Of a stretch of 64,000 nt of DNA, positions 1 through 64,000 are shown one piece after another (position 1 is the first letter of the stretch; the number at the start of each line of letters is the position of its first letter). This DNA is from Rhodanobacter soli. GTDB lineage: Bacteria; Pseudomonadota; Gammaproteobacteria; Xanthomonadales; Rhodanobacteraceae. Below the pieces are notes generated by a model. That model ran no database searches, was not told where the DNA came from, and saw nothing but the letters and a program-made list of their open reading frames with translations. The DNA lies in the NCBI RefSeq assembly GCF_040548735.1, contig NZ_JBEPSD010000002.1, positions 496,001-560,000 of the forward strand, given 5' to 3'. The translations under genes were made by a program, and so were the position numbers.

Positions 1-363
1 CAGGGACGGCTGCGCGTGGACACGGTGGCCCATTTCGAGTTCAACAAGGCCGACCTGAACGACCAGGACAAGGCGATGTTGCAGGACTTTGCCCAGGTGA
101 TGAAGGCACACCACAGCAACGCCGTGGTGACCGTGGAAGGCTTTACCGATCCAGCCGGCTCCAGCGCCTACAACAAGCGGCTGGGGCAGAAGCGCGCCGA
201 TGCCGTGCGCGATTATCTGGTTTCCACCGAAGGCATGTCCGATACGCAGGTGCGCGCCGTCAGCTACGGTGAATCGCGCAACCGCCAGGTGGAGCCGGGT
301 GCGACGCGCGAATCCGGCAGCAACAATCGCCGCGTGGCCCTGGTGGTCGATTACGCTGGCTGA
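1..363 (+). CDS. OmpA-family C-terminal domain protein, 5' end outside window
   Basis: The frame is open from base 1 and ends in TGA, so only the last 120 codons are present. They form an OmpA/MotB-type peptidoglycan-binding fold: an F-x-F-N strand near the start, a V-T-V-E-G-F-T-D segment carrying the conserved aspartate, an alanine/arginine helix (K-R-A-D-A-V-R-D-Y-L) and the family-typical N-N-R-R-V near the end. Such domains bind diaminopimelate in periplasmic peptidoglycan and tie outer-membrane proteins or lipoproteins to the wall. The N-terminal part (beta-barrel, lipobox or linker) lies upstream, so the subtype (OmpA, Pal-like or a DUF4398/OmpA fusion) cannot be decided. A hairpin 10 bases after the stop suggests this gene ends its transcript. 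Confidence 0.88.
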   Translation, partial: QGRLRVDTVAHFEFNKADLNDQDKAMLQDFAQVMKAHHSNAVVTVEGFTDPAGSSAYNKRLGQKRADAVRDYLVSTEGMSDTQVRAVSYGESRNRQVEPGATRESGSNNRRVALVVDYAG

Positions 364-373
364 TCCGGCGGTG

Positions 374-396
374 CGGGGCGCGCAAGTCGCGCCCCG
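374..396 (+). terminator. Hairpin terminator after OmpA-family gene
   Basis: A perfect 9-bp GC-rich stem (CGGGGCGCG / CGCGCCCCG) with a 5-nt CAAGT loop follows the stop codon by 10 bases. The downstream tract is only TTCCTG, so this is a moderate rather than strong intrinsic terminator. Confidence 0.6.
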
Positions 397-504
397 TTCC
401 TGCTGCGCCGTTCGCTGGGCGGACGTGCCTGCACGCCATGCACTTGAACAAGCTGGAAGCGGCAGCGAGACTGGCGCTTTCCTGTCCCGTGCGGTGACCG
501 CGGC

Positions 505-1026
505 ATGACCAGTTACATAGCGCTGTTGCGCGCCGTCAACGTGGGCGGCACCGGCAAATTGCCGATGGGCGAACTCAAGGCCATGTGCGAGGCGGCCGGC
601 TTCGCGGACGTGCGCACCTATATTGCCAGCGGCAATGTGGTGTTCGGCAGCCGGCTTGCCGAGAAGGCGGTGAAGAAGGCGCTGGAGCAACGGCTGCAGG
701 ATTACGCGGGGAAACCGGTCGGTGTGGTGGTGCGCACGGCGGCCGAGATGGCCGCCGTGCTTGCCGGCAATCCGTTTCCGCAAGCGGCAGGCAACCGCGT
801 GGTGGCGATTTTCCTGGATGCGCCCCCGCCGCCGGGCGCGTTGCAGGAGGCCACCGGCCTGAATGGTGAGCGGTTGGCGCTGGGGCAGCGCGAGATCTAC
901 GTGCATTACGGCGAAGGTATGGCCGACTCGCGGCTGAAGATTCCGGCCGCGAAGGCGGGTACCGCGCGCAACATGAACACCATCGCGAAACTCGCCGGCA
1001 TGGCCGCCGGCAAGCCGGCGGGTTGA
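505..1026 (+). CDS. DUF1697 family protein
   Basis: A 173-residue protein of the DUF1697 family, small soluble proteins common in bacteria with no established biochemical role. The family hallmark is visible at the start: a hydrophobic strand, then L-L-R-A-V-N-V-G-G, followed by a L-x-M-x-E-L-K helix and an A-S-G-N-V-V-F segment near residue 40. The ATG at 505 fits the usual family N-terminus, and the length is normal. It stands alone: upstream is a terminator-like hairpin, and downstream it converges on the SRPBCC genes with only 30 bases between stops. Function is unknown. Confidence 0.85.
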   Translation: MTSYIALLRAVNVGGTGKLPMGELKAMCEAAGFADVRTYIASGNVVFGSRLAEKAVKKALEQRLQDYAGKPVGVVVRTAAEMAAVLAGNPFPQAAGNRVVAIFLDAPPPPGALQEATGLNGERLALGQREIYVHYGEGMADSRLKIPAAKAGTARNMNTIAKLAGMAAGKPAG

Positions 1027-1056
1027 GCGCGGCGACGGGTCACGCCGGTCAAGCGT

Positions 1057-1533
1057 TCAGAGGCCATCCGGAAAGCGATCGGCGACCAGGTTCAGGGCGA
1101 TGCCGTGTTCGAGGAAGGCCTTGGCGCCGGCGAGCACCAGGACAAACCCCCCGGTGGAATCGAGCGCCTGCTTCACCACCTCGTCGCCATTGCCCTGGAA
1201 GCCGCGGTTGGTGATGTCGACGAAAGTCGTGTGGTCGGGGCGCGCGGTGAACTGCCATTCCACCGTGGTGGCGGCATCGGGATTTCCCCACTCGATCAGT
1301 ATGCGCCGGTCCTGCTCGACGGCTTTCACGGCGACCTGCACGGAGACGTCGTACATCTGCCAGTCCCAGCGAACCTGCCGGCCCGCCTGCAGCCGCGCGC
1401 TGCCGTGACTGAACCAGAAGCGGGAAGTGATGGCGGGATCCACGAAAGCCTCGAAGACTTCCGCGACGGGTTTGCGGATCAGCATGCCGGTGTTGGCGAC
1501 GGGTACGTGGGTGATGTTCACGGGTATCTCCAT
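1057..1533 (-). CDS. SRPBCC/AHSA1-type domain protein (second of pair)
   Basis: A 158-residue START-fold protein of the SRPBCC superfamily, AHSA1-like branch. Visible features are the N-terminal strand followed by R-K-P-V-A-E-V-F-E-A-F-V-D-P, the F-W-F-S segment typical of this branch, W-D-W and V-x-W-x-F strands, and a long C-terminal helix. These proteins form a deep hydrophobic pocket; many are paired with ArsR-family repressors, as here, and their ligands are mostly unknown. It is the last gene of the operon arsR-SRPBCC-SRPBCC, 27 bases after the first SRPBCC gene. The two SRPBCC proteins are clearly different in sequence, so they are not a recent duplication. Confidence 0.85.
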   Translation of the reverse strand: MEIPVNITHVPVANTGMLIRKPVAEVFEAFVDPAITSRFWFSHGSARLQAGRQVRWDWQMYDVSVQVAVKAVEQDRRILIEWGNPDAATTVEWQFTARPDHTTFVDITNRGFQGNGDEVVKQALDSTGGFVLVLAGAKAFLEHGIALNLVADRFPDGL

Positions 1534-1560
1534 CGAAGGCAGGGGGCTTCCGGCCGACAG

Positions 1561-2115
1561 TCAGTGGTCGCCGCGGGGAATGTGCAGCCGTGCCGCGTAG
1601 GCAGCGCGCAGCGCTTCCCAGCCATGGTCGAGTGCGGTTTCGCCGATGATCGGTGCGATCGGCCGACCCTGCAGCAGGCGTTCGGCCACGTGCAGGCACA
1701 GATGCCAGCCGGCGGCCACCTTGGGGATCCAGTCCTGGTCGCGGATGGTCTGGCGCAGGGTCAGCCGCGTGCCGCCCGCGCTCGGCTCCAGTTCCCAGCG
1801 CAGCACGCTTCGGCCGAACTGCTCCAGTTGCCAGCTGTATTCAAGCACGCGCGGCGGCTCGGCGCGGGTCACCGTGGTGGGGATGTCCGGCTGCTCGCTG
1901 TCGAGCATGCTCAGGCTGGCGTCACCGACTTCGCCGAGGTTGCGGTTCGCGGTGTACGGCGACCAGGCGCGCAGGTGGGCAGGGTCGGTGAGCACGTCCC
2001 ATACGCGTTCGGGTGGTTGCGGCAACTCGCGCACGAAGACCAGAGTCCAGCCGTCGGCATCGCGCCGGCAGTCGACTTGGGCCAGTGGTCCGGTGTTGGA
2101 ATCGGATGGGGTCAT
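1561..2115 (-). CDS. SRPBCC/AHSA1-type domain protein (first of pair)
   Basis: A 184-residue SRPBCC-fold protein. The ATG at 2115 is chosen because a GGAGG sits 10 bases upstream; a longer frame reading back into arsR has no such signal. The sequence shows F-V-R-E-L-P-Q-P-P-E-R-V-W-D-V-L-T-D-P, the usual start of the fold, then L-R-A-W, and the W-E-L-E-P and T-R-L-T-L-R strands, with a C-terminal helix. It lies 7 bases after the arsR stop, so the two are surely cotranscribed and translationally close. ArsR-SRPBCC pairs are common in bacteria; the repressor presumably senses a condition the SRPBCC protein deals with, but no ligand can be read from sequence. Confidence 0.86.
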   Translation of the reverse strand: MTPSDSNTGPLAQVDCRRDADGWTLVFVRELPQPPERVWDVLTDPAHLRAWSPYTANRNLGEVGDASLSMLDSEQPDIPTTVTRAEPPRVLEYSWQLEQFGRSVLRWELEPSAGGTRLTLRQTIRDQDWIPKVAAGWHLCLHVAERLLQGRPIAPIIGETALDHGWEALRAAYAARLHIPRGDH

Positions 2116-2122
2116 GTTGAGG

Positions 2123-2521
2123 TTACCTCCGGGGTTTGCGCGCACGTGACGAGCGCGAGGCGGATTTTTCCTTGGTGGCCACGATGGGAGTCGCATCTGC
2201 GGAGTGGAGCTTGCGCAGATAGTCCTCCAGCCGGTCGAGGCGCTGTTCCCACATCGCGCGGTATGGCTGCACCCACTCGGCCACCTCGCGCAGCGGCTGC
2301 GGCTGCAGTCGGCATGGCCTCCATTGCGCCTCGCGGCTGCGTGCGACCAGGCCGGCGCGTTCGAGCACTTTCAGGTGCTTGGTGATCGCCGGCAGGGTGA
2401 CGTCGAACGGTTGCGCCAGCTCGGTGACCGAGGCCTGGCCCGAGGCGAGGCGAGCCAGGATGGCGCGGCGGGTCGGATCGGCGAGGGCGGCGAAGGTGGC
2501 GCTGAGCGGATCGGCGGACAT
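2123..2521 (-). CDS. ArsR-family winged-helix repressor
   Basis: A 132-residue regulator with an ArsR/SmtB winged helix over residues 5-85: A-L-A-D-P-T-R-R-A-I-L-x-R-L at the start, then V-T-E-L-A and the recognition helix L-P-A-I-T-K-H-L-K-V-L-E-R-A-G-L-V. The metal-binding C-V-C motif of classical ArsR is absent, placing it in the AHSA1-associated branch that does not sense arsenite. The tail after residue 110 is basic and probably disordered. It heads the operon with two SRPBCC genes. A perfect 15-bp inverted repeat ends 10 bases before its ATG and overlaps the predicted -10 box, strongly suggesting autorepression. Confidence 0.9.
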   Translation of the reverse strand: MSADPLSATFAALADPTRRAILARLASGQASVTELAQPFDVTLPAITKHLKVLERAGLVARSREAQWRPCRLQPQPLREVAEWVQPYRAMWEQRLDRLEDYLRKLHSADATPIVATKEKSASRSSRARKPRR

Positions 2522-2530
2522 GCGGGTACC

Positions 2531-2564
2531 AGGTCGTAATTTACCTTTTGGTAAATTACGACCT
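2531..2564 (-). promoter_or_regulatory. Putative ArsR operator: 15-bp perfect inverted repeat
   Basis: Arms AGGTCGTAATTTACC (2531-2545) and its exact complement (2550-2564) are separated by TTTT. The repeat begins 10 bases upstream of the arsR ATG and covers the norB stop codon at 2556-2558. Its AT-rich core differs sharply from the surrounding GC-rich DNA. Position over the -10 element of the arsR promoter fits an autoregulatory operator. It could also fold as an RNA hairpin, but the stem is AT-rich and lacks a following U-tract, so a terminator is less likely. Confidence 0.75.
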
Positions 2565-2581
2565 GCCGATCAGCGTGTCAA
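2553..2581 (-). promoter_or_regulatory. Predicted sigma-70 promoter of arsR operon, inside norB 3' end
   Basis: On the minus strand a perfect -35 TTGACA (2576-2581) is followed after 17 bases by TAATTT (2553-2558). The -35 lies in the last norB codons, and the -10 includes the norB stop and lies within the inverted repeat. The arsR ATG is about 30 bases downstream, giving a very short leader. Confidence 0.7.
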
Positions 2582-4907
2582 ATGCGGTCCCCCCTGTCGA
2601 GTCGAGGTCCGTCACTGGCGGCGGCGGGACACGCACGCCAAGCCAACCCTTGATCGCGGCGATGGTCAGCGGGATCGCGCCGAAAATGATGAAGACCAGG
2701 TCGCCGGGCAGGCGCATCCACTCGATCAGGTGCGAGCGCGGGCTGCCGATGAAGTCGAGCGAGCGGGCGTGCCAGTAGCCGTTCTGCACCACGTCCCATA
2801 CCTGCAACACGCCACTGGGAAACAGGCTGAACACCACCATCATGGCGAGGCCGATGTTGGTGCCCCAGAAGCCGACCCTGACGTATTTCTCCATGCCGGC
2901 CCAGCGCTCGTCGCTGCTGGTCTGGCGCAGCGTGAACACCATCAGCGCCAGCGCCAGCATGCCGAACACGCCCATCATCGCGGCGTGGCCGTGGTTCGGC
3001 GTGAGCTGGGTGCCGACTTCGTAATAGCTGACGATCGGCAGGTTGATCAGGAAACCGAAGATGCCGGCACCGACGAAGTTCCATACGCCCACCGCGATCA
3101 GGAAATAGAACGTCCACTTGTGCGGTATCGCGAGGGACTTGCCGCAGATGTCGCATTGGCCGCGGGTGGTGTGCACGAAATCCCACGCATCCAGCGTGAG
3201 CAGGGTCAGCGGCACCACCTCCAGTACCGAGACCATCGCCGACATCGCCATGTTGACGCTGGTCTGGCCGGTGAAATACCAGTGATGGCCGGTGCCGATC
3301 AGGCCGCCGAGGAAGTACAGGATGCCGTCGAGGTAGATCACCCGCAGCGCCACGTTGCGGCGGGTCAGGCCCAGTTGGTAGAAGGTCAGCGCCACCACCG
3401 TGGTGGCGAAGAATTCGAAGAAGCCCTCGACCCACAGGTGGATGATCCAGAAGCGCCAGGTATCGACCACGGTGTAGTTCGTCTTCGCGCCGAAGAACAG
3501 CGCCGGGATGTAGAACACCGGGATCGCCACCGCGGCGAACAGGAACATCTTCACCAGTGGCTTCGATTCCGGATTGGCCAGCGTGCGCGACCGCACCAGC
3601 AGCCACAGCATGGCGAACCACACCAGCAGGCCGATCACCAGCAGGAACTGCCAGATCCGGCCCAGTTCGAGGAACTCCCAGCCCTGGTTGCCCAGCCAGA
3701 ACCACCACTTGCCGAGCATCTGCGAAATCCCCAGCCATTCGCCGAGCAGGCTGCCGCCGATCACCACCACGAACGCACCGAACAGCAGGTGCACCCAGGG
3801 GGCGAACCAGCGTGGCTCGTCATTGCGCAGCGTGCGGCCCAGGAACAGCGCGGCGGCGACGTAGGCGGTGGCGATCCAGAAGATCGCCGTCTGCAGGTGC
3901 CAGGTGCGCATCAGGTTGCTGGGGAAGATCGTTTCCAGCTGGAAGCCATAGAAGCTGCCCGGATCGGCGCGGTAATGCGCCACCGCACCGCCGACCAGGG
4001 TCTGCATCAGGAACAGCAGCGCCACCACCACGAAGAACTTCACCAGCGCGCGCTGGCCGGGACTCGCCACGCCCGGCAGCAGGTGCGGGTGGATGTGCTG
4101 GCCACGGCTGATCCAGCCGAGGTAGTCGAACTTGCCGAACATCAGCAGTACCACGGCGATGCCGGCCAGCAGCACGATCAGGCTCAGCGCGCTCCACAGC
4201 AGCGCACCCGGCACCGCGATGTTGCCGACGTCGGGGTCGTACGGAAAGTTGTTGGTGTACGAGTAGTTTTCGCCGGGGCGGTTCGCCACCGAAGCCCAGG
4301 CGGCCCAACTCACGAAGGCGGTGAACTGCTGCAGCTCGGTCGGGTCGGTGATCAGCCCCGCCTTGAGCCCGCCGTTACGTTCCGGGTGCAGGAAATAGTC
4401 GGTCCAGTAAGAGATCTGTTGGCGATAGGCTGCGGTTTCCGGCGCGGTCAGCCGCAACGTGCCGCTGGCGGCGTCGTAGCGGTTGGTCTTCATTTCGACA
4501 GCCGTTTCCGCACGTACCGCCGCGCGCTGGCCTGGAGTCAGTGCTGACAGCGGTTGCCGGTATTGCTGCTGTGCGATCGCCGCCGCGGTGTCTTCGCCGA
4601 TACGGTGCAATGCCTCGGCCGAATAGTCCGGCCCGAGGTAGGCACCGTGGCCCCAGATGCTGCCGTTGTCCATCAGCCCGTATTTCAGGAAGACCGTCTG
4701 GCCTTCGCTGATGTCGTCGCCGCTGAACAGGCGGTTGCCTTGCGCATCCACCACCTGGGCCGGAATGGGTGGAGCATTGCGATAAGCCAGCGAGGTAATC
4801 GTGAGCAACCCGGCGAAACCTAGCACCATCACGATCAGCACCGTGCGCAGCCACCAGGGCGACAGTTCGGGGTCTTCCGGGGTCAACGGCTGGGCGGCAG
4901 TGCTCAT
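2556..4907 (-). CDS. norB: Quinol-dependent nitric oxide reductase (qNOR)
   Basis: A 783-residue integral membrane enzyme reducing 2 NO to N2O with quinol electrons. One N-terminal membrane helix (about 18-38) precedes a large periplasmic domain (about 40-225) that replaces NorC, then a 12-13 helix heme-copper-oxidase-like core. Core signatures include W-H-L-Q-T-A, the E-G-F-F-E-F-F-A-T-T segment, G-H-H-W-Y-F-T-G near 540 and N-H-G-H-A-A-M-M-G near 637, giving the histidine ligands for hemes b, b3 and FeB. No C-x-x-C-H is present, as expected for qNOR. ATG 4907 is chosen because the first helix follows directly; the frame upstream is non-hydrophobic. An oddity is a C-D-I-C pair (C585, C588) in a loop. 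No norC, norD, norQ or nor regulator is adjacent. Confidence 0.95.
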   Translation of the reverse strand: MSTAAQPLTPEDPELSPWWLRTVLIVMVLGFAGLLTITSLAYRNAPPIPAQVVDAQGNRLFSGDDISEGQTVFLKYGLMDNGSIWGHGAYLGPDYSAEALHRIGEDTAAAIAQQQYRQPLSALTPGQRAAVRAETAVEMKTNRYDAASGTLRLTAPETAAYRQQISYWTDYFLHPERNGGLKAGLITDPTELQQFTAFVSWAAWASVANRPGENYSYTNNFPYDPDVGNIAVPGALLWSALSLIVLLAGIAVVLLMFGKFDYLGWISRGQHIHPHLLPGVASPGQRALVKFFVVVALLFLMQTLVGGAVAHYRADPGSFYGFQLETIFPSNLMRTWHLQTAIFWIATAYVAAALFLGRTLRNDEPRWFAPWVHLLFGAFVVVIGGSLLGEWLGISQMLGKWWFWLGNQGWEFLELGRIWQFLLVIGLLVWFAMLWLLVRSRTLANPESKPLVKMFLFAAVAIPVFYIPALFFGAKTNYTVVDTWRFWIIHLWVEGFFEFFATTVVALTFYQLGLTRRNVALRVIYLDGILYFLGGLIGTGHHWYFTGQTSVNMAMSAMVSVLEVVPLTLLTLDAWDFVHTTRGQCDICGKSLAIPHKWTFYFLIAVGVWNFVGAGIFGFLINLPIVSYYEVGTQLTPNHGHAAMMGVFGMLALALMVFTLRQTSSDERWAGMEKYVRVGFWGTNIGLAMMVVFSLFPSGVLQVWDVVQNGYWHARSLDFIGSPRSHLIEWMRLPGDLVFIIFGAIPLTIAAIKGWLGVRVPPPPVTDLDSTGGTAFDTLIGRS

Positions 4908-5319
4908 GGAGCTTTCCCTTCGACGGCGTGTAGGCGAGTATCGGATGGTGCAGGTGCAGGGGCACAGTTGCCCGCCGGTGCCGAAATCGGGCCATGGTCT
5001 GCGTAGGTTTTCCCCAAGTTGGCGCGGCCAGCATTTTCCTCTTCCCGTGCACGACCTGTGAATGGGGCGAGCTGGATTGGCCGTCCATCCGCTCGAGGCG
5101 AACTGGGGTCGCAAAAAAAACAGGCGAGCTGGCGTACTCCGCGTACGCGCTCCGGAGCATGGCTTGCGCGATGGGGGGCGCCACCACAATGGTCATGCAT
5201 CAAGGAATTTCGGCATCACCGCGATGCCGGATCACGGCTGGCATGGGAGGCTCTGTACTGCCTGCCGGCCATCAACGCTGCAGTCGACTGCAGCTTCATT
5301 GACGACCGAGGTGAATCAA
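4908..5319. other. Divergent intergenic region norB / TenA-like gene
   Basis: 412 bases without a convincing gene. It should hold promoters for both flanking genes. Visible elements are an A8 tract at about 5113-5120, a 7-bp inverted repeat CGGCATC-ACCGC-GATGCCG at 5211-5229, and an 18-bp perfect palindrome at 5277-5294. I see no clear FNR/Dnr, NorR or NsrR consensus and no clean -35/-10 pair. Confidence 0.6.
5277..5294. promoter_or_regulatory. 18-bp perfect palindrome upstream of TenA-like gene
   Basis: GCTGCAGTCGACTGCAGC reads the same on both strands and ends 25 bases before the ATG at 5320. Its position just upstream of the ribosome site fits an operator for a dimeric regulator, but no cognate regulator is adjacent. 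Confidence 0.4.
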
Positions 5320-6096
5320 ATGAACACCCTTTTCGAGCGTACCGGCCCCCTGACCGAACTGAGCAGCTACCCGCAGTGGGCGCAGGACATGGTGGCCGAT
5401 TGCGAAAGCACCAAGCGAAGCGTGGTTACCCATGAACTATGGGAAAGGATGAGTAATGGCACATTGGGCATGCCTGGTACTGCCAATTTCATGGTTGGTA
5501 TCTGGCCGGTGATTGAACGCTTTCCCGCCTACATGGCCAAGAGTCTGCTGAAGACACGGTTCGGCCGCAGTCCGGGGGACAATCTTGCGCGTCGCTGGCT
5601 GGTGCGTAATATCCGGGTCGAGCAGAATCACGCCGAATACTGGCTCAACTGGGCAGAGGGGGCAGGCATTCCCCGTGCAGAATTGTTGAAGGGAGTCCCA
5701 CCCCGGGGTACCGAGGTGCTGGCGGACTGGTGTGAGGATGTCAGCACCCGTGACTCGCTGGCCGCGAGTATCGCGGCCACCAACTACGCGGTCGAAGGTG
5801 CAACGGGTGAATGGTCGCAATTGATCTTCGAAAGCAAGAGCTACACGGAAAGCTTCCCGCCGGGAACCAGGGCGGGAACATTGCGCTGGCTGCAGCTCCA
5901 TGCTGCCTACGATGACACACATCCATGGGAGGCACTGGAGATAGTCTGTACACTGATGGGCACGAGTCCGGCAGCCGATGAAGTGGCTCATATCAGCGAG
6001 TGCATCAAGCGCAGCTATACCAGCATGCGGATACTCGCTGATCGTTGCGTTGAGCCGCGTCGCCTGTTGGAGGTGGCGAGCGCTGCCGCCGCCTGA
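5320..6096 (+). CDS. TenA/PqqC-fold (haem-oxygenase-like) protein, putative iron-containing oxidase
   Basis: A 258-residue all-alpha protein. The ATG at 5320 has GAGGTG 8 bases upstream. The pattern V-E-Q-N-H-A-E-Y-W-L-N-W (about residue 103-114), a central D-S-L-A-A-S-I-A-A-T-N-Y-A-V-E-G-A-T-G-E-W helix pair and a later H-A-A-Y-D-D-x-H-P-W-E-A segment match the haem-oxygenase-like superfamily that holds TenA, PqqC, CADD and other iron-containing redox enzymes. Histidine and acidic residues in these helices could bind a di-iron or mono-iron centre, but I cannot assign ligands reliably. No thiamine or PQQ genes are nearby, so the substrate is unknown. It is divergent from norB and followed 63 bases later by a c-di-GMP protein. 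Confidence 0.7.
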   Translation: MNTLFERTGPLTELSSYPQWAQDMVADCESTKRSVVTHELWERMSNGTLGMPGTANFMVGIWPVIERFPAYMAKSLLKTRFGRSPGDNLARRWLVRNIRVEQNHAEYWLNWAEGAGIPRAELLKGVPPRGTEVLADWCEDVSTRDSLAASIAATNYAVEGATGEWSQLIFESKSYTESFPPGTRAGTLRWLQLHAAYDDTHPWEALEIVCTLMGTSPAADEVAHISECIKRSYTSMRILADRCVEPRRLLEVASAAAA

Positions 6097-6159
6097 CGGT
6101 TAGTTACGCGTTCGTGCAATGCCCAAGGTTGATTCGCCCGACGCGAAACAGGGGATGCA

Positions 6160-8916
6160 ATGCGTACTTCCACGATCAATTTGCAACGGCCGCTGTCACG
6201 GCGCTTGATGCCGCTTGCGTATGGGTTGGTGGGAGTGGTCGGGCTGATCTTGGCGCTGACCTGGGTGGCTTTGCAGGTTCAAGTGGCTCTCGCCGGGTTC
6301 CTGAACGGCGAGAGCATTTGGTCCAAGGCACAGAAGCAGGTCGTAATATCCTTGGATGCCTACGCGGCGAAAGGCGAAGCGGCGGATCTGGCCAATTACA
6401 AGCTTAATTATGAAGTGTTGATGGCCGATCGATGGGCGCGTGATCAGATTGCGACAGGCAATTATGATTATGAGGAGGTGGCAGATTCGTTACGGCGCAG
6501 CAAGACGGTCACGATAGCGATCCCCGGCGTGATCTTCATGCTGCACCATTTTGCAGACGCGCCCTACATGCGTGATGCACTGAGGGCCTGGCGTTCAACC
6601 GACAACTCCATCGCGCAGCTCAACACCATAGCGGCCTCGTTGGAAAGGGGTTACACAACCGGCGGAATTACCCACGCGGAAATTGCCAGCCAACGCGAAC
6701 GCATCGCTGCGATCAACAGCTTTGTCGAGCCGCGCAGCAAATTGTTCTCTCGCTCGATCGCCGATGGCGCCGCCTGGATAGGGGAGGTGCTTTTTTGCGG
6801 CGTATTGGCGGCGTCAGCCATTGCGGCCCTTTTGTGGCTTGGCATGGCACGCCGGATCCTAGCCAGCATCCGCGGTACCGAGGAACGCTACCGCCTGCTG
6901 TTCGACAGCGCCCCCGACGCGATCGTGATGGTCGACGAGGCCAGTGGACGGATCCTGGACGTCAACCGCACCGCCGCGGCATGGACCGGGCGCCGCGCGG
7001 ACGAGCTTGTCGGCGACCGTTTCGTGCACTTGTTCGTGCAATCCATGGCGGGGCAGCAGGCCGGGCGGGCTGCCACCAATGCGCTGCTGGGTACGGATGG
7101 TCATTCACGCCCGGTGGAAACGCAGACCAGCCTGGCCAACTGGGGCAGCCAGCCGGTGCGCCAGGCGATCATCCGCGACATCTCGGAGCGGGTGGCGATG
7201 GAGCGGGAACGCCAGATCGCCGCCGAGGCGCTGGCCAATATCGCCGAAGGCGTGATCATCGCCGATGCCGGGCGGCGGGTCATCTCGACGAATGCGGCGC
7301 ATACCGAACTGACCGGCTTCACCAGCCAGTCGCTGCACGGCAAGCGCCTCGACGACACCCGCTGCCTGCCCGATGGCAAGCCGCTGCCGCAGTCGATCTG
7401 GGACAGTGTCGCCGCCGGCCACAACTGGATGGGCGAGGTCCTGAGCACCCGCAGCGACGGCAGCAGCTATCCCGAGCACCTGAGCATCAGCGCGATCCGC
7501 GACGGCGAAGGCCAGATGGTCTACTACGTCGCCGTGCTCACCGACATCCATGAGGCGAAGGCGAACCAGCATCGGCTGGAGCACATGGCGCGCCACGACC
7601 CGCTGACCGGCCTGGCCAACCGCGCCGAGTTCGAGCGGTACTGCGCCGAGGCGATCGCGGTGGCCGAACGCGAGCGGCTGGCCGTGGTGGTGCTGTTCAT
7701 CGACCTGGATGCCTTCAAGATCGTCAACGACAGCTACAGCCATGCGATTGGCGACCGCCTGCTGGTCAAGGTGGCGGAGCGGATCCGCCGGCAGTTGTCC
7801 GAGGGCGACGTCGCCGGGCGCATCGGCGGCGACGAGTTCACCGTGCTGATCCCGCGGCTGATCCTGCGCGAGGACGCGCGGGCGATCGTCAGCCGCCTGC
7901 TCGGGACCTTGTCCGAGCCGCTGCTGGTGGACGAATACGAGATCGTGCTGAGCGCCAGCATCGGCGTGGCGGGCTACCCGCTGGACGGCGACAATGCGGC
8001 GGCGTTGATCGCGAATGCCGACGCGGCGATGTATGCGGCGAAAACCGAGGAGCGCAATGCGTTCCGCTTCTATACGCCGATGATGCACGCCGATACCCGC
8101 CGGCGCCTGCAACTGGCCACCGAGCTGCGCCAGGCGCTGGCGCGCAACGAATTCCATCTGGTGTTCCAGCCCAGCGTGGAACTGCGCACCGGCCGCATCG
8201 TGGCGGTGGAGGCGCTGGTGCGCTGGCAGCATCCGGAGCGCGGCGAGGTGCTGCCGGCGGAATTCATTCCGGTGGCGGAAGGCCTGGGCCTGATCCGCCG
8301 CATCGACGAGTGGGTGATGCAGGCCACCTGCGCGCAGATCCAGGCCTGGGACATGGCCGGCGTGCCGCCGATCCGCGTGGCGGTGAATATCTCGGCGCGC
8401 TGGTTCGGCCACCCGGCCTTCGTCGACGGGGTCAGCCGGACCCTGCAGTCGCGGCACCTGTCGGCGAGTCGCCTGATGTTGGAGATCACCGAGAGCGCGA
8501 TGCTGCGCCTGGGCGACGACATCGAGCGCACCATGCAGACCCTACACACGCTCGGCATCGAAGTGGCGATCGACGATTTCGGCACCGGCTACTCCTCGAT
8601 GGCCTATCTCAAGCTGCCGGCGGTGGCCTACCTGAAGATCGACCGCTCCTTCGTCACTGGCCTGCCGGGCGACAGCAACGATGCGGCGATCACCGAGGCG
8701 ATGCTGGCGATGGCGAAAAGCCTCGGCCTGACCACGATTGCCGAGGGCATCGAGACCGAGGCGCAGCACGATTTCCTGCTGCGCAGCGGTTGCATGGAGG
8801 GGCAGGGCTACCTGTACTCCTACCCGTTGCGGCCCGAGGAAGTGCAGCGCCTGCTGTGTCCGAACCAGCCGCCGGTGCCGGCGCGCCTGAGACTGGTGCC
8901 GCCGAAGCGCAGCTGA
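6160..8916 (+). CDS. Membrane PAS-GGDEF-EAL bifunctional c-di-GMP protein
   Basis: A 918-residue inner-membrane signalling protein. Two membrane helices (about 18-40 and 208-230) flank a roughly 165-residue helical periplasmic sensor domain. Two PAS domains follow (about 245-340 and 365-470), then GGDEF (about 485-645, intact G-G-D-E-F at 556-560) and EAL (about 660-905, E-A-L at 684-686). The EAL half keeps the downstream D-D-F-G-T-G, K-I-D and E-G-I-E-T segments, so both diguanylate cyclase and phosphodiesterase activities look possible; the GGDEF may instead serve as a GTP-sensing regulatory domain. The ATG has GGGGA about 5 bases upstream. The signal sensed is unknown. It stands between the TenA-like gene and lipA, without an obvious partner regulator. 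Confidence 0.92.
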   Translation: MRTSTINLQRPLSRRLMPLAYGLVGVVGLILALTWVALQVQVALAGFLNGESIWSKAQKQVVISLDAYAAKGEAADLANYKLNYEVLMADRWARDQIATGNYDYEEVADSLRRSKTVTIAIPGVIFMLHHFADAPYMRDALRAWRSTDNSIAQLNTIAASLERGYTTGGITHAEIASQRERIAAINSFVEPRSKLFSRSIADGAAWIGEVLFCGVLAASAIAALLWLGMARRILASIRGTEERYRLLFDSAPDAIVMVDEASGRILDVNRTAAAWTGRRADELVGDRFVHLFVQSMAGQQAGRAATNALLGTDGHSRPVETQTSLANWGSQPVRQAIIRDISERVAMERERQIAAEALANIAEGVIIADAGRRVISTNAAHTELTGFTSQSLHGKRLDDTRCLPDGKPLPQSIWDSVAAGHNWMGEVLSTRSDGSSYPEHLSISAIRDGEGQMVYYVAVLTDIHEAKANQHRLEHMARHDPLTGLANRAEFERYCAEAIAVAERERLAVVVLFIDLDAFKIVNDSYSHAIGDRLLVKVAERIRRQLSEGDVAGRIGGDEFTVLIPRLILREDARAIVSRLLGTLSEPLLVDEYEIVLSASIGVAGYPLDGDNAAALIANADAAMYAAKTEERNAFRFYTPMMHADTRRRLQLATELRQALARNEFHLVFQPSVELRTGRIVAVEALVRWQHPERGEVLPAEFIPVAEGLGLIRRIDEWVMQATCAQIQAWDMAGVPPIRVAVNISARWFGHPAFVDGVSRTLQSRHLSASRLMLEITESAMLRLGDDIERTMQTLHTLGIEVAIDDFGTGYSSMAYLKLPAVAYLKIDRSFVTGLPGDSNDAAITEAMLAMAKSLGLTTIAEGIETEAQHDFLLRSGCMEGQGYLYSYPLRPEEVQRLLCPNQPPVPARLRLVPPKRS

Positions 8917-9021
8917 TCCGGCGCGCCACGCACGGAGCTGCCCCGGCTGCCTTGATATGCATCAGGGCGCCTGGGCGGAGGTCGCGGGAGACTGCATGGG
9001 TTTCCCCGAACCGTGCACTTC

Positions 9022-10011
9022 ATGTCCAGCAGCGAACCTGTTCCCGACGGCAGAAAGTACGTCAGCCCGCAAGGCACCCGTGCGGTCAAGGGCGGTATCC
9101 GTCCGAACGCCGCCACCGGCGTGCCGGATGTCGATCGCAAGCCGCCATGGCTGCGGGTCAAGCTGCCGGGCGGCGCGCAGTACGAGGCGGTGCACGAGAT
9201 CGTGCGCAGCCACAAGCTGAACACGGTATGCGCCGAATCGAAGTGCCCGAACATCGCCGAGTGCTGGGGCCGCGGGACCGCCACGCTGATGCTGATGGGC
9301 TTGGTATGCACGCGCGCGTGCAAGTTCTGCTCGGTCAGCACCGGCAACCCGAACGGCTGGCTCGATCCGCTGGAGCCGCTGCAGGTCGCCGACGCGGTGG
9401 CGCTGATGGGGCTGAAGTACGTGGTGCTGACCTCGGTCGATCGCGATGACCTGGCCGACGGCGGCGCGGCGCACTACGCCGCCTGCGTGCAGGCGATCCA
9501 CCAGCGTTCGCCGCAGACCGCGGTGGAGGCGCTGACGCCGGACTTCGCCGGCGATCTGGCGGCAGTTGCCACGGTGCTCGACGCCGGCCTGGTCACCTAT
9601 GCGCAGAACATCGAGACCGTGGAACGGCTGACCCATCCCGTGCGCGACCCGCGCGCCGGCTATGCGCAGACGCTCGGCGTGCTGGCCTTCGCCAAGCGGC
9701 ACGCGCCGCAGACGCTGACCAAGACCAGCCTGATGCTGGGACTGGGCGAGACCGACGCGGAGATCGAGCGCACGCTGGACGATATACGCGGCGCCCACGT
9801 CGATGTCGTTACGCTGGGCCAGTACATGCGGCCCAGCCCGCACCACCTTCCGGTGCAGCGTTTCGTCACCCCGGACGAGTTCCGGCATTACCGCGAACTG
9901 GCGCTCGGCAAGGGTTTCCTGGAGGCGGTCGCCGGGCCGCTGGTGCGTTCGAGCTATCGCGCCGAACGCGTGCTGGAGCACAACAATCTCGGACTGCAGC
10001 TGGGTGTGTAG
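9022..10011 (+). CDS. lipA: Lipoyl synthase
   Basis: A 329-residue radical-SAM enzyme that inserts two sulfurs into protein-bound octanoyl groups to make lipoate for pyruvate and 2-oxoglutarate dehydrogenases and glycine cleavage. It has both iron-sulfur motifs: the auxiliary cluster [12 protein letters not shown] (C-x4-C-x5-C) and the radical SAM cluster C-T-R-A-C-K-F-C. The family C-terminal R-S-S-Y-R, supplying the serine ligand, is present. ATG 9022 is used; an in-frame GTG at 9013 is possible and neither has a strong ribosome site. The usual neighbour lipB is not next to it, so octanoyl transferase must be encoded elsewhere. Confidence 0.97.
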
Positions 10012-10047
10012 GCAGCGTGCGGCCGATCATCTGCAAGGAGTGTCGCC

Positions 10048-10389
10048 ATGGAACATCCGATGTATCCGTCATCCACCGTGGAGCTGGCGCACAAGCGCCG
10101 TGAACTGGCGCCGGAGCCGCTGAAGGCGTTCAAGGCGTTCAGCGCCGCGGTGTTTGCCGATGGCGCGTTGCCGAACGTCACCAAGCAGCTGATCGCGGTG
10201 GCGGTGGCGCACGTCACCCAGTGTCCGTACTGCATCAAGGGCCACACCGCCGAAGCCTTGAAGCAGGGGGCCAGCGAGCAGCAGATCATGGAGGCGATCT
10301 GGGTCGCCGCCGAGATGCGCGCGGGCGGCGCGTACGCGCATTCCGCGCTAGCGCTGGACGTGATGCAGCACGCGCACGAGGCCGCCTGA
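10048..10389 (+). CDS. Carboxymuconolactone decarboxylase / AhpD-like protein
   Basis: A 113-residue AhpD-fold protein. The redox motif C-P-Y-C-I-K-G-H (near residues 58-65) is the C-x-x-C-x3-H active site of alkylhydroperoxidase AhpD-like proteins, preceded by the typical K-Q-L-I-A-V-A-V-A-H helix. Such proteins reduce partner thiols or peroxides; true decarboxylases of the family lack the cysteine pair. An AAGGAG lies upstream of the ATG. The next gene, a PLP-dependent cysteine-synthase homologue, starts one base after its stop, so they form a tight operon with a likely thiol or oxidative-stress theme. The exact substrate cannot be deduced. Confidence 0.9.
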   Translation: MEHPMYPSSTVELAHKRRELAPEPLKAFKAFSAAVFADGALPNVTKQLIAVAVAHVTQCPYCIKGHTAEALKQGASEQQIMEAIWVAAEMRAGGAYAHSALALDVMQHAHEAA

Positions 10390-10390
10390 A

Positions 10391-11341
10391 GTGGCCACGC
10401 GCTTTGCCACGGTGTCGGACAGCATCCTCGACGCGGTGGGCGACACCCCGCTGCTGGAGATCGAGGGCGTCTACGCCAAGATCGAGTTCCTCAACCCTTC
10501 CGGTTCGATCAAGGCGCGCATCGCCAAGTACATGATCGAGCGGGCGGAACAGGAAGGTTTGCTCAAGCCCGGCGACACCATCGTGGAGGCGACCAGCGGC
10601 AACACCGGCAACGCGCTGTCGATGGTCGCGGCGGTGAAGGGCTACCACATGCTGGTGGTGATGCCCGAAGGCATGTCCAGCGAACGCGTGGCGATCTCGC
10701 GGGCGTATGGCGCGGACGTGCTGTTCTGCGGCAACTTCCATGTCAACGAGGCGCTGGTGCGCGCGCAGCGGCTCGGCCAGCAGGCGGGCTACTTCTGCCC
10801 CAGCCAGTTCGAGTCGGAATGGAACGTGGAGGAGAACCGGCTGATCCTCGGCCCGGAAATCCTCGCCCAGTTGCCGCCGGGCCGGCTACCCGATGCGCTG
10901 GTGCTGGGCGTGGGCACCGGCGGTACGCTGATTGGCGTGGGCCAGGCGTTCCGTGCGGTCAATCCGGACGTGCGGCTGTTCGCGATGGAGCCGTCCGAAT
11001 CGTGCACGATCCTGTGCGGCGAGATTGCCGCGCATACCATCGAGGGTATTTCGGACGGCTTCGTGCCGGGCATCTTCCAGCGCCACGCGGGGCTGGTAAA
11101 CCAGGTGCTGAGCGTGTCCAGTACCGACGCCGTGGCCGAAATGAAACGGCTGGCGCGCACGTACGGATTGTTCTGCGGGCCGAGTTCCGGCGCGCACCTG
11201 CTGGCCGCCAAGCGCATCCGGCAGAATTTCCCGGAACTGAAGACCGTGGTCACCGTGTTCTGCGATGAAGGCGAGAAATACCTGCACGAGTACTTCATGC
11301 AGGCCGCCGCCGCCGACGTGGACGCGACGCACTTCCAGTGA
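10391..11341 (+). CDS. Cysteine synthase family PLP enzyme
   Basis: A 316-residue fold-type II PLP enzyme, O-acetylserine sulfhydrylase/cystathionine beta-synthase branch. The Schiff-base lysine is K41 in N-P-S-G-S-I-K-A-R; the substrate loop T-S-G-N-T-G and the phosphate-binding G-T-G-G-T are intact. It begins at a GTG one base after the AhpD-like stop, consistent with translational coupling. The core spans the usual length of CysK/CysM and lacks the N-terminal haem or C-terminal CBS domains. The loop has N after T-S-G-N-T-G where CysK usually has I, so it could be CysM-like or use another nucleophile. The stop is 9 bases from that of the convergent pepP gene. Confidence 0.88.
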   Translation: MATRFATVSDSILDAVGDTPLLEIEGVYAKIEFLNPSGSIKARIAKYMIERAEQEGLLKPGDTIVEATSGNTGNALSMVAAVKGYHMLVVMPEGMSSERVAISRAYGADVLFCGNFHVNEALVRAQRLGQQAGYFCPSQFESEWNVEENRLILGPEILAQLPPGRLPDALVLGVGTGGTLIGVGQAFRAVNPDVRLFAMEPSESCTILCGEIAAHTIEGISDGFVPGIFQRHAGLVNQVLSVSSTDAVAEMKRLARTYGLFCGPSSGAHLLAAKRIRQNFPELKTVVTVFCDEGEKYLHEYFMQAAAADVDATHFQ

Positions 11342-11350
11342 AACTGCCGC

Positions 11351-13150
11351 CTACAGCGGTGCGCAGTGGCGGTGCAGCCACTCCAGGTCGACGTCGTCCA
11401 GCAGCGGGCTGAGCGCGGCGCGCACGCTGGCGTGGTAGTCGTCCAGCCAGGCACGTTCTTCCGGGTTGAGCAGGCCCGGCTCCAGCGCGCGGCGGTCGAA
11501 CGGACACATCGTCAGCGTCTCGAAGGCGAGGAATTCGCCGAACTCGGTGCGGTCGGCCTCGACCACCACCGCCAGGTTCTCGTGGCGGATGCCGTGGCGG
11601 CCGGGCTTGTACAGGCCCGGTTCGATCGAGCTGATCATCCCCGGCTCCAGCGCCACCAGCGCGCCACCGGCGACCGGGGGACGGATCGCCTGCGGCCCCT
11701 CGTGCACGTTGAGGAAGTAGCCCACGCCGTGGCCGGTGCCGTGGCCGTAATCCATGCCCGAAGCCCACAGCGGCGCGCGCGCCAGCGCATCCAGTTGCGG
11801 GCCGCTGGCGCCTTTCGGAAAGCGTGCGCGCGACAGCCCGATCATGCCTTTCAGCACCAGGGTGGCGTCGCGGCGCTGTTCCGCCGTGGTCTCGCCCAGC
11901 GCCAGCACGCGGGTGATGTCGGTAGTGCCGCCCAGGTACTGGCCGCCGGAGTCGATCAGCAGCAGGCCCTTGGCCTGCAGCGTGCTGTGCGATTCCGGCG
12001 TGGCGCGGTAATGCGGCAGCGCGCCGTTCGCCTGGTAGCCGGCGATGGTGGCGAAGCTTTCGCCGACCCAGCCGGGCTGGGCCGAGCGTTCCTCGTGCAG
12101 CAAGGCGTCGACGTCGAGCTCGGTCACCGCCATGCCGGCGGCGAGGCGCTGTTCCAGCCGGCGGAAGCCGCGCACCAGGGCGGCGCCGTCGCGGCGCATC
12201 ACGTCGCGGATGTGGTCGAGTTCGGCAGCGCTCTTGACCGCCTTGAACGCGGTGCTCGGGTTGGCCGCCTCGATCCGGGTTACGCCCGGCGGGATCGCCG
12301 CGGCGATCGCGCTGACTACCCGGCCGCCGTCCAGCAACAGGCGGTCGGTGGCGCCCAGTTCCTGCAGGGTCGAGGTGATCGAGGCGTAGTCGGCGATGGC
12401 GATGCCGTCGGCGGCCAGCTTGGCGACCAGCGCGTCGCCGAGCTTGGCGCGGCCGACGAACAAGGTGGCGCGCTGTTCCGCCTGCACCAGCAGGTGGGCC
12501 AGGAACACCGGGTTGCACTCCACGTCGCTGCCGCGCAGGTTTGTCAGCCAGGCGATGTCGTCGAGGCTGGACAGCAGGTGGTGGGTGGCGCCGAGCTTGT
12601 GCATCGCCTTGCGCAGGCGGGCGAACTTGTCGGCGCGCGGAATGCAGGCCCAGGCCAGCTCGTGCTCGACCACCGGCGCCTGCGGCAGGGCCGGGCGGTC
12701 CGCCCAGATCGCACCGGGCAGGTCCAGGTCGGTGCGCACCGTGGCGCCGCTGTCGGCGAGCCGGCGCTCGATCTGGCGCTGGGTGGTCACGGCCACGCTG
12801 TCGCCGGCCACGGCCAGCACGTCGCCGTCATGCAGTTGCTGCTGCAGCCACTCGAGATGCTCGGGCGTGTGCGGCACGCGCAGCTTCATCAGGCTGATGC
12901 CGCTGCCGGCGAGTTGCTGCTCGGCCTGCGAGAAATAGCGCGAATCGGTCCACAGCCCGGCCTGGTCGCGGCTGACGACCAGGGTGCCGGCCGAACCGGT
13001 GAAGCCGGACAGCCACTCGCGCGCGGCCCAATGGGCCGGCAGGTACTCGGACAGATGCGGATCGGCGCTGGGTACCAGCACGGCGGCGATGCCGTGCTGC
13101 TGCATGGCCGCGCGCAAGGCGGCGAGACGGGCGGGGATGGGGTTGTTCAT
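11351..13150 (-). CDS. pepP: Xaa-Pro aminopeptidase (M24B, long three-domain form)
   Basis: A 599-residue aminopeptidase P of the long type related to eukaryotic XPNPEP1, with two creatinase-like N-terminal domains (about 1-150 and 155-310) and a C-terminal pita-bread catalytic domain (about 315-540) plus a C-terminal extension. The metal-site motifs are visible: L-L-I-D-S-G-G with T-T-D-I-T-R for the two aspartates, G-H-G-T-G-H-G-V-G for the histidine, and L-E-P-G-M and E-F-L-A-F-E segments for the glutamates. It removes N-terminal residues preceding proline, using two Mn ions, in the cytoplasm. No signal peptide. It is monocistronic and divergent from pyrG with a 145-base gap. Confidence 0.93.
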   Translation of the reverse strand: MNNPIPARLAALRAAMQQHGIAAVLVPSADPHLSEYLPAHWAAREWLSGFTGSAGTLVVSRDQAGLWTDSRYFSQAEQQLAGSGISLMKLRVPHTPEHLEWLQQQLHDGDVLAVAGDSVAVTTQRQIERRLADSGATVRTDLDLPGAIWADRPALPQAPVVEHELAWACIPRADKFARLRKAMHKLGATHHLLSSLDDIAWLTNLRGSDVECNPVFLAHLLVQAEQRATLFVGRAKLGDALVAKLAADGIAIADYASITSTLQELGATDRLLLDGGRVVSAIAAAIPPGVTRIEAANPSTAFKAVKSAAELDHIRDVMRRDGAALVRGFRRLEQRLAAGMAVTELDVDALLHEERSAQPGWVGESFATIAGYQANGALPHYRATPESHSTLQAKGLLLIDSGGQYLGGTTDITRVLALGETTAEQRRDATLVLKGMIGLSRARFPKGASGPQLDALARAPLWASGMDYGHGTGHGVGYFLNVHEGPQAIRPPVAGGALVALEPGMISSIEPGLYKPGRHGIRHENLAVVVEADRTEFGEFLAFETLTMCPFDRRALEPGLLNPEERAWLDDYHASVRAALSPLLDDVDLEWLHRHCAPL

Positions 13151-13163
13151 CCGGGCATGCTAG

Positions 13164-14966
<1,803 letters not shown>

Positions 14967-14993
14967 AGGTTCTTCACTTCCCTGTGGCTGGGT

Positions 14994-15014
14994 CCCGGCC
15001 AATCCATGGCCGGG
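14994..15014. repeat. Hairpin element between pyrG and kdsA
   Basis: A perfect 7-bp stem CCCGGCC / GGCCGGG with loop AATCCAT lies in the 91-base gap. On the minus strand the core reads GGCCATGGATTGGCC, resembling the CCA-NGGA-TGG hairpins near 43.0 and 48.1 kb. No U-tract follows, so it looks more like a small dispersed palindrome than a terminator. Confidence 0.5.
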
Positions 15015-15057
15015 ATGACGGGCTGACGACATCGCTGGAGCCACGAGGGCTGCAGCG

Positions 15058-17256
<2,199 letters not shown>

Positions 17257-17266
17257 ACGGCCGCCC

Positions 17267-17602
17267 ATGCTGCGCTGGATCGCCCTGATTCTGATCCTGC
17301 TGCTGATCGGACTGCAGCTGAAGCTGTGGACCGGCAGCGGCAGCATGCACGAGGTGGACAGCCTGCGCGTGGCGGTGAAGAAACAGACCGATGAGAACGC
17401 GAAGCTGCTGCAGCGCAACCAGGCGGTCGGCGCCGACGTACTGGACCTCAAGCATGGCGACCAGGCGGTCGAGGCGCGTGCGCGCACCGAGCTGGGGCTG
17501 ATCAAGCCGGGCGAAGTGTTCTACCAGGTGGTCGAACCACCGGCCCGCGCCGGCAGCTCGCTGCCGCCACCGCCACCCGCCACGCCCGCCGGATCGCCAT
17601 GA
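17267..17602 (+). CDS. ftsB: Cell division protein FtsB
   Basis: A 111-residue bitopic membrane protein of the FtsQ-FtsB-FtsL divisome complex that activates septal peptidoglycan synthesis. A single membrane helix occupies residues 4-20, followed by a short coiled coil (about 28-65) and the conserved A-R-x-E-L-G-L-I-K-P-G-E-V-F-Y-Q motif. The proline-rich tail after residue 90 is longer than in E. coli FtsB. It lies between eno and ispD, the usual place, and its stop overlaps the ispD start by four bases (ATGA). Confidence 0.93.
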   Translation: MLRWIALILILLLIGLQLKLWTGSGSMHEVDSLRVAVKKQTDENAKLLQRNQAVGADVLDLKHGDQAVEARARTELGLIKPGEVFYQVVEPPARAGSSLPPPPPATPAGSP

Positions 17603-18294
17603 GCGCGCCGACGCTGTGGTGCGTGGTGCCGGCCGCGGGGCGCGGCGCCCGGGTTGGCGGTGACTGCCCGAAACAATACCTGCCGCTGGCCGGGCGGCCG
17701 CTGATCGCGCACACGCTGGAGCGGCTCGCCGCGCATCCGCGGATCGGCGGCCTGCTGGTGACGCTGGCGGTGGCCGATGCGCACTGGTCCGGCATCGGCA
17801 CGCTCAACGGCAAGCCGGTGCTGACCGCGATCGGCGGGGCCGAGCGCAGCGATTCGGTGCTGGCCGGAATCGACGCCTTGCCCGCGTCGGTGGGTGCGGG
17901 CGATTTCGTGCTGGTGCACGATGCCGCACGACCGTGCGTGCGGCTGGCCGACATCGGCAAGTTGATCGAACTGGCCGGTGCGGCTGACGGCGGCCTGCTG
18001 GGCGCGCCGCTGCGCGACACGCTGAAGCGGGCGAATGCGGCCGGCCGCAGCGAACTGACCGAGCCGCGCGACCTGCGTTGGCGCGCCTTCACGCCACAGA
18101 TGTTCCGGCGTGCTCAACTGGCGGCGGCGCTGCGCGAGGCGGCACGACGCGGCGTGAACGTCAGCGACGAGGCGATGGCGATGGAGCTGGCCGGCTTCGC
18201 GCCGTTGCTGGTCGAGGGTGCCGAGGACAACATCAAGGTGACCACGGCAGCGGATTTCGCGCTGGCCGAGTTCCTGCTTTCGAGGACAGCATGA
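17599..18294 (+). CDS. ispD: 2-C-methyl-D-erythritol 4-phosphate cytidylyltransferase
   Basis: A 231-residue enzyme of the MEP isoprenoid pathway that joins CTP and methylerythritol phosphate. The nucleotide-binding N-terminus [11 protein letters not shown], the P-K-Q-Y lysine, and the V-H-D-A-A-R-P loop are all present. Overlaps with ftsB before (ATGA) and ispF after indicate a translationally coupled operon. IspD and IspF act in the same pathway two steps apart. Confidence 0.96.
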
Positions 18295-18767
18295 TGCGCA
18301 TAGGCCAGGGTTTCGACGTGCATGCATTCGGCGAGGGCGACCACGTCACCCTGGGTGGCGTGCGCGTGCCGTATCGCCACGGCGTGGTGGCGCATTCGGA
18401 CGGCGACGTGGTGGTCCATGCGCTGTGCGACGCGATCTTCGGCGCGCTGGCGCTGGGCGACATCGGCCAGCATTTCCCGCCGTCGGATGAGCGCTGGCGC
18501 GACGCCGACAGTCGCCAGTTCCTGCGCCACGCGGCGATGCTGATGGCGCAGCATGGTTACGCGCTGGGCAATGCCGACATCACCGTGATCGGCGAGGCGC
18601 CGAAGGTCGGCCCGCACGTGCAGGCGATGCGCGAGAATCTCGCCGCCGACCTGGACAGCGAGATCGGCCGCATCAGCGTCAAGGCGACCACCACCGAAAG
18701 ACTCGGCTTTTGCGGCCGGGGCGAGGGGATCGCCGCGCAGGCGTGCGTCCTGCTGGAGCGCGCGTGA
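18291..18767 (+). CDS. ispF: 2-C-methyl-D-erythritol 2,4-cyclodiphosphate synthase
   Basis: A 158-residue trimeric zinc enzyme of the MEP pathway. It starts [10 protein letters not shown], giving the zinc ligands Asp and His of D-V-H, with [12 protein letters not shown] and the third ligand following. Two adjacent ATGs exist (18291 and 18294); the first overlaps the ispD stop. The length is normal. The stop overlaps the GTG start of mgtE by four bases. Confidence 0.96.
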
Positions 18768-20158
18768 GCGAAGTAGAGGCCCGCAGCGCCGCCAGCCGGC
18801 TGCACGACCAGCTCGAAGCCATCGTCGAGGTGCTGCGCCGGCATGACGACGAGAGCCCGCTGCCGGCCGAATCGCAGGCCGAATTGCGCCGGCAGCTGGA
18901 CGAACTGCATCCGGCCGACATCGCCTTCATCCTCGAATCGCTGCCGCTGGACGACCGCCTGGCGGTCTGGCAGCTGGTCAAGGCCGATCGCGACGGCGAG
19001 ATCCTGCTGGAAGTGTCCGACGCGGTGCGCGAATCGCTGATCGCGGACATGGACCGCCACGAGATCCTCGCCGCGGTCGAGCCGCTGGACGCGGACGAGC
19101 TGGCCGACCTGGTCGAGGACCTGCCGACCGCGATGCTGCCGGAGCTGATGGCGAGCTTGGACACGCAGCAGCGTGAGCAGGTGCAGTCGGCGCTGTCCTA
19201 CGAGGACGACCAGGTCGGCGCGCTGATGGACTTCGAGATGGTCACCATCCGCGAGGACGTGAGCCTGGAAGTGGTGCTGCGCTACCTGCGGCGCTGGGAC
19301 GAGCTGCCGGCGCAGACCGACAAGCTGTTCGTGATCAACCACGACAACCTGCTCACCGGCGTGCTGCCGCTGCACTGGCTGCTGGTGAACCCGCCGGAAA
19401 AGATGGTCAGCGCGGTGATGGCGCCGGACGTCAATACCTTCCACCCCACCGACGATGCGTACGACGTGGCGCAGGCGTTCGAGCGCTACGACCTGGTGAC
19501 CGCGCCGGTGGTCGACGAGCGCGGCCACCTGATCGGGCGCATCACCATCGACGCGATGGTCGACGTGATCCGCGAGGAAGGCGAGAGCGAAGCGCTCAGC
19601 CGCGGCGGCCTGCGCGAGGAGGAGGACATCTTCGCCTCGGTATGGGCCTCGCTGAAGAACCGCTGGTCGTGGCTGGCGATCAACCTGGTCACCGCGTTCA
19701 TCGCCTCGCGCGTGATCGGCCTGTTCGAGGGCTCGATCGAGCGGCTGGTGGCGCTGGCCGCGCTGATGCCGATCGTGGCCGGCATCGGCGGCAACTCCGG
19801 CAACCAGACCATCACCATGATCGTGCGCGCGCTGGCGCTGAACCAGATCACCGCCGAAAGCGCGAAGCGGCTGTGGCGCAAGGAATTGACCGTGTCGCTG
19901 CTGAACGGGTTGATATGGGGCGGCGTGATCGGCATCGTGGCGTGGCTGCTGTACGACAGCCTCTCGCTGGGCCTGGTGATGACTGCGGCGATGACGCTGA
20001 ACCTGCTGCTGGCCGCGTTCGCCGGCGTCGGCATCCCGGTGCTGATGACGAAGTTCGGTCGCGATCCGGCGTTGGGCTCCAGCGTGCTGATCACCGCGAT
20101 GACCGACAGCGGCGGTTTCTTCATCTTCCTTGGCCTGGCCACCATCTTTCTGATGTGA
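18764..20158 (+). CDS. mgtE: MgtE-family magnesium transporter
   Basis: A 464-residue Mg2+ channel/transporter. Domains in order are an N-terminal acidic helical superhelix (about 20-140), a tandem CBS pair (about 145-275) and five membrane helices (about 300-460) with the pore motif [13 protein letters not shown]. In the family the cytosolic N and CBS domains bind Mg2+ and close the gate when Mg2+ is plentiful. The GTG start at 18764 overlaps the ispF stop (GTGA), so it is coupled to the isoprenoid genes. This insertion between ispF and truD is not found in E. coli, where truD follows ispF directly. Confidence 0.95.
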
Positions 20159-20199
20159 TGCCGGCCTGACCCGAATACCGGCGCGACCGGCGGAGTGCC

Positions 20200-21231
20200 A
20201 TGTCCGAATCCGAACTTGCCCAGGCCCCGCTGCCGTGGGCCTACGGCGCCCCGCCGCTGCAGGCGCGGTTGCGCAGCACGCCGGAGGATTTCCAGGTCGA
20301 GGAGATTCTCGGCTACGACGCCGACGGTGCCGGCGAGCACGCCTTGCTGTGGGTGGAAAAGCGCGGCGCGAATACCGACTGGGTCGCACGCGAGCTGGCG
20401 AAATTCGCCGGCGTGCCGCAAGTCGCGGTCGGCTATGCGGGCATGAAGGATCGCCACGCGGTGACCCGGCAGACGTTCTCGGTGCAACTGGCCGGCAAGC
20501 CCGATCCGGACTGGTCGGCGTTTCCGCACGCGGAAGTGAAGGTGCTGGCGTCGACGCGGCATTCACGCAAGCTGAAACACGGCGCGTTGCGCGGCAACCG
20601 TTTCGTGCTGGTGCTGCGCGAGGTGCGGGGTGATCGCGAGGCGGCCGAACAGGTGCTGACGCAGATCGCCGCGCGCGGGGTGCCGAATTACTACGGCGAG
20701 CAGCGCTTCGGCCGCGAGGGCGGCAACGTGGCGCAGGCGCGGGCGATGTTCGGCGGCCGCCGCGTGGATCGCGACAAGCGTTCGTTCCTGCTGTCGGCGG
20801 CGCGCTCGCAGATCTTCAACAGCGTGCTGGCGGCACGGGTCGAACGCGGCGCCTGGGACAGCCCGCTGGATGGCGAGATCTGGTCGCTGGCCGGTTCGCG
20901 CTCGTGGTTCGGGCCGGAACCGTTCACCGAGCTGCTGGCCGAACGGCTGGCCCGTGCCGACATCCATCCGTCCGGCCCGTTGTGGGGGCAGGGCGAGCCG
21001 CCGAGCCAGGGCGAGGCGGGCGTGCTGGAGCGCGAGATCGGCGCGGCGAACGATGACCTGGCCGCCGGTCTGGCGGCGGCGCGGATGGATCAGGAACGCC
21101 GACCATTGCGATTGCTGCCGAAGGACCTGCGCTGGCACTGGCAGGGCGACGACGCGCTGGAGCTGTCGTTCGAGCTGCCGGCCGGCACGTACGCCACGGT
21201 GGTCGTGCGCGAACTGGCCTCGATCGCATAG
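20200..21231 (+). CDS. truD: tRNA pseudouridine(13) synthase
   Basis: A 343-residue TruD-family enzyme modifying U13 of tRNA-Glu and others. The catalytic aspartate is D84 in G-M-K-D-R-H-A, with the conserved R-Q-T-F-S-V that follows and G-V-P-N-Y-Y-G-E-Q-R-F-G near 165. Residues R-S-Q-I-F-N-S form the end of the catalytic core. Its stop codon lies in the left arm of a REP-like inverted repeat that separates it from the convergent smr gene. Confidence 0.96.
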   Translation: MSESELAQAPLPWAYGAPPLQARLRSTPEDFQVEEILGYDADGAGEHALLWVEKRGANTDWVARELAKFAGVPQVAVGYAGMKDRHAVTRQTFSVQLAGKPDPDWSAFPHAEVKVLASTRHSRKLKHGALRGNRFVLVLREVRGDREAAEQVLTQIAARGVPNYYGEQRFGREGGNVAQARAMFGGRRVDRDKRSFLLSAARSQIFNSVLAARVERGAWDSPLDGEIWSLAGSRSWFGPEPFTELLAERLARADIHPSGPLWGQGEPPSQGEAGVLEREIGAANDDLAAGLAAARMDQERRPLRLLPKDLRWHWQGDDALELSFELPAGTYATVVVRELASIA

Positions 21232-21297
21232 GAGCACACCCCGTGCGCGGTGCTCTTCGCCGTGATGAAAGGCATCGCGCACAGGGTCGCTCCTGCA
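21229..21297. repeat. REP-like imperfect inverted repeat between truD and smr
   Basis: Arms at about 21230-21255 and 21271-21297 pair imperfectly: AGGAGC and GCTCCT at the tips and GTGCGCG / CGCGCAC inside, around a central TTCGCCGTGATGAAA-type spacer. The truD stop is in the left arm and the smr stop abuts the right arm. Similar AGGAGC-tipped palindromes are typical of dispersed REP families in pseudomonads and xanthomonads, but only one copy is in this window. Confidence 0.6.
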
Positions 21298-21298
21298 C

Positions 21299-21844
21299 TC
21301 AGCCCTTGAGCAGGACGATCACCGCGCCGGTGCCACCCAGGGCCGGTCGCGCCGAGGCAAACGCGATCACGTCGTCGCGCCGGCGCAGCATGCGATCGGT
21401 GAGCCCTTTCAGCACCGGTCCGGCGGCTTTCGAGCGCAGGCCCTTGCCGTGCACGATGCGCACGCAGCGCAGGCCGTGCTGCTTCGCCTCGGCCAGGAAG
21501 GCGATGATGCTGGCCTGCGCGGCGGCGGCGTTCATCTGGTGCAGGTCGAGATCATCTTGCACGCTGTATTGGCCGCGCTTGAGCTGGCGCAGCAGCTTCG
21601 GCGGGTAGCCGTCGCGCAGGTAGCCCAGTTCCTCGCCCACTTCGAGCAGGGCCGGGTCGAACGCCATGTCGAGCAATTCACCGGGGACCGCGGCTTCGTC
21701 CGCATCCAGCATGTACGGGTGCGGTGCGGGTTTCGCCGCCGCCGGCGGTGCCGATACCGGAGCCAGCGGGCGCACGTCGCCGATCGCCTCGCGGAACAGG
21801 CGGCTGTCGTCGTCGTTGATCGGTGCAGGTGCGCGGCGCTTCAT
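21299..21844 (-). CDS. Smr domain protein
   Basis: A 181-residue protein with a C-terminal Smr (small MutS-related) domain at about 95-180: D-L-D-L-H-Q-M-N near 99 carries the D-x-H motif, and V-R-I-V-H-G-K-G-L the second, H-G-x-G motif. The N-terminal half is proline/alanine-rich and probably flexible. Stand-alone Smr proteins such as E. coli SmrA and SmrB are nucleases; SmrB cleaves mRNA at collided ribosomes. Which type this is cannot be decided. It is monocistronic, convergent with truD and divergent from surE. Confidence 0.9.
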   Translation of the reverse strand: MKRRAPAPINDDDSRLFREAIGDVRPLAPVSAPPAAAKPAPHPYMLDADEAAVPGELLDMAFDPALLEVGEELGYLRDGYPPKLLRQLKRGQYSVQDDLDLHQMNAAAAQASIIAFLAEAKQHGLRCVRIVHGKGLRSKAAGPVLKGLTDRMLRRRDDVIAFASARPALGGTGAVIVLLKG

Positions 21845-22002
21845 CCATCCATGCTAACCAAAGCCGCACACCGCGGCGAATGGGCGCGGACGGCACATAA
21901 TCGACGTGAAACCGGCGGCACGCTCCGGTAGACTTCAGGGAGTGAAAGGTGCGCTGTCGTGAGACGAAGAGCGCGCCCGCAGTCAGCTTTCGACGGAGCA
22001 TC

Positions 22003-22800
22003 ATGCGAGTTCTGGTCAGTAACGACGATGGCGTGGATGCACCTGGCATCCGCGTGCTTGCCGAGCGCCTCGGCGAAGTGGCCCAGGTGACGGTGGTGGC
22101 ACCCGATCGCGATCGTTCCGGCGCCAGCAATTCGCTTACCCTCGATGCGCCGTTGCGCGTGCTGCCGATGGGCAACGGCTACTACCGCGTCGCCGGTACG
22201 CCGACCGATTGCGTGCACCTGGCGCTGGCCGGGTTGCTGGACGAAGAGCCCGACATGGTCGTGTCCGGCATCAACAATTCGGCGAACCTCGGCGACGACG
22301 TGATCTATTCCGGCACGGTGTCGGCGGCGATGGAAGGGCGTTTCCTGGGACTGCCGGCGATCGCGGTCTCGCTGGTCAGCCATGACCACAAGGGCGAACA
22401 TTACGATTCGGCGGCGAAGGCGGTGCTGCTGCTGATGCAGCGCCTGCTGGTCGATCCGCTGCCGGCCGACACCATCCTCAACGTCAACGTGCCGGATCGG
22501 CCGTGGGCGGAGATCGAAGGCTTCGAGGTCACCCGGCTGGGGCGGCGTCACCGCTCCGCGCCGTGCATCGCGCAGACCGATCCGCGCGGCCGGCCGATCT
22601 GGTGGATCGGCCCGGCCGGCGAGGTGGACGATGCCGGTCCCGGCACCGATTTCAATGCCGTGCGGCGTGGTTTTGTTTCCGTCACCCCAATCCATGTCGA
22701 CCTGACCCGGTTCCAGGCGCTGGAGAAGGTCAGCAGCTGGATGCAGCCGCTGAGCGACGCGATGGCGGTAGGCCGGGCCAGCAGCGACGAGGCGGCCTGA
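22003..22800 (+). CDS. surE: 5'/3'-nucleotidase SurE
   Basis: A 265-residue metal-dependent nucleotidase/exopolyphosphatase. The metal-binding N-D-D-G at residues 7-10 follows the first strand; [10 protein letters not shown] and [13 protein letters not shown] are the other family motifs. ATG 22003 is preceded by GGAG. The next gene, pcm, starts 3 bases after the stop; surE-pcm-nlpD is a conserved gammaproteobacterial cluster linked to stationary-phase survival and protein repair. Confidence 0.97.
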
Positions 22801-22803
22801 ACC

Positions 22804-23484
22804 ATGACCACGTATCCATTGCCTGCCGCGGACTTGAAGGGCGAGGGGATGACCTCGCAACGCGCGCGCGATCGCCTCGCGGCGACCCTCAAGGAAGGCG
22901 GCATCCGCGACCCGCGCGTGATCGAGGTGATCCGCAACCTGCCGCGCCATCACTTCATCGACCAGGCGCTGCATTCGCGCGCGTATGAGAACGACGCGCT
23001 GCCGATCGGCCACGGCCAGACCATCTCGCAACCGTGGGTGGTGGCGCGCATGACCGAGGCGCTGCTCGAGTTCGGCGTGCCGCAGAAGGTGCTGGAGATC
23101 GGCACCGGCTCCGGCTACCAGGCGGCGGTGCTGGCCGCACTGGTGCCGCAGGTGTTCACGGTGGAACGGATCGAGGCCCTGCTGCGCCAGGCACGCCGGC
23201 GCTTCCGCCAGCTCGGCCTGACCAACCTGCGTTCGCGCTACGACGACGGCAAGCTCGGCTGGCCGGACGAGGCGCCGTTCGACGCGATCATCCTCACCGC
23301 CGCCGGCGACACCATTCCGACCCGCATCCTCGACCAGCTCAGCCCCACCGGCGTATTGGTGGCGCCGGTCGGCTCACCCAGCCGGCAGACGCTGATCCGC
23401 ATGCACGGCGATGGCCAGGGCGATTTCATCCAGGAGGAACTGGGCGCGGTCAGTTTCGTGCCGCTGCTGGGCGGGATCGGCTGA
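22804..23484 (+). CDS. pcm: Protein-L-isoaspartate O-methyltransferase
   Basis: A 226-residue class I SAM methyltransferase that starts repair of isoaspartyl residues in aged proteins. The SAM-binding V-L-E-I-G-T-G-S-G-Y-Q-A is intact, as is the upstream D-A-L-P-I-G-H-G-Q-T-I-S-Q-P substrate loop. A slightly long N-terminus includes M-T-S-Q-R-A-R-D-R-L from residue 16, where E. coli Pcm roughly begins; a later start is possible. The stop overlaps the start of the next gene (TGATG). Confidence 0.96.
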   Translation: MTTYPLPAADLKGEGMTSQRARDRLAATLKEGGIRDPRVIEVIRNLPRHHFIDQALHSRAYENDALPIGHGQTISQPWVVARMTEALLEFGVPQKVLEIGTGSGYQAAVLAALVPQVFTVERIEALLRQARRRFRQLGLTNLRSRYDDGKLGWPDEAPFDAIILTAAGDTIPTRILDQLSPTGVLVAPVGSPSRQTLIRMHGDGQGDFIQEELGAVSFVPLLGGIG

Positions 23485-24092
23485 TGCGTCTGTTCGGGGC
23501 ACTTTATGCGCGTGCGCTGACCTGGGCACGCGAGCCGAGGGCGCTGTATTACCTGTCCGGGTTGAGTTTCGTCGAGTCGTTCATCTTCCCGATCCCGCCG
23601 GAGGTGATGCTGGCGCCGATGATGCTGGGCAAGCGGCATAAGGCGTTTTTCTTCGCGAACATCAGCCTGCTGTTTTCGCTGCTGGGCGCGCTGGTGGGCT
23701 ACGTGCTGGGCCATTGGGCGTTCCATGCCTTGCGGCCGGTACTCGACGCGTTGCACCTGCTGGCGCCGATCGAGCAGGGCGTGGCGACCTTGAGCAAGCA
23801 GATGGTCGAGCATCACTGGGGAATGTACGGCGTGTTGGTCCTGGCCGCGTTGCAGCCGGTGGTGCCGATGAAGTTCGTCACCTGGGCGTGCGGCATCATC
23901 GGCGTGCCGATCCTGCCGTTCCTGGCCTGCATCGGGCTCGGCCGCGGCAAGCGCGTGTGGTTGCTGGCATTGTTGATCCGCCTGTTCGGCGAACGCGCCG
24001 AGCGGATCCTGCACAAGTACATCGAATGGATCGGCTGGGCCGCGCTGGTCGTACTGGCCCTGCTGCTGGTGTGGTGGTTCTGGCTGCATTGA
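23484..24092 (+). CDS. YqaA-family inner-membrane protein (DedA/SNARE-associated fold)
   Basis: A 202-residue membrane protein with four or five hydrophobic segments (about 20-40, 50-75, 115-150 and 178-200). The F-P-I-P-P-E near residue 35 and the P-V-V-P-M-K-F segment near 130 are typical of the YqaA branch of the DedA/VTT superfamily, some of whose members transport undecaprenyl phosphate or support membrane potential. The specific role of YqaA is not established. Start and stop spacing place it in the surE-pcm-yqaA-nlpD operon. Confidence 0.88.
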   Translation: MRLFGALYARALTWAREPRALYYLSGLSFVESFIFPIPPEVMLAPMMLGKRHKAFFFANISLLFSLLGALVGYVLGHWAFHALRPVLDALHLLAPIEQGVATLSKQMVEHHWGMYGVLVLAALQPVVPMKFVTWACGIIGVPILPFLACIGLGRGKRVWLLALLIRLFGERAERILHKYIEWIGWAALVVLALLLVWWFWLH

Positions 24093-24120
24093 GCGGCACG
24101 GTCCGGGGGAGTGACGTCGC

Positions 24121-25140
24121 ATGAAAAAGACTGCCCGCCTCGGTATGCTGGTGCGCATGGATCGATATCTTCAGTGCCTGGCAACGCTGGCTATGACTGT
24201 GCTGCTTGCCGCCTGCGGCACCATGCGCAGCTCGGTCGTGGTGGAACCGGCGGCAGGCAGCGGCTATGGCCCTCGCCCGGTCGCCAGTACGCCGACACCC
24301 GCCCGCACGCCGATACCCGGCGGCAGCTACGCCGTGGCGAAGGGCGACACGCTGTACTCGATCGCGTTCCGCAAGGGCGTGGACTTCCGTGATCTGGCGC
24401 AGTGGAACGGAATCGCCGCGCCATACACGATCTGGCCGGGACAGCGACTGACCCTTTCGCCGCCGGCGAAGAGCCATGCCGCGCCGGTGGCCGCCGCACC
24501 TGGTCACGCGGGTGGCGCGCCCGTGGCGGCAGCGCCGGTGTTCGAGCCGGCGCCCGCACCGTCGACGTCGCCAGCCGGACCACCCGCAGCGACATCCGCG
24601 AGCATTCCGGCCACCTCATCGGCGATCACGCCGTCGCCGTCAAGGCCTGCTGCGCCAGCCGTCGCCGCCACGGCGACCACCATGGTTCCGGTGGCAGGTG
24701 TACCGGCTGCCCCACCGGCGACCATGCCGCCACCCGCCCCGGCGGCCGCCGGCGTTTCGCGCGTGGTCAGCAGCGTGCAATGGCGCTGGCCGGCCGATGG
24801 CAGTCTGGTTGGCCGCTTCCAGAGTGGCGACGCGATTCCCGGCATCCAGATCGCGGGCAAGTCCGGCGATCCGGTGCGTGCCGCCGCCGACGGAGTGGTG
24901 GTGTACAGCGGCAACGGTCTGGTCGGCTATGGCGAGCTGGTGATCATCAAGCACAACGACAGTTTCCTGTCCGCCTATGGCCACAATCGCAAGCGTCTGG
25001 TCAAGGAGGGCCAGCGGGTGAGTGCCGGCCAGCAGATCGCCGAGATGGGATCGACCGGCACCACCCGCAACGAGCTGGAGTTCCAGATCCGCAAGGACGG
25101 CAACCCGGTCGATCCGCTGGGGTATCTGCCGCTGCGCTGA
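24121..25140 (+). CDS. nlpD: NlpD-type LysM/LytM lipoprotein, degenerate M23 site
   Basis: A 339-residue outer-membrane lipoprotein. A signal peptide ends in the lipobox L-L-A-A-C (Cys at about 32), then a LysM domain (about 68-112), a long proline/alanine-rich linker (about 115-215) and a C-terminal M23/LytM domain (about 222-337). The metal-ligand residues are eroded: the first H-x3-D is missing and the last H-x-H is replaced by E-L-E-F, as in NlpD and EnvC, which activate amidases rather than cut peptidoglycan. It probably activates AmiC-type amidase at division. Unlike E. coli, no rpoS follows; the next genes are convergent. Confidence 0.94.
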   Translation: MKKTARLGMLVRMDRYLQCLATLAMTVLLAACGTMRSSVVVEPAAGSGYGPRPVASTPTPARTPIPGGSYAVAKGDTLYSIAFRKGVDFRDLAQWNGIAAPYTIWPGQRLTLSPPAKSHAAPVAAAPGHAGGAPVAAAPVFEPAPAPSTSPAGPPAATSASIPATSSAITPSPSRPAAPAVAATATTMVPVAGVPAAPPATMPPPAPAAAGVSRVVSSVQWRWPADGSLVGRFQSGDAIPGIQIAGKSGDPVRAAADGVVVYSGNGLVGYGELVIIKHNDSFLSAYGHNRKRLVKEGQRVSAGQQIAEMGSTGTTRNELEFQIRKDGNPVDPLGYLPLR

Positions 25141-25156
25141 TCGCGGTGTGGATCGA

Positions 25157-25534
25157 TCAGGCCGGCGGCAGAATGAATCCGGCGATGACCCGGCGGCCTT
25201 CGCCGGCCAGCAGGTTGTAGGTGCGCGCGGCGGCGGCGTTGTCCATCACTTCGATACCGATGCCCTTGCGCAGGAAACCGGCCATGAATGCGGCAGCCGG
25301 GAATACCTGGCGCTCGCCGGTGCCCAGGATCACCAGTTCGGGTTGCAGCGCCAGCAGGGCTTCGACGTGGCCGGCGTCCAGCGTGCCGGCGGCGGTGACT
25401 GGCCAGTTCTCGATCGCCCGATCGGGTGCGAGCAGGAAACTGCTGGTGAGCTCGCGATCGATCAGCGTGACCCCACGCGCGCCGACGCGGCGCACGTAGA
25501 GATAGCCTTCGGGACGTTCGAGCGACAGGTCCAT
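25157..25534 (-). CDS. Mth938-like (NDUFAF3/DUF498) domain protein
   Basis: A 125-residue single-domain protein of the Mth938/NDUFAF3 family. The hallmark is I-L-G-T-G near residue 70 followed by a V-F-P-A-A strand and a helix ending G-I-G-I-E-V-M-D-N-A-A-A-A-R-T-Y-N-L-L, which is characteristic. The mitochondrial homologue assists complex I assembly; bacterial function is unknown. Its ATG overlaps the yhbY stop (ATGA), so it is the second gene of a yhbY operon reading away from rlmE. Confidence 0.9.
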   Translation of the reverse strand: MDLSLERPEGYLYVRRVGARGVTLIDRELTSSFLLAPDRAIENWPVTAAGTLDAGHVEALLALQPELVILGTGERQVFPAAAFMAGFLRKGIGIEVMDNAAAARTYNLLAGEGRRVIAGFILPPA

Positions 25535-25830
25535 CAGCGTGGCAGGGCGATCTTCGGCTCGTCGGCGTTGCGGCGGAACAGCACGACGACATGGCCGATC
25601 TGGTGGATCTTTTCGGCCCCGGTGCCTTCGGTCAGCACGTCGATCTGTGCCTGCCGTTCATCCTTGTCGCCGCCGGACAGCTTCACCTTGACCAGTTCGT
25701 GGATACCCAGCGCCTGGTCCAGCTCCTTGACCACGGCCTCGGTGGCGCCCTTGTTGCCCAGCAGGACGACCGGGCTCAGGTCATGGGCGAGGCTGCGCAG
25801 GTAGCGGATCTGCGAGGAGGAAAGGGCCAT
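25534..25830 (-). CDS. yhbY: YhbY-family CRM-domain RNA-binding protein
   Basis: A 98-residue CRM-domain protein. The core has L-x-S-S-Q-I-R-Y-L-R-x-L-A-H, the G-N-K-G-A-T loop that contacts RNA (about 25-30), and E-L-V-K-V-K-L. YhbY binds pre-50S ribosomal subunits in E. coli. ATG 25830 has GGAGGAAAGG just upstream; the longer open frame reading back through rlmE is a shadow. The gene is divergent from rlmE with an 81-base gap, the same arrangement as yhbY/rlmE-ftsH in E. coli. Confidence 0.95.
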   Translation of the reverse strand: MALSSSQIRYLRSLAHDLSPVVLLGNKGATEAVVKELDQALGIHELVKVKLSGGDKDERQAQIDVLTEGTGAEKIHQIGHVVVLFRRNADEPKIALPR

Positions 25831-25911
25831 GCGCTGGTGCTCGATTCGCGGTAAATGAACGGCAAAGGGTATCATGCGCCATCCCGTTCCCCAATCGGCG
25901 ACTGTGACGAC

Positions 25912-26558
25912 ATGGCCCGCAGCAAGAGCAGCGCAGTCTGGCTGCGCGAACATTTCAATGACGAATATGTGAAGAAAGCCCAGGCCGAGGGCTTGCGTTC
26001 GCGTGCGGTGTACAAGCTGGAGGAACTGATCGAGCGCGACCACCTGCTGAAGCCGGGCATCAACGTGGTCGACCTCGGCGCGGCACCGGGCAGCTGGTCG
26101 CAGCTGGTGCGCAACCGGCTGGGCGACAGCGGCAAGGTGTTCGCGCTGGACATCCTGCCGATGCAGAGCATCGCCGGGGTGGATTTCCTGCAGGGCGACT
26201 TCCGCGAGGAATCGGTGCTGCACGAGCTCGAATCCCGCCTGGAAGGGCTCAAGGTGGATCTTGTACTGTCCGACATGGCCCCCAATATGAGTGGTGTGGC
26301 GCTGGCCGACCAGATCCGGGCGATGGATCTGGCCGAACTGGCGCTGGATTTCAGTCGGCAGTGGCTCAAGCCGGGCGGCTCGTTCCTGATCAAATTGTTT
26401 CAGGGAGTCGGCTTTGACGATTACTTGCGCAGCTTGCGCGCGGACTTCACCCGCGTAACCATGCGTAAACCTAAGGCCTCCCGCGCACGTTCGCGTGAGG
26501 TGTACGCACTGGCGGTGGGCCGCAAGCCTGCTCCAGTGTCACCGGGCGAGAACCGTGC

Positions 26559-26562
<4 letters not shown>
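25912..26562 (+). CDS. rlmE: 23S rRNA (uridine-2552-2'-O) methyltransferase
   Basis: A 216-residue FtsJ/RrmJ-type SAM methyltransferase modifying Um2552 in the A loop of 23S rRNA. The catalytic K-D-K-E tetrad can be traced: K in R-A-V-Y-K-L, D in L-S-D-M-A-P-N, K in F-L-I-K-L-F-Q-G and E in [11 protein letters not shown] binding uses [15 protein letters not shown] 25912 gives the standard N-terminus. Its stop overlaps the ftsH start (ATGA). Confidence 0.97.
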
Positions 26563-28517
<1,955 letters not shown>

Positions 28518-28551
28518 TCGCCGCCGTTTGGACGGCCATACCGTTGCATTG

Positions 28552-28582
28552 GCAAGAGGGCGGCCACTGGCCGCCCTCTTGC
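28552..28582 (+). terminator. ftsH terminator
   Basis: A 14-bp perfect stem (GCAAGAGGGCGGCC / complement) with a 3-nt ACT loop starts 34 bases after the ftsH stop. The core GGGCGGCCACTGGCCGCCC is identical to that of the ppiD terminator near 38.7 kb. The U-tract is weak (GTTAC). Confidence 0.75.
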
Positions 28583-28697
28583 GTTACGCGCAGCGATCGC
28601 GTCGTCTTGCGTGCATGGGTGCCTTCGGAAGTGCCGCATCGCCGGCTGTAATTTGCCGGGTGTGAACAATTCGGTGAAGAAATTTTCACGAAAAGGG

Positions 28698-28726
28698 TTG
28701 ACGCAAGCGGGTGGAGTCTGAATAAT
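28698..28726 (+). promoter_or_regulatory. Promoter of tRNA-Arg(ACG)
   Basis: TTGACG (28698-28703) and AATAAT (28721-28726) are separated by 17 bases, in an AT-rich patch with upstream A/T runs that may act as an UP element. The tRNA begins 66 bases after the -10. This is one of the clearest sigma-70 promoters in the window. Confidence 0.8.
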
Positions 28727-28791
28727 TCCGCTTCTTGCTTCACCGCCTCGATGCCCAGACATCGTGGCGATGAAGAAAAACGGTTTTCAGT

Positions 28792-28868
28792 GCGCCCGTA
28801 GCTCAGTTGGATAGAGTACCTGGCTACGAACTAGGTGGTCGGGAGTTCGAATCTCTCCGGGCGCACCA
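28792..28868 (+). tRNA. tRNA-Arg(ACG)
   Basis: A 77-nt cloverleaf with perfect GCGCCCG / CGGGCGC acceptor, anticodon loop CTACGAA and encoded CCA. It has its own promoter and a terminator just downstream, so it is transcribed separately from the next tRNAs. A34 would need TadA deamination to read CGU, CGC and CGA. Confidence 0.97.
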
Positions 28869-28884
28869 TTTTTATTCTGCGAGG

Positions 28885-28911
28885 CGGGGTGCTTGCACCC
28901 CGTTTTGTTTT
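28885..28911 (+). terminator. Terminator of tRNA-Arg(ACG)
   Basis: An 8-bp perfect stem CGGGGTGC / GCACCCCG with TT between the arms is followed by TTTTGTTTT, a strong U-tract. It separates tRNA-Arg(ACG) from the second tRNA promoter. Confidence 0.85.
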
Positions 28912-28980
28912 CAACGGGAAACCTGTATGGCTTTCCGCGAAAACGATGATCAAGAAACACAAGGTGTGCTTCGATACGGA

Positions 28981-29009
28981 TTGACTGAGCGAGGCGGCAC
29001 CCGTAACAT
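28981..29009 (+). promoter_or_regulatory. Promoter of tRNA-Pro/Arg/His/Lys operon
   Basis: TTGACT (28981-28986) and TAACAT (29004-29009) are separated by 17 bases, 40 bases before tRNA-Pro. Its place after the tRNA-Arg(ACG) terminator supports a second, independent tRNA transcript. Confidence 0.75.
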
Positions 29010-29048
29010 TTCAAGGCTCCGGTGGTGACATGGCCGGTGATTCGAAAG

Positions 29049-29125
29049 CGGGGTATAGCTCAGTCTGGTAGAGCGTTGCGTTTGGGACGCAAAAGTCGGG
29101 GGTTCGAATCCCTCTGCCCCGACCA
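29049..29125 (+). tRNA. tRNA-Pro(TGG)
   Basis: A 77-nt cloverleaf with CGGGGTA / TGCCCCG acceptor, anticodon stem TTGCG/CGCAA with loop TTTGGGA (anticodon TGG) and encoded CCA. First gene of the four-tRNA operon. Confidence 0.97.
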
Positions 29126-29150
29126 GCGAGACGTTCTACCTGCAGTGACT

Positions 29151-29227
29151 GCGCCTGTAGCTCAACCGGATAGAGCATCGGCCTTCTAAGCCGACGGTTG
29201 CAGGTTCGAGTCCTGTCTGGCGCACCA
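29151..29227 (+). tRNA. tRNA-Arg(TCT)
   Basis: A 77-nt tRNA with anticodon stem TCGGC/GCCGA and loop CTTCTAA (anticodon TCT), CCA encoded. The acceptor GCGCCTG / CTGGCGC has one T-T mismatch at pair 6; everything else is regular. Confidence 0.95.
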
Positions 29228-29240
29228 GTATCAGGTCGAT

Positions 29241-29318
29241 GGTGGATGTAGCTCAGCTGGTTAGAGTCCCGGATTGTGATTCCGGTTGTCGTGGGTTCGA
29301 ATCCCATCATCCACCCCA
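29241..29318 (+). tRNA. tRNA-His(GTG)
   Basis: A cloverleaf with GTGGATG / CATCCAC acceptor, anticodon stem CCGGA/TCCGG with loop TTGTGAT (anticodon GTG) and CCA. The start includes the encoded G(-1) at 29241, which pairs with C73, the identity element for histidyl-tRNA synthetase. Confidence 0.97.
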
Positions 29319-29338
29319 GTTTCAAACCCAGGTTTCCT

Positions 29339-29414
<76 letters not shown>

Positions 29415-29420
29415 ATCGAC

Positions 29421-29450
29421 AAAACGCCGATCGCTTGCGATCGGCGTTTT
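29421..29450 (+). terminator. Terminator of the tRNA operon
   Basis: A 14-nt perfect inverted repeat AAAACGCCGATCGC / GCGATCGGCGTTTT with TT between arms (a 12-bp stem with a 6-nt loop in practice), ending in TTTTGCTTT. Confidence 0.88.
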
Positions 29451-29514
29451 GCTTTGCGCAGCGGGAACGCTGGTGCGACACGTCAGCGGTGCCACGATTC
29501 GCCGCCGCCAACGC

Positions 29515-29544
29515 TTGTGCTGCGAGGTCGTGCAACCGTAAAAT
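29515..29544 (+). promoter_or_regulatory. Possible promoter of tRNA-Leu(TAG)
   Basis: TTGTGC (29515-29520) and TAAAAT (29539-29544) are separated by 18 bases, in the 229-base gap between the tRNA-Lys terminator and tRNA-Leu. The distance to the tRNA (136 bases) is long, so another start nearer the gene is possible. I see no gene in this gap. Confidence 0.45.
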
Positions 29545-29679
29545 GGTCTGCTTTCGTATAAGGGAATCATCGACTTAGGCGGGCGTGCCCATGGGGATGA
29601 GGCGCTTGCGGAATGGCTCCGGCAGGTGACAATCGGTTTCAGAATCCGGTGGTTACGCGCGTTTGACGAGGGTGGCAAG

Positions 29680-29764
29680 GCGAGAGTGGCGGAATTGGTA
29701 GACGCACCAGATTTAGGTTCTGGCGGTTAACCCCGTGGGGGTTCGAGTCCCCCCTTTCGCACCA
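29680..29764 (+). tRNA. tRNA-Leu(TAG)
   Basis: An 85-nt class II tRNA with long variable arm, GCGAGAG / CTTTCGC acceptor, anticodon stem CCAGA/TCTGG with loop TTTAGGT (anticodon TAG) and encoded CCA. It lies 89 bases before tig, a tRNA-Leu-tig linkage. Confidence 0.97.
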
Positions 29765-29853
29765 TACCCCGTTGATTTCTTTGTTTTTCTGGCGGCACGG
29801 CCGCCATGGCGCCTGTGGCAGGCCCACAACATCAGGTAGTACCAGGAGACGTC

Positions 29854-31146
29854 ATGCAGGTTTCGGTTGAGAACATCGGCACGCTCGAGCGCAAGCTCAC
29901 GGTGAAATTCCCCGCGGAGCGGTTCGAGACGCAGGTGAGTGCGCGCATTGCGGAGATGGGCCGCACGGTTCGCCTGAAGGGTTTCCGCCCGGGCAAGGTG
30001 CCGACGACGGTGATCAAGCAGCGTTTCGGCGACCAGGTCCGTGGCGAAGTGTTGTCCGACCTGATCGGCAGCACGCTGCGCGAGGCGGTGGCGCAGGAAA
30101 AGCTGCAGCCGATCGCGAATCCGGCGATCGACACCACTGGCCGGCCGGAGAACGGCGAAATCGCGTATACCGCGACGTTCGAGATCATGCCGGAGTTCCC
30201 GGTGGTCGACGTGGCCGCGCTCGAGATCAGCCGTCCGGTGGCGGTGGTGACCGATGCCGATATCGACAAGATGCTGGAGACCCTGCGCCAGCAGCGCCGC
30301 AGCTTCGACGAGGTGGATCGTGCCTCGGCCGAGGGCGACTTCGTGATGTTCGAGTACTCGGCCGAAGCCGGCGACTACCGCTTCCCGGCCGAGGGCCTGG
30401 AGCGTGCCGGCAGCGTGCTGGGCTCGGGCACCCTGTTCAAGGCGCTGGACGAGGCGCTGATTGGCCGCAAGACGGGCGACACTTTCGAGACCGAGATTGC
30501 CTTCCCGGAGGATTTCCGCAACGCGCAGCTGGCGGGCAAGACCGCCAAGGTCGGCTTCAGCATCCTGAAGGTGCAGGAACCGAAGCTGCCCGAGATCGAC
30601 GCCGAGTTTGCGAAGTTGTTCGGCATTGCGGACGGCGATCTGGAGACGTTCCGCAAGGAAGTTCGTGCGAACCTCGAGCGTGAGCTGAAGGCAGCGCTGA
30701 TGGCGCGCCTGAAATCCGAAGTTGCCGAAAAGCTGTCCACGGCCCACGCCGAGCTGGACGTGCCGAAGCTGATGGTGCAGTCCGAGGCGCGCAACATGGC
30801 CGCCGGCAGCGTGCCGCAGGGCCAGCAGCCACCGCCGCAGCTGATCGAGGCCGCCATGCCGATCGCGCGCCAGCGGGTGATCGCCGGCCTGCTGATGGGC
30901 GAGATTGCCCGCAAGCAGGAGATCAAGATCGATCGCAAGCGTATTGCCGAACAGCTCGCCGCGATTGCTTCGACCTATGAAGAGCCGGAGAAGGTCATTG
31001 AACTCTACAACGGTGACCCCCAACTGATGTCTGGGCTGCAGAATCGCGTGATGGAAGATCAGGTGGCCGAGTGGGTGGCGGAGCATGCCAGGACCACTCA
31101 GCTGGATCTGAGCTTCGATGACGTGATGCGCCCAGCCAACGCCTGA
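29854..31146 (+). CDS. tig: Trigger factor
   Basis: A 430-residue ribosome-associated chaperone and peptidyl-prolyl isomerase. The N-terminal ribosome-binding domain (1-115) has the signature G-F-R-P-G-K-V-P near residue 44; the FKBP-like PPIase domain lies at about 150-245; the C-terminal helical arms complete the chaperone cradle. ATG 29854 is chosen for the AGGAG 5 bases upstream. It starts the tig-clpP-clpX-lon-hupB-ppiD neighbourhood, conserved with E. coli. Confidence 0.97.
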
Positions 31147-31183
31147 GCTGTCCGCCAGGCCCATCAACCGGAGAGCTGCAAGC

Positions 31184-31813
31184 ATGGCCATGGATCCGAT
31201 CCAGAACCTCAATTTGATACCGATGGTCGTCGAGCAGACGGCTCGCGGCGAGCGCTCCTATGACATCTACTCGCGCCTGTTGAAGGAGCGGGTGATCTTC
31301 CTGGTCGGCGAAGTCAACGATCAGGTCGCCAACGTCATCGTCGCGCAGATGCTGTTCCTGGAGTCGGAGAATCCGGACAAGGACATCAACTTCTACATCA
31401 ACAGCCCCGGCGGTGCGGTTACTGCCGGCCTGGCGATCTACGACACCATGCAGTTCATCAAGCCGAACGTCAGCACGATGTGCATCGGCCAGGCTTGCAG
31501 CATGGGTTCGTTCCTGTTGATGGCCGGTGCCAAGGGCAAGCGTTTTGCCCTGCCGAACTCGCGGATCATGATCCACCAGCCTTCCGGCGGCGCTCAGGGC
31601 CAGGCGACCGACATCGAGATCCAGGCGCGAGAGATCCTGTATGTGCGCGAGCGCCTGAACAGGCTGTATGTCGAGCATACCGGCCAGACGATCGAGAAGA
31701 TCGAGCTGGACATGGAGCGCGACCGCTTCATGAGCGCTGTCGACGCCAAGGCCTATGGCCTGATCGACGAAGTGCTCGACAAGCGTGCCGGCGAGACGGT
31801 GAAATCGGCCTGA
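31184..31813 (+). CDS. clpP: ClpP serine protease subunit
   Basis: A 209-residue protease subunit forming a 14-mer chamber fed by ClpX and probably ClpA. The catalytic triad is S106 in A-C-S-M-G-S, H131 in M-I-H-Q-P-S and an aspartate in the D-R-F-M-S-A region. A short N-terminal propeptide, as in E. coli, is likely. A GGAGAG precedes the ATG. A strong hairpin sits between clpP and clpX. Confidence 0.98.
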
Positions 31814-31843
31814 TTCACAGGTTCTACCCCAGAGTCACGAGAT

Positions 31844-31875
31844 GGGCTCTGCGTCTGCAGGCAGACGCGGAGCCC
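31844..31875 (+). terminator. Strong hairpin between clpP and clpX
   Basis: A 15-bp stem (GGGCTCTGCGTCTGC with complement, one G-T pair) and AG between the arms lies 30 bases after clpP, followed by TGTGTTATTCTC. It may attenuate readthrough into clpX or be a processing site; the U-tract is mixed. Confidence 0.6.
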
Positions 31876-31922
31876 TGTGTTATTCTCGCGACGCATTCAG
31901 ATTTACCAGCGGGATCGAGAGT

Positions 31923-33215
<1,293 letters not shown>

Positions 33216-33240
33216 CCCTGTAGCCCCATCTGCGGCGACG

Positions 33241-33277
33241 ACGGCTCCGGTGATTTCGCCGGGGCCGTTCTGTTTTT
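33241..33277 (+). terminator. clpX terminator
   Basis: A 10-bp stem ACGGCTCCGG / CCGGGGCCGT (one T-G pair) with an 8-nt loop, then TCTGTTTTT. It separates clpX from lon, which therefore needs its own promoter in the following 110 bases. Confidence 0.82.
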
Positions 33278-33387
33278 GGCGGCCCGCCTGCCTTGAGTAG
33301 GCCCCCGGTCGCCTCCACTTGACGAGTTGACAGGCCCGGCGCAGTGTCGGGACGAAACCAGATCCGAACCCGAGGGACCCCTCTTTC

Positions 33388-35862
33388 ATGGCCAAGAACG
33401 CCCCCCTTCCCGTTGCGCTGGACGCTCTGCCGGTGTTGCCGTTGCGCGACGTGGTGGTTTATCCGCACATGGTCATTCCGTTGTTTGTCGGTCGCGACAA
33501 GTCCATGCGTGCGCTGGAGCGCGCGATGGAAGGCGAGCGGCAGATCCTGCTGGTCGCGCAGAAAAGTCCGGATATCGACGACCCGGAGATCGCCGACCTG
33601 CACCAGGTCGGTACGCTGGCCGGCGTGCTGCAGCTGCTGAAATTGCCCGATGGTACGGTCAAGGTGCTGGTCGAGGGCCAGTCGCGCGTGGCGGTCGAGG
33701 ATTTCAAGGAAGCGGACGGCATGCTGACCGCCCGTTCGCGCGTGATCGAGCCGGTCTACAACGCGAAGGAGCGTGAACTCGACGTGGTCTCGCGTACGCT
33801 GATCTCGCTGTTCGAGCAGTTGGTCAAGCAGAGCCGCAAGCTGCCGCCGGAAGTGCTGGCCAGCCTGTCCGGCATCGACGATCCGTCGCGCGTGGCCGAT
33901 TCCATCGCCGCGCACCTGTCCGTGCGCATGGCCGACAAGCAGAAGGTGCTGGAGACCGCCGACGTCGGCCAGCGGCTGGAGCTGCTGATCGGCTTGGTCG
34001 ATGGCGAGATGGACTTGCAGCAGGTCGAGAAGCGCATCCGCGGCCGGGTCAAGTCGCAGATGGAGAAGAGCCAGCGCGAGTACTACCTCAACGAGCAGAT
34101 GAAGGCGATCCAGAAGGAACTCGGCGACAGCGAGGATGGCCCGAACGAGGTCGAGGAACTGCAGAAGAAGATCGAGGGCTCCGGCATGCCCAAGGCCGTG
34201 CTGACCAAGGCGCGGCAGGAGTTCGGCAAGCTCAAGCAGATGTCGCCGATGTCGGCCGAGGCCACCGTGGTGCGCAACTACCTCGACTGGCTGGTCGGCG
34301 TGCCGTGGAAGAAGCGCAGCAAGGTGCGCAAGGACCTGCAGCTGGCGCAGGAAGTGCTCGACGCCGACCATTTCGGCCTGGAAAAGGTCAAGGACCGCAT
34401 CCTCGAGTACCTCGCCGTGCAGCAGCGCGTATCGGTGATGAAGGGACCGATCCTGTGCCTGGTAGGCCCGCCCGGTGTGGGCAAGACTTCGCTGGGGCAG
34501 TCGATCGCCAAGGCGACCAACCGGAAATTCGTCCGCATGAGTCTCGGCGGAGTGCGCGACGAAGCCGAGATCCGCGGCCATCGGCGCACGTATATCGGCT
34601 CGATGCCCGGTCGCATCGTGCAGAACATCAACAAGGTCGGGACCAAGAACCCGCTGTTCGTGCTGGACGAGATCGACAAGATGTCGATGGACTTCCGCGG
34701 CGACCCGTCGTCGGCGCTGCTGGAAGTGCTCGATCCGGAGCAAAACCACGCGTTCAACGACCATTACCTCGAGGTCGACCTGGACCTGTCCGAGGTGATG
34801 TGGATCGCCACGGCGAATTCGCTGAACATTCCCGGTCCGCTGCTCGACCGCATGGAAGTCATCCGCATCCCCGGCTACACCGAGGACGAGAAGCTCGGCA
34901 TCGCACAGAAATACCTGCTGTCGAAACAGCTTAAGGCGAACGGTCTGAAGCCGGAGGAGCTCAGCGTCACTGAAGACGCATTGCGTGACATCGTGCGCTA
35001 CTACACGCGCGAGTCGGGCGTGCGCAACCTGGAGCGCGAAATCTCCAAGATCTGCCGCAAGGTGGTCAAGGAACTGACCCTGGGCCAGGTGAAGAAGGCC
35101 AAGGCGAAGGTCTCGCCTGCGAAGACGGCCAAGGGCAAGGCGAAGAACGGCACCGGCAAGGTCAAGGTGGATTCGGCCAACCTCGACCAGTACCTGGGTG
35201 TGCGCCGGTTCGATTTCGGCCGCAAGGAACTGCAGAACGAAGTCGGCCTGGTTACCGGGCTGGCCTGGACCCAGGTCGGCGGCGAGTTGCTGAGCATCGA
35301 GGGTTCGGTGGTGGCGGGCAAGGGCAGGCTGGTGCATACCGGCCAGCTCGGCGACGTGATGAAGGAATCCATCCAGGCGGCGCTGTCGGTGGTGCGCGCG
35401 CGTGCCGACCAGTTGGGCATCGATCCGGAGTTCCACCAGAAGCTCGACGTGCATATCCACGTGCCGGAAGGCGCCACGCCGAAGGACGGTCCCAGTGCAG
35501 GCATCGCCATGTGCACGGCGCTGGTCTCCGTGCTGACCAAGGTGCCGGTGCGCTCCGAAGTGGCGATGACCGGCGAGATCACCTTGCGCGGTCGCGTGCT
35601 GCCGATCGGCGGCCTCAAGGAAAAACTGCTGGCGGCGCATCGCGGCGGGATCACCACGGTGATCATTCCTGAGGACAACAAGAAAGATCTTGCCGACATG
35701 CCGGCCAACATCACCTCGTCGCTGGAGATCCATCCGGTTCGCTGGATCGACGAAGTGCTGGATATCGCACTGGAGCGTCCACTGCGGCCGAACCCGGCCA
35801 AGGATGCACCTCCTGCCGCCGTGGCCAGCGAGCCGACGGAAGGGCACTCGTTGACGCACTGA
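33388..35862 (+). CDS. lon: ATP-dependent Lon protease
   Basis: An 824-residue soluble hexameric protease (LonA type). Domains are an N-terminal substrate-binding region (about 10-215), a coiled-coil, AAA with Walker A G-P-P-G-V-G-K-T (about 360) and the C-terminal protease domain with catalytic S703 in G-P-S-A-G and K746 in the following helix. A lysine-rich insert (about 570-595) before the protease domain is longer than in E. coli Lon. The gene has its own transcript, bounded by the clpX terminator and a strong downstream palindromic terminator. Confidence 0.98.
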
Positions 35863-35899
35863 GCCGATTGGCGCGTCATCCCGCCGGTCTCCATCCAGG

Positions 35900-35933
35900 G
35901 CGCCCTGCCATGGCAGGGCGCTTTCTGCTTTTT
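35900..35933 (+). terminator. lon terminator
   Basis: A 22-bp perfect palindrome (GCGCCCTGCCA and complement) followed by TTTCTGCTTTTT, an intrinsic terminator 37 bases after the lon stop. Confidence 0.85.
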
Positions 35934-36032
35934 CGCCGCCGGTCGACGAAGTTCTCGCATAGTCTCCTGGCGCTGGTTTTGCAAGCGGTTTCGCGAGTCG
36001 CCGATCTTCCGGAAACGTTGCTGTGGCTTGTG

Positions 36033-36062
36033 TTGCGGATTCCGGCAACGCACTGGTATAAA
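36033..36062 (+). promoter_or_regulatory. Predicted hupB promoter
   Basis: TTGCGG (36033-36038) and TATAAA (36057-36062) with an 18-base spacer lie 145 bases before the hupB start. The -10 is good and the -35 moderate; the long leader is typical of hup genes. Confidence 0.6.
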
Positions 36063-36206
36063 GGCGATACCGCAGTCCCGGCGCTGTATGTCAGCGCAGC
36101 GATGCGGGGTTGCGTTACGGCCCTGGCAAGAGCCAACCATCCATGCCGGTGCTGTCTCGTCTCCGGACTGGCCGCACTGACGAAATCCGAATAAGGGAGT
36201 TTTTCA

Positions 36207-36479
36207 ATGAATAAAACCGATCTGATCAATGCCATCGCCGAAAAGGCCGAGCTGACCAAGGCCGACGCTGGTCGTGCCCTCGAAGCCTTCTTCGAGACCG
36301 TGCAGAAGTCGCTGAAGAAAGGCGAGGATGTCTCGGTGGTGGGCTTCGGTACGTTCACTGTGCGCAAGCGCGCTGCCCGTACCGGCCGTAACCCGCGTAC
36401 CAACGAAGCGATCAAGATCAAGGCCTCGAAGGTGCCTGCCTTCAAGGCTGGCAAGACCCTCAAGGATGCCCTAAACTAA
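36207..36479 (+). CDS. hupB: DNA-binding protein HU-beta
   Basis: A 90-residue histone-like protein that bends DNA without sequence preference. The start [13 protein letters not shown], the V-G-F-G-T-F strand and the R-x-G-R-N-P DNA-intercalating beta arm (about 55-63) are typical. AAGGGAG precedes the ATG. tRNA-Val follows 19 bases after the stop with no terminator between, so the transcript may contain hupB and both tRNAs. Confidence 0.97.
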
Positions 36480-36498
36480 GCGGCTAACGCTTGGTTTC

Positions 36499-36573
<75 letters not shown>

Positions 36574-36582
36574 GAAAAATGC

Positions 36583-36659
36583 GGAGTGGTAGTTCAGTCG
36601 GTTAGAATGCTGGCCTGTCACGCCGGAGGTCGCGGGTTCGAGTCCCGTCCACTCCGCCA
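36583..36659 (+). tRNA. tRNA-Asp(GTC), copy 1
   Basis: A 77-nt cloverleaf with GGAGTGG / CCACTCC acceptor, loop CTGTCAC (anticodon GTC), discriminator G and CCA. It differs from the second copy (48254-48330, minus) by a single C/T in the D loop. Confidence 0.97.
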
Positions 36660-36666
36660 CAGTTCG

Positions 36667-36691
36667 CAAGGGCGCCCGTGTGGCGCCCTTG
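36667..36691 (+). terminator. Terminator after tRNA-Asp
   Basis: A 10-bp perfect stem CAAGGGCGCC / GGCGCCCTTG with CGTGT loop, 8 bases after the tRNA; followed by TCATTT. Confidence 0.75.
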
Positions 36692-36792
36692 TCATTTGAG
36701 CGGCGCGTGTCCGTGCAACAGGGCGCGCGCCGGCACGGCGGCTTGTGCCAACCGCGCGCCACGCGCTTTCACCATCTTGCGGGAAGATTTCA

Positions 36793-38694
36793 ATGCTGCA
36801 GGCAATGCGTAACAAGATGCACGGATGGCCGTCCATCATTGTGCTTGGCCTCGCCGTCCTGGCGATGTCGCTGTTCGGCATGGAGAGCTACTTCATGTCG
36901 AACGACGATGCCTTCGTGGCGAAGGTCGGCAAGCACGAAATCGACCAGCGTGCATTCCAGGACCGCGTGAACCAGCTGCGGCAGCAGGCAGCCGAACAGC
37001 AGGGCGAGCAGTTCGATTCCAGCACCTTCGAGAAGAACGAGACGAAGCTGCGCATCCTGGACGGGATGGTCGACGAGCAATTGCTGCTGCAGGCCAATGC
37101 GGACTGGGGCCTGCGGGTCTCGGACCAGGCCATGCGCGAGTACATCGCCTCGATCCCGGCGTTCCAGGTCAACGGCCAGTTCGACGGCACCAGCTACCGT
37201 GCATGGCTCACCAGCCAGTACAAGACGCCGGAGATGTTCGAGAACGAGATCCGCTCGTCCTTGGCCATCCAGTTGTTGCCATCGGCGATCAACGACAGCA
37301 CCATCGCCACCGACGCCCAGCTCGATCGTTTCCTGAAACTGCTGAGCCAGCGCCGCGACCTGCGCTACTTCCAGCTGCCGCGCCCTGCGCTGGACAACAA
37401 GACGGTCAGCGATGCCGAGATCGAAACCTGGTACAAGGCGCACCAGGCCGACTACATGAATCCCGAGCAGGTTTCGGTGAAGTACGTCGAGGTCGTCGGT
37501 GCCGACCTGCCGCTGGCTGCCGAGCCGAGCGACGAGGAACTGAGGAAGCGCTACGCGAGCGAGAAGCAGCGCTTCGTGCAGCCGGAACAGCGGCTCGTTT
37601 CGCACATCCTGATCAACGTGCCGGCCAACGCCACGCCGGAACAGCAGAAGGTAGCCCTGGCCAAGGCCGAGAAGATCGCAGCGGAAGCCAACCCGGGTGA
37701 CTTCGCCAAGCTGGCCGAACAGGACTCGCAGGATCTGGGTTCCCGTCGCCTGGGCGGCGATCTGGGCTGGCTGGAAAAAGGCGTGACCAACGAGGCCTTC
37801 GATTCGGCCCTGTTCGCCATGCAGAAGGGCCAGATCTCCAAGCCGGTGCTGTCGTCCGACGGTTATCACATCATCTGGCTGCGTGACGTCCGCAGCGGCG
37901 AATCCAAGCCGTTCGAGGAAGTGCGCGACCAACTGGTCAAGGAAGCGACGACGGCCGACCGCGACCGCACATACAACGAAGTTGCCGGCAAGATGTCCGA
38001 CAACACCTACCAGAATCCGACTTCGCTGGAGCCGGCCTCGGTCGCATTGAAACTGCCGATCAAGACCACGGCGCTGTTTACGCGCAAGGGTGGCGAGGGC
38101 GTGGCCGCCAACCCGAAGGTAGCCGCCGCGGCGTTCAGCGACGACGTGCTGGTGCAGGGTAACAATTCGGGTCTGATCGATCTGGGCAACAACCACTCGG
38201 TGGTGATTCATGTCGACCAGCACGTGCCGGCGGCCGCCAAGCCGCTCGCGGAAGTGCGCGCCGACGTGCAGCAGAAAATCCTCGACGAGCGCGCCGCCGC
38301 CGTCGAGAAGAAGCAGGCCGACGAGGCACTGGCGCGTTTGCGCAAGGGCGAGGCGATGGACGATGTGGCGAAGTCGCTGGGTGCCAGCATCACCACCGTG
38401 AACGAGGTGGTCCGGCACGCGCAGATGCCGGCGCCGCTGCTGACGCAGGCGTTCCTTCTGCCGCACCCGGCGGCGGGCAAGCCGCAGTTCGCCGCCGTGG
38501 ACATGCTGGACGGTTCCTATGTACTGCTGGCCGTGGACAAGGTGCAGGATGGCGACCTGTCCAAGGTGCCGCCGGAGCAGCGTGACTCGCTGCGCCAGCA
38601 GATGGCACAGGCCTACGGCTACGAAGCGACGCGCGAGCTGATCGACCAGCTCAAGGCGAAGACCAAGATCAAGATCAACCAGCAGCGACTGTAA
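36793..38694 (+). CDS. ppiD: PpiD-type periplasmic SurA-like peptidyl-prolyl isomerase
   Basis: A 633-residue inner-membrane-anchored periplasmic chaperone. A single membrane helix (about 12-32) is followed by SurA-N-like helical domains (about 38-220), a parvulin/PPIC domain (about 265-365, with the Q-R-L-V-S-H-I-L-I start and D-L-G-W and S-D-G-Y-H-I-I-W) and a C-terminal helical region. PpiD interacts with the Sec translocon and helps outer-membrane protein folding. ATG 36793 is chosen because the helix follows directly. Its place after hupB matches E. coli. Confidence 0.95.
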   Translation: MLQAMRNKMHGWPSIIVLGLAVLAMSLFGMESYFMSNDDAFVAKVGKHEIDQRAFQDRVNQLRQQAAEQQGEQFDSSTFEKNETKLRILDGMVDEQLLLQANADWGLRVSDQAMREYIASIPAFQVNGQFDGTSYRAWLTSQYKTPEMFENEIRSSLAIQLLPSAINDSTIATDAQLDRFLKLLSQRRDLRYFQLPRPALDNKTVSDAEIETWYKAHQADYMNPEQVSVKYVEVVGADLPLAAEPSDEELRKRYASEKQRFVQPEQRLVSHILINVPANATPEQQKVALAKAEKIAAEANPGDFAKLAEQDSQDLGSRRLGGDLGWLEKGVTNEAFDSALFAMQKGQISKPVLSSDGYHIIWLRDVRSGESKPFEEVRDQLVKEATTADRDRTYNEVAGKMSDNTYQNPTSLEPASVALKLPIKTTALFTRKGGEGVAANPKVAAAAFSDDVLVQGNNSGLIDLGNNHSVVIHVDQHVPAAAKPLAEVRADVQQKILDERAAAVEKKQADEALARLRKGEAMDDVAKSLGASITTVNEVVRHAQMPAPLLTQAFLLPHPAAGKPQFAAVDMLDGSYVLLAVDKVQDGDLSKVPPEQRDSLRQQMAQAYGYEATRELIDQLKAKTKIKINQQRL

Positions 38695-38722
38695 GCGCGC
38701 TGGCTGGCGCAGCCGGCGTCAA

Positions 38723-38757
38723 ACGAAGAAGGGCGGCCACTGGCCGCCCTTCTTCGT
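38723..38757 (+). terminator. ppiD terminator
   Basis: A 16-bp perfect stem with ACT between arms, core GGGCGGCCACTGGCCGCCC. The outer part is AC-GAAGAA / TTCTTC-GT, so it could act in either direction. Same core as the ftsH terminator. Confidence 0.8.
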
Positions 38758-38831
38758 CTGTGGCAGATGAGTCCCCCAATGGAGCCGGCCTGGATCGCGT
38801 TGGTGCGGGTTCTTTCCGGATCGGGCCGAAC

Positions 38832-38868
38832 CCCTGATGGCGAACGCCCGACATCGGGCGGATCAGGG
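38832..38868. repeat. Nested palindrome downstream of mltD
   Basis: An outer pair CCTGAT / ATCAGG encloses CGCCCGA-CA-TCGGGCG. It lies 6 bases beyond the mltD stop and could end the mltD transcript from the minus strand, although no U-tract follows. Confidence 0.4.
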
Positions 38869-38873
38869 CATCC

Positions 38874-40076
38874 CTAGTTCGGCGCGCTCACCGTCAGTGT
38901 CTGGCCGGGCTTCAACGTGTGGCTGCTCAGGTGGTTCCAGCGCTGCAACTGGCCGACGTTCACCGAGTAGTCGCGGGCGATCTGCCAAAGGTTGTCGCCG
39001 CGTTTCACGGTATGGATCTTCGGTGCCGTCTTCTTGTCGGGGACGGGACCTGTTGCTGCGCCGGAGCCTGCGCTGGCCAGGAGATCGTCGCGGTTGCTGC
39101 TGGCGTGTTCGAGCAAGGCATCGCGGAACTGGCGGGCGTGGTTGGCGGGCAGGAGCAGGTACGAGGTGACGTTGGCGTCGATCATGTTGCTGCGAAACGC
39201 CGGATTGAAGTGCTTCAGTGCCTCCACCGACATGCCGGCATGGTCGGCCGCCCGCGCGATCGGCATTGAACGGGGTATTTCGGTCTGCACCAGGTGCTGC
39301 TCACCCGGCAGCGTGGGCAGACTGACATTGAAGCGCTCCGGTTCGCGTACCACGCAGGCTATTCCCAACAGCTTGGTCAGATGCTCGCGGGTTACCTTGC
39401 GCACCGGCCAGTGGGGAATGGCCGGTTGCTCCGCAGGCTTGCCGTGCGTCCGGATGACCCTGCGTATCGCGAACTCGCCGGCGTTGTAGGCGTAATCGGC
39501 CACGCGCCAGTCATTGAACTGGTCGTGGTACTGCTCCAGCAGTTTCATCACGGCATTGGCGGCGGCAGGGACGTCGAGACGTCCGTCGTAGTGGCCGTCG
39601 ACGCGCAACCCCATGGCGCCGGCAGTCACCGGCATGATCTGCCACATGCCGGCCGGCCGACGCTTGTGGGCGGGCCCTGGCTGGAAATGGCTTTCCACCC
39701 AGGGCAACAGCACGAATTCACCCGCGACATCGTAGCGGTCGGCCACTTGCTGCACATAGACCAGACGCGGCAACACGGCCTGCAACTGGCTTTCGAACTG
39801 CTGCGGATGGCGCGTGTACCGTTTGGCCCAGGCCAGAACCGCCGGGTCGGCGTCACAACCGGGCATGGCAAAGCTGCTGCGCAGCCGGTCCCAGACGTCG
39901 GTTGCCGGCGATGGCGCAACGGGCCCGCTGCCCGGCGGCGTGGTTTCGGGCACGACGATCGTGGCCGTCGAGGCTTCATCAGCCGGTTGCCGCGGTGCCT
40001 GCACGGAAGGCGCCCCGGCGCAGGCGGCCAGCATCAGCGACAGAAGCAGCGGCAGAAGTCGAAGGTGTCGTCTCAT
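38874..40076 (-). CDS. mltD: MltD-like membrane-bound lytic transglycosylase, lipoprotein
   Basis: A 400-residue outer-membrane lipoprotein cutting peptidoglycan to 1,6-anhydro ends. A signal peptide ends in lipobox L-M-L-A-A-C (Cys about 18); an SLT domain (about 110-240) shows the catalytic glutamate in L-P-W-V-E-S-H-F and A-G-M-W-Q-I-M-P; one LysM domain sits at the end (about 350-398). E. coli MltD has two LysM domains, so this one is shorter. ATG 40076 overlaps the gloB stop (TGA/ATGA), so gloB and mltD form an operon. Confidence 0.93.
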   Translation of the reverse strand: MRRHLRLLPLLLSLMLAACAGAPSVQAPRQPADEASTATIVVPETTPPGSGPVAPSPATDVWDRLRSSFAMPGCDADPAVLAWAKRYTRHPQQFESQLQAVLPRLVYVQQVADRYDVAGEFVLLPWVESHFQPGPAHKRRPAGMWQIMPVTAGAMGLRVDGHYDGRLDVPAAANAVMKLLEQYHDQFNDWRVADYAYNAGEFAIRRVIRTHGKPAEQPAIPHWPVRKVTREHLTKLLGIACVVREPERFNVSLPTLPGEQHLVQTEIPRSMPIARAADHAGMSVEALKHFNPAFRSNMIDANVTSYLLLPANHARQFRDALLEHASSNRDDLLASAGSGAATGPVPDKKTAPKIHTVKRGDNLWQIARDYSVNVGQLQRWNHLSSHTLKPGQTLTVSAPN

Positions 40077-40837
40077 GCGTGGAACCCATCCTTGGCGCTG
40101 CGCAGGGCAGCGAAACGGGCGACCCGATCGTTGCCGCTGCCTTGCTGCCGGCACCACGCGATGACGGCGTCGGTGTCGGTCCGCAGGAACGGATTGGTCG
40201 CCAGCTCGCGGGCGAGCGGCACCGGCAGCGTGGGCTGCAGGTGTCTGCGTAGCGCGGCGACTTCCTGCAGCCGTTGCTGCAGTTCGGGGTTGGCCGGTTC
40301 GATGGTGCGCGCGAAACGTCCATTCGCCTCGGTGTACTCGTGCCCACCGCAAACCAGGGTTTCCCCTGGCAGTTGCGACAGGCTATCCAGCGAGGCGAGC
40401 ATCTGCGCCGGTGTGCCTTCGAACAGACGGCCGCAGCCCAGGCTGAACAAGGTATCGCCGCACAGCAGCAGACCGGCCCCGACGTAGGCCACATGGCTGA
40501 GGGTATGGCCCGGGATCGCGATCACCTCGAAGCGCACGGACGGTGCGGCCAGTTCGACTACATCGCCGTCGCGTACCCGCCGAGTGGCCTCGCCGATGCG
40601 TTCATCAACGGGTGCATAAACCGGCATGTCGTGGCGTGCGCGCAAGGCCGGCACGCCGCCGATGTGGTCGGGATGATGATGGGTCAGCAGAATCGCGCGC
40701 AGCCGCAATCGATGCGCCGCCAGCGCCTGCTCGACGACCTCGGCGTCACCCGGATCGACGACGACGGCGTTGCCATCGTCGTCATGCAGCAGCCAGATGT
40801 AGTTGTCGGCCAGCGCCGGTAACGGTAGGAGATGCAA
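40073..40837 (-). CDS. gloB: Hydroxyacylglutathione hydrolase (glyoxalase II)
   Basis: A 254-residue metallo-beta-lactamase-fold enzyme hydrolysing S-lactoylglutathione after glyoxalase I. The dinuclear metal motif T-H-H-H-P-D-H-I-G is at about 52-60, with further ligands in P-G-H-T, G-D-T-L and G-H-E-Y. The N-terminus H-L-L-P-L-P-A-L-x-D-N-Y-I-W fits the family; the start is a TTG at 40837 with GGAG 6 bases upstream, since no ATG/GTG gives this N-terminus. It is the first gene of gloB-mltD. Confidence 0.92.
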   Translation of the reverse strand: MHLLPLPALADNYIWLLHDDDGNAVVVDPGDAEVVEQALAAHRLRLRAILLTHHHPDHIGGVPALRARHDMPVYAPVDERIGEATRRVRDGDVVELAAPSVRFEVIAIPGHTLSHVAYVGAGLLLCGDTLFSLGCGRLFEGTPAQMLASLDSLSQLPGETLVCGGHEYTEANGRFARTIEPANPELQQRLQEVAALRRHLQPTLPVPLARELATNPFLRTDTDAVIAWCRQQGSGNDRVARFAALRSAKDGFHA

Positions 40838-41065
40838 GATGGGCTCCGCTGCGTTTGAGGAATATCCGGCGGGCCGGTGTTTCCCTGTGGAACGACAGAC
40901 GCAGCCGTCCCGGGCGCGCATGAGGCGGTCGACTATAAATTGGCATGGCTGCCGACTCGTTAGAAGAACGTTAACCAATCGGGCGACTGTTCAGCAGCGT
41001 GCGGCAGTTCCGTCGCGCCTGCGACCTGCTGCCGGCTATCGTCAGCCGTTACACTCTGGGTTCAG

Positions 41066-41773
41066 ATGAAAGACCGGACCGGTTGCATGCCACAACGCGA
41101 TGACGACATCTACGCCAGTGCGCCGTTGCGCCGCTTGCTGGATGAGCAGACGCGCGTGCTGAAGCCGGAGCTGCAACGCTGCTTCGGCGCCCATGCGCTG
41201 TTGCTGGGAGCATCCTTCGGCGATGCGCCGCCGGCGCTGCCGATGCTTGGCTGTTGGGCCACCTTGCACTTGGCGAACGGCCGCTACCGGGGCGACCTGC
41301 AGGCGGCGGCGGACGAGCCATTGCCATTCATCGACGATGCGTTCGAGCTGGTGCTGTTGCGGCATGCGCTGGAAGTGGCGCCGCTGCCTGCGGCCCTGCT
41401 GGATGAAGCCGTTCGCGTGCTGGCGCCCGGCGGTGTGCTTGCGTTGACCGGCGTGCATCCGCTCGGCGGTTGGTCGCCATGGTTCTACTGGCGCATGCGC
41501 GGAAAGTCGCCGGCGCTGCAGATGCCGTGGCGGCTCCGGCAACGGCTTGAGCTGGCCGGGCTGGTGATCGAGCAGGTGCAGCGGGTGGGCAGCATGTGGC
41601 CCAGCCTGGCCACGACACGGCGAACCCTTGCAGGCGCCTTCGGCGGCGGCTACGTGCTGGTCGCGCGCAAGCGCCGGCGCCTGGTCACGCCGCTGCGGCT
41701 CAAGCCGGTGCCGGTGCGCGTGCCGGCGAATGGACGGCTTTCGCCGGGTACCCGGCGCAGTTCGGCTCTGTGA
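41066..41773 (+). CDS. YafS-like SAM-dependent methyltransferase
   Basis: A 235-residue class I methyltransferase of the type linked to gloB/rnhA in gammaproteobacteria (E. coli yafS). The fold is recognisable by the L-L-G-A-S-F-G segment in place of motif I, F-I-D-D-A-F-E-L-V-L-L-R-H-A-L-E motif with its typical H-x-L-E, and L-A-P-G-G-V-L-A-L-T-G. Motif I is degenerate (no G-x-G-x-G), so SAM binding is less certain. The start may be ATG 41066 or ATG 41087. The substrate is unknown. The C-terminus is arginine-rich. Confidence 0.8.
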   Translation: MKDRTGCMPQRDDDIYASAPLRRLLDEQTRVLKPELQRCFGAHALLLGASFGDAPPALPMLGCWATLHLANGRYRGDLQAAADEPLPFIDDAFELVLLRHALEVAPLPAALLDEAVRVLAPGGVLALTGVHPLGGWSPWFYWRMRGKSPALQMPWRLRQRLELAGLVIEQVQRVGSMWPSLATTRRTLAGAFGGGYVLVARKRRRLVTPLRLKPVPVRVPANGRLSPGTRRSSAL

Positions 41774-41798
41774 TTTTCAATGGAATACGTGAGCAACG

Positions 41799-42242
41799 AT
41801 GAGCGAAGTGGAAGCATTTACCGACGGGGCCTGCCTGGGCAACCCGGGTCCCGGCGGTTGGGCCGCGCTGTTGCGCGCAAAGGGCAGCGAACGCATGGTG
41901 GCTGGCGGTGAGCCGGCCACCACCAACAACCGTATGGAGCTGATGGCGGCGATCGGCGCGCTGGAAGCATTGAAGCGGCCGTGCGAAGTCACCCTCACCA
42001 CCGATTCGCGCTATGTAATGCAGGGCATCGAGCAGTGGATGCCGAAGTGGCGCGCGAATGGCTGGCGTACCGCCGACAAGAAGCCGGTCAAGAACCAGGA
42101 TCTGTGGCAGCGCCTGTCCGATGCGGTCGGCGCCCACCAGGTGCGCTGGAAGTGGGTGAAGGGCCACAACGGCCACATCGAAAACGAGCGGGTCGATCAG
42201 GCCGCGCGTGAACAGGCCGAGCTGATGAAGGGCAGGGCATGA
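41799..42242 (+). CDS. rnhA: Ribonuclease HI
   Basis: A 147-residue nuclease cutting RNA in RNA-DNA hybrids. All four catalytic carboxylates are visible: D in F-T-D-G-A-C, E in R-M-E-L-M-A-A, D in T-T-D-S-R-Y and D in E-R-V-D-Q-A-A. The stop overlaps the dnaQ start (ATGA). Confidence 0.97.
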
Positions 42243-42949
42243 GGCAGATCGTTCTCGATACCGAAACCACCGGCCTCGAAGTACGCCAGGGGCATCGACT
42301 GGTGGAAATCGCCTGCGTCGAAATGGTCGAGCGCCGGCTTACCGGCCGGCATTACCAGACCTACCTCAACCCGGATCGGGCGATCGACGAAGGTGCCCGG
42401 CAGGTTACCGGCATCGAGGACGAGTTCCTGCTCGACAAGCCGCGTTTTGCCGAGGTGGTCGACGAGTTCCTGGCCTTCATCGACGGCGCGGAACTGATCA
42501 TCCACAACGCCAGTTTCGACATCGGCTTCCTCGATGCCGAACTGGCCCGGCTGGGCGACGGCGCAGGCAGGATCGGCGACCGTTGCAGCGTGCTGGATAC
42601 CCTGGCAATGGCGCGCGAGCGCTACCCCGGCCAGCGCAACAACCTCGATGCGCTGTGCAAGCGGTTGGGCGTGGACAACTCGCGGCGCGACCTGCACGGC
42701 GGCCTGATCGACGCGCAGCTGCTGGCCGACGTGTATCTGGCGATGACTTCGGGGCAAGTGGCCTTCGACCTCGGCTTCGAGGGCGCCACCGAGCAACGCG
42801 ATGTGGTGGTGACGGCGCCGGTGGTGCTGCATGCCCGGCCGCGTGTGCTGCGCGCCTCGGCGGACGAGTTGTCGCAGCATGAGCAACGTCTCGATACGTT
42901 GGACAAGAGCAGTGTGGATGGGCAGAGCGTGTGGCGGCGGCTGGGGTGA
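42239..42949 (+). CDS. dnaQ: DNA polymerase III epsilon subunit
   Basis: A 236-residue 3'-5' proofreading exonuclease of the DEDDh class. Exo I is V-L-D-T-E-T-T-G-L, Exo [13 protein letters not shown], and Exo [16 protein letters not shown]. The C-terminal tail (about 185-236) should bind the alpha subunit. rnhA and dnaQ are overlapping and same-strand here, whereas they are divergent in E. coli. Confidence 0.97.
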
Positions 42950-42994
42950 ATCGTGGTGGTGCGGTGCGCGGTGTCCACGGGGTCGGGCGGGATT

Positions 42995-43018
42995 GTTCGG
43001 CCCATCCTTGGGCCGAAC
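42995..43018. repeat. CCA-NGGA-TGG hairpin after dnaQ
   Basis: A 10-bp perfect stem GTTCGGCCCA / TGGGCCGAAC with TCCT loop, 45 bases after dnaQ. Read on the minus strand the loop context is CCA-AGGA-TGG, matching the four hairpins at 48.1 kb. It may act as the dnaQ transcript end. Confidence 0.6.
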
Positions 43019-43111
43019 CCCTTCGCGCTGCGCGCTGCGGGGCCAGCCTGCGGCTGTCCGAATTCGCTCCCGGCGAATTCGTCGAACCCGGGTGGGCTCT
43101 CATCCCCGCCG

Positions 43112-43249
<138 letters not shown>

Positions 43250-43360
43250 GGTGCGGTGCATGGTGGCGCATGCGAGCCGGGAATCATACGCGAGCGAACT
43301 TGCCGTGACAACAACCGGGTCTTCCGGCATGCTGCAACGGCTCGTACCTACTGAAAACCC

Positions 43361-44062
43361 ATGATCGAATTCGGACACGGAACGCATGTCGGCCTGCGCC
43401 GCACGCGCAATGAGGACACTTATTACGCCGGTGCTTCGCTCGGCCTGTTCCTGGTGGCCGACGGCATGGGCGGGCACCAGCATGGCGAGGTGGCGTCGGC
43501 GCTGGTGCGGGATGCGGTGGTCGACCTGGTCGGCCAGGGGCACAGCCTGATCGAGGCGGTGCACGGCGCTGCGGAGCGGTTGCTTGCGCACACCCGGCAC
43601 AGCTTCGACGTGTTGCCGATGGGCACCACCATCGCCGTGCTGCGGATCATCGGCGACGGTTACGAAGTCGCCTGGGTCGGCGACAGCCGGGTCTACCTGT
43701 GGAAGAAGGAATTGCGGCAGATCAGCCACGACCACTCGCTGGTACAGGCGCTGGTCGAGGCCGGCCAGCTCGACCCGGCGCAGGCCGCCCAGCATCCCCA
43801 GCGCAACGTGCTGACCCAGGCGCTGGGCGTGACCGCCATCGAGCAGCTGCATATCGGCATGGCGCGTGGCCAGCTGGAATCGGGCATGGGCTTCCTGCTG
43901 TGCAGCGACGGTTTGACGGAGGGCGTCAGCGACGCCTCGATAGCACGCACGGTGGCGCGGACCGACCTGGCCGCCCAGGAATGCGTGGATCAGCTGCTGT
44001 TGGGCGCTCTGGACAGTGGCGGCGACGACAACATCACGGTCCTGCTCGTGCGCTCCAGCTGA
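43361..44062 (+). CDS. PP2C-family serine/threonine phosphatase
   Basis: A 233-residue Stp1/PrpC-type phosphatase. The metal-binding motifs are in order: N-E-D near residue 17, V-A-D-G-M-G-G-H (about 34-41), W-V-G-D-S-R (about 105-110), C-S-D-G-L (about 185) and G-D-D-N-I-T (about 222-227). Complete catalytic core, no membrane segment. Such phosphatases often pair with a Hanks kinase, but none is adjacent; type VI secretion and stress phosphatases are other possibilities. The ribosome site is poor. It is followed by a bidirectional terminator shared with ppsA. Confidence 0.92.
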   Translation: MIEFGHGTHVGLRRTRNEDTYYAGASLGLFLVADGMGGHQHGEVASALVRDAVVDLVGQGHSLIEAVHGAAERLLAHTRHSFDVLPMGTTIAVLRIIGDGYEVAWVGDSRVYLWKKELRQISHDHSLVQALVEAGQLDPAQAAQHPQRNVLTQALGVTAIEQLHIGMARGQLESGMGFLLCSDGLTEGVSDASIARTVARTDLAAQECVDQLLLGALDSGGDDNITVLLVRSS

Positions 44063-44095
44063 ATCCGGCCGCTGGATTTCCGCTTCTCCAAAAAC

Positions 44096-44119
44096 CAAGG
44101 GCCGCTTTCGCGGCCCTTG
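44096..44119. terminator. Bidirectional terminator between PP2C gene and ppsA
   Basis: A 10-bp perfect stem CAAGGGCCGC / GCGGCCCTTG with TTTC loop, between the convergent stops at 44062 and 44150. Confidence 0.72.
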
Positions 44120-44149
44120 TGCTTCATGCGTGTGCGCATCAAGCGGCGA

Positions 44150-46531
<2,382 letters not shown>

Positions 46532-46751
46532 GGGTGTCTCCTTAGGGAAGCTCTGCGGATAAGTGGAATGGGCGCGGCACGAAGGCCCGAAGCGGGTTGC
46601 AAAGAACTGGTATTGTCCGCTGCGGATGGTGCGCAGCACAAGAAGACCAATGCCGGAAGATGTCATTCCAACGGCATACCAGTCAGCTGGCGGTGGATTT
46701 CATGCTTGCGCTAAGGTGCAGACAAATGCTTCCCCGCCATCAGGATCCTGT

Positions 46752-47567
46752 ATGCAGCGAACGGTTTTTTTCATCTCCGATTCCACTGGTATCACCGCGG
46801 AGACGATCGGCAACAGCATCCTGGCGCAGTTCGAGGGCGTGCAGTTCGACAAGCACCGGTTGCCGTTCACCGACAACGCGCACAAGGCGGAAATCGCTGC
46901 GCTGCGGATCAAGACCAAGTACGCGCAAAGCGGGCAGCGGCCGATCGTGGTCAACACCATGGCCGAGCGTGCGCTGTGCGAGATCGTGGCCACCAGCGGC
47001 GCCCTGATGCTGGACGTGTTCGCGCCGTTCATCGGCCCGCTGGAGGACGAACTGGGGACAAAGCGCACCGGCCTGGTGAACCGCTCGCACGGCCTGGTCG
47101 ATTTCGACAAGTACGAGGCGCGCATCAATGCGACCAATTACGCGCTCTCGCATGACGACGGCATCGACGTGAATTATGCCGAGGCCGACCTGATCCTGGT
47201 CGGCGTGTCGCGTTCCGGCAAGACGCCGACCTGTCTTTACATGGCCTTGCATTACGGCGTCAGTGCCGCCAATTATCCGCTGACCGACGAAGACCTCGAA
47301 AAACTCGAACTGCCGGCGCGACTGCGCCCGTACCGGGACCGGCTGTACGGACTGACCATCGATCCGCTGCGGCTGGCGCAGATCCGCGAGCAACGCCGCG
47401 CCGGCAGCCGCTACGCGACTTTGCAGCAGTGTCGCTGGGAGCTGGAGCAGGCCGACCGCCTGATGCGCCAGGCCGGCATTCCCAGCCTGAACACCACACA
47501 TGTGTCGATCGAGGAGATCGCCAGCAAGATCTTCGACCGCTTCGGTATCGAGCGGACCATGTTCTGA
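46752..47567 (+). CDS. ppsR: PEP synthase regulatory kinase/phosphorylase
   Basis: A 271-residue DUF299/PPSR protein that inactivates PpsA by ADP-dependent threonine phosphorylation and reactivates it by phosphorolysis. Visible features are the N-terminal F-F-I-S-D-S-T-G-I-T-A-E, and the P-loop-like G-V-S-R-S-G-K-T-P-T near 157. ATG 46752 gives the family N-terminus. Divergence from ppsA is a widespread and functionally meaningful arrangement. Confidence 0.96.
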   Translation: MQRTVFFISDSTGITAETIGNSILAQFEGVQFDKHRLPFTDNAHKAEIAALRIKTKYAQSGQRPIVVNTMAERALCEIVATSGALMLDVFAPFIGPLEDELGTKRTGLVNRSHGLVDFDKYEARINATNYALSHDDGIDVNYAEADLILVGVSRSGKTPTCLYMALHYGVSAANYPLTDEDLEKLELPARLRPYRDRLYGLTIDPLRLAQIREQRRAGSRYATLQQCRWELEQADRLMRQAGIPSLNTTHVSIEEIASKIFDRFGIERTMF

Positions 47568-47594
47568 TTGCCACCTGGAGTTTGCGCGCCCGCC

Positions 47595-48083
47595 ATGAGC
47601 GTCGTACTGGACAACCGCAACAGCCTGCTGCCCGGACGCTTCGAGTTCCTGATGGGGCTGTATGCGGAAAACTACCACCGGCTGACGCGGCTGTTCGCGC
47701 CGCAGCAGCTGGCGCCGGGCCGGTATGTCTCCGACGTGAGCGACGGGCTCGACGTGCACCTGCACGTGCAGGAATGCCATCCATACACGCTGGAACTGGA
47801 ACTCACCTACGATTTCGTCGACGCGCATACCGGCCAGCGCGCGCCGTCGGCGCAGTTGCGCATGTATACCGACGCGCATGTGGCGGAGGCCTTGCACTGC
47901 CATCCCGGCCGGCACCTGTGGCAGGTGCTGGGACCGTTCTCGCCGGCGCACACCGTGTTCCAGCATCGCCTGCGCATGAACGGATTCCTGTCGCGCTGGC
48001 TGGAGTACCTGGCGGAGCAGGGGCATTCCATCGGCACGCTGGAGCCGCAAACAGGACAGCCAGAAAGCGGCGGCCTCGTTTGA
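47595..48083 (+). CDS. DUF1249 family protein (YqiB-like)
   Basis: A 162-residue soluble protein of the DUF1249 family. Features are a strand-rich core with E-N-Y-x-R-L near the start, Y-T-L-E-L-E-L-T-Y-D and the D-A-x-V-A-E-A segment. No function is known; E. coli yqiB lies by cpdA and nudF, whereas here it is 27 bases after ppsR and probably cotranscribed with it. After its stop the two-unit hairpin repeat begins. Confidence 0.85.
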   Translation: MSVVLDNRNSLLPGRFEFLMGLYAENYHRLTRLFAPQQLAPGRYVSDVSDGLDVHLHVQECHPYTLELELTYDFVDAHTGQRAPSAQLRMYTDAHVAEALHCHPGRHLWQVLGPFSPAHTVFQHRLRMNGFLSRWLEYLAEQGHSIGTLEPQTGQPESGGLV

Positions 48084-48085
48084 AA

Positions 48086-48215
48086 GTGCGGCCAGGGATG
48101 GCCGCCTTTTGACTTTCCCGCGCTCAGGGATGAGCGCACAAGTACAGCAAGTGCAGCCATGGATGGCAGCTTCTTGATCTTTGCGCACATGGATGAGCGC
48201 ACAAATACACCGCAA
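48086..48215. repeat. Two near-direct 65-nt units, each with two 18-nt hairpins
   Basis: Unit 1 is 48086-48150 and unit 2 48151-48215. Four hairpins have 7-nt arms and NGGA loops at 48088-48105, 48120-48137, 48153-48170 and 48183-48200 (arms GCGGCCA, GCGCTCA, GCAGCCA, GCGCACA), spaced 30-33 bases. The first two are perfect; the last two have one mismatch each. Spacers alternate: a T-rich one (TTTTGACTTT / TTCTTGATCTTT) and an A-rich one (ACAAGTACA / ACAAATACA). Confidence 0.85.
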
Positions 48216-48216
48216 C

Positions 48217-48243
48217 AAAAAGCCCGCGCAAGGCGGGCTTTCT
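48217..48243 (-). terminator. Terminator of tRNA-Ala/Glu/Asp operon
   Basis: Stem AGCCCGC / GCGGGCT with a 5-nt loop, 11 bases after the tRNA-Asp 3' end, with a run of five T on the minus strand beyond the stem. Confidence 0.82.
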
Positions 48244-48253
48244 GCTTGAATAG

Positions 48254-48330
48254 TGGCGGAGTGGACGGGACTCGAACCCGCGACCTCCGGCGTGACAGGC
48301 CAGCATTCTAACCAACTGAACTACCACTCC
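48254..48330 (-). tRNA. tRNA-Asp(GTC), copy 2
   Basis: A 77-nt tRNA identical to the copy at 36583-36659 except for one D-loop base (T here, C there). Last gene of the Ala-Glu-Asp operon; CCA is encoded. Confidence 0.97.
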
Positions 48331-48366
48331 GCATTTGCAACAGCTTCCAGCTTCTGCGAGCCAACT

Positions 48367-48442
48367 TGGCGTCCCCACGGGGATTCGAACCCCGGTCGCC
48401 ACCGTGAAAGGGTGATGTCCTAGGCCTCTAGACGATGGGGAC
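48367..48442 (-). tRNA. tRNA-Glu(TTC)
   Basis: A 76-nt cloverleaf with GTCCCCA / TGGGGAC acceptor, anticodon loop CTTTCAC (anticodon TTC) and encoded CCA. Middle gene of the operon. Its product also feeds tetrapyrrole synthesis. Confidence 0.97.
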
Positions 48443-48451
48443 GGATTAAGT

Positions 48452-48527
48452 TGGTGGAGCCAGGCGGGATCGAACCGCCGACCTCCTGCATGCCATGCAG
48501 GCGCTCTCCCAGCTGAGCTATGGCCCC
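48452..48527 (-). tRNA. tRNA-Ala(GGC)
   Basis: A 76-nt cloverleaf with GGGGCCA / TGGCTCC acceptor (a G-T at pair 3, the alanine identity element), anticodon loop ATGGCAT (anticodon GGC) and encoded CCA. First gene of the operon. Confidence 0.97.
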
Positions 48528-48544
48528 GCCGCTGGAAGCCGAGA

Positions 48545-48573
48545 AGAATAGGTGCGGGCCACATATCCGTCAA
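48545..48573 (-). promoter_or_regulatory. Promoter of tRNA-Ala/Glu/Asp operon
   Basis: On the minus strand TTGACG (48568-48573), a 17-base spacer and TATTCT (48545-48550), with an A7 tract just upstream of the -35 acting as a likely UP element. tRNA-Ala starts 17 bases after the -10. Confidence 0.85.
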
Positions 48574-48696
48574 GCTTTTTTTCAGCATCCCGATGAACGA
48601 ATCGTCCGTCGCCCGCCGCCCCGTTCGACGGCCGGCCGAGTGCCACCGTGCTTCGTTTAAGCTGCAACGACCTGCACCGTTTTGAAGAGTTGACGA

Positions 48697-50463
48697 ATGC
48701 ACGAAATCGGCTTCATTCGTGACCTTGCCGTGGTGATGATCGTGGCGGGCGCCACCACGATCCTGTTCCAGCGGATGCGGCAGCCGGTGCTGCTGGGCTA
48801 CATCCTGGCCGGCGTGCTGATCGGTCCGCACACGCCGGGTGTGCTGGTCGGCGATCCGCGCGCGATCGACGACATCTCCAATCTCGGCGTGGTGCTGCTG
48901 ATGTTCACGCTGGGCCTCGAATTCAGCGTGCGCAAGCTGCGCGAGGTCGGCATCGGCGTGCTGGCCGCGGCCGTGGCCGAAGTCGGGCTGATGCTGTGGA
49001 TCGGCTACGGCATCGGCGGCCTGTTCGGCTGGACCGGCATGGACGCGCTCTTCCTCGGCGCGATCATTTCGCTCTCGTCCACGATGGTGGCCACCCGCAC
49101 GCTGGCGGAGGGCGGGCAGCGGCATCAACCGTTTGCCCAACTGGTGGTAGGGCTGCTGGTGGCCGAGGACATGCTGGCCATCGTCATGCTGACCCTGCTC
49201 ACGGCCGTGGCGCTGGGTGGCTCGGTACAGGCGGAGACCGCGTTCACCCTGGTCGGCCACCTGGGCCTGTTCGTGATCGTCGGGATGATCCTGGGCCTGC
49301 TGCTGCTGCCGCGGCTGGTGGATTACGTGGCTGGTTTCGATCGCGACGAAACGCTGTTGGTCAGCGTACTCGGCATCTGTTTCGGTGCCAGCCTGTTCGC
49401 GGCCTGGATGGGTTTCAGCGTGGCGCTGGGCGCCTTCCTGGCGGGCGCGGTGGTGGCTGAGTCGCGCAGCGTGGGGCGCGTGCTGCACCTGGTGGAACCG
49501 CTGCGCGACATGTTCGCGGCGCTGTTCTTCGTGGCGATCGGCCTGAAGATCGATCCGGCGATGTTGCCGCAGTACGCACTGCCGGCACTGCTCATCGCGG
49601 CGGTCGTCATCGTCGGCAAGACGCTGGCGTGCAGCCTGGGTATCTTCGTTGTCGGGCACGACGCGCGCACGGCGCTGCGTTCGGGGCTGGGCATGGCGCA
49701 GATCGGAGAGTTCTCGTTCGTCATCGCCACGCTCGGGCTTTCTCTTGGCGTGATCAGCGATTTCATCTATCCGATTGCGGTGGCGGTCTCGGTACTGTGC
49801 ATGGCCGCATCGCCGTACATGAATCGTTCGGCCGACGGGCTGGCGAACGGCCTGCGCCGGGTGACGCCGCGCTCATTGAGGCTGCTGGCGACCAGCTACA
49901 GCGGTTGGCTGGAAAACCTCAAGCCGGTCAACGAAAACGCTGCGATAGCCGCCATGTTCCGTCGCCTGCTGTGGCATATCGGGATCAACGTCCTGCTGGT
50001 GGTGGCGCTATTCGTCATTGGCGCCTACATCAATGCGCACAACTGGAGCTGGTTCTCGATGCTCGGCATCGACCGGGATCTGCGCCATACGCTGATCTGG
50101 GCCGGTGCGCTGTTCCTGTCCCTGCCCATGCTGATCGCGGTCTACCGCAAGGCCGAGGCGCTTGGCATGCTATTGGCGGAGATCGGCATACGCGAGCGGT
50201 TTGCCGGTTCGTATACCCAGGCCATCCGCAACGTGCTGTCCAGGGTCATCCCGCTGGCGACGCTGCTTGCGCTGGCGCTGCTGGTGAGCGTGCTCAGTTC
50301 GGCCATCCTGCCGCCCCGCGGCGTCGCGCTGTCCCTGGTCGTACTGGGCGTGGTGGTGGCGGTGGTGCTGTGGCGCGGCCTGGTGAAGATGCATGCGCGC
50401 CTGCAGGCGGCGCTGAAGGAGACCCTTGAAAAGCCCGGCCCCTCGGGAGGCGGCATGGGCTGA
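48697..50463 (+). CDS. CPA2-family cation:proton antiporter without RCK domain
   Basis: A 588-residue membrane protein. The first about 385 residues are a KefB/YbaL-like Na/H-exchanger domain with about 12 helices and the G-Y-I-L-A-G-V-L-I-G-P, F-T-L-G-L-E-F and A-F-L-A-G motifs. Where KefB and YbaL have a TrkA-N nucleotide-binding domain, this protein has a cytosolic linker (about 395-430) and three or four more hydrophobic helices (about 432-455, 470-490, 525-575). Ion specificity and regulation are unknown. GAAG lies upstream of the ATG. It is divergent from the tRNA operon. Confidence 0.87.
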   Translation: MHEIGFIRDLAVVMIVAGATTILFQRMRQPVLLGYILAGVLIGPHTPGVLVGDPRAIDDISNLGVVLLMFTLGLEFSVRKLREVGIGVLAAAVAEVGLMLWIGYGIGGLFGWTGMDALFLGAIISLSSTMVATRTLAEGGQRHQPFAQLVVGLLVAEDMLAIVMLTLLTAVALGGSVQAETAFTLVGHLGLFVIVGMILGLLLLPRLVDYVAGFDRDETLLVSVLGICFGASLFAAWMGFSVALGAFLAGAVVAESRSVGRVLHLVEPLRDMFAALFFVAIGLKIDPAMLPQYALPALLIAAVVIVGKTLACSLGIFVVGHDARTALRSGLGMAQIGEFSFVIATLGLSLGVISDFIYPIAVAVSVLCMAASPYMNRSADGLANGLRRVTPRSLRLLATSYSGWLENLKPVNENAAIAAMFRRLLWHIGINVLLVVALFVIGAYINAHNWSWFSMLGIDRDLRHTLIWAGALFLSLPMLIAVYRKAEALGMLLAEIGIRERFAGSYTQAIRNVLSRVIPLATLLALALLVSVLSSAILPPRGVALSLVVLGVVVAVVLWRGLVKMHARLQAALKETLEKPGPSGGGMG

Positions 50464-50629
50464 CGGCCGGGCGGGGCCGGACCCGGAAAGGTTGAACCTT
50501 TGTCCCGACCGACGGTCTGAGCCCTGAATCGTTGCCAAGATCGGACAAGCACCGCACAATGCGAGGCCTGCCTCCATCGGGGGGGCCCGGCCGGCAACGT
50601 CGGCATATCCATACATGAGGGAGTTACGA

Positions 50630-51379
50630 ATGAAGCACTTTCTGCGTCCCACGCTGACGGCGGTCGCGATGGCCGTTGCGCTGGGCATGACGGCCGGCGT
50701 CGCCGCTCAGACCGCCGGCGCTGCCGGTACTGTCGACAAGGCGAAGGCCAGTTATGTTGTGGGTTGGGAGATTGCTTCCCAGGTTCCGCCGATCATGCGC
50801 GATGAGCTGGATCCGAACGCCGTGGCGAATGCGGTGAAGGCGGCGTTGTCCGGCCAGAAGCCGACCATGAGCGAAGCCGAAGCCAAGCAGGTGCACGAGG
50901 CCTTCATGGCCAAGATCCAGGCCAAGTACCAGGCCGAGATGACCAAGCTGGCGGCAAAGAACAAGGCCGAGGGCGACGCTTTCCTGGCCAAGAACAAGAC
51001 CGCGCCGGGCGTGAAGACGACTGCGTCGGGCCTGCAGTACCAGGTGATCAGCCAGGGTACGGGCGCCCGTCCGGGTCCGAACGATACCGTCGAGATCAAC
51101 TACACCGGTACCTTTGTCGATGGCCAGGTGTTCGATGCCTCCGCCAAGCACAATCCGCCGGGTGCGGCCAAGATTCCGCTGGCAGGCGTGATCCCGGGCT
51201 TCCGCGAAGGCCTGCAGCTGATGCAGGTGGGCGGTCATTACAAGCTGTTCATCCCGGCAGCGCTGGCCTATGGCGCCGAGCCGCAGCCGCCGATGCCGCC
51301 GAATGCCACGCTGATCTTCGACGTGACCCTGGTCAAGACCGGCCCGACGCCGGCAGGTGCGGCTCCGGCCGGCAAATAA
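50630..51379 (+). CDS. Periplasmic FKBP-type peptidyl-prolyl isomerase (FkpA/Mip-like)
   Basis: A 249-residue secreted isomerase. A signal peptide (residues 1-27, cleavage after A-A-Q or nearby) is followed by an FkpA/Mip N-terminal dimerisation domain of long helices (about 35-125, rich in A, K and E) and a C-terminal FKBP domain (about 128-240) with V-E-I-N-Y-T-G, V-I-P-G-F-R-E-G and A-Y-G. ATG 50630 has GAGGGA upstream. It is expected to help fold envelope proteins. A strong terminator follows. Confidence 0.94.
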   Translation: MKHFLRPTLTAVAMAVALGMTAGVAAQTAGAAGTVDKAKASYVVGWEIASQVPPIMRDELDPNAVANAVKAALSGQKPTMSEAEAKQVHEAFMAKIQAKYQAEMTKLAAKNKAEGDAFLAKNKTAPGVKTTASGLQYQVISQGTGARPGPNDTVEINYTGTFVDGQVFDASAKHNPPGAAKIPLAGVIPGFREGLQLMQVGGHYKLFIPAALAYGAEPQPPMPPNATLIFDVTLVKTGPTPAGAAPAGK

Positions 51380-51417
51380 TCAGAGGTCCATCGCCGTTCC
51401 GCGGCGATGACAAACCG

Positions 51418-51450
51418 GAAGGGCGCGAAGCGATTCGCGCCCTTCTGCTT
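51418..51450 (+). terminator. Terminator of FKBP gene
   Basis: A 12-bp perfect stem GAAGGGCGCGAA / TTCGCGCCCTTC with GCGA loop and TGCTTTT tract, 38 bases after the stop. Confidence 0.88.
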
Positions 51451-51533
51451 TTCCGTCGATGGCGGCGCGGTGCCGTGTCGTGCGTTCGAGCGGCTAGAAT
51501 AGACGGCTCAGCTTTTAAGGGATCGCTGCAACG

Positions 51534-52877
51534 ATGATGAAAGTCACCATTTTCGGTACCGGCTATGTGGGTCTGGTCACCGGTGCCTGCCTGGCCGAGA
51601 TGGGCAACCACGTGCTCTGCGTCGACATCGATGCGGCCAAGGTCGAGCGCCTGAAGTGTGGCGAGATTCCGATCTACGAGCCGGGGCTGGAGTCGATCGT
51701 GCAGCGCAACCATGCCGGCGGCCGGCTCGACTTCACCACCGAGGCGGCACCGGCGATCGCGCATGGCGAGCTGATCTTCATCGCCGTCGGCACCCCGCCG
51801 GACGAGGACGGCAGCGCCGACCTGCAATACGTGCAGAAAGTGGCCAGCACGATCGGCCGGCACCTGGACCGCTACGCCGTGGTGGTGAACAAGTCGACCG
51901 TGCCGGTGGGTACCGCCGATCGCGTGCGCGAGGCCGTCGCGGCCGAGCTGGCGGCGCGCCAGGCCACGGTGGAATTCGACGTGGTGTCGAATCCGGAGTT
52001 CCTGAAGGAAGGCGCGGCGGTGGAAGACTGCCTGCGTCCCGATCGCATCATCGTGGGAGCTTCCAGCGAGCGCGCGGTGGCGTTGCTGCGCAAGCTGTAC
52101 GCGCCGTTCAACCGCAACCACGACCGCATGGTGGTGATGGACGAGCGCTCGGCCGAGCTGACCAAGTACGCCGCCAACGCGATGCTGGCGACCAAGATCA
52201 GTTTCATGAACGAGATCGCGAACATCGCCGAGCGGGTGGGCGCCGACGTGGAGCTGGTGCGCCAGGGCATCGGCTCGGACCCGCGCATCGGCTACAGTTT
52301 CATCTATCCGGGTGCCGGGTACGGCGGCTCGTGCTTCCCCAAGGACGTGCAGGCGCTGGAGCGCACCGCACACGCCCATGGCTACGAGGCGCGCCTGCTC
52401 GGCGCGGTCGAGGCGGTCAACCAGCAGCAGAAGAGCAAGCTGTTCGAGCTCATCTCGCGCCACCTCGACGGCAAGCTGGCGGGCAGGACGGTCGCGCTGT
52501 GGGGTCTGGCGTTCAAGCCGAACACCGACGACATGCGCGAGGCTTCCAGCCGGCGCCTGATGGAGTTGCTGTGGGATGCCGGCGCGAAGGTCCGCGCGTT
52601 CGATCCGGAGGCGCGCGAGGAAGCGCAGCGGCTGTACGGCGACCGCGATGACCTGGTGCTGTGCGAGCACGCCATGGATGCCCTGCAGGGCGCCGACGTG
52701 CTGGCGGTGGTCACCGAGTGGAAGGCCTTCCGCAGCCCGGATTTCAGGGCCATCCGCGCCACGCTGGTTGTGCCGGCGATCTTCGACGGGCGCAACCTGT
52801 ACGACCCGCTCGTGGTGGAGGAGGCGGGCCTGGCTTATTACGGCATCGGCCGCGGCCGCAGCCTGCAAGTAGCGTGA
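51534..52877 (+). CDS. ugd: UDP-glucose 6-dehydrogenase
   Basis: A 447-residue enzyme oxidising UDP-glucose to UDP-glucuronate, a precursor of exopolysaccharide and of lipid A modification. The NAD-binding start [11 protein letters not shown], catalytic cysteine C267 in G-S-C-F-P-K-D and the central dimer domain are intact. Two ATGs occur in tandem; AAGGGA favours 51534. The stop overlaps the slyX start. Confidence 0.96.
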
Positions 52878-53101
52878 TGAACGACTCGAACGACACGCTT
52901 GCCCGGCGGCTCGACGAGATGGAGGTCAAGCTGACCTTCATCGATGAAGCGGTGCAGGCGCTGACCACGGCGGATGCCGACCAGTCGCAGCGGATTGCCG
53001 CGCTGGAGCGTGCCTTGTGCGACCTGCGCGGCGAGATGGCGTCGATGCGCATCGCGCAGGGCGACGATCCGCACGACGAACCGCCGCCGCCGCATTACTG
53101 A
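52877..53101 (+). CDS. slyX: SlyX family protein
   Basis: A 74-residue coiled-coil protein. The family pattern L-x-R-R-L-D-E-M-E-V-K-L-T-F-I-D-E-A-V-Q and heptad-like leucines are visible, and the C-terminus P-P-P-P-H-Y matches the P-P-P-H-Y ending of E. coli SlyX. Function is unknown. The ATG overlaps the ugd stop by one base (TGATG), suggesting translational coupling. Confidence 0.9.
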   Translation: MNDSNDTLARRLDEMEVKLTFIDEAVQALTTADADQSQRIAALERALCDLRGEMASMRIAQGDDPHDEPPPPHY

Positions 53102-53137
53102 CCGACCCATCCAGCCTACCGATGACGGAACACCCGC

Positions 53138-53719
53138 ATGGCCGATTCCCTGCGCGATCAGCTGCTCAAGAGCGGCATCGTCAAACAAGTCCAACAGGAC
53201 CGGGCGCGCGAGCCGAAGCGCGCGGCTGCGCCACCGTCCGGCAAGCCGGCGCGCAAGGGCGGCAAGCCGCACGCCGCGCCGCACGCCGCACGGCCAGCGG
53301 CGCAGAGCCAGCAGGACATCGACCTGGCCAAGGCATATGCGTTGCGCGCGCAGACCGAAGCCCGCGAACGCCAGCGCGTCGAACAGGAGGCCGCCGAACA
53401 GGCCAGGCTGCGGCGCGAGCGCAAGCAGAAGATCCAGCAACTGCTCGACGGCAAGGCGTTGAACAAGGCCGACGCCGACCAGCCGCGCAATTTCGAGTAC
53501 AGCGGCAAGATCCGCCGCGTGCACGTGGATGCCGCGCAACTGGCGGCACTCAACGCCGGCGAACTCGGCGTGGTGCAGCAGGGCGGCCGTTATCTCCTGG
53601 TCAGCCGCGACATCGCCGAGCAGGTGCGTGACATCGATCCGCATCAGCTGGCGCTGCTGGTTGATCCGAATGCCGCCGGCGTGGGGGATGACGGCGTGCC
53701 CGACGACCTGATGTGGTGA
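53138..53719 (+). CDS. DUF2058 family protein (YaiL-like)
   Basis: A 193-residue protein of the DUF2058 family. It starts S-L-R-D-Q-L-L-K-S-G-I-V, the family signature, then a basic, alanine-rich stretch (about 25-60), a charged helix (about 62-105) and a C-terminal small beta domain with R-N-F-E-Y-S-G-K-I-R-R-V. In E. coli the homologue yaiL has been reported as nucleoprotein/polysome-associated; the role is unclear. 36 bases after slyX, probably the same transcript. Confidence 0.85.
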   Translation: MADSLRDQLLKSGIVKQVQQDRAREPKRAAAPPSGKPARKGGKPHAAPHAARPAAQSQQDIDLAKAYALRAQTEARERQRVEQEAAEQARLRRERKQKIQQLLDGKALNKADADQPRNFEYSGKIRRVHVDAAQLAALNAGELGVVQQGGRYLLVSRDIAEQVRDIDPHQLALLVDPNAAGVGDDGVPDDLMW

Positions 53720-53736
53720 TGTCGATCCGCATCAAC

Positions 53737-53765
53737 GAAAACGCCCGGCCATGCCGGGCGTTTTC
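53737..53765. terminator. Bidirectional terminator DUF2058 / FadJ-like
   Basis: A 13-bp perfect stem GAAAACGCCCGGC / complement with CAT between the arms, between convergent genes with stops at 53719 and 53787; U-tracts exist on both strands. Confidence 0.9.
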
Positions 53766-53786
53766 ATGCCGGTAATCGCGAACCGG

Positions 53787-55868
53787 TCAGTTGGCGGGCG
53801 CGGCCGGCAGCTCGAAACCACGTTGAGCCAGCGCCGGAAGATCCCAGCCGTTCTTCGGCTTGAACCGATCGCCGTAGCGCTGCGCCAGCTGTTCGAGCCT
53901 GGCCTTGAGCTTGTCGGCGCCTTCGCTGCGCGCGTACTGGATCGGGCCGCCGCGGAACGGCGCGAAGCCGGTGCCGAAGATCACGCCGGCGTCGAGCAGG
54001 TCGGCGTCGTCGACCACGCCATCGGCGAGGCAGGCGATCGCCTCGTTGACCATCGGCAGGATCATGCGTTCCTGCAGGTCCGGCGGCGTCATGTAGTCCT
54101 TGTCGATCTCGGGTTTCTGCGGCTTGCCGTCCTGCCACACGTACAGGCCCTGGCCGTCCTTCTTGCCGCGCTTGCCGGCGGCGAGTCTTTCGTCCAGCCC
54201 CGGCGGCACTTCCAGTCCCAGGAACGGCGCCAGCTCCTTGCCGACCGACGCGCAGACGTCCAAGCCCACGGTGTCGGCCAGTTCTATCGGGCCCATCGGC
54301 ATGCCGAACTTCTTCGCCTCGCGATCCAGCACCGGGCCGGGCACGCCTTCGCTGTATAGCCGCATGGCTTCCAGCAGGTACGGCATCAGGATGCGGTTGA
54401 CCAGGAAGCCCGGGGTGCCCTTGACCGCCACCGGCAGCTTGCCGATCGCCTTGCAGAACGCCAGCGCACGCTTCTCGATCGCCGGATCGAGTCGGTCATG
54501 GCGCACCACTTCGACCAGCGGCATCTGCGCCACCGGGTTGAAGAAGTGCAGGCCGAGGAAGCGCTGCGGCGCGACGAGGTTCTTGCGCAACTCGTCGAGC
54601 GGGATGCTGGAGGTGTTGCTGGCGAGGATTTCGTCGGCCTGGAACTGCGGTTCGATGCCGGCGTACAGCGCTTCCTTCGCTTCGGCGTTCTCGTAGATCG
54701 CCTCGATCGCCAGGTCGGCCGAGGCCACGCCGCTGCCCTCGACGTCCGCGCGCAGGCGACGCATGGCAGCCTCGACCTTCTCCGGTGTCTTCAGCTTCTT
54801 CTCGTACAGTTGGCGGGCGCGGTCCAGCGCGGGCTGGATGAATTTCATCTCGCGGTCCTGCAGGGTCACGTCAAAACCCTTGAGCGCGGCCCACGCGGCG
54901 ATGTCGCCGCCCATCACGCCGGCGCCGACCACGTGCACGTGCTTGATCGCCGGGTCGGTGCCGCCGCCCTGGCCCTTCAGCCGTTCCTGCAGGAAGAAGA
55001 TGCGGATCAGGTTCTGCGCGGTCGGCGTCTTCGCCAGCTTCGCCACCGAGCGTGCCTCGATCTTCAGCCGCTGCTGGATGCTGGAGCCGCCGCGCTTCCA
55101 CACGTCGATCATCGCGAACGGAGCGGGGTAATGTTCCTTGCGCACCTTCGCGGCAGTCTGCTTGAACATCATCGGCGCCAGGATCTGCCGCGCCGGCCAG
55201 ATGTTGCTGGCCCAGGCCTTGGCGCGGCGCGCGAACGGGCGCGGCGCGGCATGGCGCAAGAGCAGCCGCGCCTCGGCCAGCAGCTCGTCGGGACGGGCCA
55301 GCCGATCGACCACGCCCAAGCCCAGCGCGCGTTTCGCCGACAGCGACTTGCCGGTCAGCATCAGCGGCAGCGCCTCGGTGGCGCCGATCAGGCGCGGCAG
55401 GCGCGCGGTGCCGCCCCAGCCGGGGTGGATGCCCAGCATCACTTCGGGCAGCGCGATCCGGGTCTTGTCATCGTCGGCGGCGATGCGCTGGCGGCAGGCC
55501 AGGATCAGCTCGGTGCCGCCGCCCATGCAGGCGCCGTGCACGGCGGCCACGGTGGGGCAGGGCAGCCGCGCCAGCGCCTCGTAGACGCGCTGGCCGTGCT
55601 CGATGTTCTCCAGCACGGTGTCCTGCTTCGCGTACTCGATGAATTCCTTCACATCGGCACCGACGGCAAATCCTGAGGACTTGGCCGAGTGGACGATGAC
55701 GCCAGCCGGTCTGTCGATCGCCATCCGCTCGACGATCTGCTCGAGTTCGTCCAGCACCGCACGGGAGATGGCGTTGACGCTGCTGTTGGCCCGGTCGAGG
55801 GTCAACGTGACAACGCCGTCGTCGCCTTCGCTGGTCTTCCAGTGGTTGAAACGCAATCCTTCGAACAT
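53787..55868 (-). CDS. FadJ-like multifunctional fatty-acid oxidation enzyme
   Basis: A 693-residue fused enoyl-CoA hydratase / 3-hydroxyacyl-CoA dehydrogenase for beta-oxidation. The crotonase half (1-290) has H-G-A-C-M-G-G-G-T-E and P-E-V-M-L-G-I-H-P-G; the dehydrogenase half (about 310-690) has the NAD loop G-A-G-V-M-G-G-D, and the H-F-F-N-P-V motif. The start M-F-E-G-L-R at 55868 fits; the longer frame is not supported. No fadA thiolase is nearby, so it resembles fadJ-type rather than fadBA operons. The ribosome site is poor. Confidence 0.92.
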   Translation of the reverse strand: MFEGLRFNHWKTSEGDDGVVTLTLDRANSSVNAISRAVLDELEQIVERMAIDRPAGVIVHSAKSSGFAVGADVKEFIEYAKQDTVLENIEHGQRVYEALARLPCPTVAAVHGACMGGGTELILACRQRIAADDDKTRIALPEVMLGIHPGWGGTARLPRLIGATEALPLMLTGKSLSAKRALGLGVVDRLARPDELLAEARLLLRHAAPRPFARRAKAWASNIWPARQILAPMMFKQTAAKVRKEHYPAPFAMIDVWKRGGSSIQQRLKIEARSVAKLAKTPTAQNLIRIFFLQERLKGQGGGTDPAIKHVHVVGAGVMGGDIAAWAALKGFDVTLQDREMKFIQPALDRARQLYEKKLKTPEKVEAAMRRLRADVEGSGVASADLAIEAIYENAEAKEALYAGIEPQFQADEILASNTSSIPLDELRKNLVAPQRFLGLHFFNPVAQMPLVEVVRHDRLDPAIEKRALAFCKAIGKLPVAVKGTPGFLVNRILMPYLLEAMRLYSEGVPGPVLDREAKKFGMPMGPIELADTVGLDVCASVGKELAPFLGLEVPPGLDERLAAGKRGKKDGQGLYVWQDGKPQKPEIDKDYMTPPDLQERMILPMVNEAIACLADGVVDDADLLDAGVIFGTGFAPFRGGPIQYARSEGADKLKARLEQLAQRYGDRFKPKNGWDLPALAQRGFELPAAPAN

Positions 55869-56187
55869 GGGAGTACAGGCGTGGTGGTGGAGGCCTGAAC
55901 CATACCGTTCTGCCGCCTTGATTGCGAGATGTGACGTGCTTGCTTGACCGTGCAGGGGCGCCGGTGTGAAATCGGGCCGTCTTCGGAAAATCGCCTGCCG
56001 TGGCTGGCTGGGCGGGCATCCGGAGCGGCCATGCTGCGGCATGGCCTCCAAACAGGACAATGGAACGATCCACCGTGGTTCAATGGGTCTCGCGGCGGCC
56101 GGAAATCGCCCGGTCAACCACCCGGGCAGTCGCTGGCGGGCCGACTTCACCATGGCACTATCGCCAATACAGCAGGACGGGGACGCA
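55869..56187. other. Divergent intergenic region FadJ-like / small protein
   Basis: 319 bases. Open frames run through it on the plus strand with several ATGs (for example 55966 and 56152), but none has a convincing ribosome site, so I treat it as promoter DNA. No clear -35/-10 pair or FadR-type operator was seen; TGTGA occurs once as a lone half-site. Confidence 0.55.
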
Positions 56188-56682
56188 ATGACTTCAGCAA
56201 TGGCCTCCGTTCCGCCGCAAGCCGGCACCGAGATTTTCGAGCGGATCCTGGCGGCCCCGAGCGGCCTCGTGGTGCTGGACAGCAAGGACGTCCATGCCCT
56301 GATCGATCAGTTCCGCGCGATTGCCCGGCATACCGGCCAAGCGGTCTACCTGTGGCAGCCCGATACCGGCCTGGGCAGCCTGCGCGACGCGCAGGTGCGC
56401 GTGCCGGACTGCCAGCGCCTGGGCAACGCGCTGCGCTACATGCAGCAGAGCATGCATTTCGGCGTGTATTTCCTGCTCGGGCTGGAGCTGCCGCTGTCGG
56501 CGATGGATGCCACCTTGCTGCGCCAGCTCGCCCGCGCGCCCAAGGGGCATCTGCGCCGCGTGGTGCTGATCGACGCGCCGGTGGCGCTGGCCGAGCATCT
56601 GGGCGAGCTGGCGGTGCACCTGGGCAGCGAGGACAGCCAGCCGCGGCGCTTGCGTCTGCGCGATGGCCGGTGGCTGGTTTGA
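56188..56682 (+). CDS. Unrecognised protein upstream of GGDEF-EAL gene
   Basis: A 164-residue protein I cannot assign to a named family. It has alternating strand/helix character: L-V-V-L-D-S-K-D-V near residue 25, A-V-Y-L-W-Q-P-D-T-G-L (about 49-59), V-Y-F-L-L-G-L-E-L (about 93-101), a helix, then R-R-V-V-L-I-D (about 121-127) and L-x-E-L-A-V-H-L. The order, with the W-x-P-x-x-G-L and the L-R-Q-L-A-R helix, faintly resembles the N-terminal domain of Ycf46-type AAA proteins, but no Walker A or B motif follows. The ATG at 56188 is my choice; 56152 is possible. It ends 13 bases before the c-di-GMP gene, likely the same operon. Confidence 0.65.
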   Translation: MTSAMASVPPQAGTEIFERILAAPSGLVVLDSKDVHALIDQFRAIARHTGQAVYLWQPDTGLGSLRDAQVRVPDCQRLGNALRYMQQSMHFGVYFLLGLELPLSAMDATLLRQLARAPKGHLRRVVLIDAPVALAEHLGELAVHLGSEDSQPRRLRLRDGRWLV

Positions 56683-56695
56683 GAAAGGCATTCAC

Positions 56696-59257
56696 ATGAA
56701 TTCCGGCATCCTGGTGGTCGCAGCCCAGCGCGAACTGCGCCGCAGCCTGTTCGATGCGCTCGACCAGGCGGGTTATCCGCAGATCCACAGCGCGCGCGAC
56801 GTATCCCACGCGGCGATCCTGCTGGAGGGCCGCGCGTCGCTGCCCCCGCTGCAGCTGATCGTGGCGGTGCTGGCCGGCGACGAACAACAGGCACGCGTCT
56901 GTTGCGAGCAGTTGCGTCGTTTGCCAGGTGGCGCCGGCACGCCGCTGATCGTGGTGCTGGCCGAGGAGGCCAAGCTCGCCCCCACCGACCTGCCGCCGGG
57001 GATCACCGACTGGCTTTCCGCCGCCCAGATCAGCAGTGAACTGGTGCCGCGCTGGCGGCGCTCGCAAGCCGGCCAGCGCCCGCGCAAGGTGGTTGCCGCG
57101 GCGGACAGCGGTGCGCACGAGGATTACCGCTACGTGTTCGAGGAAGGCGACAGCGAATGGCTGATCGCCGACGCGCAGACCGGGCGCCTGCTCGAGGTCA
57201 GTCCCACGGTGGCCAGGCACAGCCGCATGCATGCCGGCCAATGGGAAGGATTGCCGCTGTCCGACGTGCTGCGTTTCGAAGGCATCGCGATCAGCCAGGT
57301 ATTGACCGAAGCCAATCGCAGTTGGTATCCCTGCCAGCGCAAATCGGCGCAAGGCGCCGACACCGGACAGGCCAGCGTGCGGCGTATCCGGCATGCCGGG
57401 CACGAGGCGCTGGCGTTGATGTTCCGCAGCGACCGCGCCGACCTGCGGGCCGAGGCTGCGCTGTCGCTGCTGTCGCGCATCTTCGCCTCGACCAGCGGGG
57501 TCGATGCGCAGACCGCGTCCGGCCGCCTGCTGTTCGACGAGCTGGGCCTGGATTACCTCGCGGTCTGGTCAGCGCGCCAGGACGGCGCCGACGCGCCGAC
57601 CCAGATGCTGCAGTTGTGGAGCGGCGACGACCCGCAGTGGCCGCCGGCGCAACTGCAGAGTTCGCTGCAGCTGGTGCTGGGCGGCAAGCCGATCCTGTAC
57701 CGCAACGACGCGAAGCGGCTGGCGCCGATCGACCCGCTGCTGCAGCAGCTCGACCTGGCCGGTTTCGCCGGCCTGCCGCTGTACGACGAACGCCACACCG
57801 TGCTCGGCGCCATGCTGGCCGGCAGCCGCCGCGGTTTCGGCGAGATGGGCATCATCGAGCCGGTACTGCGTTGCGCCGCGGCCCGCTTCGCGCAGATGCT
57901 GGAACTGGGACGCACCCGTGAACAGGGCCGTGCCGAGGGCCTGGTCGACGCCCTGACCGGCCTGCCGAACCGGCTGCTGTTCAACGACCGGCTGGACACG
58001 ATCATCCGCGAGGCGACCCGCAACGGCGAGTGCTTCGCCGTGCTGTTCGTCGACTTGGACCGCTTCAAGGCAATCAACGACACCTACGGCCATGCCGCCG
58101 GTGACCAGGTGCTGCGCACGGTCACCCAGCGTCTGTGCGGCAGCATCCGCGCCTCCGACACGGTGGCGCGCTACGCCGGCGACGAGTTCACCATCGTGCT
58201 GCGCCACATCGTGAAGAACGACGACGTGCTTCGCGTGGCCGAGAAGATCGTCCAGGTGATGGAGACGCCGCTGTACCTCGAGGACGGCACCGAGTTGCAG
58301 GTGACCGCGTCGATGGGCCTGAGTTTCTTCCCCGACGACGCCGGCGACGCGCAGACCCTGCTCAAGCATGCCGACGAGGCGATGTACGCGGCCAAGCACC
58401 AGGGCCGCAATACCTTCCAGATCTACGAGGTGAGTCCGGAGTACGCGCAGGAACACGGCATGGCGCTGAAAACACGCCTGCGCCATGCCGAGGGCAATGG
58501 CGAACTGCGCGTGGTCTACCAGCCGCAGGTCAACACCGAGACCGAGGACATCGTGGGCATGGAGGCGCTGGTGCGCTGGGAGCATCCCGAACTCGGCATG
58601 ATCAGCCCGGCGGTGTTCATCCCGCTGGCCGAGGAGACCGGCCTGATCGTCTCGATCGGCGAATGGGTGATGCGCACCGCCTGCCGCCAGGCGAAGGAAT
58701 GGGAGCAGCGCTACAGCCTGCGCCTGCGCCTGGGCGTGAACCTGTCTGCGGTGCAGCTGATGGAGCCGCGACTGCTGGATACCGTGGCGACCGTGCTGCG
58801 CGAAACCGGACTGGATCCCACCTTGCTGGAGATGGAGGTCACCGAAAGCATCAGCATCAAGGAGGCGCCGAACCTGGTCGAGAACCTGCACGCGCTGCAC
58901 AGGCTGGGCTGCCATATCGCGATCGACGATTTCGGCACCGGCGCGGCCTCGCTGGACTACCTGCGCCGGCTGCCGGCCGACCGCATCAAGATCGACCAGA
59001 GCTTCGTGCGCAACATCGGGGTGGACCCCGACGACGAGGCGATCGTGCGCGCCACCATCGAGATGGCGCATCGGCTGAAACGCGCGGTGGTGGCGGAAGG
59101 CGTGGAGATCGAGCAGCACCTGCAGTTCCTGCGCCAGCACGGCTGCGACGAGTTGCAGGGCTACCTGTTCTGCCGCCCGCTGCAACCGATCAGCTTCGAC
59201 AAGCTGCTGGCCGAACGGCAGCGCCTGCTGGAGGGACGGGTGGCCGAGCCGGCTTGA
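56696..59257 (+). CDS. GGDEF-EAL c-di-GMP protein with receiver-like N-terminus
   Basis: An 853-residue cytoplasmic protein. The first about 120 residues look like a response-regulator fold (I-L-V-V-A-A-Q-R-E-L-R-R-S-L-F-D-A-L-D, then L-I-V-A-V-L), but the phospho-acceptor aspartate is not evident (V-A-V-L-A replaces D). A PAS-like region (about 145-255) and a GAF-like region (about 262-410) follow, then GGDEF (about 420-580, variant A-G-D-E-F at 494-498) and EAL (about 595-845, E-A-L at 623-625). The EAL half keeps D-D-F-G-T-G and K-I-D-Q-S-F. A-G-D-E-F cyclases can be active, so both activities are possible. No transmembrane segment; input from the adjacent small protein is an inference. 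Confidence 0.88.
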   Translation: MNSGILVVAAQRELRRSLFDALDQAGYPQIHSARDVSHAAILLEGRASLPPLQLIVAVLAGDEQQARVCCEQLRRLPGGAGTPLIVVLAEEAKLAPTDLPPGITDWLSAAQISSELVPRWRRSQAGQRPRKVVAAADSGAHEDYRYVFEEGDSEWLIADAQTGRLLEVSPTVARHSRMHAGQWEGLPLSDVLRFEGIAISQVLTEANRSWYPCQRKSAQGADTGQASVRRIRHAGHEALALMFRSDRADLRAEAALSLLSRIFASTSGVDAQTASGRLLFDELGLDYLAVWSARQDGADAPTQMLQLWSGDDPQWPPAQLQSSLQLVLGGKPILYRNDAKRLAPIDPLLQQLDLAGFAGLPLYDERHTVLGAMLAGSRRGFGEMGIIEPVLRCAAARFAQMLELGRTREQGRAEGLVDALTGLPNRLLFNDRLDTIIREATRNGECFAVLFVDLDRFKAINDTYGHAAGDQVLRTVTQRLCGSIRASDTVARYAGDEFTIVLRHIVKNDDVLRVAEKIVQVMETPLYLEDGTELQVTASMGLSFFPDDAGDAQTLLKHADEAMYAAKHQGRNTFQIYEVSPEYAQEHGMALKTRLRHAEGNGELRVVYQPQVNTETEDIVGMEALVRWEHPELGMISPAVFIPLAEETGLIVSIGEWVMRTACRQAKEWEQRYSLRLRLGVNLSAVQLMEPRLLDTVATVLRETGLDPTLLEMEVTESISIKEAPNLVENLHALHRLGCHIAIDDFGTGAASLDYLRRLPADRIKIDQSFVRNIGVDPDDEAIVRATIEMAHRLKRAVVAEGVEIEQHLQFLRQHGCDELQGYLFCRPLQPISFDKLLAERQRLLEGRVAEPA

Positions 59258-59381
59258 GCCGGTGGCGGACGTCCCCATAACTGCTCCTGGCCCGTCACGG
59301 GCTCGGGGCGCCCGGCCAGACATGACAACCAGCCAACAGGCCGTGCGTTATGGTGGAGGCGATACCCTGTGCATACTGAAC

Positions 59382-59409
59382 TGAACTCGGGCGTCGGACC
59401 GCGGTCTGA
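59382..59409 (+). promoter_or_regulatory. Candidate sigma-E-type promoter before rpoE
   Basis: TGAACTC (59382-59388), a 16-base spacer and TCTGA (59405-59409) resemble the ECF sigma-E consensus GGAACTT-N16-TCTGA. It lies 48 bases before the rpoE start and would give positive autoregulation, as in E. coli. Confidence 0.6.
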
Positions 59410-59456
59410 GCGCCGCGTTCAGTTCAAAAACGAAGCTCCCGCAGCGGAAGACGGCA

Positions 59457-60071
59457 TTGACGACGGATACGGCCCGGATGGGCGAAAATGAACTGGACCG
59501 TGCCCTGGTCGAGCGTGTCCAGCGAGGAGACAAGCGGGCCTTCGACCTGTTGGTGCGCAAGTACCAGCACAAGGTGATCGGGCTGGTCTCGCGCTATGTG
59601 CGGAGCCATGCCGAGTGCGAGGACATCGCGCAGGAATCGTTCATCCGCGCGTGGCGGGCGATCGGCTCGTTCCGCGGCGACAGCGCGTTCTATACCTGGC
59701 TGTACAAGATCGCGGTGAACACCGCCAAGAACCATCTGGTGGCGATGGGCCGGCGTCCGCCGTCCGGTGACATCGATGCCGACGACGCCGAGTTCATGGC
59801 CGGCGCCGAGCGCATGCACGACAGCGCCACGCCCGAGCGCGAGCTGATGCGCCAGGAAATTGAACAATCGGTGTTTTCCACTGTCCAAGCGTTGCCCGAG
59901 GAGCTGCGGACCGCCATCACGCTGCGCGAGGTGGATGGCCTCAGCTACGATGAAATCGCCGAAGCGATGGGCTGCCCGATCGGTACGGTGCGTTCGCGCA
60001 TCTTCCGGGCGCGCGAGGCGATCGACGAGAAGCTGCGGCCCCTGTTGTCGGACCGCGAGGATCAGACATGA
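59457..60071 (+). CDS. rpoE: RNA polymerase sigma factor RpoE (ECF, sigma-E)
   Basis: A 204-residue ECF sigma factor of the envelope-stress response. Region 2 (about 20-100) has D-L-L-V-R-K-Y-Q-H-K-V, D-I-A-Q-E-S-F-I-R-A-W and F-Y-T-W-L-Y-K-I-A; region 4 (about 140-190) has L-P-E-E-L-R-T-A-I-T-L-R-E and G-T-V-R-S-R-I-F-R-A-R. The TTG at 59457 has GGAAG 7 bases upstream; an in-frame ATG at 59478 would give 197 residues and a start closer to E. coli RpoE. The stop overlaps rseA (ATGA). Confidence 0.95.
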   Translation: MTTDTARMGENELDRALVERVQRGDKRAFDLLVRKYQHKVIGLVSRYVRSHAECEDIAQESFIRAWRAIGSFRGDSAFYTWLYKIAVNTAKNHLVAMGRRPPSGDIDADDAEFMAGAERMHDSATPERELMRQEIEQSVFSTVQALPEELRTAITLREVDGLSYDEIAEAMGCPIGTVRSRIFRAREAIDEKLRPLLSDREDQT

Positions 60072-60739
60072 ATCAGGCAGGCATGAATCAGGACACCCGG
60101 GAAAGCCTTTCCGCGGGCATCGACGGCGAGTTGTCGAAGGAGCAGCTGCGTTTCCTGCTGCGCCGGCTCGACCACGATGCCTCGCTGCAGCAGGCCTGGA
60201 CCCGTTATCACATCGCCCGCGACGGCCTGCGCCGGCAGTTGCCGTCGATGGCGCAGCCCGGTTTTGCCGCGCGGGTGATGCTGGCGATCGAGCAGGAGTC
60301 GAAGCCCGCGGTGGGGTCGACCCGTCGCAGCCACTGGCTGCGCTGGTCCACCGGCGGTGCCATTGCCGCTAGCGTCGCCGCCGCTGCCCTGATGATCGGG
60401 CAGCCGACCGGCGATGCCGAGCGCCTGACCGCCTCGACCGCCCAGCAGGCGAGTGCGGTCACCACCGCTGCGCCGGCGAACAAGTCGGTCGCCCCTGCCG
60501 CCGTGCCGCCATGGCTGAGCGGCAACTCCGCCGGATTGCTCAGCCAGCAGGCCTCGGCCACCTTCGGTGCGCCGTTTGGCCAGAGCCAGTCGACCTATGC
60601 GCGGCGCCTGTCGGACTACCCGTCGATGCCCCGTTACCGGACGCTCGACAACAACGACGGCAGCTACCTGCTGCTGCTCGACCCGGAGCAGCGGATTGCA
60701 CCGGACACCTCGCGCCGGGCTTCCGCCGTCGCGCAATAG
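60068..60739 (+). CDS. rseA: Anti-sigma-E factor RseA
   Basis: A 223-residue bitopic membrane protein holding sigma-E until DegS and RseP cleave it. The N-terminal anti-sigma domain (about 8-80) has E-S-L-S-A-G-I-D-G-E-L-S and the W-x-R-Y-H-I-A-R-D segment; a membrane helix lies at about 96-112; the periplasmic part is alanine-rich and of low complexity and differs from E. coli. Its start overlaps rpoE, so expression is tied. No separate rseB is found; degP follows directly. Confidence 0.9.
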   Translation: MNQAGMNQDTRESLSAGIDGELSKEQLRFLLRRLDHDASLQQAWTRYHIARDGLRRQLPSMAQPGFAARVMLAIEQESKPAVGSTRRSHWLRWSTGGAIAASVAAAALMIGQPTGDAERLTASTAQQASAVTTAAPANKSVAPAAVPPWLSGNSAGLLSQQASATFGAPFGQSQSTYARRLSDYPSMPRYRTLDNNDGSYLLLLDPEQRIAPDTSRRASAVAQ

Positions 60740-60903
60740 GCGAGTCCGCGTGTGATTGCCCGCGGCTCGTCTTCATTGTTGTTTTCAGCTTTACCGACTC
60801 GCCGCATGGGCTGGCGGACAACGCGTGCCCGCATCGGCCGTGCAGCAACTCGGGTCATCAACCCGCTCGAAGCCTACCGACCGGAACCAACCAAGGAGGA
60901 GTC

Positions 60904-62376
60904 ATGAATCATTCCATCTTGCGCAGCCTGGCGTGCTGTGCGCTGCTGGGCATCGCCGGTGCCGGTGCGGTGCAGGCGCAAACGCCGGGCGCAGCGGCGC
61001 TGCCGGATTTCACCGGGATCGTGCAGAAGAACGCGCCGGCCGTGGTGCACGTCGAAGCCCGCTACAACGGCGAAAGGCAGGGCGACAGTCGCAGCGCGGG
61101 CGGGCAGATGATGCCCGGACAGGGCATGCCGGACGATCCGCAGGCGGAGATCCTGCGACGCTTCTTCGGCATGCCGATGATGCCGTCGCCGCAGGAACAG
61201 AAGCGGACCTCGCTCGGCTCGGGCTTCATCATTTCCAGCGACGGCTACATCCTCACCAACAACCACGTGGTCGACCACGCCGACAAGGTGACCGTGCGCC
61301 TGCAGGATCGGCGCACGCTGACCGCCAAGGTGATCGGCACCGATCCGACCTATGACATCGCCCTGCTCAAGGTCGATGCCGGCGGCAACCTGCCGGCGGT
61401 GAGCATCGGCGATTCGCGCAGCCTGAAGCCGGGCCAGTGGGTGCTGGCGATCGGTTCGCCGTTCGGTTTCGACTACACCGTGACCCAGGGCATCGTCAGT
61501 GCGGTGGGCCGCAACCTGGGCCAGCGCGACCAGCCGTATACCTCGTTCATCCAGACCGACGTGCCGATCAACCGCGGCAATTCCGGCGGCCCGTTGTTCG
61601 ACCTGCAGGGCCGCGTGGTCGGCATCAATTCGCAGATCTATTCCAACACCGGCGACTACCTCGGCGTGTCGTTCTCGATCCCGATCGACGTGGCGATGAA
61701 CGCCGTGCAGCAGCTCAAGAGCAAGGGCTACGTCTCGCGCGGCATGCTTGGCGTGACCATGCAGCCGGTCGACGACGACATCGTCAAGGCCTTCCATCTC
61801 GAGAATGGCGCGGGTGCCGCCGTGGTCGACGTCAGTCCCGACAGCGGTGCGGCGAAGGCCGGCATCCAGCCCGGCGACATCATTCTGGCCTACAACGGGC
61901 AGCCCCTGCAGCAGGCGGCGGACCTGCCGCCGCTGGTGGGCATGACCAAGCCGGGCAGCAAGGTGCCGGTGGAGATCCTGCGCAACGGCAAGAAGCAGAC
62001 GCTGGATGTCACCATCGGCGAAGCCTCGCGCGACAAGAGTGCGGTGGACAACCAGGGCGCCATGCCCTCGTCGAGCCGCAGCGGTTCGGCCGCGCTGGGC
62101 CTGACCGTGCAGTCGATCGACAGTGACACCCGCAAGCAACTGGGGCTGAAGCCGGGGCAGGGCGTGGTGATCGGCGACATCACCGGCCCGGTGGCGGCGC
62201 AGGCGGGCCTGCGCGCCGGCGACGTGATCACCATGGTCAACCAGCAGAAGATCGGCAGCGTGGCCGAGTTCGAGGCGGCGACGAAGGGCGTGAAGGCCGG
62301 CAGCACGGTGCTGTTGCTGGTGCGCCGCGGCGATCAGAGCAGCTTCGTCGGCCTGACGGTTCCGGATGACAAGTAA
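60904..62376 (+). CDS. degP: DegP/MucD-type periplasmic serine protease
   Basis: A 490-residue HtrA-family protease/chaperone. Signal peptide 1-25 (cleavage near V-Q-A-Q), trypsin-like domain (about 35-270) with catalytic H in N-N-H-V-V, D in Y-D-I-A-L-L-K and S in G-N-S-G-G-P, then two PDZ domains (about 275-365 and 390-485). An AAGGAGGA lies just before the ATG. It is downstream of rpoE-rseA, and is a typical sigma-E regulon member, giving a self-contained stress operon. Confidence 0.96.
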   Translation: MNHSILRSLACCALLGIAGAGAVQAQTPGAAALPDFTGIVQKNAPAVVHVEARYNGERQGDSRSAGGQMMPGQGMPDDPQAEILRRFFGMPMMPSPQEQKRTSLGSGFIISSDGYILTNNHVVDHADKVTVRLQDRRTLTAKVIGTDPTYDIALLKVDAGGNLPAVSIGDSRSLKPGQWVLAIGSPFGFDYTVTQGIVSAVGRNLGQRDQPYTSFIQTDVPINRGNSGGPLFDLQGRVVGINSQIYSNTGDYLGVSFSIPIDVAMNAVQQLKSKGYVSRGMLGVTMQPVDDDIVKAFHLENGAGAAVVDVSPDSGAAKAGIQPGDIILAYNGQPLQQAADLPPLVGMTKPGSKVPVEILRNGKKQTLDVTIGEASRDKSAVDNQGAMPSSSRSGSAALGLTVQSIDSDTRKQLGLKPGQGVVIGDITGPVAAQAGLRAGDVITMVNQQKIGSVAEFEAATKGVKAGSTVLLLVRRGDQSSFVGLTVPDDK

Positions 62377-62412
62377 GCCGGCCGCGGTGCACGGTTGGCG
62401 GGAAAACGGCGC

Positions 62413-62440
62413 AGGCGTCCACCCTTGCCGGGTGGCGCCT
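62413..62440 (+). terminator. Possible terminator after degP
   Basis: Stem AGGCG-(T)-CCACC / GGTGG-CGCCT with a bulged T and 7-nt loop, 36 bases after degP; no long U-tract follows. It lies in the 196-base gap before lepA. Confidence 0.45.
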
Positions 62441-62572
62441 TCGTCGCGCGAGTCCATGCATGGTGGCGGCGGGTTCCATGCGATAATGTCGGGTTAGCGT
62501 CGCCCACGGCGATGCGCTGCCACGCATGGTGTGTGGCGGCAAGACCCAAGCCCGACAGGCCGCCTGCGCTCC

Positions 62573-64000
62573 ATGGAATTGATCCGCAACTTCTCCATCA
62601 TCGCCCATATCGATCACGGCAAGTCGACCCTGGCCGATCGCATCATCCACCTCTGTGGCGGCCTGGCCGACCGCGAGATGGAGGCGCAGGTGCTGGACAA
62701 CAATCCGATCGAGCGCGAGCGCGGCATCACCATCAAGGCGCAGTCAGTGTCGCTGCCGTACACGGCGCGCAACGGCAAGACCTATCAACTCAATTTCATC
62801 GACACGCCCGGCCACGTCGATTTCTCCTATGAAGTCAGCCGCTCGCTGGCGGCCTGCGAAGGCGCACTGCTGGTGGTGGATGCCGCACAGGGCGTCGAGG
62901 CGCAGTCGGTGGCGAACTGCTACACCGCCGTGGAGATGGGCCTGGAAGTGGTGCCGGTGCTGAACAAGATCGACCTGCCCACTGCCGACGTCGAGAAGGT
63001 GAAGGGCGAGATCGAGGCGGTGATCGGCATCGACGCCACCGACGCGGTGGCGATCAGCGCCAAGACCGGCCTCAACGTGGTCGAGGTGCTGGAGGCGATC
63101 GTCGCGCGCATCCCGCCGCCGAAGCCGCGCGACACCGACCGGCTGCAGGCGCTGATCATCGACTCCTGGTTCGACAACTACCTCGGCGTGGTGTCGCTGG
63201 TGCGCGTGATGCAGGGCGAGATCAAGCCCGGCGACAAGCTGCTGGTGATGTCCACCGGGCGCACCCACGAAGTGGACGACGTCGGCGTGTTTACGCCCAA
63301 GCGCAAGAAGACCGCCAAGCTGGGCGCCGGCGAAGTGGGCTGGATCAACGCTTCGATCAAGGACGTGCACGGCGCGCCGGTCGGCGACACGCTGACCCAC
63401 GCCGGCAAGCCCGCCGACAAGGCGCTGCCCGGTTTCCAGACCATGCAGCCGCGCGTGTTCGCCGGCCTGTTCCCGGTGTCGTCCGACGACTTCCCGGCGA
63501 TGCGCGAGGCGCTGGACAAGCTGCGTCTGAACGATGCCGCGTTGTTCTTCGAACCGGAGTCATCCGAGGCGATGGGTTTCGGTTTCCGTTGCGGCTTCCT
63601 CGGCATGCTGCACATGGAAATCGTGCAGGAACGACTGGAGCGCGAATACGACCTGAACCTGATCACCACGGCACCTACTGTGGTGTACGAGGTGCTCAAG
63701 ACCGACGGCTCGATCCTGATGCTGGACAACCCGGCCAAGCTGCCGACGAACTCCAGCCTGGTGCAGGAAATCCGCGAGCCGATCATCGTCGCCAACATCC
63801 TCACGCCGCCGGACTACATCGGCAACGTGATCACCCTGTGCGAGGAAAAGCGCGGCGTGCAGCGCTCGATCCAGTACCTGGCGACCCAGGTGCAGATCAG
63901 CTATGAAATGCCCCTGGCCGAAGTGGTGATGGATTTCTTCGACCGGCTGAAATCGGTCTCGCGTGGGTACGCCTCGATGGACTATCACTTCGACCGCTTC
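62573..64000 (+). CDS. lepA: Elongation factor 4 (LepA), 3' end outside window
   Basis: The first 476 codons of a translational GTPase that binds stalled ribosomes and aids back-translocation or initiation. G1 [10 protein letters not shown]3 D-T-P-G-H, and G4 N-K-I-D are intact, with the LepA insert and the domain III/IV start in place. The usual length is about 600, so the last fifth lies beyond base 64000. The ATG at 62573 gives the standard start M-E-L-I-R-N-F-S-I. In related genomes lepB normally follows, which cannot be checked here. Confidence 0.97.

Follow-up and report, generated by a model that had tools for sequence, protein, structure and literature searches.

A stand-alone pseudo-AAA protein encoded directly before a degenerate receiver-PAS-GAF-GGDEF-EAL protein of Rhodanobacter soli: a probable two-gene c-di-GMP module

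Background

Enzymes of c-di-GMP turnover are numerous (24 GGDEF matches in the genome considered here), and few of them have an assigned input. For input from a pseudo-NTPase to such an enzyme, the main example to date is BcsE, a regulator of cellulose secretion. The NTPase domain of BcsE, which is catalytically incompetent, forms dimers and is captured by BcsF by way of beta-strand addition, whereas c-di-GMP is bound by the part composed of the degenerate receiver and the degenerate GGDEF domain (PMC7439463, PMC11470070). FimX works with the separate partners PilZ and PilB (PMC8389850). E. coli DgcE has a partner system of the NTPase type (GTPase) that gives input to the c-di-GMP enzyme (PMC6510439).

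Here we describe a gene pair located in a window of 64,000 nucleotides of Rhodanobacter soli. A preliminary description of this DNA had reported a 164-residue open reading frame lying 13 bases before the gene of a c-di-GMP protein; both open reading frames, their positions and their spacing were confirmed. The two proteins are called S (small protein) and G (c-di-GMP enzyme) below. We propose, as a reading that we consider moderately probable, that the two genes constitute a c-di-GMP module in which S, a dead subunit of the AAA+/ASCE type, most likely binds and controls G.

Gene organisation

The two genes lie on the same strand and their features are collected in Table 1. The Shine-Dalgarno-like sequence of G (GAGAAAGG) overlaps the stop codon of S, which suggests translational coupling. 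S is a real protein-coding gene: compared with nine relatives, its dN/dS ranges from 0.056 to 0.196 in the annotated frame, and in each of the two remaining frames dN is larger than dS.

Upstream of S, a FadB-like gene (read from its ORF) is present on the opposite strand. An ECF sigma factor ORF and a gene for an RseA-like anti-sigma factor (Pfam) are found 3' of G, and a DegP-like ORF (ORF list) also lies downstream. Just before the ECF sigma factor ORF stand the elements GAACTC and TCTGA, with 16 bases between them; they resemble a sigma-E-type autoregulated promoter and are listed as a candidate.

Table 1. Features of the S-G locus and their positions in the window
Feature	Position	Strand	Remark
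S, 164-aa stand-alone Ycf46-N-like pseudo-AAA protein, without Walker A	56188..56682	+	ATG start
RLRDGRW motif of S, residues 156-162	56653..56673	+	predicted beta-hairpin; near-invariant in G-paired S
Shine-Dalgarno-like GAGAAAGG of G	56681..56688	+	read directly
G, 853-aa degenerate REC-PAS-GAF-GGDEF-EAL protein	56696..59257	+	ATG start
Degenerate receiver of G, residues 1-122	56696..57061	+	
PAS of G, about residues 143-255	57122..57460	+	lost in several S-keeping relatives
GAF of G, about residues 256-405	57461..57910	+	weak in the window protein itself
GGDEF of G	57944..58411	+	Pfam; motif AGDEF, I-site RASD
EAL of G	58475..59179	+	Pfam; all canonical catalytic residues
GAACTC and TCTGA elements	59383..59409		candidate promoter
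ECF sigma factor ORF	59457..60071		

The small protein

Neither S alone nor a profile of it matched anything significantly in Pfam, NCBIfam, PADLOC or the PDB sequences. In the same genome, S has one other relative, located at the N-terminus of an AAA protein of 491 aa (E 5e-6); the AAA assignment of this protein comes from Pfam and the name Ycf46 from our reading of the sequence. In this protein (L002) the S-like domain (G000:C1:1881717-1882106) is followed by a canonical AAA module (GVQGCGKS, VLWIDE); Pfam AAA was found in L002 only, with S itself ending after 164 aa. A profile built from 47 S proteins (A1) matched the N-termini of many AAA proteins (E 1e-8 to 1e-16), and the profile-profile comparison of S with the Ycf46-type AAA N-domain by HHalign gave a probability of 99.2% and an E of 6.4e-20 over 134 columns. 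The kinship with the N-terminal domain of Ycf46-type proteins, at first only suspected, is thus well supported. Equally well supported is that ATPase motifs are missing: the scan of 55 stand-alone S homologues yielded no Walker A, whereas all 21 AAA proteins possess one, located in the second half, and S has no C-terminal AAA module with the Walker A/B motifs (GVQGxGKS, VLWxDE).

The AlphaFold2 model of S (pLDDT 85, pTM 0.78) has as its best Foldseek match the E. coli clamp loader, at a modest E of 6.5e-3. With VIA, the closest structure is Rubisco activase at a Z of 8.6, a modest value near the level of a best match by chance, with p97 and RFC close behind; nearly all top matches belong to one superfamily (AAA+/RecA-like). 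The predicted fold is therefore AAA+/ASCE-like, with an alpha/beta ASCE core, which agrees with the sequence homology; a well-known unrelated fold would have spoken against the preliminary description, and the predicted structure points to an ATPase-like one instead. As this predicted fold comes without Walker A, S is a pseudo-ATPase, and stand-alone pseudo-AAA domain is the most fitting name for it. The tree, built from 76 sequences, separates the G-paired S proteins (support 99/96) from the AAA N-domains (support 100/100) and places the remaining stand-alone S proteins between these two groups. This separation indicates that S did not arise by recent breakage of a Ycf46 gene.

The c-di-GMP enzyme

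In G itself, Pfam recognises GGDEF (E 5.5e-50) and EAL (E 1.5e-74); in its relatives, Pfam also detects PAS, with E values down to 6e-11, and GAF, with E values down to 2e-6. The first 122 residues have a receiver fold, as judged from the model of the relative L066 (VIA Z 13.3 over 112 residues), and the profile of this domain is nearest to the second receiver region of PleD (E 5.6e-15). The receiver-like N-terminus had been described as lacking a clear phosphorylation site, and the family-wide comparison agrees. Indeed, among the 160 relatives that retain the receiver, the CheY-equivalent positions are not conserved: Asp occupies D57 in 5% and Thr occupies T87 in 1% of them, no Asp appears among the residues listed at D12/D13, and Lys is outside the six commonest residues at K109. 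The domain has thus lost all receiver phosphorylation residues and does not qualify as a phosphorylatable response regulator.

The catalytic residues of the EAL domain (EAL, N, E, DD, K, E, Q) are all about 100% conserved among G relatives, in which the cyclase motif, GG(D/E)EF in active diguanylate cyclases, reads AGDEF (91%) or SGDEF (8%) and the I-site keeps its R (83%) and D (82%). We predict that G functions as a phosphodiesterase and may also be a cyclase. The PAS domain has been lost from G at L068/L076/L078, L101 and L172, all of which retain S and its C-terminal tail. An identity of G with the LchP phosphodiesterase of Lysobacter was considered and rejected, LchP being a membrane-type PAS-GGDEF-EAL protein.

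Conservation of the pair

S is present in 81 of the 97 genomes of the family. In the set obtained by the family search and a scan of named genomes, in which some species appear twice, G directly follows S on the same strand at all 118 loci. Where the spacing was refined, it ranges from -13 to +45 bases (mostly -4 to +19), with stop and start codons often overlapping. This arrangement is kept in other families of the order, and also in the distant family f189, some of these loci being only about 20% alike. Overall, 184 of 185 S loci across the order have G directly downstream; the sole S locus without G (L212) apparently lies at a contig end. The co-occurrence that the preliminary description named as a check is thus strong. 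With 24 GGDEF matches in this genome, we roughly estimate the probability of a chance adjacency at about 1%.

Loss is also shared. When the 27 S-less genomes of the order were searched with the N-terminal part of G, none gave a match over its full length. Two of them have a G: an intact-looking one in G042 and a copy with in-frame stops in G024. The copy of G042 (L238/L253) is apparently intact, has no PAS and is accompanied by no S, and hence G can persist alone. The co-occurrence of S and G is close to strict, with G042 as a real exception. The position of S, almost always directly before one c-di-GMP enzyme throughout the order, makes it probably a dedicated regulatory subunit.

Homologues of S beside other cyclases

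Outside the order, we found 25 stand-alone S homologues in other Gammaproteobacteria, all without the RDGRW tail. In 16 of the 25, distributed over about eight families, a gene for a cyclase of 300-340 aa (GGDEF by Pfam) is located directly upstream on the same strand, so that the gene order is reversed relative to S-G, the cyclase coming first and the S homologue behind. These neighbouring cyclases show no sign of the degenerate receiver of G, their N-terminus not being a receiver, and the GAF model derived from G did not match them. At L122-L146, Ycf46-N-like proteins stand behind a cyclase of about 310 aa made of a conserved N-terminal domain and GGDEF; at L123, L127 and L143, an ORF that reads as an SDR-type dehydrogenase precedes the S homologue instead.

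This second and independent association strengthens the functional link of S with c-di-GMP, the common factor being a GGDEF protein. The idea of a two-gene c-di-GMP module with an unusual input is therefore supported by the pairing, the co-loss and the GGDEF association elsewhere, in the form of a pseudo-NTPase subunit module. More tentatively, and with the balance leaning against it, stand-alone Ycf46-N pseudo-AAA proteins could be a portable, so far unrecognised input of c-di-GMP enzymes across Gammaproteobacteria; S and G would then be a split version of the NTPase-receiver layout of BcsE, switched not by phosphorylation but by a dead ATPase together with a dead receiver.

Contact between S and G

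The C-terminal tail of S is strongly conserved. Among 185 S rows, L157, R158 and W162 are kept in nearly all, D159 in 177 and G160 in 171, and the first Arg of RLRD in 145 (V or K in f189). The RDGRW sequence is absent from the AAA N-domains and from the class-level relatives aligned with S. In genus g303 of f189, the seven genomes whose G has no receiver carry an S tail reading RDAKW or RNAQW, the tail is RDSKW in two genomes whose receiver has diverged strongly, and RDGQW or RDGKW in two whose receiver is intact. Within f189, a G without receiver beside an S tail of RDAKW or RNAQW was seen at L177, L178, L181, L189-L191, L193, L195, L196 and L199, and a strongly diverged receiver beside RDSKW at L188 and L192. 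The parallel between receiver loss and altered tail in g303 hints at a contact between tail and receiver, but is only suggestive, as it concerns one clade and perhaps one or two events.

The preliminary description had suggested that the receiver-like domain could bind S, and had called for a complex prediction. We modelled a fused S-linker-receiver chain from L066, with the genes in frame and TGA read as Gly (12 in-frame rows plus unpaired rows). Both domains fold well in this model (pTM 0.62, tail pLDDT about 50), and it contains no confident interface, a result that neither supports nor excludes binding and leaves the receiver as binding site without support so far. In a mean-field DCA of S against each domain of G, at an effective depth of about 40-79 sequences, which is too shallow for reliable couplings, the strongest pairs fall in the variable N-terminus of S. 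The PA3177 lead gave no information on any adjacent S homologue.

Proposed function and alternatives

In the module that we propose, S would be made in step with G and act as its regulatory subunit. Acting on the sensory N-terminal region of G (receiver-PAS-GAF), S would control how G turns over c-di-GMP or where in the cell G is placed. As the receiver cannot be phosphorylated, we propose that the input is protein-protein binding and not a histidine kinase. The homology, the folds, the lost active sites, the strict pairing and the co-loss are results of the analysis, whereas the physical binding of S to G, the direction of control and the domain touched are inferred from them. As output, the EAL domain would hydrolyse c-di-GMP, and the (A/S)GDEF domain may be an active cyclase or a sensor of GTP or c-di-GMP.

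The alternative that survives best, although we consider it unlikely, keeps the pair and moves the contact: S would touch the GAF-GGDEF core of G, and the task of the receiver would be dimerisation, as it is for the second receiver in PleD. The S homologues of other Gammaproteobacteria suggest this, as they adjoin short cyclases without a receiver N-terminus and have GGDEF as the common denominator; the closeness of the receiver profile to PleD and the lack of an interface in the fused model point the same way. However, the GAF model of G did not recognise those cyclases, and the clade without receiver has an altered S tail (G160 to A) while its GAF-GGDEF part is unchanged in presence.

A role of S as a sensor of a small molecule or of c-di-GMP itself, for example through the RxxD-like RLRD tail, with relay to G, seems improbable to us. 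The near invariance of R158, D159 and W162 would fit such a role, as would the RxxD motifs of the degenerate receiver and GGDEF domains of BcsE, which bind c-di-GMP; yet the first Arg of the motif is too variable in S for a strict RxxD, and S is without nucleotide-binding motif. We give as little weight to mere co-expression from a shared promoter with translational coupling, S having an unrelated role: the tight spacing alone would fit it, and so would the genome that has G without S, but S and G co-occur almost perfectly across the order and are lost together, and the domain has a second association with GGDEF genes in another gene order; these points argue against it. Finally, S as a decoy or adaptor of the N-domain of a Ycf46-type AAA ATPase, linking this ATPase to G, is very unlikely: despite the clear homology and the presence of such an ATPase in the same genome, the two kinds of domain fall in separate well-supported groups of the tree, several genomes with S and G (e.g. 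G014, G004, G013) have no match to an AAA N-domain, and the AAA gene lies elsewhere in the chromosome.

Comparison with known systems

BcsE is the closest working precedent for the proposed module of S and G, without detectable sequence homology: HHalign of A1 against BcsE gave a probability of 0.1% (two BcsE sequences only), and PF10995 has no match in this genome. The two systems resemble each other in the succession of an incompetent P-loop-like NTPase domain, a phosphorylation-incompetent receiver and a GGDEF domain, in the context of c-di-GMP signalling, and BcsE is among the Foldseek matches of the fused S-receiver model (E 4.8e-3). They differ in that BcsE is a single chain with a degenerate GGDEF and without EAL, PAS or GAF, whereas the present system is split over two genes and includes PAS, GAF and a non-degenerate EAL; moreover, the neighbours of S and G are sigma-E genes and not bcs genes.

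The Ycf46-type AAA proteins are related to S over the 134 aligned columns and, like S, have no Walker A in that domain; S differs from them by the absence of an AAA module, by its separate clade and by its C-terminal RDGRW hairpin. PleD, whose second receiver is by profile the nearest solved relative of the G receiver, also has a true receiver and, unlike G, is without PAS, GAF and EAL; we know of no small partner gene of PleD. FimX resembles G in having a receiver without phosphorylation site ahead of PAS-GGDEF-EAL; its GGDEF and EAL are degenerate (Filp/FimX), whereas the EAL catalytic residues of G are intact and its presumed partner is a pseudo-AAA protein. DgcE is a membrane protein with active GTPase partners, and the searches made found no relation between it and S-G.

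S thus stands for an unnamed family tied to one c-di-GMP enzyme throughout an order, and offers a directly testable partner for one of these many enzymes. If our proposal is correct, it would provide the Ycf46 N-domain, to which our searches linked no function, with a role, and would extend the pseudo-NTPase and pseudo-receiver layout of BcsE beyond cellulose secretion.
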